Shown here one piece after another: positions 1 through 64,000 of a stretch of DNA of 64,000 bases. Where the stretch lies: contig DASXDT010000001.1 of NCBI GenBank assembly GCA_036490475.1, positions 124,001 through 188,000 on the forward strand, given 5' to 3'. The DNA comes from Candidatus Tumulicola sp. (GTDB lineage Bacteria; Vulcanimicrobiota; Vulcanimicrobiia; Vulcanimicrobiales; Vulcanimicrobiaceae). The notes beneath the pieces are model-generated. The model made no database searches. It was not told where the DNA came from and saw nothing but the letters and a program-made list of their open reading frames with translations. Every line of letters starts with the position of its first letter. Positions within the stretch are counted from its first letter, which is position 1. Position numbers and translations under genes: made by a program.

Positions 1-206
1 CGAATAACATCTGCGAGCGAAACGCTCAGCTCGTACAGCGTTGCTCTAAACTTCGATGGGAATACGGGCTCCTGACCTAGCCAAAAATAAATTTCGGCGA
101 TCGCCCCATCCGCAGAAAAGGATGCGTACAAAGCGCCACCCGATCCAGAGTCCAATCGGCCGCCAATGCACGAAGTCTGCAAAGGGTCACGAGCCGGGCG
201 GTCCAC
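1..206 (-). CDS. RES-domain toxin, 3' part outside window
   Basis: Reading the minus strand down to base 1 gives an uninterrupted frame with RES-family hallmarks: GGRLDSGSGGALYAS, then SADGAIAEIYF, then FRATLYELSV. RES toxins of Xre-RES pairs deplete NAD+ in known cases. The frame is open from a TGA near 252. The first conventional start is a GTG at 206; an ATT at 239 would instead overlap the antitoxin end, so the start is uncertain. It lies directly downstream of a DUF2384-type antitoxin, the usual antitoxin-then-toxin order. The C-terminal part runs off the left edge, so intactness cannot be judged. Confidence 0.7.
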   Translation of the reverse strand, partial: MDRPARDPLQTSCIGGRLDSGSGGALYASFSADGAIAEIYFWLGQEPVFPSKFRATLYELSVSLADVI

Positions 207-219
207 GTGAGTTCGATGT

Positions 220-572
220 TTATAGGTAAACGCCGGAATCGAGCTGTTCGATCAGAGCGAGGACCGGCTCGGGATCGCCGTTTCGTATCAGATCGATAGG
301 CCGTTGATTTTCGAGAAGCGGGTGGCGCGCATTCAACCACAACCGGGTTTTTGCGGGTTCATAAAAGTCAGCCAAGCGCCGAGCGATGTAGGCCAGATTG
401 GCAATAACCGTCTGCCTGTGAATGTCCGGGGTTGCCTTGCGCCGGCCCAGCGCGATACGGTGGCCGGGGAAACGTCCACAATGTTGGCGACGTCTTTCCC
501 CTGAAGGCCACCCTCTGTCCGGAGGTCTTCCAGAATCCGGGAAACGGCCGTCGGCATCGTTTGGGTTACCAT
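220..572 (-). pseudogene. Xre/MbcA/ParS-type antitoxin, frameshifted
   Basis: The N-terminal half (from ATG 572) reads as a helix-turn-helix: GKDVANIVDVSPATVSRWAG. The C-terminal half, in the frame that ends at 220, reads as the toxin-binding DUF2384 domain: HRQTVIANLAYIARRLADFY, then PAKTRLWLNARHPLL, RPIDLI and VLALIEQL. The two halves are joined only by a -1 shift near 440-447, inside the Arg-Trp-Ala-Gly loop, where one base appears to be missing. Without the shift the HTH frame runs into unrelated sequence and stops at 333. This could be a real mutation, a sequencing error or, less likely, programmed slippage. It precedes the RES toxin frame. Confidence 0.75.
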
Positions 573-612
573 ATGCTTTCATATTGTAACCCCGTGTGAA
601 AGCATTATGTAA
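563..612 (-). promoter_or_regulatory. Nested inverted repeats and promoter of the Xre/RES pair
   Basis: Two overlapping perfect inverted repeats lie at the antitoxin start. GGGTTAC (563-569) pairs with GTAACCC (586-592), and ATGCTTTCA (573-581) pairs with TGAAAGCAT (597-605). A minus-strand promoter fits inside them: -35 TTACAT (612-607), 18 bp, -10 TACAAT (588-583). That would start the transcript within a few bases of the ATG at 572. Xre antitoxins usually repress their own promoter, so autoregulation is the natural reading, by inference. Confidence 0.5.
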
Positions 613-1191
613 CTATCTGGCCATGGAATCTTCTTGCAAGTCGAGATTTAGCGCCAGCACGTTGACGTGCGGTTCGCCGAGGAAGCCCAGTTGCCGACCC
701 GCGATGTGTGTTGCGACGAGCGCCCGCACCGAATCGACGGACACATGGCGGGCGGCGGCGATCCGCGGCACTTGCCAGTAGGCCGCTTCCGGCGAGATAT
801 CGGGATCGATGCCGCTGGCGCTGCTCGTCACGAGATCGATCGGCGGCGCTCCGAGGGCGTCTGGATTGTCGTGCTTGAGTTGCGCGATGCGTTTTTGCGT
901 CGCAGTCATGAGCTTGGCCGAGGTCGGCCCGAGATTCGTGCCGCCGGTGGACGTCGGATCGTAGCCTTTGCCGGCGGCCGATGGGCGCCCCTGAAAGTAC
1001 TGCGGCTGCGTCCAGAGTTGGCCTACGAGCGTCGAGCCCACCACGCGCCCGTCGACCTTCACCAGCGAACCGGCGGCTTGCCACGGGAACGCGACGCGCG
1101 CGAACCCGGTCATAGCCAGCGGATACAGCAGTCCGAGAAGTACGACCGTTACGACGGTCATACGGAACGACGTGCCTAGTTGTGCGATCAC
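613..1191 (-). CDS. kdpC: K+-transporting ATPase subunit C (KdpC)
   Basis: KdpC is the single-span subunit of the high-affinity K+ pump KdpFABC and helps the KdpB motor bind ATP. The 192-residue product has one N-terminal membrane helix (about residues 10-32). It carries the family signature PQYFQGRPSA followed by GYDPTSTGGTNLGPTS, and a C-terminal region with ARHVSVDSVRALVATHIAGR. Length is normal for the family. It lies 16 bp after kdpB and is the last gene of the operon. No kdpD or kdpE follows; the next genes are the Xre/RES pair. Confidence 0.96.
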   Translation of the reverse strand: MIAQLGTSFRMTVVTVVLLGLLYPLAMTGFARVAFPWQAAGSLVKVDGRVVGSTLVGQLWTQPQYFQGRPSAAGKGYDPTSTGGTNLGPTSAKLMTATQKRIAQLKHDNPDALGAPPIDLVTSSASGIDPDISPEAAYWQVPRIAAARHVSVDSVRALVATHIAGRQLGFLGEPHVNVLALNLDLQEDSMAR

Positions 1192-1207
1192 GGCTGTTTG
1201 GAATTCC

Positions 1208-3259
1208 TTATGTCAGATGTAACGCGGTGAGAAGGACGTCGATGACTTTGATCCCGACGAACGGTACGATCACGCCGCCGACGCCGTAGATCAGCGTATT
1301 GCGGAGCAGCACGACGTCGGCGCCTCGCGGCTCGTATTTGACGCCGCGCAACGCGATCGGAATGAGCGCGACGATGATCAACGCGTTGAAGATCACGGCC
1401 GACAGGATGGCGCTTTGCGGCGTGCTGAGGTGCATGACGTTGAGCGTCGCCATCGGCGCGTAGGCGGCCGCGAACATCGCGGGCAGAATCGCAAAGTATT
1501 TGGCAACGTCATTGGCGATGGAGAAGGTGGTGAGCGCTCCGCGCGTCATCAGCAACTGCTTGCCGATTTCGACGACGTCGATCAGCTTGGTCGGATCCGA
1601 ATCGAGATCGACCATATTGGCAGCCTCTTTGGCGGCCTGGGTGCCCGAGTTCATCGCGACGCCGACGTCGGCTTGCGCCAGTGCCGGTGCGTCGTTGGTG
1701 CCGTCGCCGGTCATCGCGACCAAACGTCCCGACTGTTGCTCGCGCTTGATGAGGTCCATCTTGGTTTCGGGCGTGGCCTCGGCGAGAAAGTCGTCGACGC
1801 CGGCTTCTCTGGCGATAGCGGCTGCGGTGAGCGGGTTATCTCCGGTGATCATCACCGTACGAATTCCCATGGCGCGCATGCGTTCGAATCGCACACGAAT
1901 GTTCGGTTTGAGCACGTCTTTGAGATGGATCGCTCCGACGACCTGCGCACCGCGCGCGACCAGTAACGGCGTGCCGCCGCTGCGCGCGATGCGCTCGACC
2001 TGTTGGGAGAGCTCTGGCGGCGCGCTGCCGCCGCGTTCGCGAACCCACGCGATAATCGAGTCGGGTGCGCCCTTGCGGAGCTGCGCACCGTCTTGGAGAT
2101 CGACGCCGCTCATGCGCGTGTAGGCGCTGAACGGAACGAATGTGCCGGCGGGTTGCGGCATGTGGCCGATGGTTTCGCGCGCCAACGCGACAACCGACCG
2201 GCCCTCGGGCGTTTCGTCGGCTAGCGAAGTGACGTAAGCGACGCGTTCGGCTTCTTTTTGCTCGACTCCGGGAGCGGCGATGATCGCGGTGGCTTGGCGA
2301 TTTCCGAGCGTGATCGTTCCAGTTTTATCGAGCAACAACGTATCGACGTCGCCCGCGGCTTCGACCGCGCGTCCACTGGTGGCAAGCACGTTGCGTTGCA
2401 TCACGCGGTCCATGCCGGCGATGCCGATGGCCGACAGCAGTCCGCCGATCGTCGTTGGGATCAGACACACGAGTAACGCGATGAGCACCGTCACGCTTTG
2501 CTTGGCGCCGGCGTAGATCGCAAACGGCGATAGCGTGGCGACGGCGATGAGGAATACGATTGTCAATCCGGCTAGCAAGATCGAGAGCGCAATTTCGTTC
2601 GGGGTTTTCTGGCGCTGCGCGCCTTCCACCAGAGCGATCATGCGGTCGAGAAAACCGGATCCGGGCTCGGCGGTGACGCGCACGACGACCCGATCGGAGA
2701 GTACGCGCGTTCCACCGGTGACGGCGCTGCGGTCGCCGCCGGATTCGCGAATGACGGGCGCAGATTCGCCCGTAATGGCGGATTCATCGATCGTGGCAGC
2801 GCCCGATTCGACTTCCCCGTCGGCCGCAATCACATCGCCGGTTTCGGCCACGAATCGATCGCCTTTTCGCAGCAGGGCGCTTGCGACGCGCTCTTCTTCT
2901 CCATTTTGGGTGAGACGGCGCGCGGTCGTCTCGGATTTGGTTTTCCGAAGGAAGTCGGCTTGCGCGCGGCCGCGGCCTTCTGCCACGGCTTCGGCGAAGT
3001 TGGCGAAGAGTACCGTGAACCATAGCCACAGCGCGATCGCGATGTCGAAAGCGGCGCTCGACGCGTGCACCGCCACGTCGCGGATAAAGAATCCGGTCGT
3101 TACGGCGGCGGCGGCTTCGACCACGAACATCACCGGATTGCGGATTTGTTTGCGCGGATCGAGTTTGACGAACGATCCGGCAACGGCGCCGATTAGTATC
3201 GGCCCGTCGAGCAGCGAGAGCGCTTTGGGTCGCCGTTCTAAGCGGCGCGCGGACAGCAT
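1208..3259 (-). CDS. kdpB: K+-transporting P-type ATPase subunit B (KdpB)
   Basis: Catalytic P-type ATPase subunit of KdpFABC in the cytoplasmic membrane. Length is 683 residues, as usual. Visible motifs: actuator loop TGES at 163-166, the phosphorylation site DKTGT with Asp 311, nucleotide-domain and hinge motifs [12 protein letters not shown] and [18 protein letters not shown], and the membrane region with [11 protein letters not shown]. The N-terminal sequence [17 protein letters not shown] is typical of KdpB. It starts 1 bp after the kdpA stop, so the two are translationally coupled. All key residues appear intact. Confidence 0.98.
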
Positions 3260-3260
3260 A

Positions 3261-4961
3261 TTAGAACGTCTTTCCTTCGTTGAGGTAGAGGTGCTCGACG
3301 ATCGGACCGAGCGCGTCGGCCGGTAAGAACGTGAGGGCGCCGACGATGACGATCACGCCGATCAGTAGCACGACAAACACCGGCGAGCTACTGCGGAACG
3401 TACCTTTGCTTTGCGGTACCGCTTGTTTTCCGGCGAGCGCGCCGGCCAGCGCCAGCGTTGGAATCGCGACGGCGAAGCGTCCGAACAACATGTTGATCCC
3501 GGTCGCGATGTTGTAGAACAAGTTGGCGCCGAGGCCGGCAAACGCCGACCCATTATTGGCGTTGGTCGACGTGAAGGCGTAGAGTATTTCGGAGAAGCCG
3601 TGCGGGCCGCTATTGCTCAGCGTCGCGGTTCCCACGGGCGTTATCGCGGCGAGCGCCGTAGGGATGAGGCACAACGCAGGCGTGACGAGAATTGCCAGCA
3701 CCGCGAACTGGATTTCGCGACGTTCGATCTTCTTACCGAGGAACTCGGGCGTTCTGCCGACCATCAGGCCTGCGATAAAGACGGTCAACACGACGAAGAC
3801 GAGCATGCCGTATAAGCCGCTGCCGACGCCCCCGAAAACGATCTCGCCCAGCTGCATATTGACCAGCGGCATCAGACCGCCGAGCGGTTCGAACGAATCG
3901 TGCATAGAGTTCACCGCGCCGCACGACGTATCGGTAGTGACGGTCGCGAATAATGCGGACGATGCGGCGCCGAAGCGGCATTCCTTGCCCTCCATGTTTG
4001 CGCCGGCGACGCCCATGTGATGGACGATGGGGTTGCCGGCCGCTTCGGCCCAATACGTGATGGCAAAGCCGGCGAAAAACAGTAGCGCCATCGCCGTAAA
4101 AATCGCCCAGCCTTGGCGAGTGTCGCGCGCCATTTTTCCGTACATGTACGTGAGTGCGGCGCCGAGAACCAGGATCAGCAGCATTTCGATGAAGTTGGAA
4201 ATGCCGTTCGGGTTTTCATTGGGCGCCGCCGAGTTGGCGTTGACGAACCCGCCGCCGTTGGTGCCGAGCTCTTTGATGACTTCCTGGCTAGCCATTGGGC
4301 CGCCGGTTAGCGTTTGGGTTTGGCCGGTTGCGGTTTTTACGTCGTGATATGCGTTGAAGTTTTGCGGGACGCCAGTCCACACCAGCGCGAGGCCGATTAC
4401 GATCGAGGCCGGCAGCAGAACGTACAGCAGCGAGCGGGTGAGATCGACCCAGAAATTACCGAGCGTTTTGATGGTGGTTCTGGTTATGCCGCGAACGACG
4501 GCGACGGCGATCGCGAGGCCGGCGGCAGCAGAGACGAAGTTGTGCCACGCCAGGCCGGCCATCTGCGAGAGATAGCTCATGGTGCTCTCGCCGGAGTAGA
4601 ACTGCCAATTGGTATTGGTGGTGAAGCTGATGGCGGTGTTCCACGCGAGGTCGGGTGCCATGTTATCGAAGTGCTGCGGGTTAAAGGGCAGCCATTTTTG
4701 CGTTTGTAGCAGAACGTAAAGATAGGCAACGCCGATGAGTGAAAACGCCAGCAACGCGAGCGCGTAGACGATCCACGACATCTCTTGGTCTTCGCGCACG
4801 CCCGTTATTTTGTAAATCGCGCGCTCTATTGGTTGCATTATTGGCGTGAGCCAGGTCTTGCGGCCTTCGTAGACTGCGACTAAGTACAGTCCGGTCGGTT
4901 TCGTCAGCGCAAGCACTGCCGCGAAGAGCAGCAGCGCTTGGATCCATCCTATGGCAGTCAT
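3261..4961 (-). CDS. kdpA: K+-transporting ATPase subunit A (KdpA)
   Basis: K+-binding and translocating subunit of KdpFABC, 566 residues, about ten membrane segments. The selectivity-filter loops are recognisable: [11 protein letters not shown] at 115-125, [13 protein letters not shown] starting at 233, GVGSGLYGM, and [13 protein letters not shown] near 465. The region [17 protein letters not shown] near the C-terminus is also diagnostic. It lies 6 bp downstream of kdpF and 1 bp upstream of kdpB in the usual FABC order. Nothing is missing. Such pumps serve K+ uptake at very low external K+. Confidence 0.98.
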
Positions 4962-4967
4962 CTGTTG

Positions 4968-5057
4968 TTAGAACCGTTCCGGTCGCAGCATTGCGAAGAT
5001 GAGGTAGGCCAGGCCGAGTACGGCCAGCGCCAGTCCGATCGTGTCGTCAGCGTGCAC
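4968..5057 (-). CDS. kdpF: Small K+-ATPase subunit (KdpF)
   Basis: A 29-residue peptide starting at GTG 5057: one membrane helix (IGLALAVLGLAYLIFAML) ending in the typical KdpF tail LRPERF. KdpF stabilises the Kdp complex and is normally about 29 residues. A longer in-frame reading to 5195 exists but overlaps the small ORF upstream and adds non-family sequence. The gene is 6 bp before kdpA. No good ribosome binding site is seen; translation may be coupled to the upstream 30-codon ORF that ends 17 bp earlier. Confidence 0.8.
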   Translation of the reverse strand: MHADDTIGLALAVLGLAYLIFAMLRPERF

Positions 5058-5074
5058 TTGTTGTTGTGCTCGCG

Positions 5075-5167
5075 TTAGACTCGTTCGCAGCCCGCGATAT
5101 AGCGGTCCAGAACTGTGAAGCATATGGCGGTCAGCAAGATCAAGGCGATTTCGAGCATTTGGTTCAT
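5075..5167 (-). CDS. 30-residue membrane peptide upstream of kdpF
   Basis: From ATG 5167 the minus strand encodes a 30-residue peptide: a hydrophobic helix (MLEIALILLTAICFTVL) followed by DRYIAGCERV and a TAA at 5075. I recall similar tiny peptides ending in a Tyr-x-x-Gly-Cys-(D/E)-Arg motif at the head of kdp operons in other bacteria, but they have no settled name. It would be the first gene of the operon, 17 bp before kdpF. Its role is unknown; a leader or accessory subunit is possible. An alternative ATG lies three codons in. Confidence 0.6.
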   Translation of the reverse strand: MNQMLEIALILLTAICFTVLDRYIAGCERV

Positions 5168-5197
5168 TATCGGCCGCTCGTGTTGGCCGCGCCATCC

Positions 5198-5220
5198 TCC
5201 GAACGGATCATCCATTCGGA
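5198..5220. promoter_or_regulatory. Inverted repeat in the kdp / barrel-gene divergent region
   Basis: TCCGAACGGA and TCCATTCGGA are separated by TCA and pair over nine of ten positions. The repeat lies about 30 bp upstream of the first kdp reading frame and just before the promoter of the divergent gene at 5263. It has the form of a dimeric regulator site. The regulator is unknown; no kdpE is encoded in the window. Confidence 0.4.
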
Positions 5221-5223
5221 CGC

Positions 5224-5251
5224 TTGACGTTATGGTTTTGATTCCTAGGAT
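5224..5251 (+). promoter_or_regulatory. Promoter of the beta-barrel gene
   Basis: -35 TTGACG (5224-5229), 16 bp spacer, -10 TAGGAT (5246-5251). Transcription would begin near 5258, only a few bases before ATG 5263, leaving essentially no leader and no room for a ribosome binding site. Confidence 0.4.
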
Positions 5252-5262
5252 TAGCGGCGATC

Positions 5263-6090
5263 ATGCTTATAGGCTTACGCTCGTTATTGCTTGCGCCGTT
5301 GGTTGGCGCGCTCGTCGGCGCGGCGCCTTCGCCCGCGCCGTCTCCGGTGCCGACGCCCGCCGATCCATGCGGGTCGTTGCTGTCGATCGTGAACCGGCCT
5401 ACGTTCGGAACCGGCGTGTGCACGGTGCGTACCGGCCACGTCGATATTGAGAACGGCTATGAGAATCTGACGACCACGGGCGGTTCGAATACGGTATCGT
5501 ATCCGCAATCGTTGATTCGGATCGGCACGTACGATCCGCATCTGGATTTGGAGGTCGGTCCGCTGACCACGAACCGCACGTCGTCTGCCGGGGTGCCGGT
5601 CGTCGGCGGCTCGGATTTCGCGTTCGGCGCAAAGTACGAGCTGGGGTATACGTCGCGAGCGGTGTGGGGCGTGAACGCATTGGTGACGGTTCCGACCGGC
5701 GGATCGACCTTTGGTGCCGGCAACGCACAGTTTACGGGAAACTTCAACTGGGGTTACACTTTGAACTCGGAGTTTGGATTGAGCGGGACGCTTGGGTTCA
5801 ATGCCTTTAGCGCGTACGTGCGACCGAACGTGGCGCAATCGTACTTTGCGTTTACGCCGACGCTCGAGCTGACGGCGGCGTTGCCGGGCGGGCCTTCGCA
5901 GTTGGGGCTCGAGTACGCGTACTTTTCTTCCGCCGGTCCAGGCTTAGGGGCGAAATTCTTCGCCGATGCGGTGTATCAGCGCGATTTCGGCCAGCACGTG
6001 CAGGTCGACGTGGAGTACGGCTTCTCGCCCGGCCCTTCGATCGGTCCGCGCCAGCATTATATCGGTGCCGGCATCACGTTCATGAACTAA
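5263..6090 (+). CDS. Outer-membrane beta-barrel protein (transporter-like)
   Basis: A 275-residue exported protein. The signal peptide (residues 1-20, LLLAPLVGALVGAAPS) is followed by a Pro/Ser-rich linker. The rest alternates polar and hydrophobic residues with many Gly and aromatic ends, for example FAFGAKYELGYTSR and NFNWGYTLNSEFGLSGTLGF, and closes with HYIGAGITFMN, a typical last barrel strand. It resembles the broad MetA-pathway/phenol-degradation outer-membrane family, but the substrate is unknown. It is transcribed away from the kdp operon. The ATG was chosen because it starts the signal peptide. Confidence 0.7.
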   Translation: MLIGLRSLLLAPLVGALVGAAPSPAPSPVPTPADPCGSLLSIVNRPTFGTGVCTVRTGHVDIENGYENLTTTGGSNTVSYPQSLIRIGTYDPHLDLEVGPLTTNRTSSAGVPVVGGSDFAFGAKYELGYTSRAVWGVNALVTVPTGGSTFGAGNAQFTGNFNWGYTLNSEFGLSGTLGFNAFSAYVRPNVAQSYFAFTPTLELTAALPGGPSQLGLEYAYFSSAGPGLGAKFFADAVYQRDFGQHVQVDVEYGFSPGPSIGPRQHYIGAGITFMN

Positions 6091-6119
6091 GCCGCGGGCT
6101 TACAGATGATTTCGGACTG

Positions 6120-6391
6120 TAGGGAATTCGGACTAGACTTAGTCCAGTGGTTCACAATTCGGAAATGCGTTTTGTGTCCGTGCGTCAGCGAAACCGGCGA
6201 GACTCTGTGGAAAAGTTTGGGCTGCAACGCAGACTTTTGGGAATGGAGTCGATCCTAGGGGCTTCCTTGGCGCAAAACCGTCCATCAAGCAACAACAGAT
6301 CGGTCTCGATCACCATCACACTGGTGTCGAGGCCCTTTTTGCGCGTTGCCGGCATGTGAACGAGTGGACTTAGTCTAGTCCGAATTTCGTA
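6120..6391. mobile_element. TA-flanked inverted-repeat element, copy 1
   Basis: 272 bp including the flanking TA at both ends. The left end reads TA, three variable bases, AATTCGG, then the core GGACTAGACTTAGTCC and GTGGTTCACA. The right end carries the inverse (GTGAACGAGTGGACT, then TAGTCTAGTCCGAATT, three bases, TA). The interior of about 190 bp has no convincing gene and does not match the interiors of the other three copies. The ends match those at 15743, 28929 and 53774. It sits between the barrel gene and the TspO gene and damages neither. Confidence 0.75.
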
Positions 6392-6510
6392 GTGTCGCGG
6401 GAGAGTTGCATGTACCGGCGGGGCAAGCCGTCATGATTTCACGAGCGGTGTTCGCGCCGGCGGCCGGAAACCGGGATGGCAGGCTAACGGATGTCGGGTA
6501 TACAGCGGTA

Positions 6511-7017
6511 ATGAGTAACGAACGCAAATACGGTTTTCTTCCACTCGTCGCTGGAGCACTCGCGGCCAATTACGCGGCACAGTTGCTCGGCCCGATGGAC
6601 AAGGCGAGGGCCGAATACGCCAAGAGCACGCGGCCGCCGTTCGCGCCGCCACCGTGGGCGTTTGGCGTGGCATGGCCGATCAACAACGTCCTCACCCTGT
6701 GGGGCAACTGGCGCGTTCTGAACGCGCCACCGTCGGACGATCGCACTGCCTATCTACGGCTGCAGGCCGCGATGTGGATTCTGTTCACGACCCACGGGCT
6801 GGTCCGCTTTCGTTTGCGCAGTCCGGTCCTCGGCGCGCTCAACACCTTTGCGTACACGGCCTTTGCCGCCGCTTCGGCGTTCCGGGCCGCACGAATCGAC
6901 CGCCGGCTTTTGGCGTCGTACTCGACGCTCATCCCATGGCTGCTGGTGGCGTCGGCCCTCTCGGCTTACCAACTGGGTGATCCAGATGCCGTTTTCAAGC
7001 GTTCTACGGATAGATGA
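6511..7017 (+). CDS. TspO/MBR family protein
   Basis: A 168-residue membrane protein with about five helices. The motif RPPFAPPPWAFGVAWPINN is the TspO signature (Pro-rich turn, then a Trp-containing helix), followed by LRLQAAMWILFTTHG and a last helix LIPWLLVASALSAYQL. TspO proteins bind porphyrins and respond to oxidative stress. I start it at ATG 6511 (MSNERKYGF); an upstream in-frame ATG at 6406 would add 35 residues with no family match. Its stop overlaps the msrA start by 4 bp, suggesting a joint oxidative-stress unit. Confidence 0.75.
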   Translation: MSNERKYGFLPLVAGALAANYAAQLLGPMDKARAEYAKSTRPPFAPPPWAFGVAWPINNVLTLWGNWRVLNAPPSDDRTAYLRLQAAMWILFTTHGLVRFRLRSPVLGALNTFAYTAFAAASAFRAARIDRRLLASYSTLIPWLLVASALSAYQLGDPDAVFKRSTDR

Positions 7018-7643
7018 AATCCATAGCTTTCCTCGCCCTAGCCCTGCTGCTCGGCGCAGCGGCTCCCACTCCGCAGGCTGCCGCTGCGCCGCCCGCGGGC
7101 ACGCAGCGCGTCGTGCTCGCCGGCGGATGTTTTTGGGGCATGCAACTCGTGTTCGAATCGCTCAAAGGCGTGAAGTCGGCCGTCGCCGGTTATTCGGGCG
7201 GCAACTCGCTAACGGCGCATTACGACATCGTGAGCACCGGCACGACCGGTCACGCGGAATCGGTGCAAGTAACGTACGACCCGTCGGTTATCTCCTTTTC
7301 GAAATTGCTCGACATATATTTCACCGTCGCGCACGACCCGACCGAACTCAACCGGCAAGGTCCGGACGACGGTTCGCAATACCGTTCGGAAATTTACTAC
7401 ACGACTGCGACGCAGCGCGAAGAAGCGCTTGCCGAGATCGCGCGTCTCACGCATCAGCATAAGTTTTCCGATCCGATCGTGACTAAGGTCGAAGCGTTTC
7501 GCGGATTTTACCCGGCCGAAGACTATCACCAAAACTATGCGCTACACAACATGAACGACCCGTACATCGTCGCCAACGATCTGCCGAAGTTACAGAATCT
7601 GCACCAGCAATATCCGCAATTGGTGAAACCCGGAACGCCCTAA
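7014..7643 (+). CDS. msrA: Peptide-methionine (S)-S-oxide reductase, exported
   Basis: MsrA reduces methionine-S-sulfoxide in damaged proteins. The catalytic motif GGCFWG (Cys 39) is present, then GVKSAVAGYSGG, HAESVQVTYDP, and the C-terminal substrate region RGFYPAEDYHQNYA. A signal peptide (residues 1-25, FLALALLLGAAAPTPQ) indicates work outside the cytoplasm, unlike the usual cytosolic MsrA. It overlaps the TspO gene by ATGA, so the two are probably cotranslated. Length of 209 is normal for an exported MsrA. Confidence 0.95.
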   Translation: MKSIAFLALALLLGAAAPTPQAAAAPPAGTQRVVLAGGCFWGMQLVFESLKGVKSAVAGYSGGNSLTAHYDIVSTGTTGHAESVQVTYDPSVISFSKLLDIYFTVAHDPTELNRQGPDDGSQYRSEIYYTTATQREEALAEIARLTHQHKFSDPIVTKVEAFRGFYPAEDYHQNYALHNMNDPYIVANDLPKLQNLHQQYPQLVKPGTP

Positions 7644-8555
7644 CTATTTCGGCGCGTCGTCGACGTGCGCGGCGTAGGAGCGCGGATCGAAATACCACGC
7701 GGGCAACGAACTCGGGAATGCGATGTCGTTGAAATCGTAATCCACGGTCGCGTCTTTGCCGAGATATTCGGAATCTTGTTCGTAGGTCGGGGTACCGTGA
7801 ATGTGCGTGACGACCGGCATGTTGTTCATCCAGCCGAGCGTCACAGTAAACAACATCGGATAGACGTGGTTGCCGTTGTCGCCTTCGTCGAACAGTTTGT
7901 CCGTGGCAACGATTTGCTGCAGTTCGAGCGTCGTCGCGTCCACGTATAGCTCCCGGATACGATTTCGATCTGGATCGCGACGCGGCTGCAGGCTGAGGTG
8001 CAACACGTTGCCCTCTCGCACGATGTTGGTAATGCGATAGTCGAACTCGCCCATCGCGGTGACGACGGCGATGGTCGGCGGCAAGCTTCCGGTCGGCTCG
8101 GGCGTCGGTACGAAGTCGCGCGGGCTCGTATGCGGATGCGCTGGCGCCGGCTCGAACAAGTCGGCCGTCGGCGGACCCGGATCCCACGGCTCGTTAAACG
8201 ACGGGCGCAAAAATTCGAGCGTTCCGCGTGCAGACCCGCGATAGACCTTGCGGCCCAGCGCCGCGCGGTCGAAGGTGCGGCACCATATGTGATACGTGTA
8301 GCTATTCAACAGATCGGGATAGCCATCGTCGAGCGTTTGTTTGCGTACGAGCGTATACGTCGTGTATGGCGGCGGCGGACGATGCGAACGAAATTGGCGA
8401 CGAATCAAGAATAGCAAGCGGTCGGGCGAGGGCAGCGGCGTCGGCGATGCGGCATGATACGGCAGTACCGGTGCGGCCGAGCGGGCCGTCGCCGGCACGA
8501 TCAACGCCAACGCTGCACTAACCAGTACGAACGCCGCGGCGAGAAGGCTTTTCAC
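7644..8555 (-). CDS. Secreted protein of unknown function
   Basis: 303 residues from GTG 8555, chosen because AGGAG stands 4-5 bases upstream and the residues after it form a signal peptide (SLLAAAFVLVSAALALIV). An upstream in-frame ATG at 8684 adds 43 basic residues with no role. The mature protein starts with a Pro/Ser linker, then a region with YTTYTLVRKQ, VTAMGEFDYRITNIV, ELYVDATTLELQQI and FTVTLGWMNNMPVVTHIHG. The last part resembles an outer-membrane lipoprotein-sorting type beta fold, but I do not recognise the family. It ends at the base after the msrA stop (convergent) and faces the gene at 8603. Confidence 0.6.
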   Translation of the reverse strand: MKSLLAAAFVLVSAALALIVPATARSAAPVLPYHAASPTPLPSPDRLLFLIRRQFRSHRPPPPYTTYTLVRKQTLDDGYPDLLNSYTYHIWCRTFDRAALGRKVYRGSARGTLEFLRPSFNEPWDPGPPTADLFEPAPAHPHTSPRDFVPTPEPTGSLPPTIAVVTAMGEFDYRITNIVREGNVLHLSLQPRRDPDRNRIRELYVDATTLELQQIVATDKLFDEGDNGNHVYPMLFTVTLGWMNNMPVVTHIHGTPTYEQDSEYLGKDATVDYDFNDIAFPSSLPAWYFDPRSYAAHVDDAPK

Positions 8556-8602
8556 ACGACTCCTCTTGCCTCGGCGCTCCGCGCGTTCCTGGCACGACAA
8601 GC

Positions 8603-9652
8603 ATGGCGCGGAAAGTCTGTGACGAACCTCAGCGCGTGGCAAAGAAACGTCGCGCGCGCGGCCGTGCTTCGGCACCGGTCGCACTGATCGTCATCGGTTT
8701 GATCGCGGCAGCCGCCGCGTGGTGGACGCTCGCGCCGCACCATCATCATTCACAAAGAGACGGAACCGTCGCCGTCGTGACGTCGACACCGACCGAAACC
8801 GAAGCGCCGGACGAATCGGCGACCGATACGCCGGAACCGGTTGCGACGGCCACCGACCGAAGCGAGCCGAGTGCCGAACCGAGCGCCGGCGAGTCCAGCG
8901 AACCGAGCGCGGCCCCTTCTGCTACGCCGGCCGAAAACGTTACAGCACCGCCCGCAGCCCCGGTTCCGCGCATGCACGGGTCGGGCGCGAAACTGGCGTT
9001 GATCGTCGACGATTGCGGACAATGGATCGACACCGAGCGCGGCTTCGTCGCGCTGGGCGTACCGCTCACCGTCTCCGTCTTGCCCGACGTTCCGTACACG
9101 AGCACGATTGCCAAAGAAGCCGCTGCCGCCGGTAAAGGCGTGATGCTGCATCTTCCGATGGAGACGGTTTCGGGGCTCAATCCCGGACCCGGAAAAGTGA
9201 CGACCGAAATGTCGGACGCGCAGATCGCAGCGCAAGTCGAAAGCGATCTAGCACAAGTGCCGTTGGCCTCCGGCGTGAACAATCACGAAGGCAGCAAAGG
9301 TTCGGCCGATCCGCGCGTGATGCGCGACGTGATCGAAGTCCTGGCCAAACACGGCGACCTGTTCTTCATCGATTCGAAAACCAGCGCGACGTCGGTCGGC
9401 GAACAAACCGCGCAGGCGCACGACGTTCCGACCGCAGCCCGCGACGTATTTCTCGACAATCAAGAATCGGTCGCGTATTCAGAGGCGCAGCTGCGCGAAG
9501 CTGCCGCGATCGCGTTGAAAACCGGCAGCGCCATCGCGATCGGGCATCCGCGCCCGACCACACTGGAAGCCGTGCGTTTACTGATTCCGCAACTGCAGGC
9601 CGAAGGGGTGCAGTTCGTGCTCGCGCGGCAACTGGTCGTCCCGCAAACGTAA
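8603..9652 (+). CDS. Divergent polysaccharide deacetylase (YibQ-like)
   Basis: 349 residues: a basic N-terminus, one membrane anchor (residues 26-44), an acidic Ser/Thr/Glu/Pro linker to about residue 120, then a deacetylase-like barrel. Diagnostic segments are LALIVDDCGQ, PLTVSVLPDVPYT, GVMLHLPMET, ASGVNNHEGSKGSAD, LFFIDSKTS and SAIAIGHPRPTTLEA. These belong to the divergent polysaccharide deacetylase (DUF610/YibQ) family, related to NodB enzymes and often linked to envelope division functions. The domain should face the periplasm. The next gene starts 9 bp later. Confidence 0.85.
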   Translation: MARKVCDEPQRVAKKRRARGRASAPVALIVIGLIAAAAAWWTLAPHHHHSQRDGTVAVVTSTPTETEAPDESATDTPEPVATATDRSEPSAEPSAGESSEPSAAPSATPAENVTAPPAAPVPRMHGSGAKLALIVDDCGQWIDTERGFVALGVPLTVSVLPDVPYTSTIAKEAAAAGKGVMLHLPMETVSGLNPGPGKVTTEMSDAQIAAQVESDLAQVPLASGVNNHEGSKGSADPRVMRDVIEVLAKHGDLFFIDSKTSATSVGEQTAQAHDVPTAARDVFLDNQESVAYSEAQLREAAAIALKTGSAIAIGHPRPTTLEAVRLLIPQLQAEGVQFVLARQLVVPQT

Positions 9653-9661
9653 GGCCGCAAT

Positions 9662-10204
9662 ATGACGAGCACGCAACTGGATTGCGGCGACTCGATCGTT
9701 CTGCGGGCGCCGCTGCTTTCCGACGCCGCCGCGATTGCGACGCACGCGAACGACCGCAACGTTTGGATCAATCTACGCGACGCCATGCCGCATCCGTATT
9801 CGTTCGACGACGCGCAGCACTGGCTGGGGTCGATGCGCGAGCAGGATCGGGTATCGATGTTTGCGATCGATCGCGAGGGCGAAGCGATCGGCGCGATTAG
9901 TTTGGTGTTGGGCACCGATATCGAGCGCCGTTCGGCGGAACTTGGCTACTGGGTCGGCTCGGCATTTTGGGGGCGAGGAATCGCGACCGCCGCGGTACGG
10001 CGCATCTGCGACTACGCCTTTACCGACTTAGCCCTGCTACGCGTTTTCGCGACACCGATGACCGGTAATGCCCGGTCGAAACGCGTGCTTGAGAAAGCGC
10101 GTTTTACGTTAGAAGGAATCATGCGAAGCTGTTATGTGAAGGATGACACGATCGTGGACGCCGCATTATACGCTCGCATCGCGCCATCGCAAAGGGCCTT
10201 ATGA
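9662..10204 (+). CDS. GNAT acetyltransferase, RimJ/RimL-like
   Basis: 180 residues with GNAT features: an N-terminal strand (LDCGDSIVLRAPLLSDAAAI), ELGYWVGSAFWGRGIATAAV as the acetyl-CoA loop (WGRGIA), and the late segment NARSKRVLEKARFTLEG, typical of the RimJ/RimL branch. The substrate is unknown. It lies 9 bp after the deacetylase gene and overlaps the next GNAT gene by ATGA; the two may have arisen by duplication, although they are now quite different. Confidence 0.85.
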   Translation: MTSTQLDCGDSIVLRAPLLSDAAAIATHANDRNVWINLRDAMPHPYSFDDAQHWLGSMREQDRVSMFAIDREGEAIGAISLVLGTDIERRSAELGYWVGSAFWGRGIATAAVRRICDYAFTDLALLRVFATPMTGNARSKRVLEKARFTLEGIMRSCYVKDDTIVDAALYARIAPSQRAL

Positions 10205-10734
10205 AAAAAGCACCGATTTTGTACACGGGGCGGCTGATTTTGCGTGCCCACGAGCCCGCCGACCTGGATGCATCGGCCGCCATGTGGGGCGATCCGTCGG
10301 TGGTGCAGCACATTTCAGGACGTCCGAGCACGCGTAGCCAAAGCTGGCAGCGGATCCTCACGTACGCGGGTCTCTGGAGCATGTTGGGCTACGGCTATTG
10401 GGCGGTGGAGGATCGCGCCACCGGCGGGTTCGTCGGCGACGTCGGTTTGGCCGATTTCCACCGCGCGATCGAGCCGCCGTTGGATGGCACGCCCGAGACC
10501 GGTTGGGTGATCGCGCCGAACTTCTGGGGCAAGGGGTACGCAACCGAAGCGATTCGAGCGGCGGTGGCCTGGGCCGACGCGTCGCTGGATTTCGATCGCA
10601 CGGTCTGTATCGTGTCGGCCGCTAACAAAGCGTCGCTACGTGTGGCCGGTAAGGCCGGCTACGTCGATATGGGGACCGCGACGATGAACGACGAGCCGCT
10701 ACGGCTCTTCGTGCGAGCGCAGGCCCGACACTAA
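10201..10734 (+). CDS. GNAT acetyltransferase, second copy
   Basis: 177 residues. It opens with PILYTGRLILRAHEPADLDA. The acetyl-CoA loop is WVIAPNFWGKGYATEAIRA, and SAANKASLRVAGKAGYVDMG is the late family segment. Same GNAT branch as the gene before it, with which it overlaps by 4 bp. Substrate unknown. Its last 36 bases overlap the 3' end of the convergent HxlR gene, so the two transcripts are antisense over that stretch. Confidence 0.85.
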   Translation: MKKAPILYTGRLILRAHEPADLDASAAMWGDPSVVQHISGRPSTRSQSWQRILTYAGLWSMLGYGYWAVEDRATGGFVGDVGLADFHRAIEPPLDGTPETGWVIAPNFWGKGYATEAIRAAVAWADASLDFDRTVCIVSAANKASLRVAGKAGYVDMGTATMNDEPLRLFVRAQARH

Positions 10735-11088
10735 GTCCTCGCCGTCAGGGGCGTCTTCGCCGGCCGGAAGCCAACGCTCGGCCCAACGGCCAATCGCGTC
10801 GAGCGCTTCGCGCAACTCGCATCCGCCTTGGGTCAGCTCGTACTGCACGCGCACGGGAGAGCCGGACTGGACTTCGCGCCGGATGATGCCGGCGGATTCC
10901 AGCTCGCGCAGCCGTTCGGTGAGCAAGCGGTCGGAAATACCCGGAACGGCCGCCAGCAATTCGTTGAAACGGCGCGGCCCAGGCAGCAGCACCCGGATGA
11001 TCGCCCCGGTCCACCTACGGCCGATGAGCTCGACGGCACGGTGGAATCGAGGACAAAGGCTACTTTCAGTATGTAGGCTACTTGACAT
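10699..11088 (-). CDS. HxlR-family transcriptional regulator
   Basis: 129 residues, a winged-helix protein. The family signature is clear: HRAVELIGRRWTGAIIRVLL, RFNELLAAVPGISDRLLTERLRELE, then VQYELTQGGCELREALDAIGRWAERW. It has a Cys near the N-terminus (SSLCPRF), a feature used for redox or electrophile sensing in some HxlR proteins. It is divergent from the DoxX gene, 29 bp away, which is its probable target. The 3' end overlaps the GNAT gene. Confidence 0.92.
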   Translation of the reverse strand: MSSSLHTESSLCPRFHRAVELIGRRWTGAIIRVLLPGPRRFNELLAAVPGISDRLLTERLRELESAGIIRREVQSGSPVRVQYELTQGGCELREALDAIGRWAERWLPAGEDAPDGEDLVSGLRSHEEP

Positions 11089-11110
11089 ATGTATAAAGCC
11101 GTGTTACCTA
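11073..11110 (+). promoter_or_regulatory. Promoter and palindromes between HxlR and DoxX genes
   Basis: -35 TTGACA (11082-11087), 17 bp, -10-like TACCTA (11105-11110) places the start of transcription at about the GTG of DoxX (11118), i.e. a leaderless message. Two palindromes overlap the -35 region: GTAGGCTAC (11073-11081) and ACATATGT (11085-11092). The first lies inside the first codons of the HxlR gene. They are candidate HxlR operators by position only. Confidence 0.45.
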
Positions 11111-11117
11111 GTTCGAC

Positions 11118-11612
11118 GTGAGCATTGCGTTATTAATTGTGCGACTGATTGTGGGATTGGGACTCGCGGCCCACGGCAGCCAGAAGCTGTTCGGTTGGTT
11201 CGGCGGGTATGGCCTGTCGGGCACAGGTGGATTCTTCGACAAGATCGGCTTTCGGCCCGGCCGCCTCTTCGCGTTAGCAGCCGGACTGGGCGAGTTCGTC
11301 GGCGGACTGCTCACGGCGTTCGGTGTCGGTGGCGCGCTGGGCCCAGTCATCATCGTGTGCGTCATGCTGGTTGCAATCGGAGCCGTGCACCTTAGCAAGG
11401 GCTTCTTCAGCGATAAGGGCGGCTGGGAGCTGCCGGCGATGTACGCTTGCGTCGCGCTAGCGATTGCGTTCGCAGGCAACGGACGTTTTTCGGTCGACGC
11501 CGCACTTGGTCTCACATTCTTGACCGATCCGCTGCAGATTTGGATCGCGTTGGGTGCCGCACTGATAATCGCAGTGCTGAACATCTTCGCGAAGCGGACC
11601 CCGGCGACGTGA
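11118..11612 (+). CDS. DoxX-family membrane protein
   Basis: 164 residues, four membrane helices. The family opening SIALLIVRLIVGLGLAAHGSQ is followed by KLFGWFGGYGLSGTGGFF and AGLGEFVGGLLTAFG. DoxX/DoxD-type proteins are often controlled by HxlR or MarR regulators and linked to oxidative or electrophile stress. The GTG at 11118 is the only start that preserves the first helix and matches the -10 box seven bases upstream. The control partner is probably the divergent HxlR gene. Confidence 0.9.
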   Translation: MSIALLIVRLIVGLGLAAHGSQKLFGWFGGYGLSGTGGFFDKIGFRPGRLFALAAGLGEFVGGLLTAFGVGGALGPVIIVCVMLVAIGAVHLSKGFFSDKGGWELPAMYACVALAIAFAGNGRFSVDAALGLTFLTDPLQIWIALGAALIIAVLNIFAKRTPAT

Positions 11613-11632
11613 GTTTTCGTTTCCCGCTAGGG

Positions 11633-12160
11633 TTACGGTGGCGCACCGCTATTTGACGGTAGCGGCGTGCGGCGCGGTAATGGCGAGCCGGTCCACACCG
11701 GGCGCATGGCTGGTGCAGGCGACGGCGTGAACACCGCGCGCGGGAGTTGTTGCGCTTGCGGTTGCTGTTGGTAGGGCGTTGCGGAATCGAGCGGCGCGGG
11801 TGGCGGCGTTCGCACGTCGAGTTGCCGGCTGCGAGCATCGTAGTGTACGAGGTCGCCGAGGAAGCGTAATACCGGACCGATTTCGACGAACGCACTCTGC
11901 GGAGCGGCCCAGCCGCCACCGCTGAGGGGAACACTGAGCTGCCGCCCCGCACGCCGCACGGTGAGCGTGGAACCGTCAAACCAGACCCCGTCGGCCAAGC
12001 GCCGCAGCAACGGACTGACCGGCGCGTACACCCGCCCGGCGGAGACGTACGCGCGCACATATTGCACCAATGGCCGGCCGTCGATCGAGATCGTCACCGG
12101 CGGCGGAGGTGGGATTACCGGCACTTCGCACGATATACCGCGCGGTGTGATGCGATTCAT
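11633..12160 (-). CDS. Protein with copper-amine-oxidase-N-like domain
   Basis: About 175 residues from ATG 12160. After a Pro run comes VTISIDGRPLVQYVRAYVS, VYAPVSPLLRRLADGVWFDG and STLTVRRAGRQLSVPL, the repeat style of the copper-amine-oxidase N-terminal (stalk) domain of cell-surface proteins. The C-terminus is Pro/Gln-rich and probably disordered. An exported protein is expected, yet no signal peptide precedes the domain in any start. The proposed start lies 10 bp inside the divergent YihY gene, so either the start is later (a GTG within SCEVPV) or the true N-terminus was lost. Confidence 0.5.
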   Translation of the reverse strand: MNRITPRGISCEVPVIPPPPPVTISIDGRPLVQYVRAYVSAGRVYAPVSPLLRRLADGVWFDGSTLTVRRAGRQLSVPLSGGGWAAPQSAFVEIGPVLRFLGDLVHYDARSRQLDVRTPPPAPLDSATPYQQQPQAQQLPRAVFTPSPAPAMRPVWTGSPLPRRTPLPSNSGAPP

Positions 12161-12938
12161 CTCCGCGTTTCGCGACGCCGCCATGCGGTTTTCGCGAGAC
12201 GGTTGCGCGTTTCTCGCCCAGTCGATCGCATTCAACGCTCTCTTCGCGCTGTTTCCTTTGACGGTGCTGGTGCTCAGCGCTGCGACCTTGGTTTTACCAT
12301 TCGCCGAGCGGCGCACGCTGGGATTCTTCGACACGTTCGCACCAACGTTGCACGACTATATCGCGGCCAATCTGCAGACGTACATGTACGGCCGCGGCAT
12401 CACCAGCCTCATCGCGTTGGCGATTTTAATTTGGTCGGGCAAGAATCTGTTCATGGGCCTGGCGTTCGCCCTGGATCGCGCATTGAACGTTCCGAAAGCA
12501 CGTCCGCTGGTGCACAACCTGCTGTTGTCGTTCGTGATGCTGCCGCTGATCGGGATATTGCTGATCGTCGCGATCGTGCTGCCGGTTCTTTTGTCGATCT
12601 CGGTGCGTGCGACCGGCTTTGCCGAAAATGCACAGATGTTGCACTTCTTGGTATACGTGCTGTCGATCGCACTGGTGTTTGCGGTTACGGTGCTCTTATA
12701 TCGGTTGCTGCCGAACCGGGCCGTTTCGTGGGGTTTTTCGGTACGCGGCGCGTGCATCGTGTCGGCAGCGTGGCCGGTGGTGCAATATGCCTTCGCGCAA
12801 TACATAGCGCACGTCGATTTTACGGCCGTATATGGGGCGCTTTCGGCGCCGTTGGTATTGCTATTTTGGTTTTATTGCATCGGTTCGATTTTTTTATATG
12901 GGGCGGAGTATGCGGCCGTGTTGAGTAGTAACCCATGA
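12150..12938 (+). CDS. YihY/UPF0761 family membrane protein
   Basis: 262 residues from ATG 12150, where the family sequence begins (RFISAFRDAAMRFSRDGCAF). It has six membrane helices with LAQSIAFNALFALFPLTVL, GITSLIALAILIWSGKNLF, and the C-terminal FTAVYGALSAPLVLLFWFY plus LYGAEYAAV. The family was once called ribonuclease BN in error; its function is unsettled (envelope protein). An ATG 63 codons upstream would cover the divergent gene and adds nothing. It ends in an ATGA overlap with the hydrolase gene. Confidence 0.9.
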   Translation: MRFISAFRDAAMRFSRDGCAFLAQSIAFNALFALFPLTVLVLSAATLVLPFAERRTLGFFDTFAPTLHDYIAANLQTYMYGRGITSLIALAILIWSGKNLFMGLAFALDRALNVPKARPLVHNLLLSFVMLPLIGILLIVAIVLPVLLSISVRATGFAENAQMLHFLVYVLSIALVFAVTVLLYRLLPNRAVSWGFSVRGACIVSAAWPVVQYAFAQYIAHVDFTAVYGALSAPLVLLFWFYCIGSIFLYGAEYAAVLSSNP

Positions 12939-13618
12939 CGTTGGTGTTCGTGCACGGCGCGGGCTGTACGCCGGCTTCGTTCGGCTCGTTTCCGCAACGG
13001 TTTGCGGGGGCGGTGACGGTGGCGTTGCCAGGACGCTGTGGTGATGCGTCTTCACCTTCTTCCGTCGAAGCGTTTGCCGATTTCATTGCCGGTTCGGTGG
13101 CTGCGTTCCGCGGCGACATCGTGCTGTGCGGACATTCGATGGGTGGTGCAGTGGCATTGGAGGTTGCGCTGCGCGGCGGTGTTAGCGGCGTCCGCGGATT
13201 GGTGCTTCTTGGTTCGGGCTCGCGTTTGCGCGTGGCGCCGGCGATTTTCGAACGTTTGGAAGCTGATTTTCCAGCCGCCGCGCGCCAACTGGCAGGCTGG
13301 TTTTTTGCCGATCCGACGGCCGAACGTCTGGACGCCGCCGTGGCCGACATGCTTGTGGTGGGACAGGCGCAGACGGTGCGCGACTTCCGCGCATGCGACG
13401 CGTTCGACGCGGGTCCACGCTTGCACGAGCTGCGCGTGCCGGTGCTGGCCGTGACGGGCGAGCGCGACGCGATGACGCCGCCCAAATACGCGCAGTCGCT
13501 AGCCGACCGGGTGCCTTTGGGCTCGGCGCGAATCATTCCCGATGCGGGACACTTCGCGATGATCGAACGCCCGGACGAGGTCGCGGACGCCATTGCGGCT
13601 TTTGCCGCAACGGGCTGA
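12935..13618 (+). CDS. Alpha/beta-fold hydrolase
   Basis: 227 residues. Oxyanion motif VFVHGAG at 4-10, nucleophile elbow GHSMGG with Ser 68, acid Asp 178 (TGERDAMTPP) and His 206 (DAGHFAMIE) complete a catalytic triad. The cap region is short (about residues 105-160). It could be an esterase or C-C hydrolase; the substrate cannot be read from the sequence. It overlaps the YihY stop by ATGA, so the two are probably cotranslated. Confidence 0.9.
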   Translation: MTLVFVHGAGCTPASFGSFPQRFAGAVTVALPGRCGDASSPSSVEAFADFIAGSVAAFRGDIVLCGHSMGGAVALEVALRGGVSGVRGLVLLGSGSRLRVAPAIFERLEADFPAAARQLAGWFFADPTAERLDAAVADMLVVGQAQTVRDFRACDAFDAGPRLHELRVPVLAVTGERDAMTPPKYAQSLADRVPLGSARIIPDAGHFAMIERPDEVADAIAAFAATG

Positions 13619-13656
13619 GCCGTACCGCAACTGGCAGCACTGATGGAAGGAGCACC

Positions 13657-14700
13657 GTGGGTCGGTTTCTTGGAGCTTTGTTACTCTGCGCGTCGATCGC
13701 GCTGATCGCGGCCGCACCAACACCCCAGAACACGCCGGTCCCGGTGGCGACGCCGCTGATGAACGCGCAGACCCCCCCGCCGCCGTTGCCGCCGGGCGTG
13801 GCGGGCAGCGTCTTGGTGTATCCGTTCGACGTGCAAACGGGCGCCGACCAGAAGCTCGGGACGGCGATCGCCGAAATCATCGCGCAAGAAATGGGCGCCG
13901 GCGGTAGCTTGGTTGTCTTGCCGGTGCCGATGGATGTCAAGCGCACCGACTTTTTATCGCACGCACGCGAGCAACACGCCGACTTTTATATTTCCGGCTA
14001 CGTAACGCCGGTTGGAGATGCGGCGGCAGTCGTGGAGCAGGTCGTGAGCGTCGAGAGCGGCGTGATTATGTTCTCGCAAACCGCACAAGTGCAAAGCGTT
14101 TCGGACGTTGCCTCGCAGTCGTTGCAGGCCCGTTCGCAGATTCTGGCGTTCTTGGGGCGCGCGACGCAATCGATGCAAACAACGCAATCGAACAGCACGC
14201 CGGAGCCCAAGACGACCAATGGCGCGCAAGTGCCGCTTAAGGGTATCTCTGGGATCGTCGACTCGGTGTTTCACCATCACGGCGCATCGCCGACGCCCGC
14301 GGCTCTCGCGGTGAAACCTAGCCGGGGCATTTATGTCGTGCCGCCGACGGTCGCGGCTCCCCCGGCTCCGGGCGTGACGGCTGCCGAACTTACGAATACG
14401 AGCAACGAGCTGTACTTTGCGTTGAAGCATTATTATACGGCGCAGATGGCTCCCGCTACGGCGGACGTTCCGGGTGCGGCAAATGCTATTTGCGGTCCGA
14501 ATCGCAACAATACGATCGCGACCGGCACGATTTCGCAAGTCGTCCCGAAGCGTGGGCGCACGGTTTCGACGTTCGTGCTATCGGTGTATGCCTGTTTTGG
14601 GGCTCGCTTGGAGCAACTGACGGGAACCGGCGAAACCGTGAAGCAGGCAGTAGACGCGGCGGTAGCCTCGTATGCGGCGGCGCATCCCGACAACAGTTAG
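13657..14700 (+). CDS. Exported protein with TolB-N-like domain
   Basis: 347 residues from GTG 13657, preceded by GAAGGAG seven bases upstream. An open frame continues upstream to 13393 but only as antisense of the hydrolase gene. Signal peptide at 2-22 (FLGALLLCASIALIAAA), Pro/Thr linker, then GSVLVYPFDVQTGADQKLGT and LVVLPVPMDVKRTDFLSHAR, a fold pattern like the N-terminal domain of TolB or LpoB-type proteins. A second conserved-looking block (ELYFALKHYYTAQMA to the end) follows a low-complexity link. Function unknown. Confidence 0.6.
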   Translation: MGRFLGALLLCASIALIAAAPTPQNTPVPVATPLMNAQTPPPPLPPGVAGSVLVYPFDVQTGADQKLGTAIAEIIAQEMGAGGSLVVLPVPMDVKRTDFLSHAREQHADFYISGYVTPVGDAAAVVEQVVSVESGVIMFSQTAQVQSVSDVASQSLQARSQILAFLGRATQSMQTTQSNSTPEPKTTNGAQVPLKGISGIVDSVFHHHGASPTPAALAVKPSRGIYVVPPTVAAPPAPGVTAAELTNTSNELYFALKHYYTAQMAPATADVPGAANAICGPNRNNTIATGTISQVVPKRGRTVSTFVLSVYACFGARLEQLTGTGETVKQAVDAAVASYAAAHPDNS

Positions 14701-14716
14701 CCGGGTCGGAACGGTA

Positions 14717-15148
14717 GTGAAACTTCTGAGCTTGGACCACGCGGACGTGCGCGTGGCATCGATTGCTGCGGTCGAGCCATTTTACGATGCGGTGCTGATG
14801 CCGCTGGGTTTATCGCGCAAGCAGCGCGCTCACGTTGCCGAGGACGGCGAATGGCACGACGTCGACGTTTCGCATGCGCCGAATGCGGTGGAATATCATA
14901 CGCCCGTTGTACCGGGTGAAGCCGGCTGGTTCATCGGTTTTATCGAGGATGAATCGATGGACGCGACTGCGACGCGCCTAGCCTTTGCTTTGGATTCTGA
15001 GGCGGACCTGGCTGGGGTCGAGGCGTTGGTGCGCTCTGCCGGCGGACGGGTGGTTGAATTTTCGAGCGATGCGGGGTATCCGGCGTTGTTCTTTGAGGAT
15101 CCGCTCGGAACGCGGTTGGAGATTTGCGCGCGGCGGCCGCGGGCCTAA
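14717..15148 (+). CDS. VOC-family (glyoxalase-like) protein
   Basis: 143 residues from GTG 14717 (VKLLSLDHADVRVASI). VOC pattern: N-terminal metal-ligand strand LDHADVRV, ATRLAFALDSEADLAGVEALV, then YPALFFEDPLGTRLEICARR with the C-terminal Glu ligand. VOC proteins include glyoxalases, dioxygenases and resistance proteins; the role here is not determined. Start placed after the preceding stop at 14700; the earlier ATG at 14672 lies in the previous gene. Confidence 0.85.
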   Translation: MKLLSLDHADVRVASIAAVEPFYDAVLMPLGLSRKQRAHVAEDGEWHDVDVSHAPNAVEYHTPVVPGEAGWFIGFIEDESMDATATRLAFALDSEADLAGVEALVRSAGGRVVEFSSDAGYPALFFEDPLGTRLEICARRPRA

Positions 15149-15181
15149 CCTCTTTGGTCTTGCGCTAGGCGGTTGGGCGGC

Positions 15182-15796
15182 ATGGATTGCAAGAATGCAT
15201 CAATAGTTGTTGCGATCTTCTGCTCATGCATGAGTGTGTATTGCGGCGTACGTTCGTTTCGAGTTTGGCGCGATCCGGAAGGAACGTTCGCTTATTTCCT
15301 CGGTGGTGGATACGATGAACGAGGTGCGCACGATCAGGTATTTCTTTCCAAAATTATAGGTCCGTTCCTCACGCTTGTCTCGGGAGTCGCCGCGGTTGCG
15401 AACCTTTTCAACTTTTTTAAGTGCAGGGCATCGCCACAATTGCTTGCATCGGTTGCCATCCTTTATGGACCGCTCCAGGTGATCTCATTCCAAGCAATCT
15501 TGGCCGTGTCGCTCGTTATTGGAGCGATTACGTACGTACTGAATACACAGGTGCGCGGTGGAGCGAGGTTCGCTTATGCTGCATATCTTGCGGCTTTCTC
15601 CTTCGCCGGGTTGCAAACGGCAGCATTTTCACGTTGGGGCGATGGCGGAGCGATGGGGCTTTGTCACGGGTCTGCTTGCTGTCGTTGCCGCGCTGTACAG
15701 ATACGCCTTGCAAAAGTTTGGCGCACCCCCGGCCGCGACCCGTATCGAATTCAGACTAGACTTAGTCCATTCGTTCGCATCTTGGTAACACGATAA
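15182..15796 (+). CDS. Small membrane protein, probably frameshifted near its end
   Basis: From ATG 15182 the frame has helices at SIVVAIFCSCMSVYCGV, IIGPFLTLVSGVAAVANLF, VISFQAILAVSLVIGAITY and FAYAAYLAAFSFAGLQ. After about 15630 this frame becomes polar and Cys/Arg-rich, while the +1 frame reads a good extra helix, WGFVTGLLAVVAALYRYALQ. A shift of frame near 15620-15650 would join them. Either frame then runs into the repeat element at 15743, which must replace the original C-terminus. I do not recognise the family. Confidence 0.5.
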   Translation: MDCKNASIVVAIFCSCMSVYCGVRSFRVWRDPEGTFAYFLGGGYDERGAHDQVFLSKIIGPFLTLVSGVAAVANLFNFFKCRASPQLLASVAILYGPLQVISFQAILAVSLVIGAITYVLNTQVRGGARFAYAAYLAAFSFAGLQTAAFSRWGDGGAMGLCHGSACCRCRAVQIRLAKVWRTPGRDPYRIQTRLSPFVRILVTR

Positions 15797-15994
15797 TTTT
15801 GCTCGCGACAGTCTTTCGGCAACGAAACGGCAACGAGCGGGTAACGAGCGGGGTCCAAATCGGCGGCGTGGATGCCGATCTGTTGCGATCGGACGCCTCG
15901 TCACGCGGCGAACGTCAGTCGAGCAGCGCCTTCGCACCGAATCGGCGTTTGCCAACGTATGAACGAGTGAACTTAGTTTAGTTCGAATCCCATA
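15743..15994. mobile_element. TA-flanked inverted-repeat element, copy 2
   Basis: 252 bp with TA at both ends. Left: TA, TCG, AATTCAG, ACTAGACTTAGTCC, then TTCGTTCGCA. Right, read inverted: TA, TGG, GATTCGAACTAAACTAAGTT, then CACTCGTTCAT. The right end is the most diverged of the eight ends. The interior has no gene. It overlaps the 3' end of the membrane-protein gene, so insertion probably changed that protein's tail. Confidence 0.7.
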
Positions 15995-16074
15995 GAGCGT
16001 CCGAAGGGCCATAACGTTCGGGCGATGTTGTTCTTGTCACATTTGCTGCCGTTGCGGGCACTCGAACTCAGTGA

Positions 16075-16386
16075 ATGTCAGAAGCAGCCTTCAACGTCCA
16101 TCAAGCTAAAACGCACCTATCACGTCTTCTTCAACGGGTCGTCGACGGGGATGAGATCGTCATCGCCAAGGCGGGAAAGCCGCTCGCGCGGCTCGTTCCC
16201 TTCAACGCGACGCGTGCACTCGATCGCAAGCTCGGCGCCTTGGAAAACACGCGCAATGCCGATATTCAACGCGAGCATAAACGAGAAGCCGACCTCTACG
16301 CTACCATATCTGCGGCCGGTGTCTCGGAAGCTACGCAAGTTTGGGCAGAGTCTTGGGAATCGTCGGAATGTTTAGACGGCGACTAA
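16075..16386 (+). CDS. Type II antitoxin, Phd/YefM family
   Basis: 103 residues. The N-terminal half is a clear Phd/YefM DNA-binding domain: FNVHQAKTHLSRLLQRVVDG, then DEIVIAKAGKPLARLVPF. The C-terminal half (from residue 50) is charged and helical and should bind the toxin. It overlaps the PIN-toxin gene by 19 bp, the usual antitoxin-first arrangement, and would repress its own promoter with the toxin. It follows a repeat element by about 80 bp, where its promoter must lie. Confidence 0.9.
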   Translation: MSEAAFNVHQAKTHLSRLLQRVVDGDEIVIAKAGKPLARLVPFNATRALDRKLGALENTRNADIQREHKREADLYATISAAGVSEATQVWAESWESSECLDGD

Positions 16387-16826
16387 GATTCTTGCTCGAC
16401 ACTCGCGTGATGCTCTGGGCGTTGACCGACGTCGCCAGTCTGCCGATCTTTTATCGGTCGGCGTTGCGGTCGAAGTACAACGAGATTTTCTTTAGCGCAG
16501 CCAGTATTTGGGATCTAGCGACAAGCGAGGAACCGAATCGATGGGCTCGAGGATTCGCGCCCGACGAAATTGCACGATCGGCGGTGGAGACCGGCTTTAT
16601 CGAACTACCGATTGGGGCGGACGCCGCCGCAAAAGCTCGGACGCTGCCGGCATATCATGAAGACCCGATCGACCGCGTGCTCATCGCGCAGGCGATAATC
16701 GAGCCGGCACGCTTTCTAACGACCGACAAATTTCTTGCCAACTATTCGGACGTTGTAGAGATCATTGAAGAGGAGACGCACCCGCAGTACCAGCGTTACG
16801 GCGCGTTCTCGCGCGCGGCGAGCTGA
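16368..16826 (+). CDS. PIN-domain toxin (VapC-like RNase)
   Basis: 152 residues from ATG 16368 (FRRRLRFLLDTRVMLWAL). Acidic metal-binding positions of a PIN nuclease are present: Asp in LLDT, Asp in SAASIWDLATSEE (many homologues have Glu there), Asp in HEDPIDRVLIAQA, and TTD near the C-terminus. It would cleave RNA unless bound by the Phd-type antitoxin encoded just upstream and overlapping. An ATG nine codons earlier is possible but has no family support. Confidence 0.88.
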   Translation: MFRRRLRFLLDTRVMLWALTDVASLPIFYRSALRSKYNEIFFSAASIWDLATSEEPNRWARGFAPDEIARSAVETGFIELPIGADAAAKARTLPAYHEDPIDRVLIAQAIIEPARFLTTDKFLANYSDVVEIIEEETHPQYQRYGAFSRAAS

Positions 16827-16892
16827 ACGGCGAAGGCAAAGGTTGAATACTGCACCGCGACGCTTGGCAACCGCAGGGCTACGAGGTCGCCC

Positions 16893-18434
16893 CTAGTTAG
16901 CGTAGCGGCTCCACTCCGCGGCGATACGCCGGCCCTGATACCGGGCCATCGCCATGATGGCGATCATCGGGTTTGCGCCGCACGACGTCGGAAAGGCGGA
17001 CGAGTCGCAGACGATTAGACCATCCGCTCCTCGAACCTCTCCCCGCGAATCGAGCATGCCTTTGCGCGGGTCTTCCGACATTTTCATTGAGGCTTGTGCG
17101 TGTGCCGAAGTCACCAGTGTCTCGTTAGGAACGAACTGCAGGTTTTCGCATAGTGCGGACTCGCCGGCCGACACGAACCGCGCATTCCCGCGCGACGTGA
17201 GCGGCTCCGACGACGTCAGGATCGCTTCCATTGCACCCGACGCAAACGCGATTTCCACCATTTTTTGCGCGGCGAGGCGGAGCCGGGACTTGTCTTCATC
17301 TCCGAGTGCATAGTAGATGTCTGCTTTGTTGGTTGTGGCGTTCCAAACAACCCGGTTGTTGTCATCGACCGTGTCGACCAGCATCGCGCCGAAACCGCCT
17401 AATCGCGAATATGCCCGCATGAGCTCGAAGTGATCGGCCCCGAACCCGGGCAATGCGATGGCTGCGTCGATCGGGTGATCGAAAAGACATTCGATCATGA
17501 ATTGGTGTTCTTTATAAAAATAATCGCTATAGTACGAACCGGTGATGCCCCGGTAGTTCGTGATCGATCGTTCGTGGACGGCGGCAACCGGCAAGCTTGG
17601 ATGCAGTACTAAACCGCGCCCGATCCGATCGTAAGGGTCGGGCGTCAGGGAACGCTGCAAGAGTGCCGGCGATTCGATCGCGCCGGCCGCTACGATAACG
17701 AGCCTTGCCGTAACGTCCAGGCGTTCGCTTTCGATCGTCGCGGAAGCGCCCGTAGCTCGAACGGCTCCGCGTATCTTCTCAAATCGGATTCGGTCGACCG
17801 AACAATCTGGTATTAGGCGGACCCCGCGTTGCAGGGCATCCCGCATGTACGTGACTAGCGTGCCGCGCTTTGCATCGTACGCACAGCCCTGCCCACAAAA
17901 ACCGCAGCCGATACAGCCTTGCATATTGAGCTCGAATTTTCGCACGGCGATACCGAGCCGGTTGCAGCCCTCTGCGAAGAGGCGGTTATTGTCGTTCACT
18001 TCCTTGTCGCCCGGCGTGTGGACGTTGCAGCGCTTGCGAACATCGTTGGTCGCGGTAACGAGATTGAGGCCGGGGACGTCGAAGTCGCTCGCGTCCCCAC
18101 GCAAGGAAAATCCGGCTAATCCATACTCCGCACGCCAGCGATCCCACACCGCGGGAATCGGATCGAACGCCAACGCATAATTTACGGTCGTGCCACCGCC
18201 GACACACTCGCCACCGGCAACCGGAATGGCGCCGTCGACGGTCGTCCTTCCGCCGCGATCGGCGAGCAACACGGTCATGTCGAGCTCTCGTTGATCGAAC
18301 TGCGGCGCTTGAAAATAACCGCCTCGCTCGAGCACGATAATCGACAGCTTCGAAAACTCCGACAGCGTTGCCGCAAGCGTCGCGCCGCCCGCGCCCGATC
18401 CAATGATGAGCACGTCGCAAACGAGGTTCTTCAA
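16893..18434 (-). CDS. GMC-family FAD oxidoreductase
   Basis: 513 residues. FAD-binding loop IGSGAGGATLAATL at 11-24, ERGGYF, and the second GMC region EGGTTVNYA-like (GECVGGGTTVNYALAFDP). The C-terminal signature is GLIVCDSSAFPTSCGANPM, followed by AIMAMARYQGRRIA. A Cys cluster at 174, 177, 180 and 184 (CIGCGFCGQGC) matches the long-chain-alcohol-oxidase-like branch. Substrate is probably an alcohol or sugar. It overlaps the downstream end of the small-subunit gene by 4 bp; no cytochrome subunit is nearby. Confidence 0.9.
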   Translation of the reverse strand: MKNLVCDVLIIGSGAGGATLAATLSEFSKLSIIVLERGGYFQAPQFDQRELDMTVLLADRGGRTTVDGAIPVAGGECVGGGTTVNYALAFDPIPAVWDRWRAEYGLAGFSLRGDASDFDVPGLNLVTATNDVRKRCNVHTPGDKEVNDNNRLFAEGCNRLGIAVRKFELNMQGCIGCGFCGQGCAYDAKRGTLVTYMRDALQRGVRLIPDCSVDRIRFEKIRGAVRATGASATIESERLDVTARLVIVAAGAIESPALLQRSLTPDPYDRIGRGLVLHPSLPVAAVHERSITNYRGITGSYYSDYFYKEHQFMIECLFDHPIDAAIALPGFGADHFELMRAYSRLGGFGAMLVDTVDDNNRVVWNATTNKADIYYALGDEDKSRLRLAAQKMVEIAFASGAMEAILTSSEPLTSRGNARFVSAGESALCENLQFVPNETLVTSAHAQASMKMSEDPRKGMLDSRGEVRGADGLIVCDSSAFPTSCGANPMIAIMAMARYQGRRIAAEWSRYAN

Positions 18435-19006
18435 CGGGCTTGGCTCAGCAATGGTCCCCGATACCCTATCGCGCTCCAGGATTCCGGCATCGAATAAAGC
18501 GTCGATAAAGACAGAGCGCGTACGGATTGGTAGAACCGCCGGCGCACGTTAAACGCAGAATGCTGCCACAACGCAATGTAGGCGATACGAGCGGACGGTT
18601 CTGCATCCACGAAGGTCTGGGATGCGCGTAATCCGGAGGCAGCGAAGGCCGCGGCATCGATGGTGCCGCTCTTGTCGTCGTTTTCGTGCGGAGCGGTCGC
18701 TCGTTCGATCTCGATCGTCTGCGGCGACGATACCGCAAAGGCATCCATCTGGTTGAACGCACGAAGAGACGCGGTAAAAACTGCGTCGGCATTCAGCCTG
18801 TATATGCCGTCCATTCGTGCGACGAGAGCGTCGGAAGAGATGTCAGGAAATCCGGACGTTCCGATCGGTAGCATCGTCGCTATCAGGGCGTTCAGGATCG
18901 GGCCACTTCCGCTAGCGCTCGGAGCGGATGCCAGCGCCGTTTTCCGCAAGAACGCAGCTGCAGCGGCGCCCGCAGCCATGCTTTTGACAAAATCAGTGCG
19001 GTTCAC
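18431..19006 (-). CDS. GMC-associated small subunit (gluconate dehydrogenase subunit 3-like)
   Basis: 191 residues with an N-terminal export signal (DFVKSMAAGAAAAAFLRKTA), helical middle (ILNALIATMLPIG) and the C-terminal segment LYSMPESWSAIGYRGPLL that typifies the subunit-3 family partnered with GMC enzymes. It is thought to help export or assemble the flavoprotein. It is cotranslated with the GMC gene through an ATGA overlap and is the first gene of the pair. No twin-Arg motif is seen, so the export route is unclear. Confidence 0.75.
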   Translation of the reverse strand: MNRTDFVKSMAAGAAAAAFLRKTALASAPSASGSGPILNALIATMLPIGTSGFPDISSDALVARMDGIYRLNADAVFTASLRAFNQMDAFAVSSPQTIEIERATAPHENDDKSGTIDAAAFAASGLRASQTFVDAEPSARIAYIALWQHSAFNVRRRFYQSVRALSLSTLYSMPESWSAIGYRGPLLSQAR

Positions 19007-19015
19007 GGCAAGCCG

Positions 19016-20116
19016 TTACCGGGCGTTCTCGGGGACGGCGCGATAGGCGGCGACGTCGTCGGTCATGATCTTCTCGGTGACGGAGTACGTGCCCGATGAC
19101 GTGCCGGTAAAACTCCAATGTTCCGACGCTTGGCTCGCGTTGGCATTCAATGCGCTATCCGGAATCGCTTTCAGCGAATCGTAACGGTAGAGCACATAGT
19201 TTTGGCCCGGTTGTAGGCCCGAGACCGTGACGGTCAAGGTGAGAGGGTCGGACGGGGGACGCGTATCGGAGTGTTTGGCGATCTGCGGAACTTCGTCGTT
19301 GGCGCTGGTCGCAACACGCACGGGAATCGTCTCGTGGTCGTCGTCGCGGACGCCGGTAACGGCGGCGCCATAATTCTTTCCGTAATCGGGAAGCGAATAC
19401 CAGGGCACGTCCGGCCCGTCGGCCTGCTTTCTGCTGCGCTGGAAACTTCCGAACGGATACGTGAACACGTAACGTGAATGGCCGGGACCGGATCCTAAGA
19501 GGCCATTGTCACTGAACGCGATCCGGTCGTCGGGATCGTAGCCATCGCTGCTTTGGCGTGCGTCGATACCGAGCACGGGGACGATATGGTCGTATTCCGG
19601 CGAGCCGGCGCGCGGATTGCGGTCGCCATAGAATCGATAGTCGTTGGTGTAGATGCCGATCACGACGGGATAGCCTTGCTTTACGTTCTGTTTGACCCAG
19701 GCGAGAAAGTCGTGCGGGCTCTTCTCGGTTTTTCGGTTCCACTCGGTAGCGGCGAGGTGCATGTTGCGCGCGGCGCGCATATCCGAGCCGCCGAGCAGCA
19801 ATTGGCTTCGATAATCGTATTGCGGCGCGTCGGTCGCGGCGGCACGCGCATCGTATTGCGAAATATACTGCCCGTAAAAGAGGCCCGCGCTGATAAACGA
19901 CACCTCGCCGCAATAACCGTAGTTATGTTCCCATTGATAACGCGGGTCGATGTCGAGACGGTATTGATGTCGATTTTGGCTCGTGATCCCGGCTGGCGCG
20001 GCCGCGGGCAAAACCGGTCCGTTACAGCCCGACAGTACGAGCGAAGCCGCTATCGTGGGTGCGACAATGACGGCACTGAACACTCGGACCCGGTTTACGC
20101 GAAGTTGTTCGAACAT
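19016..20116 (-). CDS. Lipoprotein with papain-like (C39-type) protease fold
   Basis: 366 residues. Lipobox LVLSGC with Cys 31, after an N-terminal membrane segment. Then HNYGYCGEVSFISAGLFYGQ with a candidate nucleophile Cys 69, DHIVPVLGID with His 177, and AFSDNG with Asp 203/Asn 204, the order of a C39-like cysteine peptidase. The C-terminal part (from about 270) is a beta-rich domain with DPLTLTVTVSGLQPGQNYVL. Catalysis is inferred from motif order only. It is 9 bp from the GMC pair and 68 bp from the aspartyl protease gene. Confidence 0.65.
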   Translation of the reverse strand: MFEQLRVNRVRVFSAVIVAPTIAASLVLSGCNGPVLPAAAPAGITSQNRHQYRLDIDPRYQWEHNYGYCGEVSFISAGLFYGQYISQYDARAAATDAPQYDYRSQLLLGGSDMRAARNMHLAATEWNRKTEKSPHDFLAWVKQNVKQGYPVVIGIYTNDYRFYGDRNPRAGSPEYDHIVPVLGIDARQSSDGYDPDDRIAFSDNGLLGSGPGHSRYVFTYPFGSFQRSRKQADGPDVPWYSLPDYGKNYGAAVTGVRDDDHETIPVRVATSANDEVPQIAKHSDTRPPSDPLTLTVTVSGLQPGQNYVLYRYDSLKAIPDSALNANASQASEHWSFTGTSSGTYSVTEKIMTDDVAAYRAVPENAR

Positions 20117-20184
20117 GATGTAACGGAGTCGCTTCTATTGGCGTCGAGCGACGGCCTGGAAGCGGCAGCCAAGTTGCGGCTAGG

Positions 20185-21021
20185 CTAGCACGGATGGGCC
20201 TTTGCGATGGTCAGGCGGCCGCGCAGATAGTCGAGCGTAACGACATATTTCTCAAGCGTCCGGTTGCCGATGTTGATATCGAACGCGTCGTCGGACGAGG
20301 GCAAAAAACGCACCGCCGGCGCACCGAACTTCGTGTCGCCGATGCGAAGTTCGGATAGCGAACCTTGCGTTTCGGAGTGCGACCGTTGCAGGCCAAGTTT
20401 GGCGATGCCGCGCTTGGTCACCACCGGCGTTCCCGAGTTGCCGGTATCGATGGCGGCGGAAATACGCTTCTCATTGGCCCAGGCATCGCCGACATCGATC
20501 CAGCCCGACGGCAACATATTGAACGGCGCCGTCAATGGAGCATCGTCGTGACTGGTCATCATCGAAGTTTCTCCGCACGGATAGTCGATGCGAACGCTGC
20601 GTCCGTCGAAGAAGTTCGAACCGAGGACGCCCGCCAGAGACACGCCGAGCCGTTTACTCATCGCCGAGAGATCCGTCACTACGATGTCGAGCGGCCCGAT
20701 GGCCATCGCTCCGTAGCGCAGGCCGTGCAACGTCGCGGGGAACGCCTTCGTCGTACCAGCAGCCATATCGTTGCCGCGGGCGGCCGGGCCGTTCGCACGA
20801 ATTGCAAGCGACTTTGCGACGGCCGCATCGACGATCGAGGGCGTCGTTCCGGTGTCGAGCAGAAATGCATACGGGCCTTTGCCGTCGACGGTCGCCGAAA
20901 CCACGATCTCGTGGTGGACGTAGCGGAACTTCACGGTCGTCATCGACGACGGCGCGAGCGGCTTAGCCGCGCCGACCAGTGCGAACATCAAGCAGGCTCC
21001 AGCCAGCGATCGAAGCATCAA
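20185..21021 (-). CDS. Exported pepsin/retropepsin-like aspartyl protease
   Basis: 278 residues. Signal peptide at 1-19. The first catalytic motif FLLDTGTTPSIVD has Asp 56. A second IDTGNSGTPVV motif has Asp 192, and LGSNFFDGRSVRIDY and LDYLRGRLTI are the strands that usually follow each lobe. Two DTG motifs in one chain suggest a two-lobed enzyme that does not need to dimerise. Substrate unknown. It is co-directional with the C39-like lipoprotein gene. Confidence 0.85.
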   Translation of the reverse strand: MMLRSLAGACLMFALVGAAKPLAPSSMTTVKFRYVHHEIVVSATVDGKGPYAFLLDTGTTPSIVDAAVAKSLAIRANGPAARGNDMAAGTTKAFPATLHGLRYGAMAIGPLDIVVTDLSAMSKRLGVSLAGVLGSNFFDGRSVRIDYPCGETSMMTSHDDAPLTAPFNMLPSGWIDVGDAWANEKRISAAIDTGNSGTPVVTKRGIAKLGLQRSHSETQGSLSELRIGDTKFGAPAVRFLPSSDDAFDINIGNRTLEKYVVTLDYLRGRLTIAKAHPC

Positions 21022-21104
21022 CGTTCAGACTTTCTTCACGGGAAGTTGCGAGGCTATCGGCAGATTCATCGTTGCTTCACTTTTCATTTTGAGGAGCAGT
21101 AATC

Positions 21105-22076
21105 ATGCGTTCTTATACTCACGCCTTCGCGCCGGCTATCGTGCCGGCCGTCTTTATACTCGCAGCATGTAGCGGCGCCGGATCCGGAGTGCCGGATGCA
21201 GCTGCGGCGCCCACTGTTGCCGGGGCCGTGTCCGGTGCTGCTGCGGCGGCGTCCGGCGTTGCTGCGACGGCGCGCGGTTGGATGTCTCCCGAGGCCAAAC
21301 GGCACGGTACGAAAGTGTACGTGGCGGACCTGGTGCGCAACGTCGTGCGCATCTACGCTCCCGGCGGCGGCAACGAAATCGGCGAAATAACGACTGGGAT
21401 CGACGGGCCTTACGGTATGTGGGTGGCTCCCGGCGGCTCGCTCTACGTATCCAACGTTACCTCCGGCACCATTACCGTTTACCCGGATGGCCAGGACTCG
21501 CCGAGCGCAACGCTTGGCGGCGCGACCAACGTGATCGGCGTGGGGGTTTCCAAGTCCGGCGACGTCTACGCAGCGGGGTTCGGAAGTAACGCCGTCTACT
21601 ATTACGCGAAGGGTGCAACCTCGCCAACGCGCACGGTAACATTGCCGGGGCCGGAAGGCTTCGGCATCGACGCCAAACAGAACGTGTATGCCGCCTATAA
21701 TAACGGCGGCTATTCCGGCCGCGTCGAGAAGTATTCGCGCGGTTTGGTGAACGGCGAAGATCTCGGCATTGCAGAGGGGATGGCGAGCGACGCAAAGATC
21801 GACGCGAGTGGAAATCTGTTGCTCGGCGATCAGTCGAATCACGTTATCAATATTTTCCCCGCCGGCGCGACGCACCCAACGAGCTCGATCGCCAATCCGA
21901 GCGGGATTCCGTTCAAGTTCGTCCTGAACAAGAAACAGACGCTTCTGTACGTCGCGAGCCTTTCGCAAGGCACCGTCAACGTGTATAGCTATCCGAAGGG
22001 CGTGCTGCAAACGACGACCTTCAACGGCTTGCTGACGGTGTCGTCGGTGGCCGTTAGTCCGCCGGCGATGTACTAG
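21105..22076 (+). CDS. Beta-propeller lipoprotein (NHL/SMP-30-like)
   Basis: 323 residues, start at ATG 21105 after the ribosome binding site GAGGAG. Lipobox ILAACS, then an Ala-rich linker, then propeller strands of the form VYVADLVRNVVRIYAP, PYGMWVAPGGSLYVSN, NVIGVGVSKSGDVYAAGFG and KIDASGNLLLGDQSNHVI. Each blade places a Gly-Asx turn before an aromatic strand. A binding or scaffolding role is likely; no catalytic residues are evident. Its last 23 bases overlap the convergent MFS gene. Confidence 0.75.
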   Translation: MRSYTHAFAPAIVPAVFILAACSGAGSGVPDAAAAPTVAGAVSGAAAAASGVAATARGWMSPEAKRHGTKVYVADLVRNVVRIYAPGGGNEIGEITTGIDGPYGMWVAPGGSLYVSNVTSGTITVYPDGQDSPSATLGGATNVIGVGVSKSGDVYAAGFGSNAVYYYAKGATSPTRTVTLPGPEGFGIDAKQNVYAAYNNGGYSGRVEKYSRGLVNGEDLGIAEGMASDAKIDASGNLLLGDQSNHVINIFPAGATHPTSSIANPSGIPFKFVLNKKQTLLYVASLSQGTVNVYSYPKGVLQTTTFNGLLTVSSVAVSPPAMY

Positions 22077-23277
22077 GTGCCGTAGTCGATAGGGCGCGTT
22101 CGCGGAACGGAAGCAGCCACAACGCCGACGCGCCCAACAACACCGTGCCGATAACGATCGTCTGAGTGACGCCGGCTGCGCCGCCGAGATAACCACCGAC
22201 GAGCGAGCCGAGCGGCAAGGTGCCCAACACGAACGTGCGTATCGTCGCATTGACGCGGCCTTGCATACGCATATCCGTGAGCGCCTGGCGGTAACTGACC
22301 TGATTGATATTGTAGATTGGAACAGTAATGGCCGATGCCGCCGTCGCTACGCCGAGCACGACGTATGGAAGGCCGAAGGGCGCAAGTAGATTTACGCCGC
22401 TACCGACCGCTCCGAACAAGATTGCGCCGATGAGGACGCGGCGCAAGCCGAAGCGCGCTCGTAGGCGAGCTGCGAACAACGCTCCGACGAAGCCGATTTC
22501 CGCAACGCCGAACGCTATTCCGAGCCAACCGGGTTGCAGCCGCAGAATACGATAGGCGTAGATCAATATGACGGCGTTGACGATCCCGATGCCGAAGTTG
22601 ACGGTTGCAGTCGTTAGCGCCACCCATCGCAGATCCGGCGATGCCACCACGAAACGTATTCCTTCGCCGATCTCGCGGAGGCACTGTTGCCCGGTCAGCC
22701 TCGGTCCCTCGTGCGCGGGTTCTCGCTTGCGTATCATGCTTAGGCTCAGCGCCGACACGAGATACGAAAACGCGTCCACGCCGATGGCAACGGCAGCCCC
22801 GAGCCACTGCACGAGTATACCCCCCAATGCGTTTCCCGCCATCTGCGATCCCGAGTTCGAAAATTCTAGCTTGGCATTGGCGTCGGTCAGTTCGTCTGCC
22901 GGGACGATGACGGGAAGATACGATGGATACGCAACGCCGAAAAAGACCGATGCCGTGCCACTCACTAGGGCGACCACATAGATCACTGGAAGCGTCAGGT
23001 GTCCATAGAGGGCGGCAATCGGGATCGCCGCCAGCACGAAAAAACGCACCCAATCCGAGATCAGCATCATCCTGCGGCGTGAATAACGATCGGCTAAAAC
23101 GCCTACGAACATCCCCAGCACCGGAAACGGAAGCATCTGCAGCGCTGCAATCGCGCCGACTTGCGGCGCGGTCGCGTGCAGAACGAGCACGGCGAGCGTC
23201 GGCAAAGCAAAGCTCGTTAGGGCCGATCCGAGCAGGCTCACGGTTTGGCCGGCCCACAGTTTTTGAAACTCGGTCAT
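22054..23277 (-). CDS. MFS transporter (EntS/MFS_3-like exporter)
   Basis: 407 residues, about twelve helices. The opening FQKLWAGQTVSLLGSALTSFALP, the loop VGVLADRYSRRRMMLISDWVRF and PADELTDANAKLEFSNSGSQMAGNALGGILV mark the MFS_3 group that exports siderophores and drugs. The substrate is unknown. It lies 7 bp downstream of rimM in the same direction and may be a late addition to that operon, where trmD is often found. The 3' end overlaps the propeller lipoprotein gene. Confidence 0.88.
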   Translation of the reverse strand: MTEFQKLWAGQTVSLLGSALTSFALPTLAVLVLHATAPQVGAIAALQMLPFPVLGMFVGVLADRYSRRRMMLISDWVRFFVLAAIPIAALYGHLTLPVIYVVALVSGTASVFFGVAYPSYLPVIVPADELTDANAKLEFSNSGSQMAGNALGGILVQWLGAAVAIGVDAFSYLVSALSLSMIRKREPAHEGPRLTGQQCLREIGEGIRFVVASPDLRWVALTTATVNFGIGIVNAVILIYAYRILRLQPGWLGIAFGVAEIGFVGALFAARLRARFGLRRVLIGAILFGAVGSGVNLLAPFGLPYVVLGVATAASAITVPIYNINQVSYRQALTDMRMQGRVNATIRTFVLGTLPLGSLVGGYLGGAAGVTQTIVIGTVLLGASALWLLPFRERALSTTAPSTSPAD

Positions 23278-23284
23278 CGCGGAC

Positions 23285-23782
23285 CTAGACCTCGGGAAAT
23301 AACTCCGCGGGCGGCGAGATCGTTATGCGTTTGGCTGGGATGTCGACGTCGCGGATAAACTCCGAGACCATCGGCACCATCACGCCGCTCACGATCAACA
23401 TGTCGCTGGCGGGATAATGCGCGATCGAATCGACGGTTCCATAGCTGCGGCCATCGGCGGCATCGATCACGTCGCAGCCGGCGAGATCGGTGTCGAGATA
23501 TTCGCCCGGTTCGACGTCGACGCGATCGCGCGATGTGTAGAGCATGGCGCCGCGGAAACGTTCGGCGGTATCGGCGTCGTCGACGCCCTCAATGCGAACT
23601 AGCAGCCGTCCTTTATGCGGACGTACCGACGTGAGTTTGATGCTGGCGCCTTCCCAGTAAAACTCGGCACCGGCTAAAACGAGCGTGCGACCCGCATCGG
23701 TCGGATCGCACTTTACCTCGCCACGAACGCCGAACGGCCCGGCAATCCGGGCCACCGGCACGTCATTCTTCCTTGGCATCAT
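23285..23782 (-). CDS. rimM: 16S rRNA processing protein RimM
   Basis: 165 residues. The opening VPVARIAGPFGVRGEVKCDPTD is the RimM signature, with the PRC-barrel half beginning near EYLDTDLAGCDVIDAADGRSYG and ending in DIPAKRITISPPAELFPEV. RimM helps 30S subunit maturation and binds S19. Start at ATG 23782 overlaps the khpA end by 20 bp. It is the last core gene of the rpsP-khpA-rimM run; trmD and rplS do not follow. Confidence 0.95.
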   Translation of the reverse strand: MMPRKNDVPVARIAGPFGVRGEVKCDPTDAGRTLVLAGAEFYWEGASIKLTSVRPHKGRLLVRIEGVDDADTAERFRGAMLYTSRDRVDVEPGEYLDTDLAGCDVIDAADGRSYGTVDSIAHYPASDMLIVSGVMVPMVSEFIRDVDIPAKRITISPPAELFPEV

Positions 23783-24404
23783 CCGCGGCGTCGTCGCCGG
23801 CTTCTTCCGTATTCATGATATCGACCGACACGCGGCTCTCGGCGGTCGCACGAACCAACGTGCGCAATGCATGCGCGACGCGCCCGTTGCGGCCGATGAC
23901 TTTGCCGAGATCGTCGGGAGCGACTACTAACTCGATCACCGGCTGTTGCGCTTCGTCTAGGAACAACTCGACCGCGACCTTCTCGGGTTCGGTAACGAGT
24001 TTCTTCGCCAGAAAATCCAGCATGACGGAAGCGCGGCGATGTCCCGCCCACGGATCTTGCGGATCGGCGTTACGACGCCGTTGCGGCCGGTCGCCGTACG
24101 AGGGGCGGTCGTCGCGACGACGGCGATCGTTGCGCTGTCCATATCCGCCGCCGCCTTCGGGTCGCGGCGGACCGTCGTTGCGCGGCGCACCCGCACCCGC
24201 GGGCGTGCCCTCGAAACGCGGTTGCGCATCGGATCGCGGCGCGCGATCGGCGGTGGGCGCCGACCGGCGTGGCTCGTCGAGTTCGATTTCGTCGATGATC
24301 GTTTCGTTCGCGCCGCCGATCGTGCGCGCGCCCAGGGTAGGGCGTCGCTCGGCCTCTTCGGTCTCTTCGCCGAAGAGTCCGAATTCGTCGTCGAACGCGC
24401 TCAT
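23763..24404 (-). CDS. khpA: KhpA-type KH RNA-binding protein with long disordered N-terminus
   Basis: 213 residues against about 75-80 for ordinary KhpA. The KH domain lies at about 128-200: MLDFLAKKLVTEPEKVAVEL, then LGKVIGRNGRVAHALRTLVRA with the GxxG loop (GRNG). Before it stands a 125-residue extension: acidic first 40 residues, then Arg/Gly/Asp/Pro-rich low-complexity sequence (RNDRRRRDDRPSYGDRPQRR). The extension is in frame and joined to S16 by an ATGA-type overlap at 24404. Position between rpsP and rimM is classical for khpA. Confidence 0.9.
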   Translation of the reverse strand: MSAFDDEFGLFGEETEEAERRPTLGARTIGGANETIIDEIELDEPRRSAPTADRAPRSDAQPRFEGTPAGAGAPRNDGPPRPEGGGGYGQRNDRRRRDDRPSYGDRPQRRRNADPQDPWAGHRRASVMLDFLAKKLVTEPEKVAVELFLDEAQQPVIELVVAPDDLGKVIGRNGRVAHALRTLVRATAESRVSVDIMNTEEAGDDAADDAKEE

Positions 24405-24700
24405 TATGCTGCGCCTTTAGCGTTCTTGGGAGCGCGCTTGAATTCGCGAATCGGTCCGCGTTCCATGATGCCGCGCTCGGAAAACAAGCGGCGCACGGTC
24501 TCGGACGGTACGGCGCCCTTCGACAACCATTCTTTGGCTTTGACTTCGTCGACTTCGATGGTGCGCGGTTCGGTGCGCGGATTGTAATGGCCGAGGATTT
24601 CGATAAAGCGTCCGTCGCGCGGCGCACGTGCGTCGGCTACGACGAACCGATACGTCGGCTGTTTTTTGGCGCCCATGCGCCGGAGTCGGATTTTTACCAT
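24404..24700 (-). CDS. rpsP: 30S ribosomal protein S16
   Basis: 98 residues from ATG 24700 ([20 protein letters not shown]). Conserved blocks [20 protein letters not shown] and [16 protein letters not shown] are complete. A longer open frame to 24763 overlaps ffh and adds no S16 sequence. It is 10 bp after ffh and its stop overlaps the khpA start, so the three are one operon. Confidence 0.98.
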
Positions 24701-24710
24701 AGCGTTACTT

Positions 24711-26039
24711 TCATTTGAATGCGGGCAAACGCGGCATACGCTTCTTATTGCGTCCGCCGCCAAGCTGTTTCATCATTAGGCGGGACTGTTCGAACTGCTT
24801 GACGAGCCGGTTGACGTCGGACACTTGCGTGCCCGAGCCAAACGCGATGCGCTTGCGGCGCGAGCCGTTGAGCAGGTCGGGGTTGCGGCGTTCCCGTCGC
24901 GTCATCGAGCAGATGATCGCTTCGATGCGAGCCAGATCTTTTTCGGGGATCTGGAAATCTTTGGGCAACCGCCCGGAGAGGCCGGGAATCATCTTCAACA
25001 GGTCGGTCATCGAGCCGAGTTTGCGCATCTGACGCATCTGGTCGAGAAAATCGTCGAGCGTGAAACTCTGTTTGAGCAGCTTTTCTTCGAGCTCTTTGGT
25101 TTGCTCGGCGGTGTAGAGCGACTGCGTCTTCTCGATGAGCGTGAGCATGTCGCCCATGCCCAAGATGCGCTGCGCTAACCGATCCGGATAGAACGGTTCG
25201 AGCGCGTTGAGTTTTTCCCCGACGCCGACGAATTTAATCGGCGCGCCGGTATCGGCATGGATCGAGAGCGCCGCGCCGCCGCGCGTGTCGCCATCCATTT
25301 TGGTAAGCATCACGCCGGTGATGCCGAGCCGCTCGTTGAAGCCGCGCGCCACCGTGGTGGCTTCTTGTCCAGTCATCGCATCGACGACCAGCAAGATTTC
25401 TTTGGGTTGAATGGCGGCTTTGATGCGCTCGAGTTCGCGCATCAGATCGTCGTCGATTTGCAGGCGGCCGGCGGTGTCGATGATGACGGTCGAGATGCCG
25501 AGGCGTTTGGCTTCGGCCACGCCGTCGCGCGCGATCTTGACCGGATCGCTGGTGCCGCGTTCGAAGACCGGCAGATCCAATTGGCGGCCGAGGGTTTGCA
25601 ACTGGTCGATGGCGGCCGGACGGTAAACGTCGGCGGCAACCAACAGCGTGCGACGGCCTTGTTCTTTGAGTCGCAACGCGAGTTTGCCGGCTTGTGTGGT
25701 TTTGCCCGAGCCTTGCAGCCCGACGAGCATGATCACCGAGGGTGGTGCGTCGGAGAATTGCAGACGGGCTTGCGCGCCGCCGAGCATGGCGACCAGTTCG
25801 TCGTAGACGATTTTGACGATCGTCTGCGCCGGCGTGAGCGAATCGAGCACTTGCGCGCCGATGGCCTGCTCTTTGATACGAGCGACGAATGCCTTGGCTG
25901 CGGCCAAAGAAACGTCGGCCTCGAGGAGCGCTACGCGGACCTCGCGCAGCGCTTCGTTAACGTCGCTTTCGCTGAGTTTCCCGCGACCGCTCAAGCGCGC
26001 GAAAACCGCGCTCAAGCGTTCGCTGAGTTGATCGAACAA
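24711..26039 (-). CDS. ffh: Signal recognition particle protein Ffh
   Basis: 442 residues. N domain at the start ([20 protein letters not shown]), G domain with P-loop [33 protein letters not shown] and [14 protein letters not shown], then the Met-rich M domain with [20 protein letters not shown] and MMKQLGG near the end. Binds SRP RNA and signal sequences for co-translational targeting. It begins 1 bp after the acpP stop and continues into rpsP. Length is normal. Confidence 0.98.
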
Positions 26040-26300
26040 TTAGGTCGTGGTACCGCCGCCGCCGCTCGCGTTGGCTTCATCGACGCGTTTGACGGCGTCG
26101 CCGACGGTCTTGATTTTTTCGGCTTCCTCGTCGGGAATATCGATGTTGAACTCGGTCTCGAACGCCATCACCAACTCCACTTGGTCGAGGGAGTCGGCGC
26201 CAAGATCGTCGGTGATCGACGCTTCCGGCGTCACTTCCGATTCATCGACACCGAGCTGCTCGACGATGATCTTCTTGACTCGATCGAAGGTCGTGGCCAT
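26040..26300 (-). CDS. acpP: Acyl carrier protein
   Basis: 86 residues. The phosphopantetheine site DSL (Ser 37) sits in [20 protein letters not shown], followed by [18 protein letters not shown], both typical of AcpP. The C-terminus has a Gly/Thr tail (SGGGGTTT) longer than usual. The protein carries growing acyl chains for the FabD and FabG enzymes encoded just upstream. Ribosome binding site AAGGAGAA lies before ATG 26300. Confidence 0.98.
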
Positions 26301-26338
26301 TGCTTCTCCTTAATAAGTGCGCGTACGCGTGTACGAAT

Positions 26339-27109
26339 TCACATGAACACCCCGCCGTCGATGACGAGGGTTTGCCCCGTAATGTAAGCAGCTGCTTGCG
26401 AGCAGAGGAACACAACCGGACCGCTTACGTCCTCCGGCGTTCCCGTTCGCCCCAACGCGGCTTGATTCGTCAACACTCCGCGCGCGGCTTCGGGCATCTT
26501 TTCGGTCATGGCGGTCTCGATGAGGCCCGGCGCGACGGCGTTGACTCTTATATTCCTCGAACCCAACTCCTTCGCGGCGGATTTACACAAGCCAAGCAGG
26601 CCGGCTTTCGAAGCGGCGTACATGCTTTGACCGGCGTTTCCGAACGCACCGACGACGCTGCTGACGAGCACGATCGATCCCGAGCGCGCCTTCATCATCG
26701 GTTTCGCGACGGCGGCGGTTAGATAGAACGCGGATTTCAGGTTGACGTCGAGCAGGCGGTCCAACGCCTCGTCGCGCAATCGGATGAGGAGCCCGTCTAT
26801 GGACTGGCCCGCGTTGGCAACAGCGCAATCGAGGCGGCCGAAGCGGTTGAGGGAGCCCGCGACCGCCTCATCTACCGCCTGGCGATTAGCAACGTCGCAC
26901 GGTATCACGAGTGCCGACGTGCCCGTCCGGGCGGCTGCGCAGTGAGCGGCCGTTTCTTCCAGCGCGCTTACATCGCGTCCAACGAGCGCTAGGTCTGCTC
27001 CGTGACGGGCGAATTCTATCGCGATGGCTCTTCCGATGCCCCGGCTGGCTCCGGTGACTAAGGCAACCTTACCGTGGAGGCTCGAGTCGAGGGTCATGTC
27101 GGCGGTCAT
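26339..27109 (-). CDS. fabG: 3-oxoacyl-ACP reductase FabG
   Basis: 256 residues, SDR fold. NADP loop TGASRGIGRAIAIEF, NAG motif (VANAGQSIDGLL), catalytic Ser in VLVSSVVGAFGNAGQ and Tyr-x-x-x-Lys in MYAASKAG, and the C-terminal VFLCSQAAAYITGQTLVIDGG. It reduces 3-oxoacyl-ACP in fatty acid synthesis. It overlaps the fabD stop by 4 bp and is followed by acpP, the canonical order. The start is ambiguous between ATG 27109 and a second ATG four codons later. Confidence 0.95.
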   Translation of the reverse strand: MTADMTLDSSLHGKVALVTGASRGIGRAIAIEFARHGADLALVGRDVSALEETAAHCAAARTGTSALVIPCDVANRQAVDEAVAGSLNRFGRLDCAVANAGQSIDGLLIRLRDEALDRLLDVNLKSAFYLTAAVAKPMMKARSGSIVLVSSVVGAFGNAGQSMYAASKAGLLGLCKSAAKELGSRNIRVNAVAPGLIETAMTEKMPEAARGVLTNQAALGRTGTPEDVSGPVVFLCSQAAAYITGQTLVIDGGVFM

Positions 27110-28050
27110 GCGGGCGCTTTCGCTAGTCTTTGACGTAACTTTTCGACGCCGTTGAAATCGCTGACGGTGGTGACCTCGGGCGCGTCCGGCATGCGCTTCA
27201 TGAGCGGTCCCAGTACCCCGTTAGCGCCGAACTCGACGACCAGGTCGAGATCGTAGGTGAGGAGGCGCGCGGCCGTGTCGTGCCACCGTACCTGCGAGAC
27301 GATCGACTCCACTAGCCGTTCGCGGATCGTTGAGATGTCTCGGTAGGGCTGCGCATCGACGTTGGAGATCACGTCGAACTCCGGGACTTTGAAATTCGCG
27401 TTGGCCACTTCGCGAGCGAAGCGTTCGACGGCGGGGCGCATCAGCTCGCTGTGCCAGGCGCCGGAGACGTTGAGGGTTACCACGCGTTTGGCCCCTGCTT
27501 CGAGCATTGCGTCGCCGGCTTGCTGGACCGCTTTGAGGTCGCCGCTGATGACGATTTGCGAGGGGGCATTAAAATTGGCGAGGGCGACTCTTCCCGCTCC
27601 GCTGCTGCGGGTTTCTGCTGCGACGCGCTCGATGACGGCGGCGTCGAGGCCGAGAACGGCCGACATCGCGCCGGGCGCGAGTTCGGCGGCATCCTGCATG
27701 GCCTTGGCTCTTTCGTCGACTATTCTTACCGCGTCTTCGAAGCCGATGCTCTTGGCGATAACCAGACTGCAGATCTCACCGAACGAATGGCCGGCGCTGA
27801 CTGCTGGTTGTATCCCGCTTCCGACCGCCTCGTAGAGTGCGAGGTTGGTCGCGAAAATGGCCGGCTGGCTGAATTGCGTTTCGCGAAGTTTTTCATCCGG
27901 GCCGGCGATCTGGAGCGCGAGTAGGTCGTAGCCGAGCACGCTCGAGGCGCGGTCGAACACATTTTGCGCGCCGGTCGACTGGACCGCAACGTCGGCGCCC
28001 ATGCCGACTGACTGCGAACCTTGGCCCGGGAAAACGACGCCTACGCGCAC
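27106..28050 (-). CDS. fabD: Malonyl-CoA:ACP transacylase FabD
   Basis: 314 residues. FPGQGSQSVGMG at the start, the active-site GHSFGE with Ser 89 (most FabD have GHSLGE), and His 200 in SGAWHSELM complete the catalytic pair. It loads malonyl groups onto ACP. It is 6 bp after rpmF and overlaps fabG. fabH and plsX, often between rpmF and fabD, are absent here. Confidence 0.96.
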   Translation of the reverse strand: MRVGVVFPGQGSQSVGMGADVAVQSTGAQNVFDRASSVLGYDLLALQIAGPDEKLRETQFSQPAIFATNLALYEAVGSGIQPAVSAGHSFGEICSLVIAKSIGFEDAVRIVDERAKAMQDAAELAPGAMSAVLGLDAAVIERVAAETRSSGAGRVALANFNAPSQIVISGDLKAVQQAGDAMLEAGAKRVVTLNVSGAWHSELMRPAVERFAREVANANFKVPEFDVISNVDAQPYRDISTIRERLVESIVSQVRWHDTAARLLTYDLDLVVEFGANGVLGPLMKRMPDAPEVTTVSDFNGVEKLRQRLAKAPA

Positions 28051-28056
28051 CCTCCG

Positions 28057-28275
28057 CTAGGGCTGATCTGGTGCCGCTGCGGCGTGAGTGTGCTCGTCTT
28101 TGATTTCCATGACTTGGCGACCGGCGTACGTGCCGCATTTGCCGCACGCGAAATGCGGCCGCTTGGGCTCGTGACACTGCGGGCACTGGACCGTCGTGAC
28201 GGGTTCCAGTTTCCAGTTGGCCGCTCGGCGGCTGCGCGTTTTACTGCGCGGCGTTTTCCATTTTGGGTTTGCCAC
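28057..28275 (-). CDS. rpmF: 50S ribosomal protein L32
   Basis: 72 residues. MANPKWKTPRSKTRSRRA is the L32 opening; Cys 31, 34, 44 and 47 form the zinc-binding C-type motif (CPQC and CGKC). The tail after residue 60 (DEHTHAAAAPDQP) is longer than usual. It begins 1 bp after the yceD stop; yceD-rpmF pairing is conserved in bacteria. Confidence 0.96.
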   Translation of the reverse strand: MANPKWKTPRSKTRSRRAANWKLEPVTTVQCPQCHEPKRPHFACGKCGTYAGRQVMEIKDEHTHAAAAPDQP

Positions 28276-28276
28276 G

Positions 28277-28768
28277 TTAGTCTCCGTCTTCTCCGTTGTC
28301 GTTGTCGTTGTCGATGTTGCAGGCGCACTGGCCGGCGTTTAAATTCGCGCCGCAGGAGCCGCACAGCCCCTTGCAGTCATCCGTGCATCGCAGACCCATC
28401 GGCAGAACGGTCAGGACGACCTGCCGCGCGAGATCCGCGATATCGAGCTTGCCGTCGATGAGGACGTTGCCCTCGCCGAACGGGTCGGCTTTGCGATCGA
28501 TCTGCGGGTCGAGCCGCTCGTCTACCTCTACTAGCAGTTGCCGCTCGACGTGCTCGAGACAGGCGTCGCAGTCGCCCTCGGCGGTTGCTTGAATCTGACC
28601 CTCGACCATCAGGATACGGTCGGCGCACTTCATTTCGAGATCGATCCGGGCCGGCTCGGGAAACTTGATTCCTTCGAACGACTCGAGGGGGACGTGCTCG
28701 TGGAGCGTCAGGACCTGACCTGCGCCCGAGAGGATTCCCTGGATATCGACGGTGTGCGGACGTGCCAT
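28277..28768 (-). CDS. yceD: DUF177/YceD family protein
   Basis: 163 residues. YceD proteins pair with rpmF and are implicated in 23S rRNA accumulation. Typical parts: VPLESFEGIKFPEPARIDLEM-type opening, a CDACLEHVERQLLVEV motif in the middle, and the Cys-rich end RCTDDCKGLCGSCGANLN. The middle and end Cys clusters could bind metal. It is the first gene of the nine-gene core operon, about 40 bases after its promoter. Confidence 0.9.
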   Translation of the reverse strand: MARPHTVDIQGILSGAGQVLTLHEHVPLESFEGIKFPEPARIDLEMKCADRILMVEGQIQATAEGDCDACLEHVERQLLVEVDERLDPQIDRKADPFGEGNVLIDGKLDIADLARQVVLTVLPMGLRCTDDCKGLCGSCGANLNAGQCACNIDNDNDNGEDGD

Positions 28769-28813
28769 ATGCAGTATGAAAGGCCCCGCCGGCAGCGGAG
28801 CCTACAATCGCTC

Positions 28814-28842
28814 ATTTTAGGGTGTGGTGGCGTTGTTGTCAA
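28814..28842 (-). promoter_or_regulatory. Promoter of the yceD-rpmF-fab-ffh-rpsP-rimM operon
   Basis: On the minus strand: -35 TTGACA (28842-28837), exactly 17 bp, -10 TAAAAT (28819-28814). This is a near-perfect housekeeping sigma promoter. It predicts a start near 28807 and a leader of about 38 bases before the yceD ATG at 28768. Confidence 0.75.
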
Positions 28843-28928
28843 ACCGCTCTGCTGGGGCGCGGGCCGACGCGCGCTCGCGCGGCCTTGAGCGGGGCCCTTG
28901 AGTTGCGGGACACATGGAAATCCGACTG

Positions 28929-29158
28929 TATGGAATTCGGACTAGACTTAGTCCACTGGTTCACAATTCGGCAGTGGTGAAGCCCGCCGAATTCAGCCGA
29001 TCTAGCGGCTTGGGCGCAATTATCCACAAGCGGACCGTTTCTCGGCGCCCAAAAGGTGCGCCGAACGAGCGATAGGGCTGGCCCGCAAGGGTGATCGGTG
29101 CGAATTTTGCCTCATCAAGAAGGTGAACGAGTGGACTAGACTTAGTCCGAAGTCCGTA
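28929..29158. mobile_element. TA-flanked inverted-repeat element, copy 3
   Basis: 230 bp with TA at both ends. Left: TA, TGG, AATTCGG, ACTAGACTTAGTCC, ACTGGTTCACA. Right, inverted: TA, CGG, ACTTCGG, ACTAAGTCTAGTCC, ACTCGTTCACC. The interior has no gene. It lies upstream of the yceD promoter and 5 bp beyond the stop of the next secreted-protein gene. The surrounding 28769-29163 gap otherwise holds only the operon promoter. Confidence 0.75.
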
Positions 29159-29163
29159 TGGGA

Positions 29164-29973
29164 CTAGTGCGGGTATACGCGCGCAAAGTCTGCTTTGAAC
29201 ACGTACGTTCCCGGCACGGGCGCGCAATAGAAGCGCGCCGGCGCGTACGTGGATTGCAGTGCGGCGTCCTTCGTCACGTTTTCTTCGGCTTTCGAAGCCG
29301 TCGATGACAGCACGTACGCCTTGGCGGCACGGCCACTCGCATCGACGTACACGATGACTCGAACCGAGCCCTCGCCGCTAGCGATACCGGGACCCCTCGG
29401 AAAATCCGGCGAAACCGCCTTCTGGATCGTTGCGGCGTCGCTGAGGCTTCCACAGGTCACCGCCGGCAGCGCCTGGACGAACTTCGCAGCAAGATGCAAC
29501 GTCGCACCTGCCGGCTGCGGAGGAACTGCGGGATTCGCGGGAGTCTTGGTTTGGAACTCGCGCGGCTCGGTGGCGCAGGCTGTTTCGGCGCCGCCGTCGA
29601 GGCGGTATGAATCGACGTAGATAAACTTCGCCTCGATCGGTTTCGGGAATGTTATTTCGACCGGTGCGGTGTTCTTGATGCTTCGCGGCCCGGAAAGCGC
29701 CAACGCGGGAACATCGACTCCGTACGCGTCGGTCGCGGAGAAGACGACGAGATGCGCGCCTGCCGACGCACCGTCGGCCCGCAGATGTGCAACGAGCGTT
29801 GTCGGCGACGTGACGGCCGCTTCGACGTCTACAGAACAGAATGGATCTCGAGCGGATGGATCGGCGACCACCTCGACCGGCGGGGTCGCCTGGGCGTCAG
29901 CGACAAAACCGCTCGCGCAAAAGAAAGCGCCGGCCAGCGCCAGCGTACCAAGTTTGGTCCTCACAGCATGCAC
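29164..29973 (-). CDS. Secreted four-Cys protein with TonB-C-like end, paralogue 1
   Basis: About 269 residues from GTG 29973 (a GTG three codons later is equally possible); the signal peptide is GTLALAGAFFCASGFVADAQA. N-terminal domain: DPFCSVD, LVVFSATDAYGVDVPALAL, FIYVDSYRLDGGAETACATE. C-terminal domain: VTCGSLSDAATI, VRVIVYVDASGRAAKAYVLS, STYAPARFYCAPVPGTYVFK, which looks like a TonB C-terminal fold. Four Cys positions are shared with the genes at 29975 and 31132. The family is unknown to me. It begins 2 bp after its neighbour's stop, so the two are cotranscribed. Confidence 0.65.
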   Translation of the reverse strand: MHAVRTKLGTLALAGAFFCASGFVADAQATPPVEVVADPSARDPFCSVDVEAAVTSPTTLVAHLRADGASAGAHLVVFSATDAYGVDVPALALSGPRSIKNTAPVEITFPKPIEAKFIYVDSYRLDGGAETACATEPREFQTKTPANPAVPPQPAGATLHLAAKFVQALPAVTCGSLSDAATIQKAVSPDFPRGPGIASGEGSVRVIVYVDASGRAAKAYVLSSTASKAEENVTKDAALQSTYAPARFYCAPVPGTYVFKADFARVYPH

Positions 29974-29974
29974 G

Positions 29975-30826
29975 CTACTTGTCGAATTCAACGGTGAAAA
30001 GATATGCGGCGTTAACCGGCATGCAATGTATGAGCGCGGGCTGGTAGGTCGACCGTATCGCGGCGGCTTGGGCCTGCTCGTCGGTAACATCGATACCGCT
30101 CGATCGCGTAAGATAGGTCTTAGCAATTTGGCCGGTCGCGTCGACGTATACTGCGACGATGGCGGTTCGCATCTTATCCAGGTTCTCGATTCCATCGGGC
30201 TGTACCGCGTGCGTTACGATCGCGTCGCGATCCGGCGCGCCGCAATTCGTGACCGGAAGCTTTTCTTTGAGGGTCGCCGGAAACGTTATATAGTGATTCA
30301 ACAACGCGGGAGAGGGCCGGTTTAGGCCGACCGTCGCATAGTCGAACTGTCCAAGTTTAAAAGGTTCTATCGCGCATTGCACTTCTGGAGCGCCGTCCGC
30401 GGAATAGGATTCGATATATGCGTTTTTGACTTCCACGGCTTTGGGTAACGCGATAAGAAATTGGGACGTGCCGTTTTCACTGACAAGTTTGAACGTCATG
30501 AGCGGAAGGACGTGCACCGAAAATGCCTCGGTTGCGGTCATCAACACCAGTCGCGCCGACAGCTTCTTTCCTTGCGTGAAGAGCGTGGCCAGTAGGCGAT
30601 CGCTCGTGGCGCTCTCGGCGTTGCTCTTAACGTCCCAACCGGCCATGGAAAGCGACACACCGCAAAACGGATCGACGCCGGGCGGTGGACCATCCCCATA
30701 GTGAACGCTTTGAGCGTACGCCGGCGACGCCGCGAACGAGCTCGCGAACAGCAACGTGGCGACAACACCGATCGGGCGAATTGACTCGCAGCCGCGCCAT
30801 AGAAGCGCGCGCCACCTCTCAAACAT
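29975..30826 (-). CDS. Secreted four-Cys protein with TonB-C-like end, paralogue 2
   Basis: 283 residues. Signal peptide VVATLLFASSFAASPAYAQ. Shared blocks: VDPFCGVSLSMAGWD, LVLMTATEAFSVHVLPL, FLIALPKAVEVKNAYIESY, PEVQCAIEPF, VTNCGAPDRDAIV, AIVAVYVDATGQIAKTYL and STYQPALIHCMPVNAAYLF. The ribosome binding site GGGAGG stands before ATG 30826. Divergent from paralogue 3. The C-terminal domain repeats the strand-turn pattern of TonB C-terminal domains, which bind partner proteins; the function here is unknown. Confidence 0.7.
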   Translation of the reverse strand: MFERWRALLWRGCESIRPIGVVATLLFASSFAASPAYAQSVHYGDGPPPGVDPFCGVSLSMAGWDVKSNAESATSDRLLATLFTQGKKLSARLVLMTATEAFSVHVLPLMTFKLVSENGTSQFLIALPKAVEVKNAYIESYSADGAPEVQCAIEPFKLGQFDYATVGLNRPSPALLNHYITFPATLKEKLPVTNCGAPDRDAIVTHAVQPDGIENLDKMRTAIVAVYVDATGQIAKTYLTRSSGIDVTDEQAQAAAIRSTYQPALIHCMPVNAAYLFTVEFDK

Positions 30827-31131
30827 CGTGCGAAGCTCCCTCCCGTGTCAGGTACGACACGAACCGGGGACTTACCGGCTAGCGGGCGTCGGTCGGCATT
30901 TTGCCGGGTCGAACGCGACGTCTATGAGCGAAAATGCCGAACACGTCACGAACATTCGCACGAGCATACACTTAGACGGAACGCGGCACCGGCGCGAACA
31001 CGGGCACGATTCGAGCACCATCACGCCCACGGTGAAGAAACGCCGACGGACCCCGGCATCAATTTGACCGACAAATAGTAAGCTTCGGTCGTCGCGGGGC
31101 TATCGGCCCTCATGCAAGAAGAGCGACCTGT
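30827..31131. other. Intergenic region between divergent paralogues
   Basis: 305 bp between two divergently transcribed paralogues. It must hold both promoters, but no convincing -35/-10 pair was found for either. A short imperfect palindrome, GTGTCAGGTACGACAC, lies about 20 bp upstream of the 30826 start. Open frames on the plus strand through here look like composition noise. Confidence 0.4.
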
Positions 31132-31935
31132 ATGCGGCGGCTTATCGCTTCCATCTGCTTCTTTTTTGCCTTATGCGCGCCGCTCTGCGCCGGCGCGCAG
31201 ACGGTGACGCCATCGCCAAGCCCTTCGCCTGACCCGCCCTATTGGGTAGATCCTTTTTGCAGCGTAGCCGCCGACTACGATTACTGGGACGTGGCGCGCA
31301 ATCGGGGCATCGACGACGGGCCAACAAGTTATCTCCTCGGAAGGCTGTATGCTCACAGTACCGGCGTTTCCGCGCACGTCATCTTGCTGTCCGACACCGA
31401 CGCGTACGAAGCGTCGATTTCGACGCAGCCGTTAAGCGGCGACGCCGACTACCTGCGCCATTCGACGCAGTTTCTGATCGCGTTACCCAATGCGATGCAA
31501 ATCCGATATGCCTATGTGGACTCATACCAGCTCGATGGCGGCACCGTCGTAAATTGCCCGACGGAAGCAAATCACTTCGAGAAGGGCATCGGTCAAAACG
31601 CCCCCGCCGACATCAAGATGACGCCGACATTTGCGGCCTCGTTTCGTCAAAAGTTGCCGACCCTGACTTGCGGCAAAGTGTACAGGGCGGCGACGGTAAT
31701 GCGCGCGGAGTCGCCACGCGGCATCCAGACGGGCAAGACGCTCCAGGTGAAGATTGCGATTTATATCAACTCGGATGGGTCGCTGGCGAAATCGTTCGTG
31801 TATAAAAAGAGCGGAGTCGACTATGCGGACGCGCTGGCACTCGATGCGGCTAATCGGTCGTCCTACATCGCGGCGCAGTTCTTATGCACGCCGATCGTGG
31901 GTGAGTACCTATTTACCGCGGACTTCGAACCGTAG
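31132..31935 (+). CDS. Secreted four-Cys protein with TonB-C-like end, paralogue 3
   Basis: 267 residues. Signal peptide IASICFFFALCAPLCAGAQ then a Thr/Pro/Ser linker. Same blocks as its two neighbours: WVDPFCSVAADYDYWDV, VILLSDTDAYEASIS, FLIALPNAMQIRYAYVDSYQ, VVNCPTEANHF, LTCGKVYRAATVM, KIAIYINSDGSLAKSFVY and SSYIAAQFLCTPIVGEYLF. It is on the opposite strand from the other two, so the cluster arose by duplication plus inversion or divergence. Function unknown. Confidence 0.7.
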   Translation: MRRLIASICFFFALCAPLCAGAQTVTPSPSPSPDPPYWVDPFCSVAADYDYWDVARNRGIDDGPTSYLLGRLYAHSTGVSAHVILLSDTDAYEASISTQPLSGDADYLRHSTQFLIALPNAMQIRYAYVDSYQLDGGTVVNCPTEANHFEKGIGQNAPADIKMTPTFAASFRQKLPTLTCGKVYRAATVMRAESPRGIQTGKTLQVKIAIYINSDGSLAKSFVYKKSGVDYADALALDAANRSSYIAAQFLCTPIVGEYLFTADFEP

Positions 31936-32100
31936 GCCAACCAGCGTCACGACCGGACGACGATCGTCAGGCGCCGCGAGCGTTTCTCTCCAGGATGAAA
32001 ATATTTGGGCAGTCGACGGCTTGGAGCGGTGGCTTGAGTAGCTAACGCACTCGATCGCTCCGGCCACGCAAGGGTCGGCACGTCGTCAGCTGCCATAGCG

Positions 32101-33306
32101 TTAAGCCGACCGTTCACGTGATCTCTTCTTCTGCAGCGCAAACGGAACGAACAGTTCGAGTGCGGCAGCGACAACAATCGCTGCGGTCGCGATCACAAAT
32201 AACAGCCGGTAGTCGCGTGCGGAATTCACGAATATCGCCGAGTAGGCATATGCGGCTACCGCCTGCGAGGCCGCGAATACGACCGTCGCCCGGCTCCATT
32301 TCGCGTTCTGGCGCGGCGCATCGTTGGGATAGATCTCGCGTAACCAACCCAGTGTAAGCGGGACGATGCCCGGCGGGAAACTTCCGACTACGAACGCCAC
32401 GACGCTGAGAACCGCCACGTTCGACGATACGCTCAGCGCGGCGAGTGCGACGATCTGCAATAGTAACGCGCAGCGAATAGCTCGCGTTGCGCCGAACCGA
32501 TCGGTCAGCCAGCCGTATGCCAACGGCCCGCACATCGATCCGACGCCGTAGACGATCCATAGCAGCGACGCAGCACCCGTACCATCGCGCAAGCCGCGTG
32601 CGACGAAATCGACGAAAAACAGCATCGGCGGTACTAGCCCAACGGCCATGCATCCATACACCACGTCCAGCAGCGTCGATCCGTATCCGCGCGCTGCGCG
32701 TTCGGGTGCGTTTTTTAGCGTGACTTGGAGTTGCGGTCTGTGCGACGCCTCCGGCCAGGCCGTCCAGTTAGCGAGTGTCAGCGCCAACGAAACGACGCCC
32801 AGTCCGATCCACGTGCCCGTCAGCCCCACGTGAGCCAAGAGCGCGGGCACGAGCGTTCCGGACGCCGCGATGCCGACGCCGACGCCTAAGAAAATCGCGC
32901 CGCTGGCCGCGCCCTCGCGTTCTTTTGGAACGCTGGGCAGTATCGCCGCGGCAACGAGCACCACGATCGCGCCGCCGGCGATGCCCGACAACAAACGCCA
33001 TGCGAAAAACCAATCAATCGAAAGCGGAAACGCGCACGCGATGAACGCCGCCGCAACGAGCAGTTGCATGGTTCGAAGAACGGCGACGTTTGATGAGCGG
33101 GCCGCCATCCACCGTCCGCCGAGAGCACCCAGCAAATATCCAGCCAGATTTGCGGCGCTCAGAAAAACCACGGCCGCTTCGGGAAACCAGTGCTGCGCGA
33201 TCAATGGCGGCAACAGCGGCGTATACGCAAAGCGCGCAAAACCGACGCCAATGAGCGTGGCACAGAGACCTGCTATGAGCGCGCGCGCGACGGCCGGGCG
33301 TTGCAT
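32101..33306 (-). CDS. MFS transporter, YbfB/YjiJ family
   Basis: 401 residues, about twelve helices. The opening RALIAGLCATLIGVGFARFAYTPLLPPLI is characteristic of the YbfB/YjiJ group, as are FLSAANLAGYLLGALGGRWMA and GSMCGPLAYGWLTDRFGATRAI. Substrate unknown. It is divergent from the DUF899 gene with about 100 bp between, and convergent with paralogue 3 (165 bp gap without features). Confidence 0.88.
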   Translation of the reverse strand: MQRPAVARALIAGLCATLIGVGFARFAYTPLLPPLIAQHWFPEAAVVFLSAANLAGYLLGALGGRWMAARSSNVAVLRTMQLLVAAAFIACAFPLSIDWFFAWRLLSGIAGGAIVVLVAAAILPSVPKEREGAASGAIFLGVGVGIAASGTLVPALLAHVGLTGTWIGLGVVSLALTLANWTAWPEASHRPQLQVTLKNAPERAARGYGSTLLDVVYGCMAVGLVPPMLFFVDFVARGLRDGTGAASLLWIVYGVGSMCGPLAYGWLTDRFGATRAIRCALLLQIVALAALSVSSNVAVLSVVAFVVGSFPPGIVPLTLGWLREIYPNDAPRQNAKWSRATVVFAASQAVAAYAYSAIFVNSARDYRLLFVIATAAIVVAAALELFVPFALQKKRSRERSA

Positions 33307-33407
33307 CTGCCCCGGCTTCTCCCAGGCACTCCCCGTACGCTGCTTTGCAGAGATGAGCGAGTTGCGGCCGGCTAATAGTCGCCGACCTTTTGGGGTACGG
33401 AGACTCC

Positions 33408-34088
33408 ATGCGTCAAACGAATCTGACCAACGAGCCTGCCGACTATATCGAACGTCGCGAGGCGTTGCGACTAGCCGAGATCGAGGAAATGCGGCAGCGC
33501 GAGCGAGTCGCCGAACTGCGACGGCAGTTACCCAAGGGCGCTCCGATGCAAGACTACGAGTTTTGGGAAGGGCCGTCCGATTTGTCGGCGGGTGACGAGC
33601 CGGTTCGTTCGGTTCGGCTGAGCGAGCTATTTAGCGCTCCCGGCCGAGCGTTGGTCATTTATCAGTTGATGTACGGGAAAAAGCAAACGGAGCCGTGTCC
33701 GATGTGCACGATGTGGATCGACGGTTACAACGGCGTGGCGAGGCATCTGGCGCAAAACGTGGATTTCGCGATTGCGGCGGCGGCCGACCCGGCCGCGTTG
33801 CGTGCGTACGCGCGTGTACGCGGTTGGAAGAATTTACGGCTGTTAAGTTGCGGCGACAGCAGGTTCAAATACGACATGGCCAGCGAAGACGCCGATGGCG
33901 CGCAAGATTCCACGATGTCGGTGTTCTCGCGCGATCCGCATGGAACGGTTCGACATTTCTACACTTGCCATCCGCACTTGGCCGACGATAACAATCAGCG
34001 CGGTATCGACCTACTGACGCCGGTCTACAACATGCTCGATCTCACGCCGGCCGGGCGCGGCGACTGGTTCGCGGGTCTCGACTACTAG
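33408..34088 (+). CDS. DUF899 family thioredoxin-like protein
   Basis: 226 residues from ATG 33408 (RQTNLTNEPADYIERREALR). DUF899 proteins are predicted thioredoxin-like dithiol oxidoreductases. Visible: the opening helix, LVIYQLMYGKKQTEPCPMCTMW with a C-P-M-C motif, and the end DLLTPVYNMLDLTPAGRGDWFAGLDY. An ATG six codons earlier (33390) is possible but has a weaker context. The stop overlaps the convergent small lipoprotein gene by 4 bp. Confidence 0.88.
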   Translation: MRQTNLTNEPADYIERREALRLAEIEEMRQRERVAELRRQLPKGAPMQDYEFWEGPSDLSAGDEPVRSVRLSELFSAPGRALVIYQLMYGKKQTEPCPMCTMWIDGYNGVARHLAQNVDFAIAAAADPAALRAYARVRGWKNLRLLSCGDSRFKYDMASEDADGAQDSTMSVFSRDPHGTVRHFYTCHPHLADDNNQRGIDLLTPVYNMLDLTPAGRGDWFAGLDY

Positions 34089-34366
34089 TTGGCTTTGGCG
34101 GCGTGGTCGCCGGCGGCGACGGCTTCCTTTTCGCAGGCGTAGGCGCCGTGTTTGGTGTGGCCGTACCACGTCTCGCCCTTGTAGTGATACACGCCGGTTG
34201 GCAGATTAATCCAAACGACCTTATCGCTGTGGCAATGCGATGTCGCTGCACTCTCGTTGTCGTACGTCGTCATCTGGTCGGGTTTGCTGCTTTTCCCGCC
34301 GCCGCAGGCGGTGAGTAATGCAACGAGGCACAGCGCCCCGGCGGTCACGGTCTTGCTACGCATCAA
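34085..34366 (-). CDS. Small lipoprotein of unknown function
   Basis: 93 residues. Ribosome binding site GAGGAG precedes the start. Lipobox LLTACG with Cys 21, then a short linker and a compact domain: ATSHCHSDKVVWINLPTGVYHYKG and WYGHTKHGAYACEKEA, ending in an Ala-rich helix. This His/Cys/Trp domain recurs as small secreted proteins in proteobacteria and acidobacteria, as I recall, without an assigned role. The two Cys could form a disulfide. Confidence 0.75.
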   Translation of the reverse strand: MMRSKTVTAGALCLVALLTACGGGKSSKPDQMTTYDNESAATSHCHSDKVVWINLPTGVYHYKGETWYGHTKHGAYACEKEAVAAGDHAAKAN

Positions 34367-34437
34367 TCGTTTTGCTCCTCATGAGATTGTCGCGCGTTGC
34401 CGCTACGCTTCGGCCTTGTCGCGCACCCTCCCGTGAG

Positions 34438-35202
34438 CTAGTGCAGGCCGCCCGAAGCGCTGATGCGTTCGCCGGTCAGCCACGCGGCTTGATCCGACGC
34501 TAAGAAAACGACCACCGGGGCGATGTCTTCCGGCGTTCCGATACGTCCGAGCGGGGTCATTCCGACCATCGCGGTTTCGAACGGGCTATCCTTGATGCCC
34601 GCGGTTCGAACGCCTTCCGTATTCGTTACGCCGGGCGCAACCGTATTCACACGAATCTTGCGCTCGCCGAGTTCCTTAGAAAGTACCGATGTGAGCGCGT
34701 CGACTGCGCCTTTGCTGGACGCGTAAACGACGGACTGCGGCTGCGGATTTTCGCTGACGATGGAACTGACGTTGACGATACTGCCGCCCGAAGCCGGAAA
34801 ATATTTCAGGGCTTCGCGGCTGGTCAGGATCGGACCCAATACGTTGGTATCAAACTGGCGGTGAAAATCTTCTTCGCTCACGTCTTCCAACGGACCGAAC
34901 GCGAATACGCCGGCGTTGTTGACCAGGACATCGAGGGCGCCCAACTGGCTTTTCACCGCTTCGAACATGCTGCGCACATCGGCGCTTCGGGAAACGTCGC
35001 CTTGCACGGCGATGGCGCGACCGCCGGTCGTTTCGATTGCCGAAACCGTCGCCTGCGCTCCTTTTTGGTCGCTCGAATAGTTCACGGCCACGGCAGCTCC
35101 GGCTGCGGCTAAGCCTCGCGCTATTCCGGCGCCGATGCCTTTCGAGGCGCCGGTTACCAGGGCCACTTTGCCCGTAAGATCGATCATCTTGGTTACGTTC
35201 AC
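34438..35202 (-). CDS. SDR-family oxidoreductase
   Basis: 254 residues. NAD(P) loop TGASKGIGAGIARGLA, NAG motif (VLVNNAGVFAFGPL), catalytic Ser in GGSIVNVSSIVSENP and Tyr/Lys in VVYASSKGAVDAL, C-terminal VVFLASDQAAWLTGERISASGG. Start is GTG 35202 or ATG 35187; AGGAG lies against the GTG and 14 bases before the ATG, so neither fits well. It is divergent from a MarR regulator with shared operators and is the likely regulated gene. Confidence 0.92.
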   Translation of the reverse strand: MNVTKMIDLTGKVALVTGASKGIGAGIARGLAAAGAAVAVNYSSDQKGAQATVSAIETTGGRAIAVQGDVSRSADVRSMFEAVKSQLGALDVLVNNAGVFAFGPLEDVSEEDFHRQFDTNVLGPILTSREALKYFPASGGSIVNVSSIVSENPQPQSVVYASSKGAVDALTSVLSKELGERKIRVNTVAPGVTNTEGVRTAGIKDSPFETAMVGMTPLGRIGTPEDIAPVVVFLASDQAAWLTGERISASGGLH

Positions 35203-35207
35203 TCCTG

Positions 35208-35267
35208 TTTGACGTCAAAATGTTTGACGTAAAAACATATTACAACCTCATATAGTTTGATGTCAAG
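35208..35267. promoter_or_regulatory. Three MarR-type operator repeats
   Basis: A perfect 12-bp palindrome TTTGACGTCAAA (35208-35219) is followed by TTTGACGTAAAA (35223-35234) and TTTGATGTCAAG (35256-35267). The first two are 15 bp apart start to start and the third 33 bp further. They fill the SDR side of the SDR/MarR intergenic region. Binding by the divergent MarR protein is inferred from position and symmetry. Confidence 0.65.
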
Positions 35268-35287
35268 CTATCTCAGGTCGAAGTTTC

Positions 35288-35316
35288 TTGACAACGAACG
35301 GCGCGTGCTTTACTTT
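35288..35316 (+). promoter_or_regulatory. Promoter of the MarR gene
   Basis: -35 TTGACA (35288-35293), 17 bp, -10 TACTTT (35311-35316). Transcription would start at about 35323, which is the GTG start codon itself, so the message is probably leaderless. It lies 20 bp beyond the third operator repeat. Confidence 0.6.
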
Positions 35317-35322
35317 TAGACG

Positions 35323-35814
35323 GTGAAATCAGACCACGTGGAACGTACGCTCGGACAGTCCGGCATTCGCATGACCGAGACGAGCGTCATCGAGGTCGTG
35401 TCGCGGCTCCATCGCGTGGTCGCGTTCACCGACGAGCGGCTCGACCGGATGTTTTCCGATCTCGGCGTCAAGCAAGGCGAGGCCGAGGTGCTCATGATCC
35501 TCGCGACCGGAAGCGATTTACCGCAGAGCCCGACCGGTGTGGCTTCGCAACTGCTGTGCTCCACCGGGGCGATGACCAACCGGCTCGACCGCCTCGAAGC
35601 GGCCGGGCTGATCGAACGGCGCCACGACACGAAAGACCGGCGAGCCATTCTACTTTCGATTACGGCCAAAGGGCGAAAGCTTGCAGTACGGGCAATCGAG
35701 GCGCGCGACGCAATGGGCGAAGAACTGTTGCCGGGCCTCACTATGGGCGATCGCAAAACGCTGGTCCGCCTCCTGCGCAAGATGCTGGTCGAGTTCGAGG
35801 ACGCCGAACAGTAG
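35323..35814 (+). CDS. MarR-family transcriptional regulator
   Basis: 163 residues. Winged helix with GVKQGEAEVLMILATG, SPTGVASQLLCSTGAMTNRLDRLEAAGLIERR as the recognition helix region and the wing HDTKDRRAILLSITAKGRKL. Flanking helices form the dimer. Start GTG 35323 fits the promoter with no leader; alternative ATG 35371 would cut the first helix. It probably represses the divergent SDR gene and itself through the TTTGACGTCAAA repeats. The ligand is unknown. Confidence 0.92.
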   Translation: MKSDHVERTLGQSGIRMTETSVIEVVSRLHRVVAFTDERLDRMFSDLGVKQGEAEVLMILATGSDLPQSPTGVASQLLCSTGAMTNRLDRLEAAGLIERRHDTKDRRAILLSITAKGRKLAVRAIEARDAMGEELLPGLTMGDRKTLVRLLRKMLVEFEDAEQ

Positions 35815-35855
35815 CGCCCTTTCGCGTTTCCGGTGCGGTGGGATAGACGAGCGAC

Positions 35856-36548
35856 ATGACGATCGAATCGACTTCATCGCGGCTCGCATCCGAAGGCGTT
35901 CGGTACGCGACACAGATCGCGGGTGCCGCACGTAAACACGGGCTGAATCCGGAACTGCTCGCCGCCGTTGCGGCGCAAGAAACCGGTGGGCCCGGCAGCA
36001 ACGCCGGACGCAATATCGTCGGAGACGGCGGCCACGGCCGCGGCGTCTTTCAGATCGACGACCGCTGGCACGACTTCGCCAAAACGCCGGAAGCGATGGA
36101 TCCACAGGACAATGCCGACTATGCAGCCGGCATGATCTCCGGCTTGCTCAAGCGATACGGCGGGAACGTGCACGAAGCGCTCTCGGCGTATAACGCGGGA
36201 GATCCGGATGCGACGGGAACGCGAACACAATGGGGCGACGGCCAAAATCTCGGCTATGCCGATTCGGTGATCGAGCATTACCGACGGCTGACCGGAACGT
36301 CGGGGGCTGCGCCACCCGGAACGCCAGGCGCCGGGCCCGACGGACCGAACGATCCGTCTCCGCAATCGCCCGGAATCAACGCGTCGGGCGAACCCGCCGG
36401 ACTCGCCGAATTACTTCAGGCCCTCGAGAGCATGGCTTCGTCGGGCACGGGTTCGATGCAACCACCGACACCGCCTCAGCCGCCGCAAAGCTACCATCGC
36501 CAGATGACCGATTATAGCAGTCTGTTCGATGACGACGACAACGGCTAA
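35856..36548 (+). CDS. Lytic transglycosylase (SLT domain)
   Basis: 230 residues. The SLT fold occupies residues 8-145: AAVAAQETGGPGS with the catalytic Glu, GHGRGVFQIDDRWH, DPQDNADYAAGMISGLLKRY and HEALSAYNAGDP. The C-terminal third is a Pro/Gly/Ser linker ending in DDDDNG. No signal peptide is seen, which suggests export by a specialised route or use in a cell-envelope machine. It is 23 bp before a small helical gene with its own AAGGAG site, so the two are probably one operon. Confidence 0.85.
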   Translation: MTIESTSSRLASEGVRYATQIAGAARKHGLNPELLAAVAAQETGGPGSNAGRNIVGDGGHGRGVFQIDDRWHDFAKTPEAMDPQDNADYAAGMISGLLKRYGGNVHEALSAYNAGDPDATGTRTQWGDGQNLGYADSVIEHYRRLTGTSGAAPPGTPGAGPDGPNDPSPQSPGINASGEPAGLAELLQALESMASSGTGSMQPPTPPQPPQSYHRQMTDYSSLFDDDDNG

Positions 36549-36571
36549 CACCCGAATCAAGGAGAGACGAC

Positions 36572-36904
36572 ATGGCTTTTCTACTTCCGATCCTCGAAGG
36601 GGTCGGCTCGAGCTTGCTGGGCAACGCGATCGGCAGTGCCGTTGGTAATGGCGCATCGGGCAATCTCGAGAACAGCGCGATGAACGGGCTCAACGCGCAA
36701 GACGAGCAGTTTCAGCTCGGCATCTATGCGTCGGAAGTGCAGAACCAAGAACAGTTGCAGATGCAGAGTGAAGTGTTCGACCAGATGATGGACGAACGCA
36801 GCGAAAACATGCGCGAGATCGATACGCTTCGCAACGTCGACATGACCCAACGCAAAGCCGACGACAGCATCACCAAGAAATTCATACAAAGCATAACCGA
36901 GTAA
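36572..36904 (+). CDS. Small helical protein A (glycine-zipper N-terminus)
   Basis: 110 residues after a strong AAGGAG site. The N-terminal 30 residues form a Gly/Ala/Ser helix (VGSSLLGNAIGSAVGNGASG), which could insert in a membrane or pack as a filament. The rest is polar and helical: QDEQFQLGIYASEVQNQEQL, then DERSENMREIDTLRNVDMTQ, and the end ITKKFIQSITE. Fragments of this gene recur downstream at 37306, 37751 and 38915. Family not recognised. The lytic transglycosylase just upstream hints at an envelope-spanning or secreted role. Confidence 0.65.
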   Translation: MAFLLPILEGVGSSLLGNAIGSAVGNGASGNLENSAMNGLNAQDEQFQLGIYASEVQNQEQLQMQSEVFDQMMDERSENMREIDTLRNVDMTQRKADDSITKKFIQSITE

Positions 36905-36910
36905 CGGCGT

Positions 36911-37222
36911 TCAAAGAGGCGCACAAAATGTCGTGCTCGTGAAACTCCAGGCAAAGGTCGCCAGAATAAAGGCCCCGATGCCGATGGCCACGAGCGACAG
37001 AGTTCGCCTCTTTTCCCAAACGCTTGCTGCCACGAGTGGCGTAACAATCACATACGCAACGAGTATCTTATCTACAATCGGAACCCAATCGTAACACCGA
37101 TACGGCTCTATAGGCCATCGAGTCTGGAGAGCAAAACGAAACGCGAAACCGCCTAGTACGGATACGATCGAAACACCGAAGGCTGCGATAGCCGCAAGCG
37201 CACGAATCGTCCAACGAGCCAT
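36911..37222 (-). CDS. Small three-helix membrane protein, paralogue of the gene at 40683
   Basis: 103 residues. Helices at IRALAAIAAFGVSIVSVLGG, VDKILVAYVIVTPLVAASV and LVAIGIGAFILATFAWSF. Between helices 1 and 2 lies RWPIEPYRCYDWVPIV, and the protein ends FCAPL. The gene at 40683 shows the same plan: YHCYVW, a middle LAAPLA helix, VLATFVMSYTRVLPCSPL. Two Cys at the same places may form a disulfide outside the membrane. Function unknown. It is inserted, opposite in strand, between protein A and the B-type genes. Confidence 0.55.
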   Translation of the reverse strand: MARWTIRALAAIAAFGVSIVSVLGGFAFRFALQTRWPIEPYRCYDWVPIVDKILVAYVIVTPLVAASVWEKRRTLSLVAIGIGAFILATFAWSFTSTTFCAPL

Positions 37223-37305
37223 TCTAAATAATCCACTTAAGGAGAAGAATCTTGAGCTCCTATGTATCTTCGGAATGGAAAACGATTTTCTTGAGAGTGG
37301 TCCGT

Positions 37306-37581
37306 ATCACCAAGAAATTTCATTCAGTCGATCACTGAATGAACGGACCAATTCTGCCGGTTCGCGCGGTCTCAACCGCCGCGCGGCCGGCGACGAAATC
37401 TCCCGACGACGACCTCACGCCAGACCAACAAGCGCAGGTTGCCGCCCAACATGCCGCTTTCGATTTCGACGCCGCCGAGAATGCCGAGCTGCAGCGCGAG
37501 CACGATGTGCTTCAAGCGTTGCTGATGGAAGAGCTCAAGAACGAGGACGAGATCGTTAAGAAATGGATCGCGTTGATCTGA
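37306..37581 (+). repeat. Direct repeat, copy 1 (gene A tail plus gene B)
   Basis: About 275 bp nearly identical to 38947-39220; by eye about a dozen base differences and two one-base indels. It holds the last codons of a gene-A copy (ITKKFIQSI-type tail, broken here by one extra T) followed by the whole of gene B. In both copies the gene-A stop and gene-B start share ATGA, the likely ancestral arrangement. Confidence 0.8.
37339..37581 (+). CDS. Small helical protein B
   Basis: 80 residues. A flexible start (LPVRAVSTAARPATKSPDDD) leads to a long amphipathic region: LTPDQQAQVAAQHAAFDFDA, then ENAELQREHDVLQALLMEEL and the end NEDEIVKKWIALI. That end resembles the tail of protein A (ITKKFIQSI). 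The ATG overlaps the stop of a truncated gene-A copy. No family recognised. The size and all-helical nature would suit a secreted filament or export-machine subunit, but this is a guess. Confidence 0.5.
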   Translation: MNGPILPVRAVSTAARPATKSPDDDLTPDQQAQVAAQHAAFDFDAAENAELQREHDVLQALLMEELKNEDEIVKKWIALI

Positions 37582-38030
37582 GGCTTGCAGCGAGCTTGCT
37601 CCGCCACAAAGCCCAATCTTCTCGCTGACTAGTTGACGATACATTTCCACGGCAAATCACAGAGCGCGATGAAGGTGAAGTACATACTAGGCACATCCGG
37701 CCCTCCATTTGGTCCCAGGCAGCGACCGGATGCGCACTAGTGGTGAGTCCGCAAACGTCGACCGTGACGCAACGCAAGGCCGACGACCCGCGAAGCTTCG
37801 TGGCACACGACGAAGCCGCACGGTTGATTGAAGACGATCTCGCGGATGCCCGCAGAATGATAGCGGACTGCACTCTAACTGATGTTCAGGATAAGCGCGA
37901 GTCCCGAAGAAAGCGCTGCGGTTCGTTAGGGAGCGGAAAGCCGCGTAAAAGGCGCTAGCTGAGTTAAAGATCGGCAAACCCTCGGGGTCCCAAGCTTTAA
38001 CTCAGCGTTTTGAAAAAGGGATTGCCCGGT
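37582..38030. other. Gene-poor stretch with a gene-A remnant
   Basis: 449 bp without an intact gene. At 37751-37790 the sequence reads VDxVTQRKADDP, matching NVDMTQRKADDS of protein A at 36572, so it is a third fragment of that gene. The continuation (LIEDDLADARRMIADC) is open but not recognisable. The right end holds a 12-bp inverted repeat (37958-38006). Confidence 0.5.
37958..38006 (-). terminator. Inverted repeat, probable terminator of the gene at 38031
   Basis: GCTGAGTTAAAG (37958-37969) and CTTTAACTCAGC (37995-38006) form a perfect 12-bp stem with a 25-base loop that contains further GC-rich pairing. It lies 25 bp downstream of the stop of the secreted-protein gene on the minus strand. 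There is no T run on that strand, so a terminator role is likely but not certain. Confidence 0.5.
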
Positions 38031-38441
38031 TTATTGAGAGGCGTTGTCGAGTTGCGTAAACACTCCGAGGCATCCCCAACCTAAGCACCAATGTCCATCT
38101 ATGTAGTACCAAACCTGCGCCCACTGACTACAAGTGTAATTGGGAATAACGTCAGACGACGGGCCACCAGATGACCAGGCAAACTTTGGTCTTTGAATTC
38201 CGACTATGAGGTTTGGGGATGCGCCGTTCGCTACGAGCATCTTCTTGGCTGCATCGGCGTGCCCGCTGTTCAGAAGAGCCGTAAATCGCGGGTCTTTAGC
38301 TAGTTTGTTGGCAGCAGCGGTATCCCGCGCCCGCTGGGGCGAATTGACGTTAGACCCAGCGGTCTTCTGCGCGAGTGCCGATGGAGTGTTTCCTGCGAGT
38401 ATTAGAAACGCCGCGATCGTAGCGACAATGCGAAAATTCAT
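38031..38441 (-). CDS. Small secreted Cys/Trp-rich-ended protein
   Basis: 136 residues from ATG 38441, preceded by GGGAG and followed by a signal peptide (RIVATIAAFLILAGNTPSALAQ). The middle is helical and charged (RARDTAAANKLAKDPRFTALL, then HADAAKKMLVANGAS). The C-terminus is Trp/Cys-rich: YTCSQWAQVWYYIDGHWCLG and WGCLGVF. That end could form disulfides and a small beta hairpin. An upstream in-frame ATG at 38501 adds 20 residues before the signal peptide and is less likely. Family unknown; a secreted effector or bacteriocin-like peptide is conceivable. Confidence 0.6.
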   Translation of the reverse strand: MNFRIVATIAAFLILAGNTPSALAQKTAGSNVNSPQRARDTAAANKLAKDPRFTALLNSGHADAAKKMLVANGASPNLIVGIQRPKFAWSSGGPSSDVIPNYTCSQWAQVWYYIDGHWCLGWGCLGVFTQLDNASQ

Positions 38442-38946
38442 AGATCTTATTCTCCCTTTACTCCGAGTGGAGGCCTGGAGCTGAATCGGTCCTTGGGGCA
38501 ACCCAGGCCTTCCTAGCCTTAGCAGTATACAAGCATGCGCTTCTTGAGGTCAATGAAGAGATCCAGTTTCGGTGCTGCACTTTTGGAGCGGCTTGGATTT
38601 TGTTGAAACTCAATCGATGCGTAGCTCTCAGGCGTGCTCCTAGAACGAAGCTGGGAAGCGACAGGTGGCGCGATCGACTCGGACGATTCACTATCGCCTC
38701 GTCCTTGCTAATATAACCGCGTCTACCAGCGGCGTAGCCATTCCTTACGGGCGCGGAACTCCGCGTGCTAGCCGATTTTTGGCGGGCGTCGAGCGTCGAT
38801 TTACCAGCCTCGCATCTCCAAGGCCATTGCGGCGCTCCCGGAGTCGCCGGCTTCTATGCCGTCCCGTCGCGGCAGAACGAACTTTTGACCTGTGCGAAGC
38901 TCCCTAACAAACTTATGTCGCCAAGAAGAGGAAGACCGAGGACAGC
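38442..38946. other. Gene-poor stretch upstream of the second direct repeat
   Basis: 505 bp with no supported gene. Just before 38947 (from about 38915) the sequence reads VAKKRKTEDSITKK in the gene-A frame, another 3' fragment of gene A that continues into the direct repeat. The promoter of the 38441 gene should lie at the left end, but no clear boxes were found. Confidence 0.4.
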
Positions 38947-39220
38947 ATCACCAAGAAATTCATTCAGTCGATCGCCGAATGAACGGACCAATCTGCCGGT
39001 TCGCGCGGTCTCGACCGCCGCGCGGCCGGCGACGAAATCTCCCGACGACGACCTCACGCCAGACCAACAAGCGCCGGTTGCAGCGCAACATGCCGCTTTC
39101 GATTTCGACGCCGCCGAGAATGCCGAGCTGCAGCGCGAGCACGATTTGCTTCAAGCGTTGCTGATGGAAGAGCTCAAGAACGAGGGCGAGATCGTTAAGA
39201 AATGGATCGCGTTGATTTGA
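38947..39220 (+). repeat. Direct repeat, copy 2
   Basis: Matches 37306-37581 almost base for base. The gene-A tail is intact here (ITKKFIQSIAE, stop TGA shared with the next ATG), while gene B has lost one T in its fifth codon. Each copy therefore carries a different one-base lesion. Confidence 0.8.
38979..39220 (+). pseudogene. Protein B, second copy, frameshifted
   Basis: ATG 38979 opens MNGPI as in copy 1, but ATTCTG of copy 1 is ATCTG here. The missing T shifts the frame after four codons, so the start no longer reaches the body. The body (AVSTAARPATKSPDDDLTPD, then ELQREHDLLQALLMEELKNE, GEIVKKWIALI) stays open to 39220 and is readable only from an upstream frame. Differences from copy 1 in the body are few, so the duplication is recent or maintained by conversion. 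Confidence 0.65.
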
Positions 39221-39295
39221 ACGCACGCGATCGAACGCCGGGGCACAAAGAAGGACGCCGCCCACCGGCGACGCCCTCCTTTTCATTAGCAATAC

Positions 39296-40570
39296 CTACG
39301 GACTGACTTTGAAAATTGTGCCGCAGCCGCTGCCGCTGCAACCCGTTCCACCACCGAGATACGTCGTGCCGTACAACTCGCCCTGAAAATCGACAACCGG
39401 CGACTGTGGGCCACTTCCATCGCTACCGCCGGCAAAGCTATAGAGCACCGTGTCACTTCCTCCGGAGATTGGCTCTTCGAACACCGTTCCGAAGCCGCCC
39501 GTTCCGCCGCCGTTCGTCGTTCCGTAGAGTTTGCCGTTGTAATACAGCAAATCCGCGTCCGGTTGATTACCGTCGGGGATGTCGGTGAATGCGTAGAGTG
39601 CGTTCTCGGTGCCCTTCGTCGTGATCGAGAAGATCACGCCGGAATTCTTCGGACCGCCGCCTTCCGTCGTGCCATAGAGAACGCCTTTTACCGCGATGAG
39701 GCCGTTCGGATACGCTCCGTCGGCGGTCCCGGCAAACGTATGGAGAGTCTTCTTCTTACCGTTTTTGGTCAGTTCGTACACCGTACCGCAACCGGTCGAG
39801 CCGCAACCCGAACCACCAAAGAGCGTCGTGCCATAGAGCTTCCCATGCAGCGCAACGACGTTTGAATAATCGCGCTCGCCGTCGGTACCGCCCTTGAAAC
39901 TGTAGATGACGCGCTCGGCACCGGCTGTGGTCGTTTCGTAGACCGTTCCGCATCCCGCGCCGCCACAGCCACTCCCGCCGCCGTACACGGTCGTGCCGTA
40001 CAGCTCGCCGCCATCGTAGGTTAAACCACCCTCAGGACCTTGGGCGTCCGTGCTGCCCTTAAAGCTATAGAGGTTCGTTTCTTTGCCACTCGGTGTGACA
40101 CTAAAGATCATTCCGGCTGAGTTCGCGCCGTTGCTCGACGTGACGCCGTACATGACGCCTTTGACGTTCGTTACCGGCCCGAACGGCCACGAACCGTCCT
40201 CTGCGCTGTTGAGATTGCCGCGAAAGTTATAGACGACGTCCTCTCTTCCGCTCTCGTTGACGGAATACACGGTGCCGCACCCGAGATAGCATCCATTGTT
40301 ACAGCTTGCGGAGCAGTAATTTTTTGATCCGTTGAGCGTCGTGCCATAGAGCTTGCCCTTCACCGCGATCAGTCCGGCCAACGGGCTGGCGCCGTCGGGA
40401 GTTCCTTTAAACGCGTAAAGCTGCTGATAACCCGAAGAAGACGCGCGATGCGACGCTGTTTGTGCCGCTACGGTGTTCGTGGCTGGGTTCAACGCCCCAC
40501 CAGAGCCGCCGCATGCGGTGAGAATCGTCGCGGATAAAACGATACCAACTAGAGTGCGCAGACGGGTCAT
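39296..40570 (-). CDS. GloVer tandem-repeat lipoprotein
   Basis: 424 residues. Lipobox ILTACG, an Ala/Ser linker, then about eight repeats of roughly 45 residues in the pattern LYSFKGGTDG...YPNGLIAVKGVLYGTT..GG...GCGTVYELT. This is the choice-of-anchor GloVer repeat, which should fold as a beta-propeller. CGG/GCG pairs within repeats hold paired Cys. Role at the cell surface is unknown. About 75 bp separate it from the gene-B remnant. Confidence 0.85.
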   Translation of the reverse strand: MTRLRTLVGIVLSATILTACGGSGGALNPATNTVAAQTASHRASSSGYQQLYAFKGTPDGASPLAGLIAVKGKLYGTTLNGSKNYCSASCNNGCYLGCGTVYSVNESGREDVVYNFRGNLNSAEDGSWPFGPVTNVKGVMYGVTSSNGANSAGMIFSVTPSGKETNLYSFKGSTDAQGPEGGLTYDGGELYGTTVYGGGSGCGGAGCGTVYETTTAGAERVIYSFKGGTDGERDYSNVVALHGKLYGTTLFGGSGCGSTGCGTVYELTKNGKKKTLHTFAGTADGAYPNGLIAVKGVLYGTTEGGGPKNSGVIFSITTKGTENALYAFTDIPDGNQPDADLLYYNGKLYGTTNGGGTGGFGTVFEEPISGGSDTVLYSFAGGSDGSGPQSPVVDFQGELYGTTYLGGGTGCSGSGCGTIFKVSP

Positions 40571-40682
40571 TCCGGTACCTCCAAGACGAAAACGAAATTT
40601 GGTTTGGGGTTCAACGCTTACTGCGACGTCACATTCTTAGTCGATCCGGCGTTCCCACTTCTAAGACGTCGCCCGCGCGAGA

Positions 40683-41057
40683 TCACAGTGGAGAGCACGG
40701 AAGCACTCTCGTGTAACTCATTACGAACGTCGCCAAAACGAGTGCAAGGAGTCCGACGACGACGATCGTCGCGCCGCGCGCTCTTCCTTGAATAAAGGCT
40801 ACCGCTAAGGGCGCGGCCAGCAAATACACGACTAGAGCCGTCGCAACGCGTGACTCCCAAACGTAACAATGATACACCGGCGGCGGGCGCTGTGTGTTAA
40901 AAGCCATTCGTCCTGCGAGGCCGACGATCGCGCCGAACGCCGCTACGACATATCCCATCAGAGCGCCGAGGAGCGCACTCTTCAACGAATTCGCGGTCAC
41001 AAGAATGACGTTGGGAGAAAGACGTTTTAGTACCTTGTACCGCTTCGTTTTGCGCAA
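40683..41057 (-). CDS. Small three-helix membrane protein, paralogue of the gene at 36911
   Basis: 124 residues. Helices at SALLGALMGYVVAAFGAIVG, ATALVVYLLAAPLAVAFI and ATIVVVGLLALVLATFVMSY. The loop QRPPPVYHCYVWESRV and the end LPCSPL correspond to RWPIEPYRCYDWVPIV and FCAPL of the paralogue. The first 20 residues (RKTKRYKVLKRLSPN) are basic and may be an overextension; a GTG at the VTANSLKS position is an alternative start. Function unknown. Confidence 0.5.
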   Translation of the reverse strand: MRKTKRYKVLKRLSPNVILVTANSLKSALLGALMGYVVAAFGAIVGLAGRMAFNTQRPPPVYHCYVWESRVATALVVYLLAAPLAVAFIQGRARGATIVVVGLLALVLATFVMSYTRVLPCSPL

Positions 41058-41160
41058 CGCGGTGCGGATGCCGCGGGGATCGTCCCCCGACGTAGGCCGC
41101 GGAAGTAGGGCACCCGAACAGCGTTGACACTACGGTGGGCAACTGAAAGGAGCCGATGAG

Positions 41161-41529
41161 TTGACAACTACTCCTCCCGAGCACGGCAAGGACGCATCGA
41201 TTACCGAGCAGGCGGTTATCGGGGTTATCAAAATGAAGACTTCGGCTACCGAAGTACCCGCTCTGCTAGAAGAAATCAACGCTATCTTTGTCGTCGAGCG
41301 AGTTAGCTTGGACGGATTTCTAGCCGCTCAGGTGCTGCTTAGCGTCGACGGAAAGACGATCGCGATCATGACCGAATGGAAGGATCGCCATGCGTGGGCA
41401 CGATCCCGCTACGACATGCGCATCGGCAGGCTTATCGAGCATTGCCTTCTGAAATCGGCAACGATCGAGTTCGAACTCTACACGCGACGCGGAGAAGTTC
41501 CCCGCCAATCATCGAGCAAAGCGAGCTAG
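41161..41529 (+). CDS. Small ABM-like (antibiotic-biosynthesis-monooxygenase fold) protein
   Basis: 122 residues from TTG 41161, chosen because AAAGGAG lies about eight bases upstream; the ATG four bases before is followed at once by TGA in its frame. Pattern: AVIGVIKMKTSATEVPALLEEINA, VERVSLDGFLAAQVLLSVDGKTIAIMTEW, RHAWARSRYDMRIG. This strand-helix order with a WKDRHAW motif fits dimeric ABM-fold proteins. Activity unknown. The 3' end overlaps the convergent antiporter gene by 21 bp. Confidence 0.6.
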   Translation: MTTTPPEHGKDASITEQAVIGVIKMKTSATEVPALLEEINAIFVVERVSLDGFLAAQVLLSVDGKTIAIMTEWKDRHAWARSRYDMRIGRLIEHCLLKSATIEFELYTRRGEVPRQSSSKAS

Positions 41530-42654
41530 TACCAAGCGTAACACTCCACCTTGTAGCACGAGCGTCACGATCACGGCCGCAAACACGGCGTCGATAATAC
41601 TGTCGCGATGCGCGAGCGTTGTGGGCAAGGCCAGCGCCAGCGCGAGCGGCAACGCGCCGCGGACGCCCGCGGCGAAGACAACCGCGGATTGTCCGCGGTC
41701 GCGCACGGCAACGATTGCGAGAACGACACGGACGAGCGCCATCGTCGCCAGCACGACGATCGCCAGCACTGGCGCGTCCGCGATGCGTACCAGCGAGATC
41801 GACAACCCGGTCGCAAGAAACACGACGGCATTCGTCATGTACGCGGCGGCGTGCCAAAAGCCGGCGACACGCTCGAGATGTTGCATATGCGGGCGCCCGC
41901 GCAACAATACGCGCAGGGCGATTGCGGCCGACGCACTTGCGAAGATTCCGGACCACCCGAATGCCGTCGCGATCAGGTAGGACGCGAATGCCAGCGCGAC
42001 GGTTCCTGCCACCTCATATTCCGACGCCTGCGTTGCGGCCAGTCCGAGCCATAACGGAACAGCGCAAATGGCGCCGACGATCGTTCCCATTACGATTGCG
42101 ATCGTGCCGTGCCCAACCGCGTGATACCACGCGATCCCACCTCCGGCAGCCAGCGTAAGACCGACCCCGTACAGCACGACCGCGACGCCATCGTTGCCGA
42201 TCGACTCGGCCTCGACGATCGCGCGTGTCTCGGGACGTACGTTCAGGCGCCGAAAGATTGCGGTTACGGCGACCGGATCGGTTGCGCAGACGATCGCTCC
42301 AAGTATTAACGCCGCAGACCACGGCAGCAGACCGGTCCACACCAACACCGCTGCGACCGTCAAGGCACCAGCGACGGTTCCTGGGATGGCCAAAAATGCG
42401 ATGGCGGCGACGTGCCGCCGCAATGCGCGAACGTCGATGGTCCAAGCCGCCTCGAAGATCAGCGGCGGTAGAAACGCAAAGAGCAGGGCCGGTCCGAATG
42501 CGAAGGGCAGTGCCGGGTGCCAGAGCGCGCCCGCGATCGCGCCGCCGCCTGTCAGCACCACGGCCGGAGGCAAACGCAAGCGTTCCGCGGCAATCGACAG
42601 CACAAGCGCCACGGCAAGCAAAATCGTGAACGACGCTACGGCAGAAGAGAGCAT
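41509..42654 (-). CDS. Na+/H+ antiporter, CPA1 family
   Basis: 381 residues, about twelve helices. CPA1 hallmarks are FLPPLIFEAAWTID, the cation site AIVCATDPVAVTAIFRRL and AESIGNDGVAVVLYGV, plus GVRGALPLALALALP near the end. It exchanges Na+ (or K+) for protons across the cytoplasmic membrane. There is no cytoplasmic regulatory tail, so it is short for the family. It lies just downstream of a wrecked two-component system. Confidence 0.93.
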   Translation of the reverse strand: MLSSAVASFTILLAVALVLSIAAERLRLPPAVVLTGGGAIAGALWHPALPFAFGPALLFAFLPPLIFEAAWTIDVRALRRHVAAIAFLAIPGTVAGALTVAAVLVWTGLLPWSAALILGAIVCATDPVAVTAIFRRLNVRPETRAIVEAESIGNDGVAVVLYGVGLTLAAGGGIAWYHAVGHGTIAIVMGTIVGAICAVPLWLGLAATQASEYEVAGTVALAFASYLIATAFGWSGIFASASAAIALRVLLRGRPHMQHLERVAGFWHAAAYMTNAVVFLATGLSISLVRIADAPVLAIVVLATMALVRVVLAIVAVRDRGQSAVVFAAGVRGALPLALALALPTTLAHRDSIIDAVFAAVIVTLVLQGGVLRLVLARFAR

Positions 42655-42714
42655 CGATGCTTACCTTCGGGCAAGCGCGCCGCGAGGCTTTCTGCCCGGT
42701 TAGTTGAGCAGCCC

Positions 42715-43605
42715 CTACGCGTTGACGTAGCTGACGATTTCGGAGCGCGCGCGCAGTCCAAGTCTTTCAGCGATTCGGGCTTTGTACGTCTCGACAGTAC
42801 GCGGACCCACTCACGAACGTACGTCTGAATCGCACTCTGCACGCCCATGTCGTCGAGTTCGGCGCGCATAGCTCGAGCGTAACGCAGCGAACGGCCTTGA
42901 TCATTTCGGTGGTGAGATCGCGTAGTTCGCCCACGCGTTCGTGCAAGGCCGCCGCCCCCGGGATGTTCGTTCAATTCGGTCAGGTTTTGCACGCGATCCA
43001 ATCCGATCGACACGCCCGTCATTTGTTGGCCCAGTTGATCGTGCAACTCGCGAGCCAACGATCGGCGCTGCCCTTCATCGGCCGCCAGTAGCCGGCGGCA
43101 CAACGAATCGCGTTCGCGCGTCCGGTTCTCGACCTGATGCTCGACTGCGTCTAGTGCCAGGTGTTGGTCCTGCACGTCGGTCGCGGCTCCAAGCCAGCGA
43201 ACGATCGTACTTTTTACGTTGACGATCGGTACGTGCCGCACCATAAACCATGGGTACGTTCCGTTGTTAGCGCGAATTCAATGGCGCTTTGTAGCCGGCC
43301 AGACGCTCTTCGAGCTTGCGACGTTCGGTGGTGAAGCGCGACACGCCAACGATTAGCTCGACGCCCCGCCGGCATCGCGCGCCGGTCCCCACACGAGCTG
43401 ATAAAACCGCCAGCGTTCCGTCGGGAGCGACGTAATATACTTCGTCGCGCATCCGCTCGCCGGTTGCAAAGATTCGCTCGACCCAACCCTCGAGCTTCGC
43501 CTCGACCTCCGGGCCGAGCCCAACGTCTGCGAGCTGCTTTCCGACGATTTTCGACAAACTCTTCTTAGTCTCATAGGACCGAAAATACCTGACGCGAACG
43601 CGCAT
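42715..43605 (-). pseudogene. Remnant of a PAS histidine kinase fused by deletion to a LuxR-type response-regulator tail
   Basis: Minus strand, in order: PAS piece (LADVGLGPEVEAKLEGWVER, then MRDEVYYVAPDGTLAVLSAR, TERRKLEERLAGYK); a frame change near 43265; end of a second PAS (WFMVRHVPIVNVKSTIVRW); NarL-type kinase dimerisation box (RRSLARELHDQLGQQMTGVS), another break after ELNEHPGGG, then AELDDMGVQSAIQTYVREW. At about 42801 it jumps to RTVETYKARIAERLGL plus RARSEIVSYVNA, the last helices of a LuxR-type regulator, ending at TAG 42715. ATPase, receiver and most of the HTH are gone. Confidence 0.75.
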
Positions 43606-43609
43606 AGAT

Positions 43610-43870
43610 ATGCATTCCGAAATCAGCCGGGCGCGGACGGCAAAACGCCCTACCGCGCAAGTTGGAGATCCAGCCGACGCCGAACGGATCACGGTCAATC
43701 TAGCGGGCGATATTAGCACGGAACTGCACGGCGTCGCAGATCGGCATCGCGTAAGCGAAAGCTCGATCGTCGAGATCGCCTTGCGCGAAATGTTCCGACG
43801 TATCGGACCGATGGCACTCGGCACCTTCTTACACGAGAACGGAGGCTGTCTGCGACGACGCCGTTCGTGA
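43610..43870 (+). CDS. Ribbon-helix-helix protein
   Basis: 86 residues. RITVNLAGDISTELHGVADR followed by SESSIVEIALREMFRRIG is a CopG/Arc-type ribbon-helix-helix domain at about residues 26-66, normally DNA-binding as a dimer. The last 20 residues are Gly/Arg-rich. It overlaps the next gene by GTGA (43867-43870), so the two are cotranslated and functionally linked. It could regulate the unit itself. Its start lies 5 bp from the divergent kinase remnant. Confidence 0.7.
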   Translation: MHSEISRARTAKRPTAQVGDPADAERITVNLAGDISTELHGVADRHRVSESSIVEIALREMFRRIGPMALGTFLHENGGCLRRRRS

Positions 43871-45708
43871 GCGCCCCTCGTATCGAAGATCTTTCGCGTT
43901 TGTTGAACGCCATCGCCGCAGCCGCCAGAAGGCCGGCGGAGCTGAGTAGGTGTTTTGACGAACTGATCGCGTGCCCAGACGTCTTCGACGGCGTCACGTG
44001 GCTTCGCGGCGGTTATGGAGGCGCGGCTTTCGTCGTTGCCGCTACATGGGGCTGCAGCGGAGAGGCCGCACGCTCGTGGATGCGCTGGCCGTTGCGCCGC
44101 CTGTTCGTCGAGATGCAACCGGCGCGAATCGGCGATCCCTTTGGCTCGGGCCGCCAGGCACTAGCAATTCCGTTTTCACACGGCGCCGAACGATCGGTAC
44201 TCATCGCGCTGGTGCACGAGGCAGCTTGCTCGGAAGCGTACGACGCGTTCTTTCGCGCGATCGAAAGCATCACGGTAGCGGCCCTCGATTCACCATCTTC
44301 GGACTCGAGCGAACTGCCGGCAACGACGCTCGAACCTTCAATCATTGCGTTCGGCTTGCAGGACGATCTCTACCACCGGCTCGCCGCTGCCCTCGGACGT
44401 CGCGGATGGACCGCACAGGAAGCGGGCGCCTTCACCGAATTCACGGGCCTCGTCCGAACGTCGCCGCCCGACGTCGTCGCGGTCGACGCGACGCGCTTGC
44501 ACGACTGCATGGCCGCCGTCGCGACCATCCACCGCATCGCGAATTACGGCCCGTTGCGCCTGCTCGCATTTGGCGCATCCGCCGCACAGCAACTGCTGTC
44601 GGGCGGCCTGATCGACTGCGTATTGTCCACGGATGCTTCGTCCGAAGCGATCTTTCGAGCGATCAAACAACTGGCACTAAAATCGAACGCGCTGCGACGC
44701 ACGTTCGTCGCCGAAGAAGCGCTGTCGGCGCAGCGAGCCGCCGCCAGCGCATTGAGTCCGCAAGAGCTGGCCGATTTCGCCGCGCGGCAAGCTGCCGGCA
44801 TGGTTAACGGATGGGCGGCCTGCGTGCTCCTCAACGAATACGGAGCGGTGTTTCGAGCAGAATACCCCCCGGCACCGAATCCGGTTTTGCGCAAGATCCC
44901 GCGGCCGTTCGTAACTGGTGAACGGCTGTTCCAGGCGATGGCTAACGAAGCGTTTTACGATAGCGTAACGGACGACGTGGTCGAGCGCCGGGCCCTCGCA
45001 AACCTCGAGCCCAAGATGGCTGCCAGCCTGGCACTTGTATCGAAGGCGCAGCGCCACTGCGGAGCGATCGTCGCGACGTCCAATCAACGCCGTTCGGATT
45101 CGCTCGGATTCGAAGCGTTAGATCGCTTCGCCAACGCCGTCGCCGCGCGCTTCGAGCAACTCCAGCCGGATAAGTACGCGCTTCCGGAGTTGCGTAAAGA
45201 ACGGCTATGGGAGCGCTTGCGAGATCGCATGCTGCACCTGGATATTTATCGTTCGTCGGACTGCACGATCCCCTGGAAATATCGGATATTCGACGACGCG
45301 TGGGGTCTACTGACGCTCGGCATCGACGACGACAGCGATATGATCCGTCAGCTGCATCTGCCGAAGCGCCGTTCGGGCGTTCCGGCTGCACCGGACCTAC
45401 GCGAACGAGGTAGCGATGCAGCGTGCTTTGCAGCGACAATCGACTTTTCGACTCAAACGATGCACTATTCGAGCAGTGGCTTTCCGCCACCGTTGTCGTT
45501 CGAACGATCCGGACTGCGCGCAAGCAGCCGGATCATCGGAACCCAAACAACCGGCGTAGCGGCGCTACAGCCGGATGCCGGCGTCGTGATTTGCGACGGC
45601 GCGCTATGGAACTGGCTGCAACGTCGCGACGCGCCGTACGAGCGTTTGGCAACCGTCTTAGATCGCGAGCAGCCGATCGGTCTTGCGTCGGTGGTTACAC
45701 TGGGTTAG
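43867..45708 (+). CDS. Multi-domain signalling protein: GAF, receiver-like, GAF, degenerate SpoIIE-type phosphatase
   Basis: 613 residues from GTG 43867. Residues 1-140 look GAF-like. Residues 155-285 resemble a receiver: IIAFGLQDDLYHRLAAALGR, PDVVAVDATRL with an acceptor-like Asp, but without the usual conserved Lys. 290-455 is a second GAF-like part. 460-613 resembles the end of a PP2C/SpoIIE phosphatase: FAATIDFSTQTMHYSSSGFP, then PDAGVVICDGALWNWL, where active enzymes have a TDG motif. Early metal-binding Asp motifs are not evident, so it may bind rather than cleave. Confidence 0.55.
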   Translation: MSAPRIEDLSRLLNAIAAAARRPAELSRCFDELIACPDVFDGVTWLRGGYGGAAFVVAATWGCSGEAARSWMRWPLRRLFVEMQPARIGDPFGSGRQALAIPFSHGAERSVLIALVHEAACSEAYDAFFRAIESITVAALDSPSSDSSELPATTLEPSIIAFGLQDDLYHRLAAALGRRGWTAQEAGAFTEFTGLVRTSPPDVVAVDATRLHDCMAAVATIHRIANYGPLRLLAFGASAAQQLLSGGLIDCVLSTDASSEAIFRAIKQLALKSNALRRTFVAEEALSAQRAAASALSPQELADFAARQAAGMVNGWAACVLLNEYGAVFRAEYPPAPNPVLRKIPRPFVTGERLFQAMANEAFYDSVTDDVVERRALANLEPKMAASLALVSKAQRHCGAIVATSNQRRSDSLGFEALDRFANAVAARFEQLQPDKYALPELRKERLWERLRDRMLHLDIYRSSDCTIPWKYRIFDDAWGLLTLGIDDDSDMIRQLHLPKRRSGVPAAPDLRERGSDAACFAATIDFSTQTMHYSSSGFPPPLSFERSGLRASSRIIGTQTTGVAALQPDAGVVICDGALWNWLQRRDAPYERLATVLDREQPIGLASVVTLG

Positions 45709-46666
45709 GGACCGGGTCGACCAAGCCGTGCATCGCAGAGTCGACCAACTCGAGGTTGCGATCGACCTCCACGGATTGCCGCTCGAGACGCCGCAACGCC
45801 GCCACGTCGCCGTTCTTCTTACATCGATCGATCATCCGATGCAGCAGATCGCGACGTTCCTGTAGCGCGCGAACGGCTGCCCATAGTGCCGATTCGAGGT
45901 ACCGCTCGTGCGCCGATAACATCGACTTCCCGCTGTACGCATGTCCCGTGCGGCAGCGGAAGCGCAGAACTGCTTCATCATCGAGTTCCCACAGCGTTCC
46001 GCCGCAATCCGGGCACGTAAACACCGATGGCACGCCGGCGACGCGTTCGTCGCGAAGCTGGGGCTCGTGCGAGATTGCCGGAACGGGTCGTTGCATCCAC
46101 TCCATAATCGCAGCAACGAGTCGGCGCGCGGGAAATGCGCCTTCCACCGCGCCGGTTCGTAGCGCATTGAGCGGCATATCGGGAAATTGCGCGTCATCGG
46201 GATCTTGCACGAACGTACCGCCGCCGGCATCGCGGATTGCGACCATCCCCGCGGCGCCGTCGTCGAGCGTACCCGATAACAACACGCCGCAAGCCGAAGG
46301 TCCGAATGCGGTAGCGGCGCTGCGAAACAGCACGTCGATCGACGGGCGATGATTGTTTTCGGTCGGTCCTTGCAGCACGCGCATCACGCCGTCTTGTAAC
46401 GTCAAGTGATGGTCGGGCGGCGCGATGACGATGCGTCGAGGCGCGATCGGCGCACCGTCGATCGCGTGTGTTGCAAACAGCGCGCCGGCACGCGACAAGA
46501 GATGCGGCAAAGCCGAAACGCTCGTGGGCGGCACGTGCGTTGCGATAAAAACCGCGGCCGGAAAGTCGGCCGGAAAATCGGCTACCACTTGCAGCAGCGC
46601 TTCGATGGCTCCGGCCGAGCCGCCGATCACGATAGCCGGGAAGCCGCGATCGATCACAGCATGCAT
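45695..46666 (-). CDS. CheB-type methylesterase with C-terminal zinc-ribbon-like domain
   Basis: 323 residues without a receiver domain. Catalytic triad of CheB: Ser 17 (GGSAGAIEAL), His 44 (ATHVPP) and Asp 136 (LSGTLDDGAAG). From residue 214 a separate domain follows with FTCPDCGGTLWEL and FRCRTGHAYS (Cys 218, 221, 238), known from other CheB-like proteins, then helices. It would deamidate or demethylate receptor-like proteins, but no methyl-accepting protein is in the window. Divergent from the CheB-CheR fusion, 38 bp apart; 3' end overlaps the phosphatase-like gene by 14 bp. Confidence 0.9.
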   Translation of the reverse strand: MHAVIDRGFPAIVIGGSAGAIEALLQVVADFPADFPAAVFIATHVPPTSVSALPHLLSRAGALFATHAIDGAPIAPRRIVIAPPDHHLTLQDGVMRVLQGPTENNHRPSIDVLFRSAATAFGPSACGVLLSGTLDDGAAGMVAIRDAGGGTFVQDPDDAQFPDMPLNALRTGAVEGAFPARRLVAAIMEWMQRPVPAISHEPQLRDERVAGVPSVFTCPDCGGTLWELDDEAVLRFRCRTGHAYSGKSMLSAHERYLESALWAAVRALQERRDLLHRMIDRCKKNGDVAALRRLERQSVEVDRNLELVDSAMHGLVDPVPNPV

Positions 46667-46704
46667 TGTAAAGGTGTTGTTCCCACATTCAGTAAGAGAC
46701 CCAC

Positions 46705-49260
46705 ATGGCTTCGACGGGCGATTCGGACGAGTCCTATATCGTCGTTATCGGTGCATCGGCCGGGGGAATCGACGCCATCTCGCGATTAGTCGAGGCGCTT
46801 CCCCTCGACTTTCCAGCTCCGATCGTGGTCGCGCAACACGCCGATCCGCATACGCCCAGCCGTTTGCCCGAAATTTTGCAACGACAGACGCAACTGCAGG
46901 TCGTGTCGCTATCGGAACGGGCTGAGACGTTAACGGCGGGATCGCTCTACTTATGCGCCTCGGGCCAGCACCTGGCGATTCGAGGCAACGAGGTGATCGC
47001 GAGCGTGCGTCACGACGGGCACCCGGTGCCGTCCATCGACATGCTATTCGCGAGCGCGTCGGAAAGCTACGGCGATCGGACGGTCGCAATCATCTTATCG
47101 GGTATGGGAACCGACGGCGTCGCCGGCGTGCGTGCGGTGAAAGAGCGCGGCGGCACGGTACTCGTGCAAGAACCCGAATCCGCCGCGTTTCCGGCATTGC
47201 CGTCGGCGATTCCGCCGGACCATATCGATTACACCGCAATGGTCGAATCGTTGGCCCCGCTGCTGATAAATCTCACCGCGGGTCCGCGCGACGGCGATGT
47301 GACCGATCCCGATGTCTTACATGCATTTCTCAATCAACTCCGCGGACGAACCGGCATCGACTTCCGACAATACAAGATGCCGACGATCGTACGGCGGCTG
47401 ACGCGATTGATGGCGACGTCGGGAAGCGAAACGCTGCGCGACTACTTGCGGCATCTGGCGGCACATCCAGAGGCCTACCAGCGACTCGTTAGCACCTTTT
47501 TGATCAAGGTCACCGAGTTCTTTCGCGATCCCGCTCTGTTCGCGCAGCTTCGCGAAACGATCCTGCCCGAGCTCATCGCGAACGCGCGCAAGAACCACAG
47601 CGAATTACGCCTGTGGTCGGCCGGATGCGCGACCGGCGAGGAAGCCTATTCGGTGGCGATCGCCCTGGCCGAACTGTTAGGCGACGACGTCGAAACGATG
47701 CCGATACGCATTTTCGCGACCGATCTCGACAGCGAGGCAATTGCATTTGCGCGCCGCGGCATCTACCCAGCCGGCGCGGTAAATGAAATGCCGGCGGCGC
47801 TGGTCGCAAAATATTTCGTGCGGGTCGACGACGCCTATCAAATCAAGAAACGCATCCGCAACCTCACCGTGTTTGGTGAATACGATTTGGGGCAGCGCGC
47901 GCCGTTTCCGCGCATCGATTTGGTGCTGTGCCGCAACGTATTAATATACTTTACAAAAGAACTGCAGCAGCGCACGCTTCAACTGTTCGCGTTCTCATTG
48001 CGGCCGGATGGTTATCTGATCTTGGGCAAATCGGAAACCGCAAATCCGCTGCCGCGCTACTTCACCACGGTGCAGGCGGCACTCAAGATCTTCCAGCGGC
48101 AGGGTGAACGGTTGCTCATTCCTGCGCCGGCAATGGCGGATGGATCGATCGCCCGCGATCGACCGGCGCCTCGGCGCGTCGCGACCACGCTGGACTCGCC
48201 GCGCCGCAACGCAGGCGAAACCGCCCCGCCGCGCTGGTCCTTGGTCGATCGACTTGGTGCGTTTCTGTTCGAGTCGGCATTCGGTGTGGTTGTGGTCGAC
48301 CGCAACTACGACATCGCTACGATCAATCAGGCCGCGCGCTCGATGCTGGGCATCCACGGCCAGGGCATCGGCGAAGACCTCGTCCACAGCGCTAACGTGC
48401 CGTCAAGCGACATCAAAGGCGCCCTCGATGCGGCTTTTCGCAACGAAACGACGGGCTCGCAACGACAAATCGAGATCACCGACTTGCTCAGCGGCGCGAT
48501 CCGCTATCTACATATCGCATGTTTTCCGGATCGCACGTCGGAGCGCGAGGGCCGCGTCGAAAATTTGTTCGTGTTGGTGACCGAGACGACCGAAAACGCG
48601 ATACGTCTGCAGTCGCTGGAAACGCGCAACATCGAAAACGAAGCCGGCCTCGGACGTTTGGAAGCGCATACTTCCGAGCTGCAAGGCCGGCAGAAATTGC
48701 TGATCGAGGCCAACGACGAGCTGACGACCGCGAATGCCGACTTGCGCAGCGCCAACGAGCATCTCCTGATCTCGGCCGAGGAAGCCGAAGCGGCCGCCGA
48801 AGAGGTCGAAACGCTCAACGAAGAGATGCAGGCGACCAGCGAAGAGCTGGAAACGCTCAACGAAGAGCTGCAGGCGACGGTCGAAGAACTCAACACCACC
48901 AACGAAGAGTTGGGCGCACGCTCCAACGAGCTAGAAATATCGGTGCGCGAACGGGAAGTTGAGTTGCGGACGACGCGCGAAACGCTGGCAACGCTGCGCG
49001 CTGCCGTCATTCGAACGCCGCTAGCGCTGTGCTTCGTCGACGACTCTCATACGGTGACGGTCGCATCCGAGCGCTACATCGCGCTGTCGCGGCGCAACGA
49101 ATCGAAACTTCCAGCAGCCGGTGAGCGTTGGAAACATCCACCCGCATCGCTCGATTTGGAAGACGACACCGGCGCGGTTCGCTCCTACGTTGTCGAAACG
49201 GTGCGGCTGGGCGGGGGCGGCGTCGATCTGATCGTGACGCTCATACCGCGTTCGGCCTAA
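46705..49260 (+). CDS. CheB-CheR fusion with PAS and coiled coil
   Basis: 851 residues. CheB domain 10-195 with Ser 18 (GASAGGID), His 45 (AQHADPH) and Asp 137 (SGMGTDGVAG). CheR methyltransferase 205-480: TGIDFRQYKMPTIVRRLTR, KVTEFFRDP, LWSAGCATGEEAYSVA (AdoMet loop), DLVLCRNVLIYF. PAS at about 515-640. Coiled coil 640-745 of Glu-rich repeats (ETLNEEMQATSEELETLNEE). A PAS-like end follows. Such fusions usually feed a histidine kinase; here no kinase is fused or adjacent, apart from the nearby wrecked one. Confidence 0.92.
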   Translation: MASTGDSDESYIVVIGASAGGIDAISRLVEALPLDFPAPIVVAQHADPHTPSRLPEILQRQTQLQVVSLSERAETLTAGSLYLCASGQHLAIRGNEVIASVRHDGHPVPSIDMLFASASESYGDRTVAIILSGMGTDGVAGVRAVKERGGTVLVQEPESAAFPALPSAIPPDHIDYTAMVESLAPLLINLTAGPRDGDVTDPDVLHAFLNQLRGRTGIDFRQYKMPTIVRRLTRLMATSGSETLRDYLRHLAAHPEAYQRLVSTFLIKVTEFFRDPALFAQLRETILPELIANARKNHSELRLWSAGCATGEEAYSVAIALAELLGDDVETMPIRIFATDLDSEAIAFARRGIYPAGAVNEMPAALVAKYFVRVDDAYQIKKRIRNLTVFGEYDLGQRAPFPRIDLVLCRNVLIYFTKELQQRTLQLFAFSLRPDGYLILGKSETANPLPRYFTTVQAALKIFQRQGERLLIPAPAMADGSIARDRPAPRRVATTLDSPRRNAGETAPPRWSLVDRLGAFLFESAFGVVVVDRNYDIATINQAARSMLGIHGQGIGEDLVHSANVPSSDIKGALDAAFRNETTGSQRQIEITDLLSGAIRYLHIACFPDRTSEREGRVENLFVLVTETTENAIRLQSLETRNIENEAGLGRLEAHTSELQGRQKLLIEANDELTTANADLRSANEHLLISAEEAEAAAEEVETLNEEMQATSEELETLNEELQATVEELNTTNEELGARSNELEISVREREVELRTTRETLATLRAAVIRTPLALCFVDDSHTVTVASERYIALSRRNESKLPAAGERWKHPPASLDLEDDTGAVRSYVVETVRLGGGGVDLIVTLIPRSA

Positions 49261-49275
49261 TCTTCACGAATTGAA

Positions 49276-49306
49276 AGAGCCGCCGGAGTTGAACTCCGGC
49301 GGCTCT
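49276..49306. terminator. Bidirectional hairpin between convergent genes
   Basis: AGAGCCGCCGGAGTT (49276-49290) and AACTCCGGCGGCTCT (49292-49306) are perfect inverses around one base, giving at least a 12-bp GC-rich stem. It lies 15 bp after the CheB-CheR stop and 32 bp after the end of the convergent glycosidase gene. There is no long T run on either side. Confidence 0.75.
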
Positions 49307-49338
49307 GCATTAATCGGTCGTCGCGAAGGCGATGGGGG

Positions 49339-50739
49339 TTACGGTTCTAGCTCGTAGACCGCTTCCAACGCTGCAAGCGTCGGACGAGCAGTGCGAACGT
49401 CGGGGTTGCGCGCGGGGAACGGCTTGTCGCCGCCACTGGCGCGCTTCTCTTGGTACAGGCCGAACCACGCTTGATCGTCGTAACAGCCGGGGAAGTTACC
49501 GTTGTTCACAATAATGTTGCCTTCAAAACCGCCGATATGGCTGTGCGACCAGCCAGACTTCCACCACTCGTCGTTCCACTCGAAGTAGAAACCTCCGCTG
49601 GTGACTCCCGTCCCATTGGTCGCGCGATGGTCGTAAATTTCCGTCGCATTGTTTTTGACGAGGTAGACCAGGTCGGGCATCTGCGGGTTACCGGATCTCC
49701 GGAGTTCCGTCGCAGCTTCCCACGGCGCGGGCGGCGGCAAGCCGTAATATGGCTCTTGTCCCGTACCCTCCGGATAATTCGTGCACTGTCCGTTCGACTC
49801 GTTATAGCGAGCGCTGGACGCGGGATAGTAGGCGGCGCTGGCCCCATACTCGGCCATAATTTCGGGTTTGGTCGTCGAGTTGGAGATCTGCGGGAAGATA
49901 TTTTTCATCGAGCGACCTCGATAAACGTCCAGTCCCCATGTATCGGCTTTGAACCCGGCGAGTTCGCCCGCCCGAACGGTTTTCAGGCCGTCGTCGACCA
50001 TCGTTGTGGTAGTGATCTTCTGCGCCTCGGCAGCCGCGAAACCGTCGTTCGTGCTCTTGACGATCTCGTTCAGCTTTGTCCACCAGGCTTTTTGATTGAT
50101 GAACTCCTCACTGTTAATTTCGGAGCCGATCGACACGCCCATTACTGCAGGGAAGCTGCTGTATTCGGTCGTCATCAACTTGTAGACATTATTGAGTGCG
50201 TCGAGATATTTCGGCCGGTTGACGTCCGCGCCGCCGAAGTACACGCTGAGCACAACATATATGGGATGATTGCCCCGGTTCCACGCCCTGTTGAGGAATT
50301 TGTTGATCTTGCCAGTCTGATAGGGACGCAGCGTATTTCTAGTGCCAAAAATGCTTTCCCACGGCTTGAAACTGGTTAGCGTGACGTTATAGACCTTGAC
50401 GGCATTGACGCCGGCGGCCCGCATCGCGTCGAGATCCGGTCCCCAGATCGGCTCGTTGGCGTTGTCCAGCGGATTTGGATCGGCGTCGGCGTCGATCTGG
50501 GCGTTACCGTAATCGACGCCCTTGATGAAAAATGGTTGACCGTCGAGCTCGATGTTGCGGCCGCTGACGGTAAATGCGGTCGAATTCGCGTCTCGCGCGT
50601 GCGCCGGCTGCGCAACCTTCGCGGCTGGCCCGGCTTGCGGAACGGCCGGTTGGTTCTGCGAGCCGCTACAACCGGTCAGCATCGCGGCCGTCATGCCCAC
50701 GCCGACGAGCGAACGATTAAATCGTCCGTTCTTGATCAT
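49339..50739 (-). CDS. Lipoprotein glycoside hydrolase / glucanosyltransferase-like (clan A barrel)
   Basis: 466 residues from ATG 50739, with GAGGGAGG seven bases upstream. Lipobox MLTGCS, Cys 24. The barrel starts at FTVSGRNIELDGQPFFIKGV; GPDLDAMRAAGVNAVKVYN and VMGVSIGSEINSEEF (acid/base Glu 207) and PEIMAEYGASA (nucleophile-like Glu 297) follow, then GGFYFEWNDEWW. The order fits clan-A enzymes, with a GH72-like beta-1,3-glucanosyltransferase feel, but substrate is not determinable. A longer open frame to 50946 is antisense to the divergent gene. Confidence 0.75.
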   Translation of the reverse strand: MIKNGRFNRSLVGVGMTAAMLTGCSGSQNQPAVPQAGPAAKVAQPAHARDANSTAFTVSGRNIELDGQPFFIKGVDYGNAQIDADADPNPLDNANEPIWGPDLDAMRAAGVNAVKVYNVTLTSFKPWESIFGTRNTLRPYQTGKINKFLNRAWNRGNHPIYVVLSVYFGGADVNRPKYLDALNNVYKLMTTEYSSFPAVMGVSIGSEINSEEFINQKAWWTKLNEIVKSTNDGFAAAEAQKITTTTMVDDGLKTVRAGELAGFKADTWGLDVYRGRSMKNIFPQISNSTTKPEIMAEYGASAAYYPASSARYNESNGQCTNYPEGTGQEPYYGLPPPAPWEAATELRRSGNPQMPDLVYLVKNNATEIYDHRATNGTGVTSGGFYFEWNDEWWKSGWSHSHIGGFEGNIIVNNGNFPGCYDDQAWFGLYQEKRASGGDKPFPARNPDVRTARPTLAALEAVYELEP

Positions 50740-50944
50740 ACTGCCTCCCTCTGCTAAACGAAGTCTCGGAGTGCCTTCGTGGGTCCGCGAGCGCTTCCTA
50801 GTAAGACCAGCTGGCAATATGTTTAACCCGCCATAATCGTGGGCAGACTTTGTCTGTAAGTAGAAGCAGAGGATCGTCCATTGTACTAGCTTACGCTCGA
50901 AGAGGGCTCGCAACTGCGGGTCCTCTTCTGATATCTTGGTGAGC

Positions 50945-52351
50945 ATGAAGTTCGTTTTCCGCGCGCTGCCGGTGCTGATCTTGACAGCTTGCGTCGCCTT
51001 TCAGAACGGCCCGAGTGCCGCGCCCGGCGGCTCGACCAGAGTGCCGGCCGCCGGTAGCCTTGCGAAGTCGGCGTTCATCAAGCACGTCGTTATTATTCTG
51101 CAAGAGAACCGGACGCCGGACGACCTGTTTCAAGCGCTCGCCGACGAGGGCGCGGACGTACGCCCGTGGGCAATCGACGCAAAGGGCAAGCGAGTGAAGC
51201 TGATCGAGACGTCGTTAGCAACCGTATACGGTCTGGGGCACAATCACACGTCCTTCGTCCGCGACTACGATTGCGGCAAACTCGACGGCTTCGATGCGGG
51301 CGTGCAATTCAAGTATCACTTGCACCCCTTCTCGTACGCGCCATTGTCGGAGGTGCAGCCGTACGTTGATATGGCGCGCCAGTACGCGTTTGCCGACCAT
51401 ATGTTCGAAACCCAACAAGCCGGCAGCTTTCCAGCGCATCAGTACATCGTGAGCGGAGCCGCCAACGCCGAACCAAAGTCCGCAGACTTCGTAGCAGGCG
51501 ACCCGTTCGATCCAAAGAACGGGCGCGCAGCACCGGCCGGCTGCGACGCAGCGACGGCTTCGGCAGTTAACACGATCGACCCGAAGGACGGCAGCGCCGG
51601 CCCCACGCCGCCTCCGTGTTTTAATCGCCCGGCACTGTCGGACTTGCTGGATTACAAAGGCGTGTCGTGGCGTTACTATCAGAATGGCTTAGGTGTCGGA
51701 CTGTGGCACGCGTTCGACGCGATCCGGCACGTCCGTTTCGGACCGGACTATCAGTACGTCGTGACGCCCCCCGAGACGATTATGAACGACGTGCAGAACG
51801 GCCAGCTGCCCGGCATGTCGTGGGTGATGCCCGCCGACAGCAAACATTCGGATCATCCGGGAAACGACAGCAACGAAGGTCCGTCGTGGGTTGCAGCGGT
51901 GGTGAACGCGATCGGTAACAGCCCCTATTGGAACAGTACTGCGATTCTCCTGACGTGGGACGACTGGGGCGGTTTGTACGATCACGTGGTGCCGCCAATG
52001 GAAAATAACTGGTACGAGCTCGGCTTCCGCGTTCCGCTGGTCATTATCTCGCCCTACTCGAAGCACGGTTACGTTTCGCACGTGCAGCATGAGTTTGGCA
52101 GCTTGCTCGCGTTCTCGGAAGAAACGTTCGGCATCCGTAAGGGCGCACTGCGCGCCACCGACGTCCGCTCGGACGATTTGAGCGACGCGTTCGATTTCAA
52201 GCAAACGCCGACGCCGTTCGTGACGATCAGTGCGCCGCCGTTCGTGCCCTCACAGGATCCGCCGGCGATTCGTAACGCCGAAGACCCGGAGGACGATAAC
52301 GGCGTAGTGCCCGACACACCAAGTTGCATGACCGTGGGGCGGCGGCGATGA
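50945..52351 (+). CDS. Exported phosphoesterase (phospholipase C-like, PF04185 type)
   Basis: 468 residues from ATG 50945 with a short signal/lipoprotein segment (FRALPVLILTACVAFQ). The family opening IKHVVIILQENRTPDDLF replaces the usual ENRSFD. Other blocks are SGAANAE, YYQNGLG, LPGMSWVMPADSKHSDHP, STAILLTWDDWGGLYDHV and RVPLVIISPYSKHGYVSH. These metal-dependent enzymes hydrolyse phospholipids or phosphomonoesters. It is divergent from the glycosidase gene across 205 bp that must contain both promoters. Confidence 0.88.
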   Translation: MKFVFRALPVLILTACVAFQNGPSAAPGGSTRVPAAGSLAKSAFIKHVVIILQENRTPDDLFQALADEGADVRPWAIDAKGKRVKLIETSLATVYGLGHNHTSFVRDYDCGKLDGFDAGVQFKYHLHPFSYAPLSEVQPYVDMARQYAFADHMFETQQAGSFPAHQYIVSGAANAEPKSADFVAGDPFDPKNGRAAPAGCDAATASAVNTIDPKDGSAGPTPPPCFNRPALSDLLDYKGVSWRYYQNGLGVGLWHAFDAIRHVRFGPDYQYVVTPPETIMNDVQNGQLPGMSWVMPADSKHSDHPGNDSNEGPSWVAAVVNAIGNSPYWNSTAILLTWDDWGGLYDHVVPPMENNWYELGFRVPLVIISPYSKHGYVSHVQHEFGSLLAFSEETFGIRKGALRATDVRSDDLSDAFDFKQTPTPFVTISAPPFVPSQDPPAIRNAEDPEDDNGVVPDTPSCMTVGRRR

Positions 52352-52384
52352 GCCTCGACCTAGCGGCGCTGCTAGGGCGCCGAG

Positions 52385-52951
52385 CTAGCGGCGCGAGGTG
52401 CCGCGGGTCGCTTTCTTGCGGGCCGGTGCCTTGCGAGCCCGCGCTTTACTGGCCGGCGCCTTTTTTAGGGTTGTCTTCTTAGGCTTGGGCCCGCTGCTCT
52501 CTTGAGCGTTCAACATGCGCTGCTTCGCGCGTTCCATCTTTGCGCCCAAATCTTCGCGCTCTTCGATTTCCATGAGGTCGCGAGCCAGCGAAAAGATCGT
52601 CGATTCTTCTTCTTTGACGTGGTGCTTGACGTTTTCGGACAGGACTTGCACTTCAGCTTTGAACTGCTCATCGGGTTGGCGGCCGGACCGGAGCAGCGCT
52701 ATGAGCCGTTTAATCAGGTCGTGTTCGGTGTAGGCTTCGAACACGTCAACGGTTTCTTCTGTCTCTTCGGCGCGCTTTTGCAACACCGGATAGAAGTATT
52801 TTTCCTCGATCGCTGCGTGGACGGTGAGCGCCTGTTCGATCTGGGTGGCGAGGTCGTGAAGCTTGTCGTCGTCGGGCTCGCATTTCATTGCTTGATCGAG
52901 CAACGCACCTACGGTTTCATGGTCCTTGTGCAACAGGGTCAGTACGTCCAC
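52385..52951 (-). CDS. Hemerythrin-like HHE protein with histone-H1-like tail
   Basis: 188 residues. The HHE four-helix domain (1-130) has His in LLHKDHETV, TVHAAIEEKYFYP, YTEHDLIKRL and NVKHHVKEEES, enough for a di-iron site. From residue 145 the chain becomes a Lys/Ala/Pro tail (KPKKTTLKKAPASKARARKA) like histone H1 or AlgP-type proteins, so it may bind DNA or RNA. Such proteins may sense or carry O2 or NO near the nucleoid; that link is inference. 33 bp separate it from the phosphoesterase stop. Confidence 0.85.
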   Translation of the reverse strand: MDVLTLLHKDHETVGALLDQAMKCEPDDDKLHDLATQIEQALTVHAAIEEKYFYPVLQKRAEETEETVDVFEAYTEHDLIKRLIALLRSGRQPDEQFKAEVQVLSENVKHHVKEEESTIFSLARDLMEIEEREDLGAKMERAKQRMLNAQESSGPKPKKTTLKKAPASKARARKAPARKKATRGTSRR

Positions 52952-53025
52952 AGAACTCCTCCAACAGATGTTAGCCTATTGCTTATTAACTGCCCAATAA
53001 GGCGGAGATTGAAACAATAGATCAC

Positions 53026-53064
53026 AACACCGGGACGCCGCTTTTAGGCGGCGTCCCGGTTGTT
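53026..53064 (-). terminator. Terminator hairpin after the ferritin-like gene
   Basis: CCGGGACGCCGC (53030-53041), loop TTTTAG, GCGGCGTCCCGG (53048-53059): a perfect 12-bp stem, extended by a few A/T pairs on each side. It lies 13-50 bases past the stop of the gene at 53077 on the minus strand. No T run follows, but the stem is very stable. Confidence 0.7.
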
Positions 53065-53076
53065 CGGTTGGTTCGG

Positions 53077-53676
53077 CTATGCTACGCCGGTGGTTGCGGC
53101 GTTTGTATTGGTGGCGGGACTTGATTGCCAAGCTTCTTTCGCTGATTGACGGGCTGCTGTGGCCGCTTCGGTCGCAACGCCGACTCCGATGTCGGACAGC
53201 TCGCGAAGTGCCACTTCAGGAAGTGCCTGCCCGATCGCCATGACGCTTTGCGCGTAATCGGAGAGATGACGCTGCGCGAGCTTCGCGACCGTGGAGTTAC
53301 CCAGCGCCACGGCCGTGGTTTGCAGTAGCGTATAACCGGCCGTACAGAGTGCGAGCGCGGTGTAATCGTCACGTAAACCCTTCGATACCTTGGTCTTGCG
53401 TATCATATCGATCGCGCCGGCGAAAAAGCCCTCGAACTGTGAAACGGCGCTCTTGACCGGGTCGGCCGCATTTCCACCGAGTTGGTTTAGCTCGGCTTCG
53501 AGCGCGCCGATGTGCCGTTTCGATTGGTCCAGTATCTGTTGCACGAGTGCGCCGCTCTGCGGATATTTTGAGAAATCATCGTCCTTGGCTTGGGTTTCGA
53601 ACGGGATTCGTATGTGGCGCTCCAGCGCCAGCATGTCGCTAACGTATGCTTGAAGACTGCGTTGCTCGTCGCTCAC
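53077..53676 (-). CDS. Ferritin-like (DUF892/YciE-type) protein
   Basis: 199 residues from GTG 53676, with AAGGA about ten bases upstream; the frame is open to 53811 but that part overlaps no family sequence. Helices: LQAYVSDMLALERHIRIPFE, GALVQQILDQSKRHIGALEA, SQFEGFFAGAIDMIRKTK and DDYTALALCTAGYTLLQTTA, consistent with a four-helix ferritin-like bundle with Glu/His pairs (LERH, SKRH). The tail is Ala/Ser-rich. Possible stress-related iron or oxygen chemistry; it neighbours the hemerythrin gene. Confidence 0.7.
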   Translation of the reverse strand: MSDEQRSLQAYVSDMLALERHIRIPFETQAKDDDFSKYPQSGALVQQILDQSKRHIGALEAELNQLGGNAADPVKSAVSQFEGFFAGAIDMIRKTKVSKGLRDDYTALALCTAGYTLLQTTAVALGNSTVAKLAQRHLSDYAQSVMAIGQALPEVALRELSDIGVGVATEAATAARQSAKEAWQSSPATNTNAATTGVA

Positions 53677-53773
53677 TTTGCGTTTGGTCCTTTCAATGAA
53701 GCCTTCGGACTGTACCCAGCGGCCAGGCGCGCAAACGCGGTTGCTTGGCGATTGTGATGCGGGTTTGGCACCG

Positions 53774-53993
53774 TAGAGAATTCGGACTAGACTTAGTCCG
53801 GTCGTTAACATGGTAAAGACGATATCGGCCGCCGGCTATCGCTGCATCTTAGTATGACATAGCAGTCTTATGCACCGATCGCACCAACGATGTGAATCGT
53901 CTTCCGCAGATACATCGAACAGTGAAGCGAATGTGAACAACTATTCGTTGCTAACGTATGGATTAGCGGACTAAGCCTAGTCCGAATTCTTTA
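53774..53993. mobile_element. TA-flanked inverted-repeat element, copy 4
   Basis: 220 bp with TA at both ends. Left: TA, GAG, AATTCGG, ACTAGACTTAGTCC, GGTCGTTAACA. Right, inverted: TA, AAG, AATTCGG, ACTAGGCTTAGTCC, GCTAATCCATACG. The interior contains AT-richer sequence with no gene. It lies in the 439-bp gap between the ferritin-like gene and the next lipoprotein; nothing else was found there apart from likely promoters. Confidence 0.75.
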
Positions 53994-54115
53994 GGGTCCC
54001 AAAAGACGGAGCCGCCGGGAGCGGTGGCGCGGTAAGCGTTTTAATCTTTGGCCCCAGGGAGCGAACTTGCAGGACCGAACGGCTCCAGGAGACTTGCCGA
54101 AATGAGGCGACCGAC

Positions 54116-55090
54116 ATGCGTTCTTTTCCCTTTTTAGCTATACTATCCGTTCTCGCGTACGCTGGCTGCGCCGCGCAGATTGCACCGGCGACGTCGCCCG
54201 CTACCGCGGCACACCGCACGCACCTCGCCAGCAATATGCTCATTTTCGCTACCGATTCGGGAGAGCTACGGTACTGGCCGATCTCGCAGAAAGGCGGCCG
54301 GACCTCGTACTTATTGGCGAAGTTAGCAAATGTCAAAGGACCTAGCGCGATGTCCGCCAGTGGCGACACGATCGCAGTAGGGGTCGGAACGCCGTCGAGC
54401 ATCGTTCTATACGATGCGGCGAGCGGCCAACAAACATCGCTACCGGAGCCGGGGTACGCACTCGATGTTAATTACGACGCCCAAGGCAACATTATCGTTT
54501 TGAACGTGATCGACAACCACCATCGTGATATTATCGTTTACGAACCGCCGCAATTCGCGCCGACGACGCTGTCGTCGTGCGCCTTCATCGATTACAATAG
54601 CTCGTATATTGCCGCCGACAACGAAGGCAATATTTACATCAATCAAAACATCCCCGAGAGCGCGACGGTCATCGAGATCCCCAAGGGGCCGAGCGGATAT
54701 ACCCCCGAGCTTTGCTCGAAGTTGCCAATTCGTGAGACCGGAAGTGCCGCAGGTCTGCTCGTCGACGCCAAGACCGACAACCTCGTGGTATTTCACGAGC
54801 CCGACTTATGCGCGGGCGGTAACGAGGCCGAAATGAACGTTTACGGCAAACCGTACGGGCGAGGAACGAGGATATCCAAAAATCTTCACGGCAACTGCGC
54901 GGGCACGCTACGGTTTGGACTCGACGATACGCAAGTCTATTTTCTCGACGGCAGCCCGGAATTACACGTAAGAAATTCCGGACCAAATGATTACGGGGAG
55001 CACATCGACCAGCGGAACTATCCCGGCGGAGGCGGCCACGGAGAATACCGCGATTCGCACCTGGCAACCGGGGTCGCCACTATCCCCTAG
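54116..55090 (+). CDS. Propeller-like lipoprotein
   Basis: 324 residues. Signal and lipobox: LAILSVLAYAGCAAQ, Cys 18. Propeller-like strands: LIFATDSGELRYWPIS, SIVLYDAASGQQTSLPEPGY, NYDAQGNIIVLNVI, IAADNEGNIYINQNIPES and GLLVDAKTDNLVVFHEP. It resembles the gene at 21105 in style rather than in sequence. Probably surface-exposed; binding partner unknown. Its stop overlaps the convergent VOC gene by 4 bp. Confidence 0.65.
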   Translation: MRSFPFLAILSVLAYAGCAAQIAPATSPATAAHRTHLASNMLIFATDSGELRYWPISQKGGRTSYLLAKLANVKGPSAMSASGDTIAVGVGTPSSIVLYDAASGQQTSLPEPGYALDVNYDAQGNIIVLNVIDNHHRDIIVYEPPQFAPTTLSSCAFIDYNSSYIAADNEGNIYINQNIPESATVIEIPKGPSGYTPELCSKLPIRETGSAAGLLVDAKTDNLVVFHEPDLCAGGNEAEMNVYGKPYGRGTRISKNLHGNCAGTLRFGLDDTQVYFLDGSPELHVRNSGPNDYGEHIDQRNYPGGGGHGEYRDSHLATGVATIP

Positions 55091-55542
55091 CCGTAGGTGA
55101 ACTCGGGGTTACTCTGTCCGACTTCGATGATATAGCCGTCGGGGTCGCGGATATAGCAACGCGTCTCACCGTATTTAGGGATCGGCGGAGTGATGAACTC
55201 GGCGCCGCGTTCTTTCCACTCTTTGTAACACGCTTGAATATCCGCGACGCGAACGTTCATAAAGCTGCTGACCGCGTCGGGGTTGGACGGAACACTGAGC
55301 GTCACCGTCGGTTTGTCGGGCGTCGGGCCACCGCCGGGGTTGACGATGAGCCACGTATTCGCGATCTGCACGTATCCGGGTGCCCCCTTCGTGTCGCCCT
55401 TGCTTAATATCTTGGCGCCGAAGACCTTTGCGTAGAACTCCACCGATCGCTGGATATCGGCGACCGTGATAAAAAGTGCGATGCTTATGCCTTGCTTCGG
55501 CGGCATCTCGTAGTTGGTTTGCCCAATTTGAACTTCGCTCAT
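55087..55542 (-). CDS. VOC-family protein
   Basis: 151 residues. ALFITVADIQRSVEFYAKVF is the VOC opening; NVRVADIQACYKEWKERGAEF and YGETRCYIRDPDGYIIEVGQ the second module with the C-terminal Glu. Similar to glyoxalase and bleomycin-resistance proteins; the metal-ligand His of true glyoxalases at the first strand is absent. It is 27 bp after the quinone-oxidoreductase-like gene and probably in its operon. Confidence 0.88.
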   Translation of the reverse strand: MSEVQIGQTNYEMPPKQGISIALFITVADIQRSVEFYAKVFGAKILSKGDTKGAPGYVQIANTWLIVNPGGGPTPDKPTVTLSVPSNPDAVSSFMNVRVADIQACYKEWKERGAEFITPPIPKYGETRCYIRDPDGYIIEVGQSNPEFTYG

Positions 55543-55569
55543 CGACGACTCCTTTAAACAAATTATGGA

Positions 55570-56478
55570 TTACGGAACGAGCAGCACCTTACCGATACCG
55601 CCCTTGGTAAATGCGGCTTGCGCATCGCCCGCATTCTTGAGTTCTGCGCGAAGTCCGATTGGGATCGCCATCTTTCCATCGTTCACGGCGTGCGCGACGA
55701 GCTCGATCGTCCCACGGTTTTGCTTCGATTGAAACGGAACGACCCGGACCTTCGGATAGTTGTTGGAACCTTCGGGCGCTCCGGTAACCGACGCGAATAT
55801 CCCGCCGTCTTTGACTTTCGCAAGCAGATCGGTAGCGGGTTTACCTCGCAGCGTATTCGCTACGAGATCGACTCTTGCTACGCTCGCGAAAGCGTCCGGG
55901 TCGTCCAGCGCGACGGTCTCGTCGGCGCCGATGCTTTGCGTCTCATCGAGCTGCGCGCGCAGGACGCCGGCGACGACATGCGCTCCTAACATCCTGGCTG
56001 CGTACACGGCACACCGGCCAACGGCGCCCGCCGCGCCCGAAACCAGCACCGTTTGGCCGGATTGTAACTCGCCCGCGCGCGCGATGAGCTGAGTGCCCGT
56101 AACGCCCACGAGCGGAAGAGCCGCCGCGTCGACCAGGTCCATCGTGTCGGGCACGCGAGCAAAATAGGTGGATTTGTCGGCAACGAGTTCGGCGTAAGTG
56201 TGGTACGACCAACCGCAAACGCGATCGCCGATGTTCAGATCGGTGACGTGGTCACCAGTTGCGATCACGATCCCCGAAACATCGAGGCCGATGATGGCCG
56301 GAAACTGTAGCGGGTACGCATCCTTCAATACACCGTTGCGTTCGAGCATGTCTTCGGGGTTGATACCGATTCCGGCGACCTTGACGAGAACATCGCCGGT
56401 GCGCAGCTCGGGATCCGGCATGTCTTGATACTGCATGACTTCCGGACCGCCATAACCAGTGAGTACTGATGCTTTCAC
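55570..56478 (-). CDS. NADP-dependent zinc-free oxidoreductase (quinone-reductase-like MDR)
   Basis: 302 residues. MDR family: the opening KASVLTGYGGPEVMQYQDMP, GIGINPEDMLERNGVLKD, IIGLDVSGIVIATG and the NADP loop VLVSGAAGAVGRCAVYAARM, end GGIGKVLLVP. The zinc ligands of alcohol dehydrogenases are missing, so it belongs with quinone oxidoreductases. It starts at the base before the next upstream gene's stop region (1 bp gap), so the cluster 57246-55087 is likely one transcript. Confidence 0.9.
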   Translation of the reverse strand: MKASVLTGYGGPEVMQYQDMPDPELRTGDVLVKVAGIGINPEDMLERNGVLKDAYPLQFPAIIGLDVSGIVIATGDHVTDLNIGDRVCGWSYHTYAELVADKSTYFARVPDTMDLVDAAALPLVGVTGTQLIARAGELQSGQTVLVSGAAGAVGRCAVYAARMLGAHVVAGVLRAQLDETQSIGADETVALDDPDAFASVARVDLVANTLRGKPATDLLAKVKDGGIFASVTGAPEGSNNYPKVRVVPFQSKQNRGTIELVAHAVNDGKMAIPIGLRAELKNAGDAQAAFTKGGIGKVLLVP

Positions 56479-57246
56479 TCAGAAACATTGCAAGAATTTG
56501 CCGGACGTTCCCTTCGTGGCGGCTTGTTTTTTGGCGTAGCCGAATACCATGTCGCGCCCGAGTTGGGTCTGACAACCCAGATGCGGGGCTTCATTCGCTC
56601 CGAAACGCGGGCCGATTTCGACCCAGACAGTGTCGCCGTCGTCGACGAACAGCACTCCGTAGTTCGCGAGAACTTTCTGCGACGCCGGTATGTTGCCAAT
56701 TGCGTCGAGGGCGCTCTTAGCGAACTCGAACGCGGGGTGGATCTCGGGCTCGGGCGCGAGCTGAAACGGAATCGCGTCGGCATGGAACGGTCCCCAAAAT
56801 TTGAACGGGAGCCGGGTACCGCCGGTGGTAGGCGTTTCGATGGCAAGCGGGTCGCTAAACTCATGCTTCCAGATATCGCCGCCTTCGCTGGCTTCGATCG
56901 TCGTTTGGTACGAAGCAGCGAAAAGTTTTTCGACCAGCGCGATGTGCAGCGGATAGCCGATCGTATCGGACGGATGCCGGATGAGAAGTATTCCGGCGAG
57001 GCTACCACCGGGAGATGGCGAGGGAGCGGGCATAATTAAGAGTTCGTTCGTGCCGTCGACTGCCGGGCCGTACCCGTATTTGCCGGCAGCGTTGCCGTAG
57101 AGCCATACGCCTTTGTCGGTGTACGGGCCAGTCTGATTAACGACGACCGGTTTGAGACTTGGCGTTTGGGCTATCGCTACTGCTTCGATACCGATACAAA
57201 GCATCACTAGAAAGCAAAGAGCGAGCCGTTTCAAGCGCATTTGCAC
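56479..57246 (-). CDS. Exported protein of unknown function
   Basis: 255 residues. Signal peptide LALCFLVMLCIGIEAVAIAQ. Mature parts: KGVWLYGNAAGKYGYGPAVD, a Pro/Ser turn, GILLIRHPSDTIGYPLHIAL, FKFWGPFHADAIPFQLAPEP and the end AKKQAATKGTSGKFLQCF. The VWVEIGPRFGANEAPHLGCQ segment and two late Cys suggest a folded extracellular domain. I do not recognise a family. It is immediately upstream of the oxidoreductase gene. Confidence 0.6.
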   Translation of the reverse strand: MQMRLKRLALCFLVMLCIGIEAVAIAQTPSLKPVVVNQTGPYTDKGVWLYGNAAGKYGYGPAVDGTNELLIMPAPSPSPGGSLAGILLIRHPSDTIGYPLHIALVEKLFAASYQTTIEASEGGDIWKHEFSDPLAIETPTTGGTRLPFKFWGPFHADAIPFQLAPEPEIHPAFEFAKSALDAIGNIPASQKVLANYGVLFVDDGDTVWVEIGPRFGANEAPHLGCQTQLGRDMVFGYAKKQAATKGTSGKFLQCF

Positions 57247-57261
57247 GTTACTGTGTCGCTG

Positions 57262-57432
57262 CTACGCGATCTCACGTTGCGATAACCGCATCGTATCGAG
57301 ATCGACCTCGACCGTGCCGACCGGATGGCCGTGAATATCGGTAAACTCCGCCTTAACGAGCCGTCTAGGGCCGCTTTCCGCGGCCAGCTTTTCGAGCCGG
57401 TGCGCTTCCGACGAAGTAACGAGAACCAACAT
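57262..57432 (-). CDS. Small protein of unknown function
   Basis: 56 residues from ATG 57432, preceded by GAGGCGGG. Sequence: LVLVTSSEAHRLEKLAAESG, then RRLVKAEFTDIHGHPVGTVE, DLDTMRLSQREIA. It is strand-rich with no export signal. An ATG 14 codons upstream (57474) is possible but Arg/Ser-rich. It ends 15 bp before the exported-protein gene and may lead that transcript. The 57475-57613 gap shows no feature. Confidence 0.4.
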   Translation of the reverse strand: MLVLVTSSEAHRLEKLAAESGPRRLVKAEFTDIHGHPVGTVEVDLDTMRLSQREIA

Positions 57433-57613
57433 CGACCCGCCTCGGGACCGCTCCGACGTGTGCATGGTGTACACGCTTATACTTCCAATCCTTTCGATAA
57501 CTACGCAGCTACGTCGCCAAGTCCGTATTTTGAAACGAGCACGATCAGCGCTGCCGCTCGGTCAAGATGCGCCATCTGGCCCCGACCCTGGCCAACTGGT
57601 TCGAAAAACTCGT

Positions 57614-58024
57614 TCAACTTTTTGCTATCATGCCTCCGTACTGCTCGTCGCTCACCTTCTCCAGCCACTCGACGTTCTTGCCGTCGAGCTTCTCCTGAAT
57701 CGCGATATGTGTCATCGCGCTGTTCGGCGACGCCCCATGCCAGTGCTTCTCGTTGGGGGCGATAAGCACGACGTCGCCGGGCCGGATTTCTTCGATCGGG
57801 CCGCCCCAGCGTTGCACGCGCCCGAATCCCGACGTGACGACGAGCGTTTGCCCGAGCGGGTGCGTGTGCCACGCAGTGCGCGCACGCGGCTCGAATGTCA
57901 CCTGTGCGCCGGCCACACGAGCCGGCTCGATGCGATCGAACAACGGGTCGATGCGAACGGTGCCGGTAAAATACTCTTCGGGGGCTCTATTGGACGGCTG
58001 CGCGCCGACGCGTTGAATATCCAT
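57614..58024 (-). CDS. Cupin-domain protein
   Basis: 136 residues from ATG 58024 ([20 protein letters not shown]). Cupin motif 1: [22 protein letters not shown] with two His; motif 2: [20 protein letters not shown]. These residues form the metal site of a small single-domain cupin, similar to carboxymuconolactone-decarboxylase-associated cupins. The longer open frame to 58102 overlaps the divergent GNAT gene and is not used. Substrate unknown. Confidence 0.9.
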
Positions 58025-58062
58025 GGCGAGCACATACCCAACATCGGCATGTCGCGGAACGT

Positions 58063-58599
58063 ATGAGGTTGAACGCCGCTGATGTGCCGCTGGATTCCTC
58101 ACCCCTTGAGATCTTAATCCGGGCTGCGGTTACGACCGATCTCGAAGCGATCCGCGCGATTTATAATCAGGGCATCGAGGATCGTTGCGCGACGTTGGAA
58201 ACCGAGCCGCACGATGCCGCGCAAATTGCGGCGTGGTGGGCGTTGCACGACAACCGGTACATCGTGGCAGTCGGGGAAGACCCCGGCGGTACGATCGTCG
58301 GATGGGCTTCATTGAATCGATTTTCGCATCGTTGTGCTCACAATGCGATTGCCGACGTGTCGATCTACGTCGCGCGCTCTCAACGGGGAATGGGAATCGG
58401 CAAACTTCTCTTAACCGATATTCTGGAGCGAGCCCGCCGATCTTTTCGCAAAGTCGTGCTGCACGCCCTCGACGATAACGTCGCCGGCAAGCGGCTGTAT
58501 TCGTCGCTCGGTTTCCGAGAAGTCGGCACCTTCCGCCAGCACGGCGAGCTCGATGGAAAACTCGTCGATGTCATCGCAATGGAACGGCTCCTAACGTAA
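58063..58599 (+). CDS. GNAT acetyltransferase, ArsN1/phosphinothricin-type
   Basis: 178 residues. [20 protein letters not shown] followed by [15 protein letters not shown] is the mark of the phosphinothricin/arsinothricin acetyltransferase branch. The acetyl-CoA loop is [18 protein letters not shown] and the late block [20 protein letters not shown]. It may detoxify an amino-acid-like antimetabolite. The true start may be a little later than ATG 58063, since the first 15 residues lie outside the family. Divergent from the cupin gene. Confidence 0.85.
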
Positions 58600-59087
58600 A
58601 GTAGCTTAAGCCGCCCGCGCTACGTCCGCAGCGTCCGGTCTCGGTAGACTCCATCTGTTACCAGCGTTCGCGAGCGTATAGGTGCTTCGCGATCTCGATA
58701 GTCCTTACGAGCGCACTCGGACGTCTCCCTAGAACATTTGCCAGCAGCACGAACGGGATCGAGACCCTGTGATGTCCGTGAGAGCTATGAAGACGGCGGT
58801 GGATCGTGCTGCGCCGGGCCGTGACGACCGCTGAGAATACCTGTGAGCGCCTTGAGACGCCGCGCGCCTAAGATCGAGTTGTCCGACAGGAGAGGACAAC
58901 ACTTTGCTGCGTTTTCAAGGTCCCCATTCCGACGTTCCCATACCGTCGAACGGCACGCACGAACGGCACGCATCTCGCTGCCGGCATGCGCCGGATGGCG
59001 CGGGTTGGTCCGTCGCAGCGACAGTGCTCCGATTCCTGATGGCACGGCCAGTTATCCCAAATTACCGCTACTATTCAGGAGGTCGAT
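58600..59087. other. Gene-poor stretch before the HAF-repeat lipoprotein
   Basis: 488 bp without a supported gene. At 58878-58900 GTTGTCC and GGACAAC form a perfect 7-bp inverted repeat around nine bases, a possible operator or hairpin. On the minus strand an open frame ending at 58658 reads VSIPFVLLANVLGRRPSALV and might be a gene tail, but has no start or family match. CAGGAGG just before 59088 is a strong ribosome binding site. Confidence 0.4.
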
Positions 59088-60371
59088 ATGTTGACTTCGC
59101 ATACCCGGCTAATTGCAGCGGCTTTCGCAGGCGGCCTCAGCTTGGCCGCGTGCGGCGGCGGGGGCAGCCCGTCATCGGTGACACCGCTTACCCAGTCGGC
59201 GCAACGAGCACCCGAAGCCGCGAACCACGGCCCTTGTAAAATGCTCCCACTTGTCGATCGGCGTACTCGGCTGCAGGAAGCACGGTCGGGCCAGAATTCC
59301 GGTCCCTTGAGCTGCGGCCTTGGCGCTTCTCACAAGGGCGCATCGCGCCCTAATACAAGTAACTTACAAGTGTTCGACGTTCCCGGAGCTATTAGCGTGA
59401 GCAACTGCTCACCATACGACCTGTTTAACGACTGCGGGACGTTCGGCATCAGCATAAACGCGTCAGGCACCATCGTTGGATACTACCTTAATAATATGGA
59501 CGCAGTAGCCGCATTTATCCGGACGCCAGATGCAAACTACACGTCCTTTCAAGCTAACAGCAAGTGGGCCACCAGTTCCAACGATATAACCAATGGAGGT
59601 GCCATCGTCGGGCAATACGCCGATGGACAGGGCGTCCTTAACGGTTTCGTACGGCGTAAGAATGGCTCTTTTGTGAGCTACCAAGCTCCCTGGGCTAGCC
59701 GGATCCCGAACGATAGCGTGGGACAAGGCACATCAACTGGCGCAATCAACGCCCGCGGCGAGAGCGGTGGAATTTACTTCGACTCGCAGGGCTTAATTCA
59801 CGGATTCATCCGGCAACCCAACGGATCGTTCGTTCAGGTGAGCCCGGACGGCTCCGTAACGAGCTCAGTGTGTGTTGCTTGCATCAATAATGCTGGAACC
59901 GCCGCCGGAGATTACACGGATTCGGCTGGAATTGGCCTCGGGTTTATACGAAGCGCAGCTGGGGCCATCACTACGGTCTCCGAGCACGGGGCCGTCGACA
60001 CGGGCCTTACCGGCATCAACAACCGCAATAGCGTGCTCGGCTTTTTTGTCGACACAAACAGCGCGGTATGGGGTCTGATTCGTGGTCATAACAAGAGAAT
60101 TGTATTCCAAGACCCCAAAGCCAGCAAGACCTACGGTAACGGAACGCAACCGGAGGCAATAAGCGATGCCGGAGCCGTTACCGGTTTCTACGCCGACGCT
60201 CAGGGCGTCGTCCATGGTTTTTACCGATCGCCGACAGGTCGGTTCTCTGAGTTCGATCCGCAGGGGTCGATCTATACCGAGCCTTACGCCATCAACGCTA
60301 ACGGCACGGTGACCGGCTATTGGTACGATGCGCAAGGTGCGAACCACGGTTTCATCTGGACGCCAAAGTAG
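59088..60371 (+). CDS. Lipoprotein with HAF-type extracellular repeats
   Basis: 427 residues after AGGAGG. Lipobox SLAACG, Cys 22. From residue 95 a repeat unit recurs about seven times: GINNxGxIVGYYxDxxGxxHGFIR, for example ISINASGTIVGYYLNNMD, AINARGESGGIYFDSQGLIH and AINANGTVTGYWYDAQGANH. This is the HAF-repeat type, expected to form a beta-propeller-like surface domain. Several Cys in the linker (LSCGLG, NCSPY, DCGTF) may cross-link. Role unknown. Confidence 0.8.
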   Translation: MLTSHTRLIAAAFAGGLSLAACGGGGSPSSVTPLTQSAQRAPEAANHGPCKMLPLVDRRTRLQEARSGQNSGPLSCGLGASHKGASRPNTSNLQVFDVPGAISVSNCSPYDLFNDCGTFGISINASGTIVGYYLNNMDAVAAFIRTPDANYTSFQANSKWATSSNDITNGGAIVGQYADGQGVLNGFVRRKNGSFVSYQAPWASRIPNDSVGQGTSTGAINARGESGGIYFDSQGLIHGFIRQPNGSFVQVSPDGSVTSSVCVACINNAGTAAGDYTDSAGIGLGFIRSAAGAITTVSEHGAVDTGLTGINNRNSVLGFFVDTNSAVWGLIRGHNKRIVFQDPKASKTYGNGTQPEAISDAGAVTGFYADAQGVVHGFYRSPTGRFSEFDPQGSIYTEPYAINANGTVTGYWYDAQGANHGFIWTPK

Positions 60372-60406
60372 GCGGTCTGCCGGCTTTTGCGCTGGAACGG
60401 TAACGA

Positions 60407-60432
60407 AGCAGCCCGCAGAAATGCGGGCTGCT
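60407..60432 (+). terminator. Terminator hairpin after the HAF-repeat lipoprotein
   Basis: AGCAGCCCGCA (60407-60417), loop GAAA, TGCGGGCTGCT (60422-60432): a perfect 11-bp stem closed by a GNRA tetraloop, 35 bp past the stop. No T run follows. Confidence 0.7.
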
Positions 60433-60516
60433 GACCCAAGAGCTGAAAACCTTTAAGTTCCTATGACAGTGGACTTTTAGGCAGTCAGGGTCTATCGTAG
60501 CTTTGAAAGGCAAATC

Positions 60517-63500
60517 ATGAACGTAGCGGTGGCTCCGGCACCGAACAATCCGAAGGGACGCGGGCAAGATGCTGCGCGGCTCCTTGCCGTGCTGCTGATA
60601 AGTGCATTCAGTATTGTGCTGACTTTGTCATCGTTAAAGCTGCTCTTTATTCCAATGGGTTGGCTGGGACTAAACCTGAGCGGCGACGTGGTCTACGAGG
60701 TCGACCCGGGAACTGCAGCAGCCGTCGCGGGCGTACGAATCGGCGACCGTCTCGCTCCCGATACGCCGTTTTTCGTACGGCAGGCGATCGCATTCTCCAA
60801 CCATTTCGGTCGAGCCGAGTATTCGTTCGATGTCGTTAGAAACGGCCGTCTGAAGCACATCAGCGCGATCGCAACCAAACCCGAACCAGAACTTGGACCG
60901 GTCGGATACGCAGCCTTCCCTATTTTTGGAGCTGCAGTCTTCGCCTTTCTCATTTGCGCTATTGTCGCAACGTTCGTACTTCTCTCACGCCCCAGCCGCT
61001 TGACGTGGTCGTTTTATTTGTTTTGCATCGGCGCGATGATGCCGTGGTTCGGCTCGTATGCAATAGCGCAGACCGTGCCGATGCCGTTTGGATTCATCAT
61101 CCAGATCGTACGCGTGACGCTCTTATGCGTGGGCGTTTTTGCGGGACTGGATTTCGCGCTGCGCTTTCCAACCGGTCAGCTGGCGGGATGGCGAAGAGCA
61201 TTGGCCTTCGCATTGCCGTTTTTCGCAGCAGGGTTCGTGGCGTGGGAGTATCTATTGTGGTTCTCCCTTGGGACGAACGTCAACGTGTCCGATCCCTTCG
61301 GCCTCGTCGACGTAAGCGTTAAAACCTCTATTGCCGTCTTTTCGATTGCCGCCGTCGTCGGCACGTATCTTTCTTCAGCTTCCGGGCAGAGACAACGGAT
61401 GAAGTGGGCCGTGATCGGCATTTCCCTCGGGTATTCGGCCATCGCGGGTCACGACATAATGCTTAACTTCGGGCTGTTCCAAGGAATTCTCCAATTCGTT
61501 ACGTGGTGCTTCGTGCTAGCCGCCTTTCTTGCACCGTTGTCCGTAGCGTACGCGATCGCACGTCATCGCGTCATCGATGTGCGCTTCGTTCTGAGCCGCG
61601 GCTTCGTGTATCTTATCTTGACGTTGGCACTGGCGGCTGCAGTGGCGTTGACGTACTGGACCACTAACGTCTTCTTACAGCGGGCCCACGTCGCGGGACT
61701 CGTTCAATTCTCGATCGCTATCCTGGCTGGCGTCATCCTTATGCGCCTCTACAGCCGGATGGAGTCTGGAATCAGTCGCTTGTTTTTCCGGCAACATCAC
61801 GCAGCATTGCAGCAGATTTCGTCCCTGTCCGCAGGGTTAGGCCGCGCCGAATCACTGGGAGAATTAGAAAGACTGGTTGCATCCGAGCCGGCAGTCGCCT
61901 TAGACCTCGTTGCCGGTGGGGTGTACCGGCAGACGCCGAACGGCTGGTACGTTCAGGTATCAACGCAGTGCGAGGGATTGCCGACGCAGCTTGGTACGGA
62001 TGATCCGCTGATCGCGCGTATGCGAACGTACGCCGAACCGCTCCGGTTGTCCGCTCATCTGTTAGAACAAATCGGTAGCTCGCTGCGCGAACAGTCGTTA
62101 GCGCTAGCGCTTCCACTTTATGTTAACGGGACGCTTTATAGCGTCGTTCTTTATGGTGCGCATGTAAACGGATCGGACTTGGACCCGCAGGAAGTTAGTG
62201 CGATCGTTGCTCTACAGCGACCGGCGGAGCTGCCTTTGCGCACGCTTTTAGAACGCGCAAAACATCTACGAGAGCTTGCCGACCTGATCGCAAAAGCGCC
62301 ACCGGACGTCGCAACGGATCCTTACGACTATTTGTCAAATCAATTCATTGACGCACTTCCGCCGCGCACGAGGGCGGCCGTCGTTGCCTGCGCATCCATT
62401 CCCGGGGCATGCGTCGCCGATATCAACAATGCCACGGAAGATCGAAACGGCAGTCGACTGATCAGTGAATGTCCACCTCTTTCATCGATCCTGCGTCTGC
62501 GCGAAGCGAAAACCTTCGAGGTTCATGATTTGGTGACGCGCGCGATCGAGCGACGCTTCCCCGAACATCGCCAGGTTATGCTCGGCCGATGTGGTCGCGC
62601 TTCTGCCGAAATTGGGGATCACTCGCGAGCCGCGCAATTGCTCCAGCTAGCCGGGCTTCACTCGGCGGCTGCATCGGAATTGGAAACGTACCTGTCTCAG
62701 CAAGATCCTGAGGCGCTGGTTCGTTGGACCGACGACGGTAGAGAGTACGCTTACAATGGGCTTGCGGCAGACATCCATCCGAACTCGTGGATAGCCCACA
62801 GCGCATCGCGACTCTTCCGCGACTCGCCGCGCGCATCGCTGAACGACGGCCGCCGGGTGGCGAATGTTGCATCGGAAGCCGCTTTACGGGCGCCTCTCCT
62901 CATGCCGTGGTTGGCGTACTTGCAGGCTGAAGCCGGCCAACTGCGCGCCGGCGGCGAGGCGCTTTGTTCGCTTCCAACCGAGTTTGGCCCCACATTTGCG
63001 CTGGAATTCACGAGTGTTACTCGCGCGCTCTTCGCAGGAAGGTTGGGAAACATATCTTGTTGCGCCAGCGAAGTCGATCGCGTGGCGACGACCGTCGTAT
63101 GCAGAGGCCTTCGCGCGCTAATTTATGCCGCGCACGTCAAGCGAATGCAGGGCGATTGGAATGGGGAACGTTCGAGTTTGGACTCCGCCATCGAAACGCT
63201 GCGCGCGGCGCGTTCACGCTTCGTGGTCTGGGCGCTAGCGGAGGCGGTCACCGGCGCATGGTTGGCTGGAGATGAGCACGCACGACTGGGGTACGCTGAT
63301 GCGCTGCACGTGGCCGCCATGCAGTACGACGCACTCGGCTTCGTCGACTTTGCCGCGATGCCGTCAAGAGAACAGGGGCCGATGGGATGGGAGTCCCCTC
63401 GTTGGCTGGCTTTGGCTCATCTACGTGCGGCGTGCGACGCAGAAACGTGGGAGCAAGCTCGCGATTCCGCAACCCGCGCTTTAGTGGCGGCGACCGATAC

Positions 63501-64000
63501 GGAAGAGCCCTTCGTGCAAGTTCTAGCCCATCTCGCGTGCGCGGAGTTTGACGAGAACGCGCGCCAAGAACACTTTAGGCATGCGCTAAGCGAGAGCTGC
63601 AAGGTCGACTCGCCAGTGCTTGCGTCGGCAGTTCGCGCCGTGATTTCGAACGAGGCGCATGCCGGGATGCTCATGAGCTTCGTTATGAATTTACGCAAAG
63701 ACCGGGACGCTAGTCAGGCGGCGCTAGTGGTCGAGGTTACCGCGGGGAGAGTGCGTCGTGGCAGGCTAGCCGTCGCACTGTCGGAGCGCGAACTTGCGGT
63801 AGTGCTCGCGATTGCGCGCTCGCAGAACGCGACGCCCGGCGCAGAGCTCGCCGATCTGATCTGGCCCGACTTAGACGACTCGGCTGGATCGCACGCTGTC
63901 CAGACTTGCATGCACCGCTTACGTCAACGCCTCCGAGACGCAGGCGCTGTGGAGAAGACGGCTTACGGTTATCGATTGCGCGACGGCATTCTGGTCGATC
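60517..64000 (+). CDS. Membrane-anchored PDZ / GAF-like / winged-helix regulator, 3' end outside window
   Basis: ATG 60517 after AAAGG opens a frame with no stop to the edge (1161 codons). Order: first helix (22-45, VLLISAFSIVLTLSSLKLL); PDZ-like domain 46-118 (VVYEVDPGTAAAVAGVRIGD); about eight more helices 129-415 with IARHRVIDVRFVLSRGFVYL; GAF-like 429-571 (LDLVAGGVYRQ, ALALPLYVNGTLYSVVLYG); helical/TPR-like region 582-1061 reminiscent of MalT (ALPPRTRAAVVACASIPG, LLQLAGLHSAAASELETYL); winged helix from 1082 (LSERELAVVLAIA, LADLIWPDLDDSAGSHAVQT, MHRLRQRLRDAG, YGYRL). No P-loop ATPase is seen. It should span the membrane and bind DNA. Confidence 0.8.
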   Translation, partial: MNVAVAPAPNNPKGRGQDAARLLAVLLISAFSIVLTLSSLKLLFIPMGWLGLNLSGDVVYEVDPGTAAAVAGVRIGDRLAPDTPFFVRQAIAFSNHFGRAEYSFDVVRNGRLKHISAIATKPEPELGPVGYAAFPIFGAAVFAFLICAIVATFVLLSRPSRLTWSFYLFCIGAMMPWFGSYAIAQTVPMPFGFIIQIVRVTLLCVGVFAGLDFALRFPTGQLAGWRRALAFALPFFAAGFVAWEYLLWFSLGTNVNVSDPFGLVDVSVKTSIAVFSIAAVVGTYLSSASGQRQRMKWAVIGISLGYSAIAGHDIMLNFGLFQGILQFVTWCFVLAAFLAPLSVAYAIARHRVIDVRFVLSRGFVYLILTLALAAAVALTYWTTNVFLQRAHVAGLVQFSIAILAGVILMRLYSRMESGISRLFFRQHHAALQQISSLSAGLGRAESLGELERLVASEPAVALDLVAGGVYRQTPNGWYVQVSTQCEGLPTQLGTDDPLIARMRTYAEPLRLSAHLLEQIGSSLREQSLALALPLYVNGTLYSVVLYGAHVNGSDLDPQEVSAIVALQRPAELPLRTLLERAKHLRELADLIAKAPPDVATDPYDYLSNQFIDALPPRTRAAVVACASIPGACVADINNATEDRNGSRLISECPPLSSILRLREAKTFEVHDLVTRAIERRFPEHRQVMLGRCGRASAEIGDHSRAAQLLQLAGLHSAAASELETYLSQQDPEALVRWTDDGREYAYNGLAADIHPNSWIAHSASRLFRDSPRASLNDGRRVANVASEAALRAPLLMPWLAYLQAEAGQLRAGGEALCSLPTEFGPTFALEFTSVTRALFAGRLGNISCCASEVDRVATTVVCRGLRALIYAAHVKRMQGDWNGERSSLDSAIETLRAARSRFVVWALAEAVTGAWLAGDEHARLGYADALHVAAMQYDALGFVDFAAMPSREQGPMGWESPRWLALAHLRAACDAETWEQARDSATRALVAATDTEEPFVQVLAHLACAEFDENARQEHFRHALSESCKVDSPVLASAVRAVISNEAHAGMLMSFVMNLRKDRDASQAALVVEVTAGRVRRGRLAVALSERELAVVLAIARSQNATPGAELADLIWPDLDDSAGSHAVQTCMHRLRQRLRDAGAVEKTAYGYRLRDGILVD

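Follow-up and report, generated by a model that had tools for sequence, protein, structure and literature searches.

The transglycosylase operon and its products

The window, a stretch of 64,000 nucleotides from Candidatus Tumulicola sp., carries on its forward strand a lytic transglycosylase gene (SLT, positions 35856 to 36548, 230 amino acids), gene A (36572 to 36904, 110 amino acids) and gene B (37339 to 37581, 80 amino acids). All three are open frames, in agreement with the sequence-only reading, which had called A and B intact. SLT is the first gene of the operon and is kept 5' of A-B, and the orthologues of B in relatives lie directly 3' of A, the stop of A usually overlapping the start of B. 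In the window a small membrane protein gene lies between A and B on the reverse strand (36911 to 37222), with a paralogue at 40683 to 41057 (37% identity over 92 amino acids).

In Candidatus Eremiobacterota, SLT-A-B forms a conserved operon. Of 149 genomes examined from the phylum, 98 carry A, and all but one of these belong to a single class (97 of 117 class genomes); no convincing occurrence outside that class was found among the 149. The operon is chromosomal throughout the class and sits in conserved neighbourhoods. The three genes occurred together in nearly all loci sampled from the window's own family, and A stands alone in family f3; homologues are thus not found only as solitary genes, the pattern that had been named as speaking against a link to transglycosylases or export.

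The SLT protein (P0003) matched PF01464 over residues 22 to 116 (E 8e-10; 38.7 bits against a gathering score of 21.3). The catalytic motif of the family, ES/T - G..FQ/MQ - AYNAG (PMC8517470), is represented by the residues AQET-GVFQ-AYNAG (AAQET...GVFQ...AYNAG in P0003). Against NCBIfam, a weak match to IagB fell below the cut-off. SLT and SLT_3 were the only domains found in P0003, and no rod-binding (rod-cap) domain of the FlgJ type was detected. The transglycosylase had been described as signal-less, and indeed its N-terminus shows no hydrophobic signal sequence.

The Gly/Ala-rich N-terminus of A is near membrane-helix hydrophobicity (19-residue Kyte-Doolittle mean of about 1.4 to 1.8 in many homologues) and is followed by a single long helix at residues 29 to 109 in an AF2 single-sequence model, with pLDDT above 90 at about residues 70 to 109. 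AF2 with a 45-row alignment again returned a single helix, with low confidence. B is predicted to be helical as well. The earlier description of both proteins as small, helical and without a signal needs amending for the hydrophobic start of A. Their similar endings, which had also been noticed, reflect homology, as A and B are paralogous over the C-terminal 52 residues (hhalign, profile-profile: probability 98.7%, E 2e-16, 52 columns). Profile searches, proposed earlier as a check, gave no convincing match of A or B to any named family, and sequence searches of the PDB with both gave no match. A needle/inner-rod (SctF/SctI) profile was absent among the listed Pfam and NCBIfam matches of A homologues and the listed Pfam matches of B homologues. 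Omega for A was 0.02 to 0.08, which indicates strong constraint.

Phage-derived genes had been suggested as one option. On a reading of this kind, SLT and A-B would be host-domesticated DNA-ejection proteins, similar to T7 gp16 and gp14, that form a trans-envelope channel. A signal-less SLT beside Gly/Ala-rich helical partners would suit such a role, and some A homologues weakly match T7_gp14 (best E 0.007, 26 members), ejection 'pilot' proteins and phrog_7546 (best E 4e-5). These matches are, however, short and of a kind typical of coiled coils. Furthermore, tblastn and pattern searches with A found no relative in phage and viral contigs, and the class-wide chromosomal spread in conserved neighbourhoods is at odds with this origin. 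We consider it very unlikely and reject it on these grounds.

Probable insertion and duplication at the 3' end of gene A

Downstream of A, the frameshifted B copy, the near-identical direct repeats of about 275 bp and the three A fragments listed by the sequence-only reading were all recovered, the fragments being real but short. The first repeat copy (37306 to 37581, forward strand, as are all repeats and fragments) comprises an A tail and B, and the second (38947 to 39220) an A tail and the second B. Identity between the region of the second B (38979 to 39220) and the first copy is 96.0% over 276 nt, with a gap-free 229 nt at 97%. The second B is frameshifted by a 1-nt deletion (one T) at codon 5 and beyond this differs from gene B at 7 codons, 3 of them residue-changing.

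The first A fragment (37306 to 37342) is the remnant of the original 3' end of A; it has one extra T and is joined to B through the ancestral ATGA overlap. An upstream-side fragment (37754 to 37787; 34 nt, 88%, E 9e-4) ends where A is interrupted in relatives, and a downstream-side fragment (DSITKKFIQSIAE, 38936 to 38982; 31 nt at 94%, then tail) is joined to the second B. Between these two half-sites lies a reverse-strand gene (38031 to 38501) without a family, whose product is apparently secreted and which is a probable passenger.

Unrelated DNA interrupts A at codon ~97 in three relatives (G001, G070 and G086). In G001, which belongs to the same genus as the window genome, a frame with Resolvase and Recombinase (serine recombinase) domains runs into the tail of A. 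A recombinase gene is thus located at the junction inside the interrupted A, as in a serine-integrase element that targets the 3' end of a gene. The window contains an ABM-like small gene (41161 to 41529, forward strand) with a homologue within the A-interrupting element of G001 (53% identity over 107 amino acids, weak PF03992 in both), which suggests that related mobile DNA is present here as well. Judged from the short half-sites, the A fragments of the window would fit the same kind of insertion event as in the three relatives. The final six sense codons of A (IQSITE; 36884 to 36904 with the stop) all differ synonymously from the B-attached tail, and the stop is TAA, not the overlapping TGA; these codons and the stop were probably supplied by an inserted element.

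For the fragments, an alternative without mobile elements is that A-B was simply duplicated in tandem and then eroded by deletions and point mutations. The 96% identity of the two A-tail/B direct repeats is consistent with this, as is the interval itself, where no integrase was recognised among the ORFs of 35.4 to 41.5 kb. Nevertheless, we think plain duplication unlikely, since it does not account for half-sites that coincide with the breakpoint of G001, G070 and G086, for the complete synonymous recoding of the last six sense codons of A with its altered stop, or for a neighbouring gene with a homologue in the G001 element. We therefore favour a scenario in which mobile-element events, together with duplication of the A-tail/B segment, would have separated A from B and left behind the half-sites and the broken second B, the C-terminus of A presumably being restored by a synonymous copy. 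Mobile elements have inserted repeatedly at the 3' end of A, and the locus provides an instance of the 3' end of a protein gene as a recurrent integration site.

A type III secretion system on another contig and its joint decay with SLT-A-B

In the same genome SLT-A-B is located on contig C1, and a second contig (C6) carries a flagellar-type type III secretion system (T3SS) operon encoding FlgC, FliF, FliH, FliI, an FlgF/G-like protein, FliM/N, FliPQR, FlhB and FlhA, with FliQ and FliR assigned from gene position and between-genome homology. The operon has the export gate FliPQR-FlhB-FlhA, ATPase and MS ring by which a flagellar-type T3SS is recognised, and small genes near the FlgC and FlgF/G-like genes resemble FlgB and FliE by eye. 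Flagellin (PF00669) is absent from the genome, and neither of its two secretins is near the T3SS operon. Flagellar-type T3SSs with no recognisable motor or filament occur throughout this class of abundant soil bacteria; a literature search returned no reported function for them. The earlier remark that no other machine part is visible is accurate for the surroundings of SLT-A-B, where none adjoins, but not for the genome. The suggested search for A-B pairs beside secretion genes in relatives was negative, as T3SS genes never adjoin SLT-A-B in the loci examined.

Among approximately six lineages with a lost or broken T3SS, SLT-A-B was damaged too in five. In high-quality genomes, SLT-A-B damage was seen in 5/6 T3SS-deficient versus 5/62 T3SS-positive genomes (Fisher p 1.4e-4, genomes counted as independent), where T3SS status in most genomes means two markers, FHIPEP and FliP, and stops in SLT and B were checked in part of the T3SS-positive genomes. 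FliP and FHIPEP are absent from G001 and G086, whose A is cut at codon ~97. G070 shares this cut, and its T3SS operon has undergone a large deletion, with FlhB split and FlhA interrupted by a stop. In G005, FliP has decayed and SLT and A are both missing; G108 lacks both the T3SS and A, and G107 lacks the T3SS and has a stop in SLT. In G114 the T3SS has collapsed through deletions and the start of A is changed from ATG to ATA. The syntenic site confirms deletion of T3SS genes.

Counter-cases were also identified. G084 combines an apparently complete T3SS with a truncated SLT and lacks both A and B. G025 (genus g25) has lost the T3SS, yet its SLT-A-B frames are open, with one L-to-P change in A, and in T3SS-less G111 SLT-A-B is intact or nearly intact. 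Omega was not raised in T3SS-less members of g25, and selection on A-B shows no visible relaxation in two T3SS-negative genomes. Five T3SS-positive high-quality genomes have no A, and by plain presence or absence in high-quality genomes the association of A with the T3SS is weak, becoming informative only once broken copies are counted; presence alone says little because both traits are so common among all genomes. Gaps in metagenome-assembled genomes add noise to presence/absence data.

These counter-cases, together with the lack of adjacency to T3SS genes, could also be explained if SLT-A-B were a stand-alone module of the cell envelope, with a wall-remodelling function and two helical scaffold proteins. 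It would then occupy the same lifestyle niche as the T3SS without working with it, and both would be lost in the same ecological shifts. We regard this as a real possibility, although the less probable one. It does not readily explain why lesions are concentrated in T3SS-deficient genomes over several separate losses, nor how an SLT without a visible Sec signal reaches a periplasmic substrate, a combination that calls for a special exporter. Since SLT-A-B tends to decay where the exporter is lost, it probably serves the exporter; the T3SS-positive genome without A-B and the unrelaxed selection in two T3SS-negative genomes indicate that the dependence, while likely, is not strict. Thus the needle-type export machine proposed by the sequence-only reading gains support from the T3SS and its co-decay with SLT-A-B. 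No part of a contractile system turned up within the locus or next to it.

Proposed role and relation to known systems

We propose that SLT-A-B serves as an accessory operon to the flagellum-derived T3SS of contig C6, and judge this to have an even chance of being correct. It would represent a new accessory module, with a putative mechanism, for a known kind of machine. This T3SS has kept its export gate and ATPase together with a membrane ring and proximal-rod-like proteins, while no flagellin was detected in this genome. The signal-less SLT would be exported through it and, as expected from its family, would cut a hole in the peptidoglycan for the rod. A and B would likewise be exported and would then polymerise or insert as an outer part, which may be a short rod or needle extension, or an outer-membrane channel formed via the Gly-rich hydrophobic start of A. 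More speculatively, Eremiobacteria may possess a third type of T3SS appendage, distinct from both flagellum and injectisome. It would be a basal body that lacks motor and flagellin and has an outer part of A and B, the wall being opened by a co-encoded, T3SS-exported transglycosylase and the hydrophobic Gly-rich end of A replacing the missing outer-membrane ring. We consider this extended version quite unlikely.

Export by the T3SS would also be required if A and B were secreted effectors or toxins and SLT a delivered wall-degrading toxin. SLT domains are known in antibacterial effectors, and the Gly-rich hydrophobic N-terminus would suit a pore-former. However, no immunity gene was recognised, A is near-universal in the class, and its low omega is too conserved for an arms race. 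This reading is highly improbable, and the missing immunity gene and high constraint led us to reject it.

As an accessory operon, SLT-A-B offers the class's T3SS candidate substrates and a wall-opening enzyme. Vulcanimicrobium alpinus, likely a cultured member of the class, reportedly has neither flagellin nor flagella (PMC9758169). It appears to possess both the T3SS and SLT-A-B. The role of flagellum-derived exporters between flagellum and injectisome thus becomes testable.

Several known systems resemble parts of this arrangement. The needle and inner-rod proteins of T3SSs, SctF and SctI, are a pair of small helical paralogues. A-B would share this trait, given the predicted helix of B, but unlike SctF/SctI the pair lies outside the T3SS operon and has no needle or inner-rod profile among its listed matches. 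The 'Myxo' non-flagellar T3SS of Myxococcales (Abby and Rocha 2012, PMC3459982), in the portion of that paper on which we draw, is flagellum-derived and without motility genes, needle SctF or secretin. The C6 system shares its flagellar descent and the lack of motility genes and SctF, and may share the lack of a secretin. According to the same portion it is without FlgB/FlgC and FliE, whereas the C6 operon keeps FlgC- and FlgF/G-like proteins together with the FlgB/FliE look-alikes, and no SLT-A-B satellite is described there. Similarly, the filament-less flagellar basal bodies of Buchnera, in the sections of PMC8109811 considered here, keep the export gate, FliE/FliF and rod genes and have lost flagellin and motor. 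Unlike the C6 system they keep partial hook genes, and those sections mention no equivalent of SLT-A-B. For the enzyme itself, the closest parallels are FlgJ and the spirochaete SLT BB0259 (PMC8517470). FlgJ differs from the window SLT in having a rod-cap domain, and BB0259 in having a lipoprotein signal and a further large domain; in both, as proposed here, an SLT-family enzyme is dedicated to the passage of a flagellar rod through the peptidoglycan.

Genes, repeats and probable insertion traces at the locus

In this 3.3-Mb, seven-contig genome, the lytic transglycosylase gene (SLT, 35856-36548) and two small helical genes, A (36572-36904) and B (37339-37581), are all open frames. The segment holding the A tail and B (37306-37581) has a second copy at 38947-39220, 96.0% identical to it over 276 nt; a single T missing at codon 5 of the second B puts that copy out of frame, and sequence comparison places short A pieces starting at 37306, 37754 and 38936. 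The sequence-only reading, which had claimed intact A and B genes after a transglycosylase, near-identical direct repeats of about 275 bp, a frameshifted B and several A fragments, is upheld on each of these points. Two paralogous small membrane proteins (36911-37222 and 40683-41057, both minus strand, 37% identity) are also encoded here, one of them between A and B. Three related, apparently secreted proteins (29164-30195 and 29975-30826, minus strand; 31132-31935, plus strand; 33-35% identity) cluster between the fab/yceD block and SLT.

A stretch of foreign DNA about 6.8 kb long lies within A in the related genome G001, and this element's serine recombinase frame (PF00239, PF07508; L039:14908-16383) continues straight into the last 14 codons of A, overlapping the B start. 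Judged from this arrangement, recombinase and B could be co-translated. G070 and G086 have in common an insertion that interrupts A at the same codon as in G001, and the two half-sites in the window, upstream at 37754-37787 and downstream from 38936 on, both fall at this interruption position. In the intact window A, each of the six last sense codons is a synonym of its counterpart in the B-linked tail, and the stop is TAA, not the overlapping TGA; a new 3' end brought in by an inserted element would give this pattern. The G001 element contains a homologue, at 53% identity, of the gene at 41161-41529. Elsewhere, in G010, an inverted A fragment (L027:10466-10568, 80% identity) lies within an island that starts after tRNA-Ile; beyond the island, at about 11377-11420, part of the 3' end of this tRNA is repeated.

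Distribution and constraint of the A-B family

Gene A occurs in 98 of 149 genomes of the phylum and in 97 of the 117 belonging to one class, the only match beyond that class being marginal (E 7e-4). Named relatives carrying it are nearly all Candidatus Eremiobacterota MAGs; three labelled Rhodospirillales or Proteobacteria (L089, L093 and L094) have typical A genes, with SLT-A-B in the first two, and are probably mislabelled Eremiobacterota. The gene order SLT-A-B hardly varies within the window's family, where the A stop and B start overlap as ATGA and the unit adjoins a cluster of housekeeping genes (fab, acpP, yceD). In family f3, A is solitary and adjoins rpmE/prfA.

B is a paralogue of the C-terminal half of A (hhalign probability 98.7%, E 2e-16), with homology spanning the motif F-D...E...RE...L...K.DD.I.KK.I..I, which explains the like endings that had been noticed. 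Profile comparison related A and B to each other, and searches of Pfam, NCBIfam, PHROGs and PDB gave no convincing match for them. Omega within one genus is 0.02-0.08 for A, about 0.1 for SLT and about 0.15 for B, and these low values indicate strongly constrained proteins. A single-sequence model predicts a Gly-rich hydrophobic start followed by one long helix for A; a model from a 45-row alignment had low confidence.

A flagellar-type secretion operon and its co-decay with SLT-A-B

The sequence-only reading likened the locus to a needle-type export machine with no other part visible; a candidate machine is encoded in this genome, outside the window. Its one FHIPEP protein (FlhA-type export gate) lies within a type III secretion (T3SS) operon at C6:319.9-336.1 kb. 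Pfam matches back the assignment of FlgC-like, FliF (plus part of FliG_M), FliH, FlgF/G D1, two FliM/N-type proteins, FlhB and the FliI ATPase; FliP was identified by family search, and FliQ and FliR were assigned by position and cross-genome homology. Two small genes appear FlgB- and FliE-like when read by eye. No hook, filament or outer rings are recognisable in the operon, flagellin is absent from the genome, and two secretins are encoded elsewhere in it. Both flagella and a flagellin gene were reported absent from Vulcanimicrobium alpinus (PMC9758169). Class-wide, the T3SS-type FHIPEP is distinct from true FlhA, which about half of the relatives also have. Genomes from other families of this phylum (G057 and G134-G139 among them) each show many additional FHIPEP matches, which in G057 mostly cover just the C-terminal half (about positions 300-656). 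MTHFR-like and retropepsin-like aspartyl protease genes sit inside the operon (C6, about 324.0-324.9 and 330.5-332.1 kb; L023, L024) and keep their order where T3SS genes are deleted (G001, G025, G107).

Among high-quality genomes, 5 of 6 T3SS-deficient ones have SLT-A-B damaged or missing, against 5 of 62 T3SS-positive ones (Fisher p 1.4e-4; 2e-3 when A alone is counted). This test treats genomes as independent though they are not so, leaves out two T3SS-positive genomes in which the contig ends within SLT, and relies on stop screens of SLT and B in part of the T3SS-positive genomes. G001 lacks the T3SS, with the flanks SecF-SecD-MTHFR-protease-TruA still in order, and its A is cut near codon 97. 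A is cut at the same place in G070, where a large deletion runs from FlgC into FliP, FlhB is in two frames and FlhA has a stop, and in G086, where FliP and FHIPEP are absent from a genome only 68% complete. G005 has a FliP with three stops, FlhA as fragments, and neither SLT nor A. In G114, FlgC, FliE, FliP and FlhA remnants lie within about 2 kb and the A start is changed from ATG to ATA, which could be an error in this low-coverage MAG. Neither G107 nor G108 has a T3SS; SLT has a stop in the former, and the latter has no A or SLT orthologue. SLT-A-B is intact in T3SS-less G111 (56% complete). In a SecDF tree, where some supports are only 65-67, the losses in G025 and in the G107/G108/G111 group come out as distinct events.

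A clear exception is G084, which combines an apparently complete T3SS operon with damaged SLT-A-B; its SLT (L116, C26:7383-7817) breaks off after residue 128 and bears a Gly-Asp-Lys repeat and a B-like tail in inverted orientation. The strongest counter-evidence to a T3SS role is that the SLT-A-B frames are open in T3SS-less G025, where A is intact save one L-to-P change unique among aligned homologues, and that omega is not raised in its genus.

Proposed role and known systems

SLT has no visible Sec signal and may reach the periplasm through the T3SS, as FlgJ does. Enzymes of the SLT family cut peptidoglycan, in some cases in the service of a flagellar rod (PMC8517470). A and B would be exported next and form a part beyond the rod, a placement we suggest because the operon lacks a recognisable hook, filament and outer rings.

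Neither the A-B family nor its link to such a machine was found in the open-access literature searched. The export machine itself is of a known kind, with precedents in the Buchnera basal bodies without flagellin (PMC8109811) and in the secretin-less Myxo T3SS (PMC3459982).
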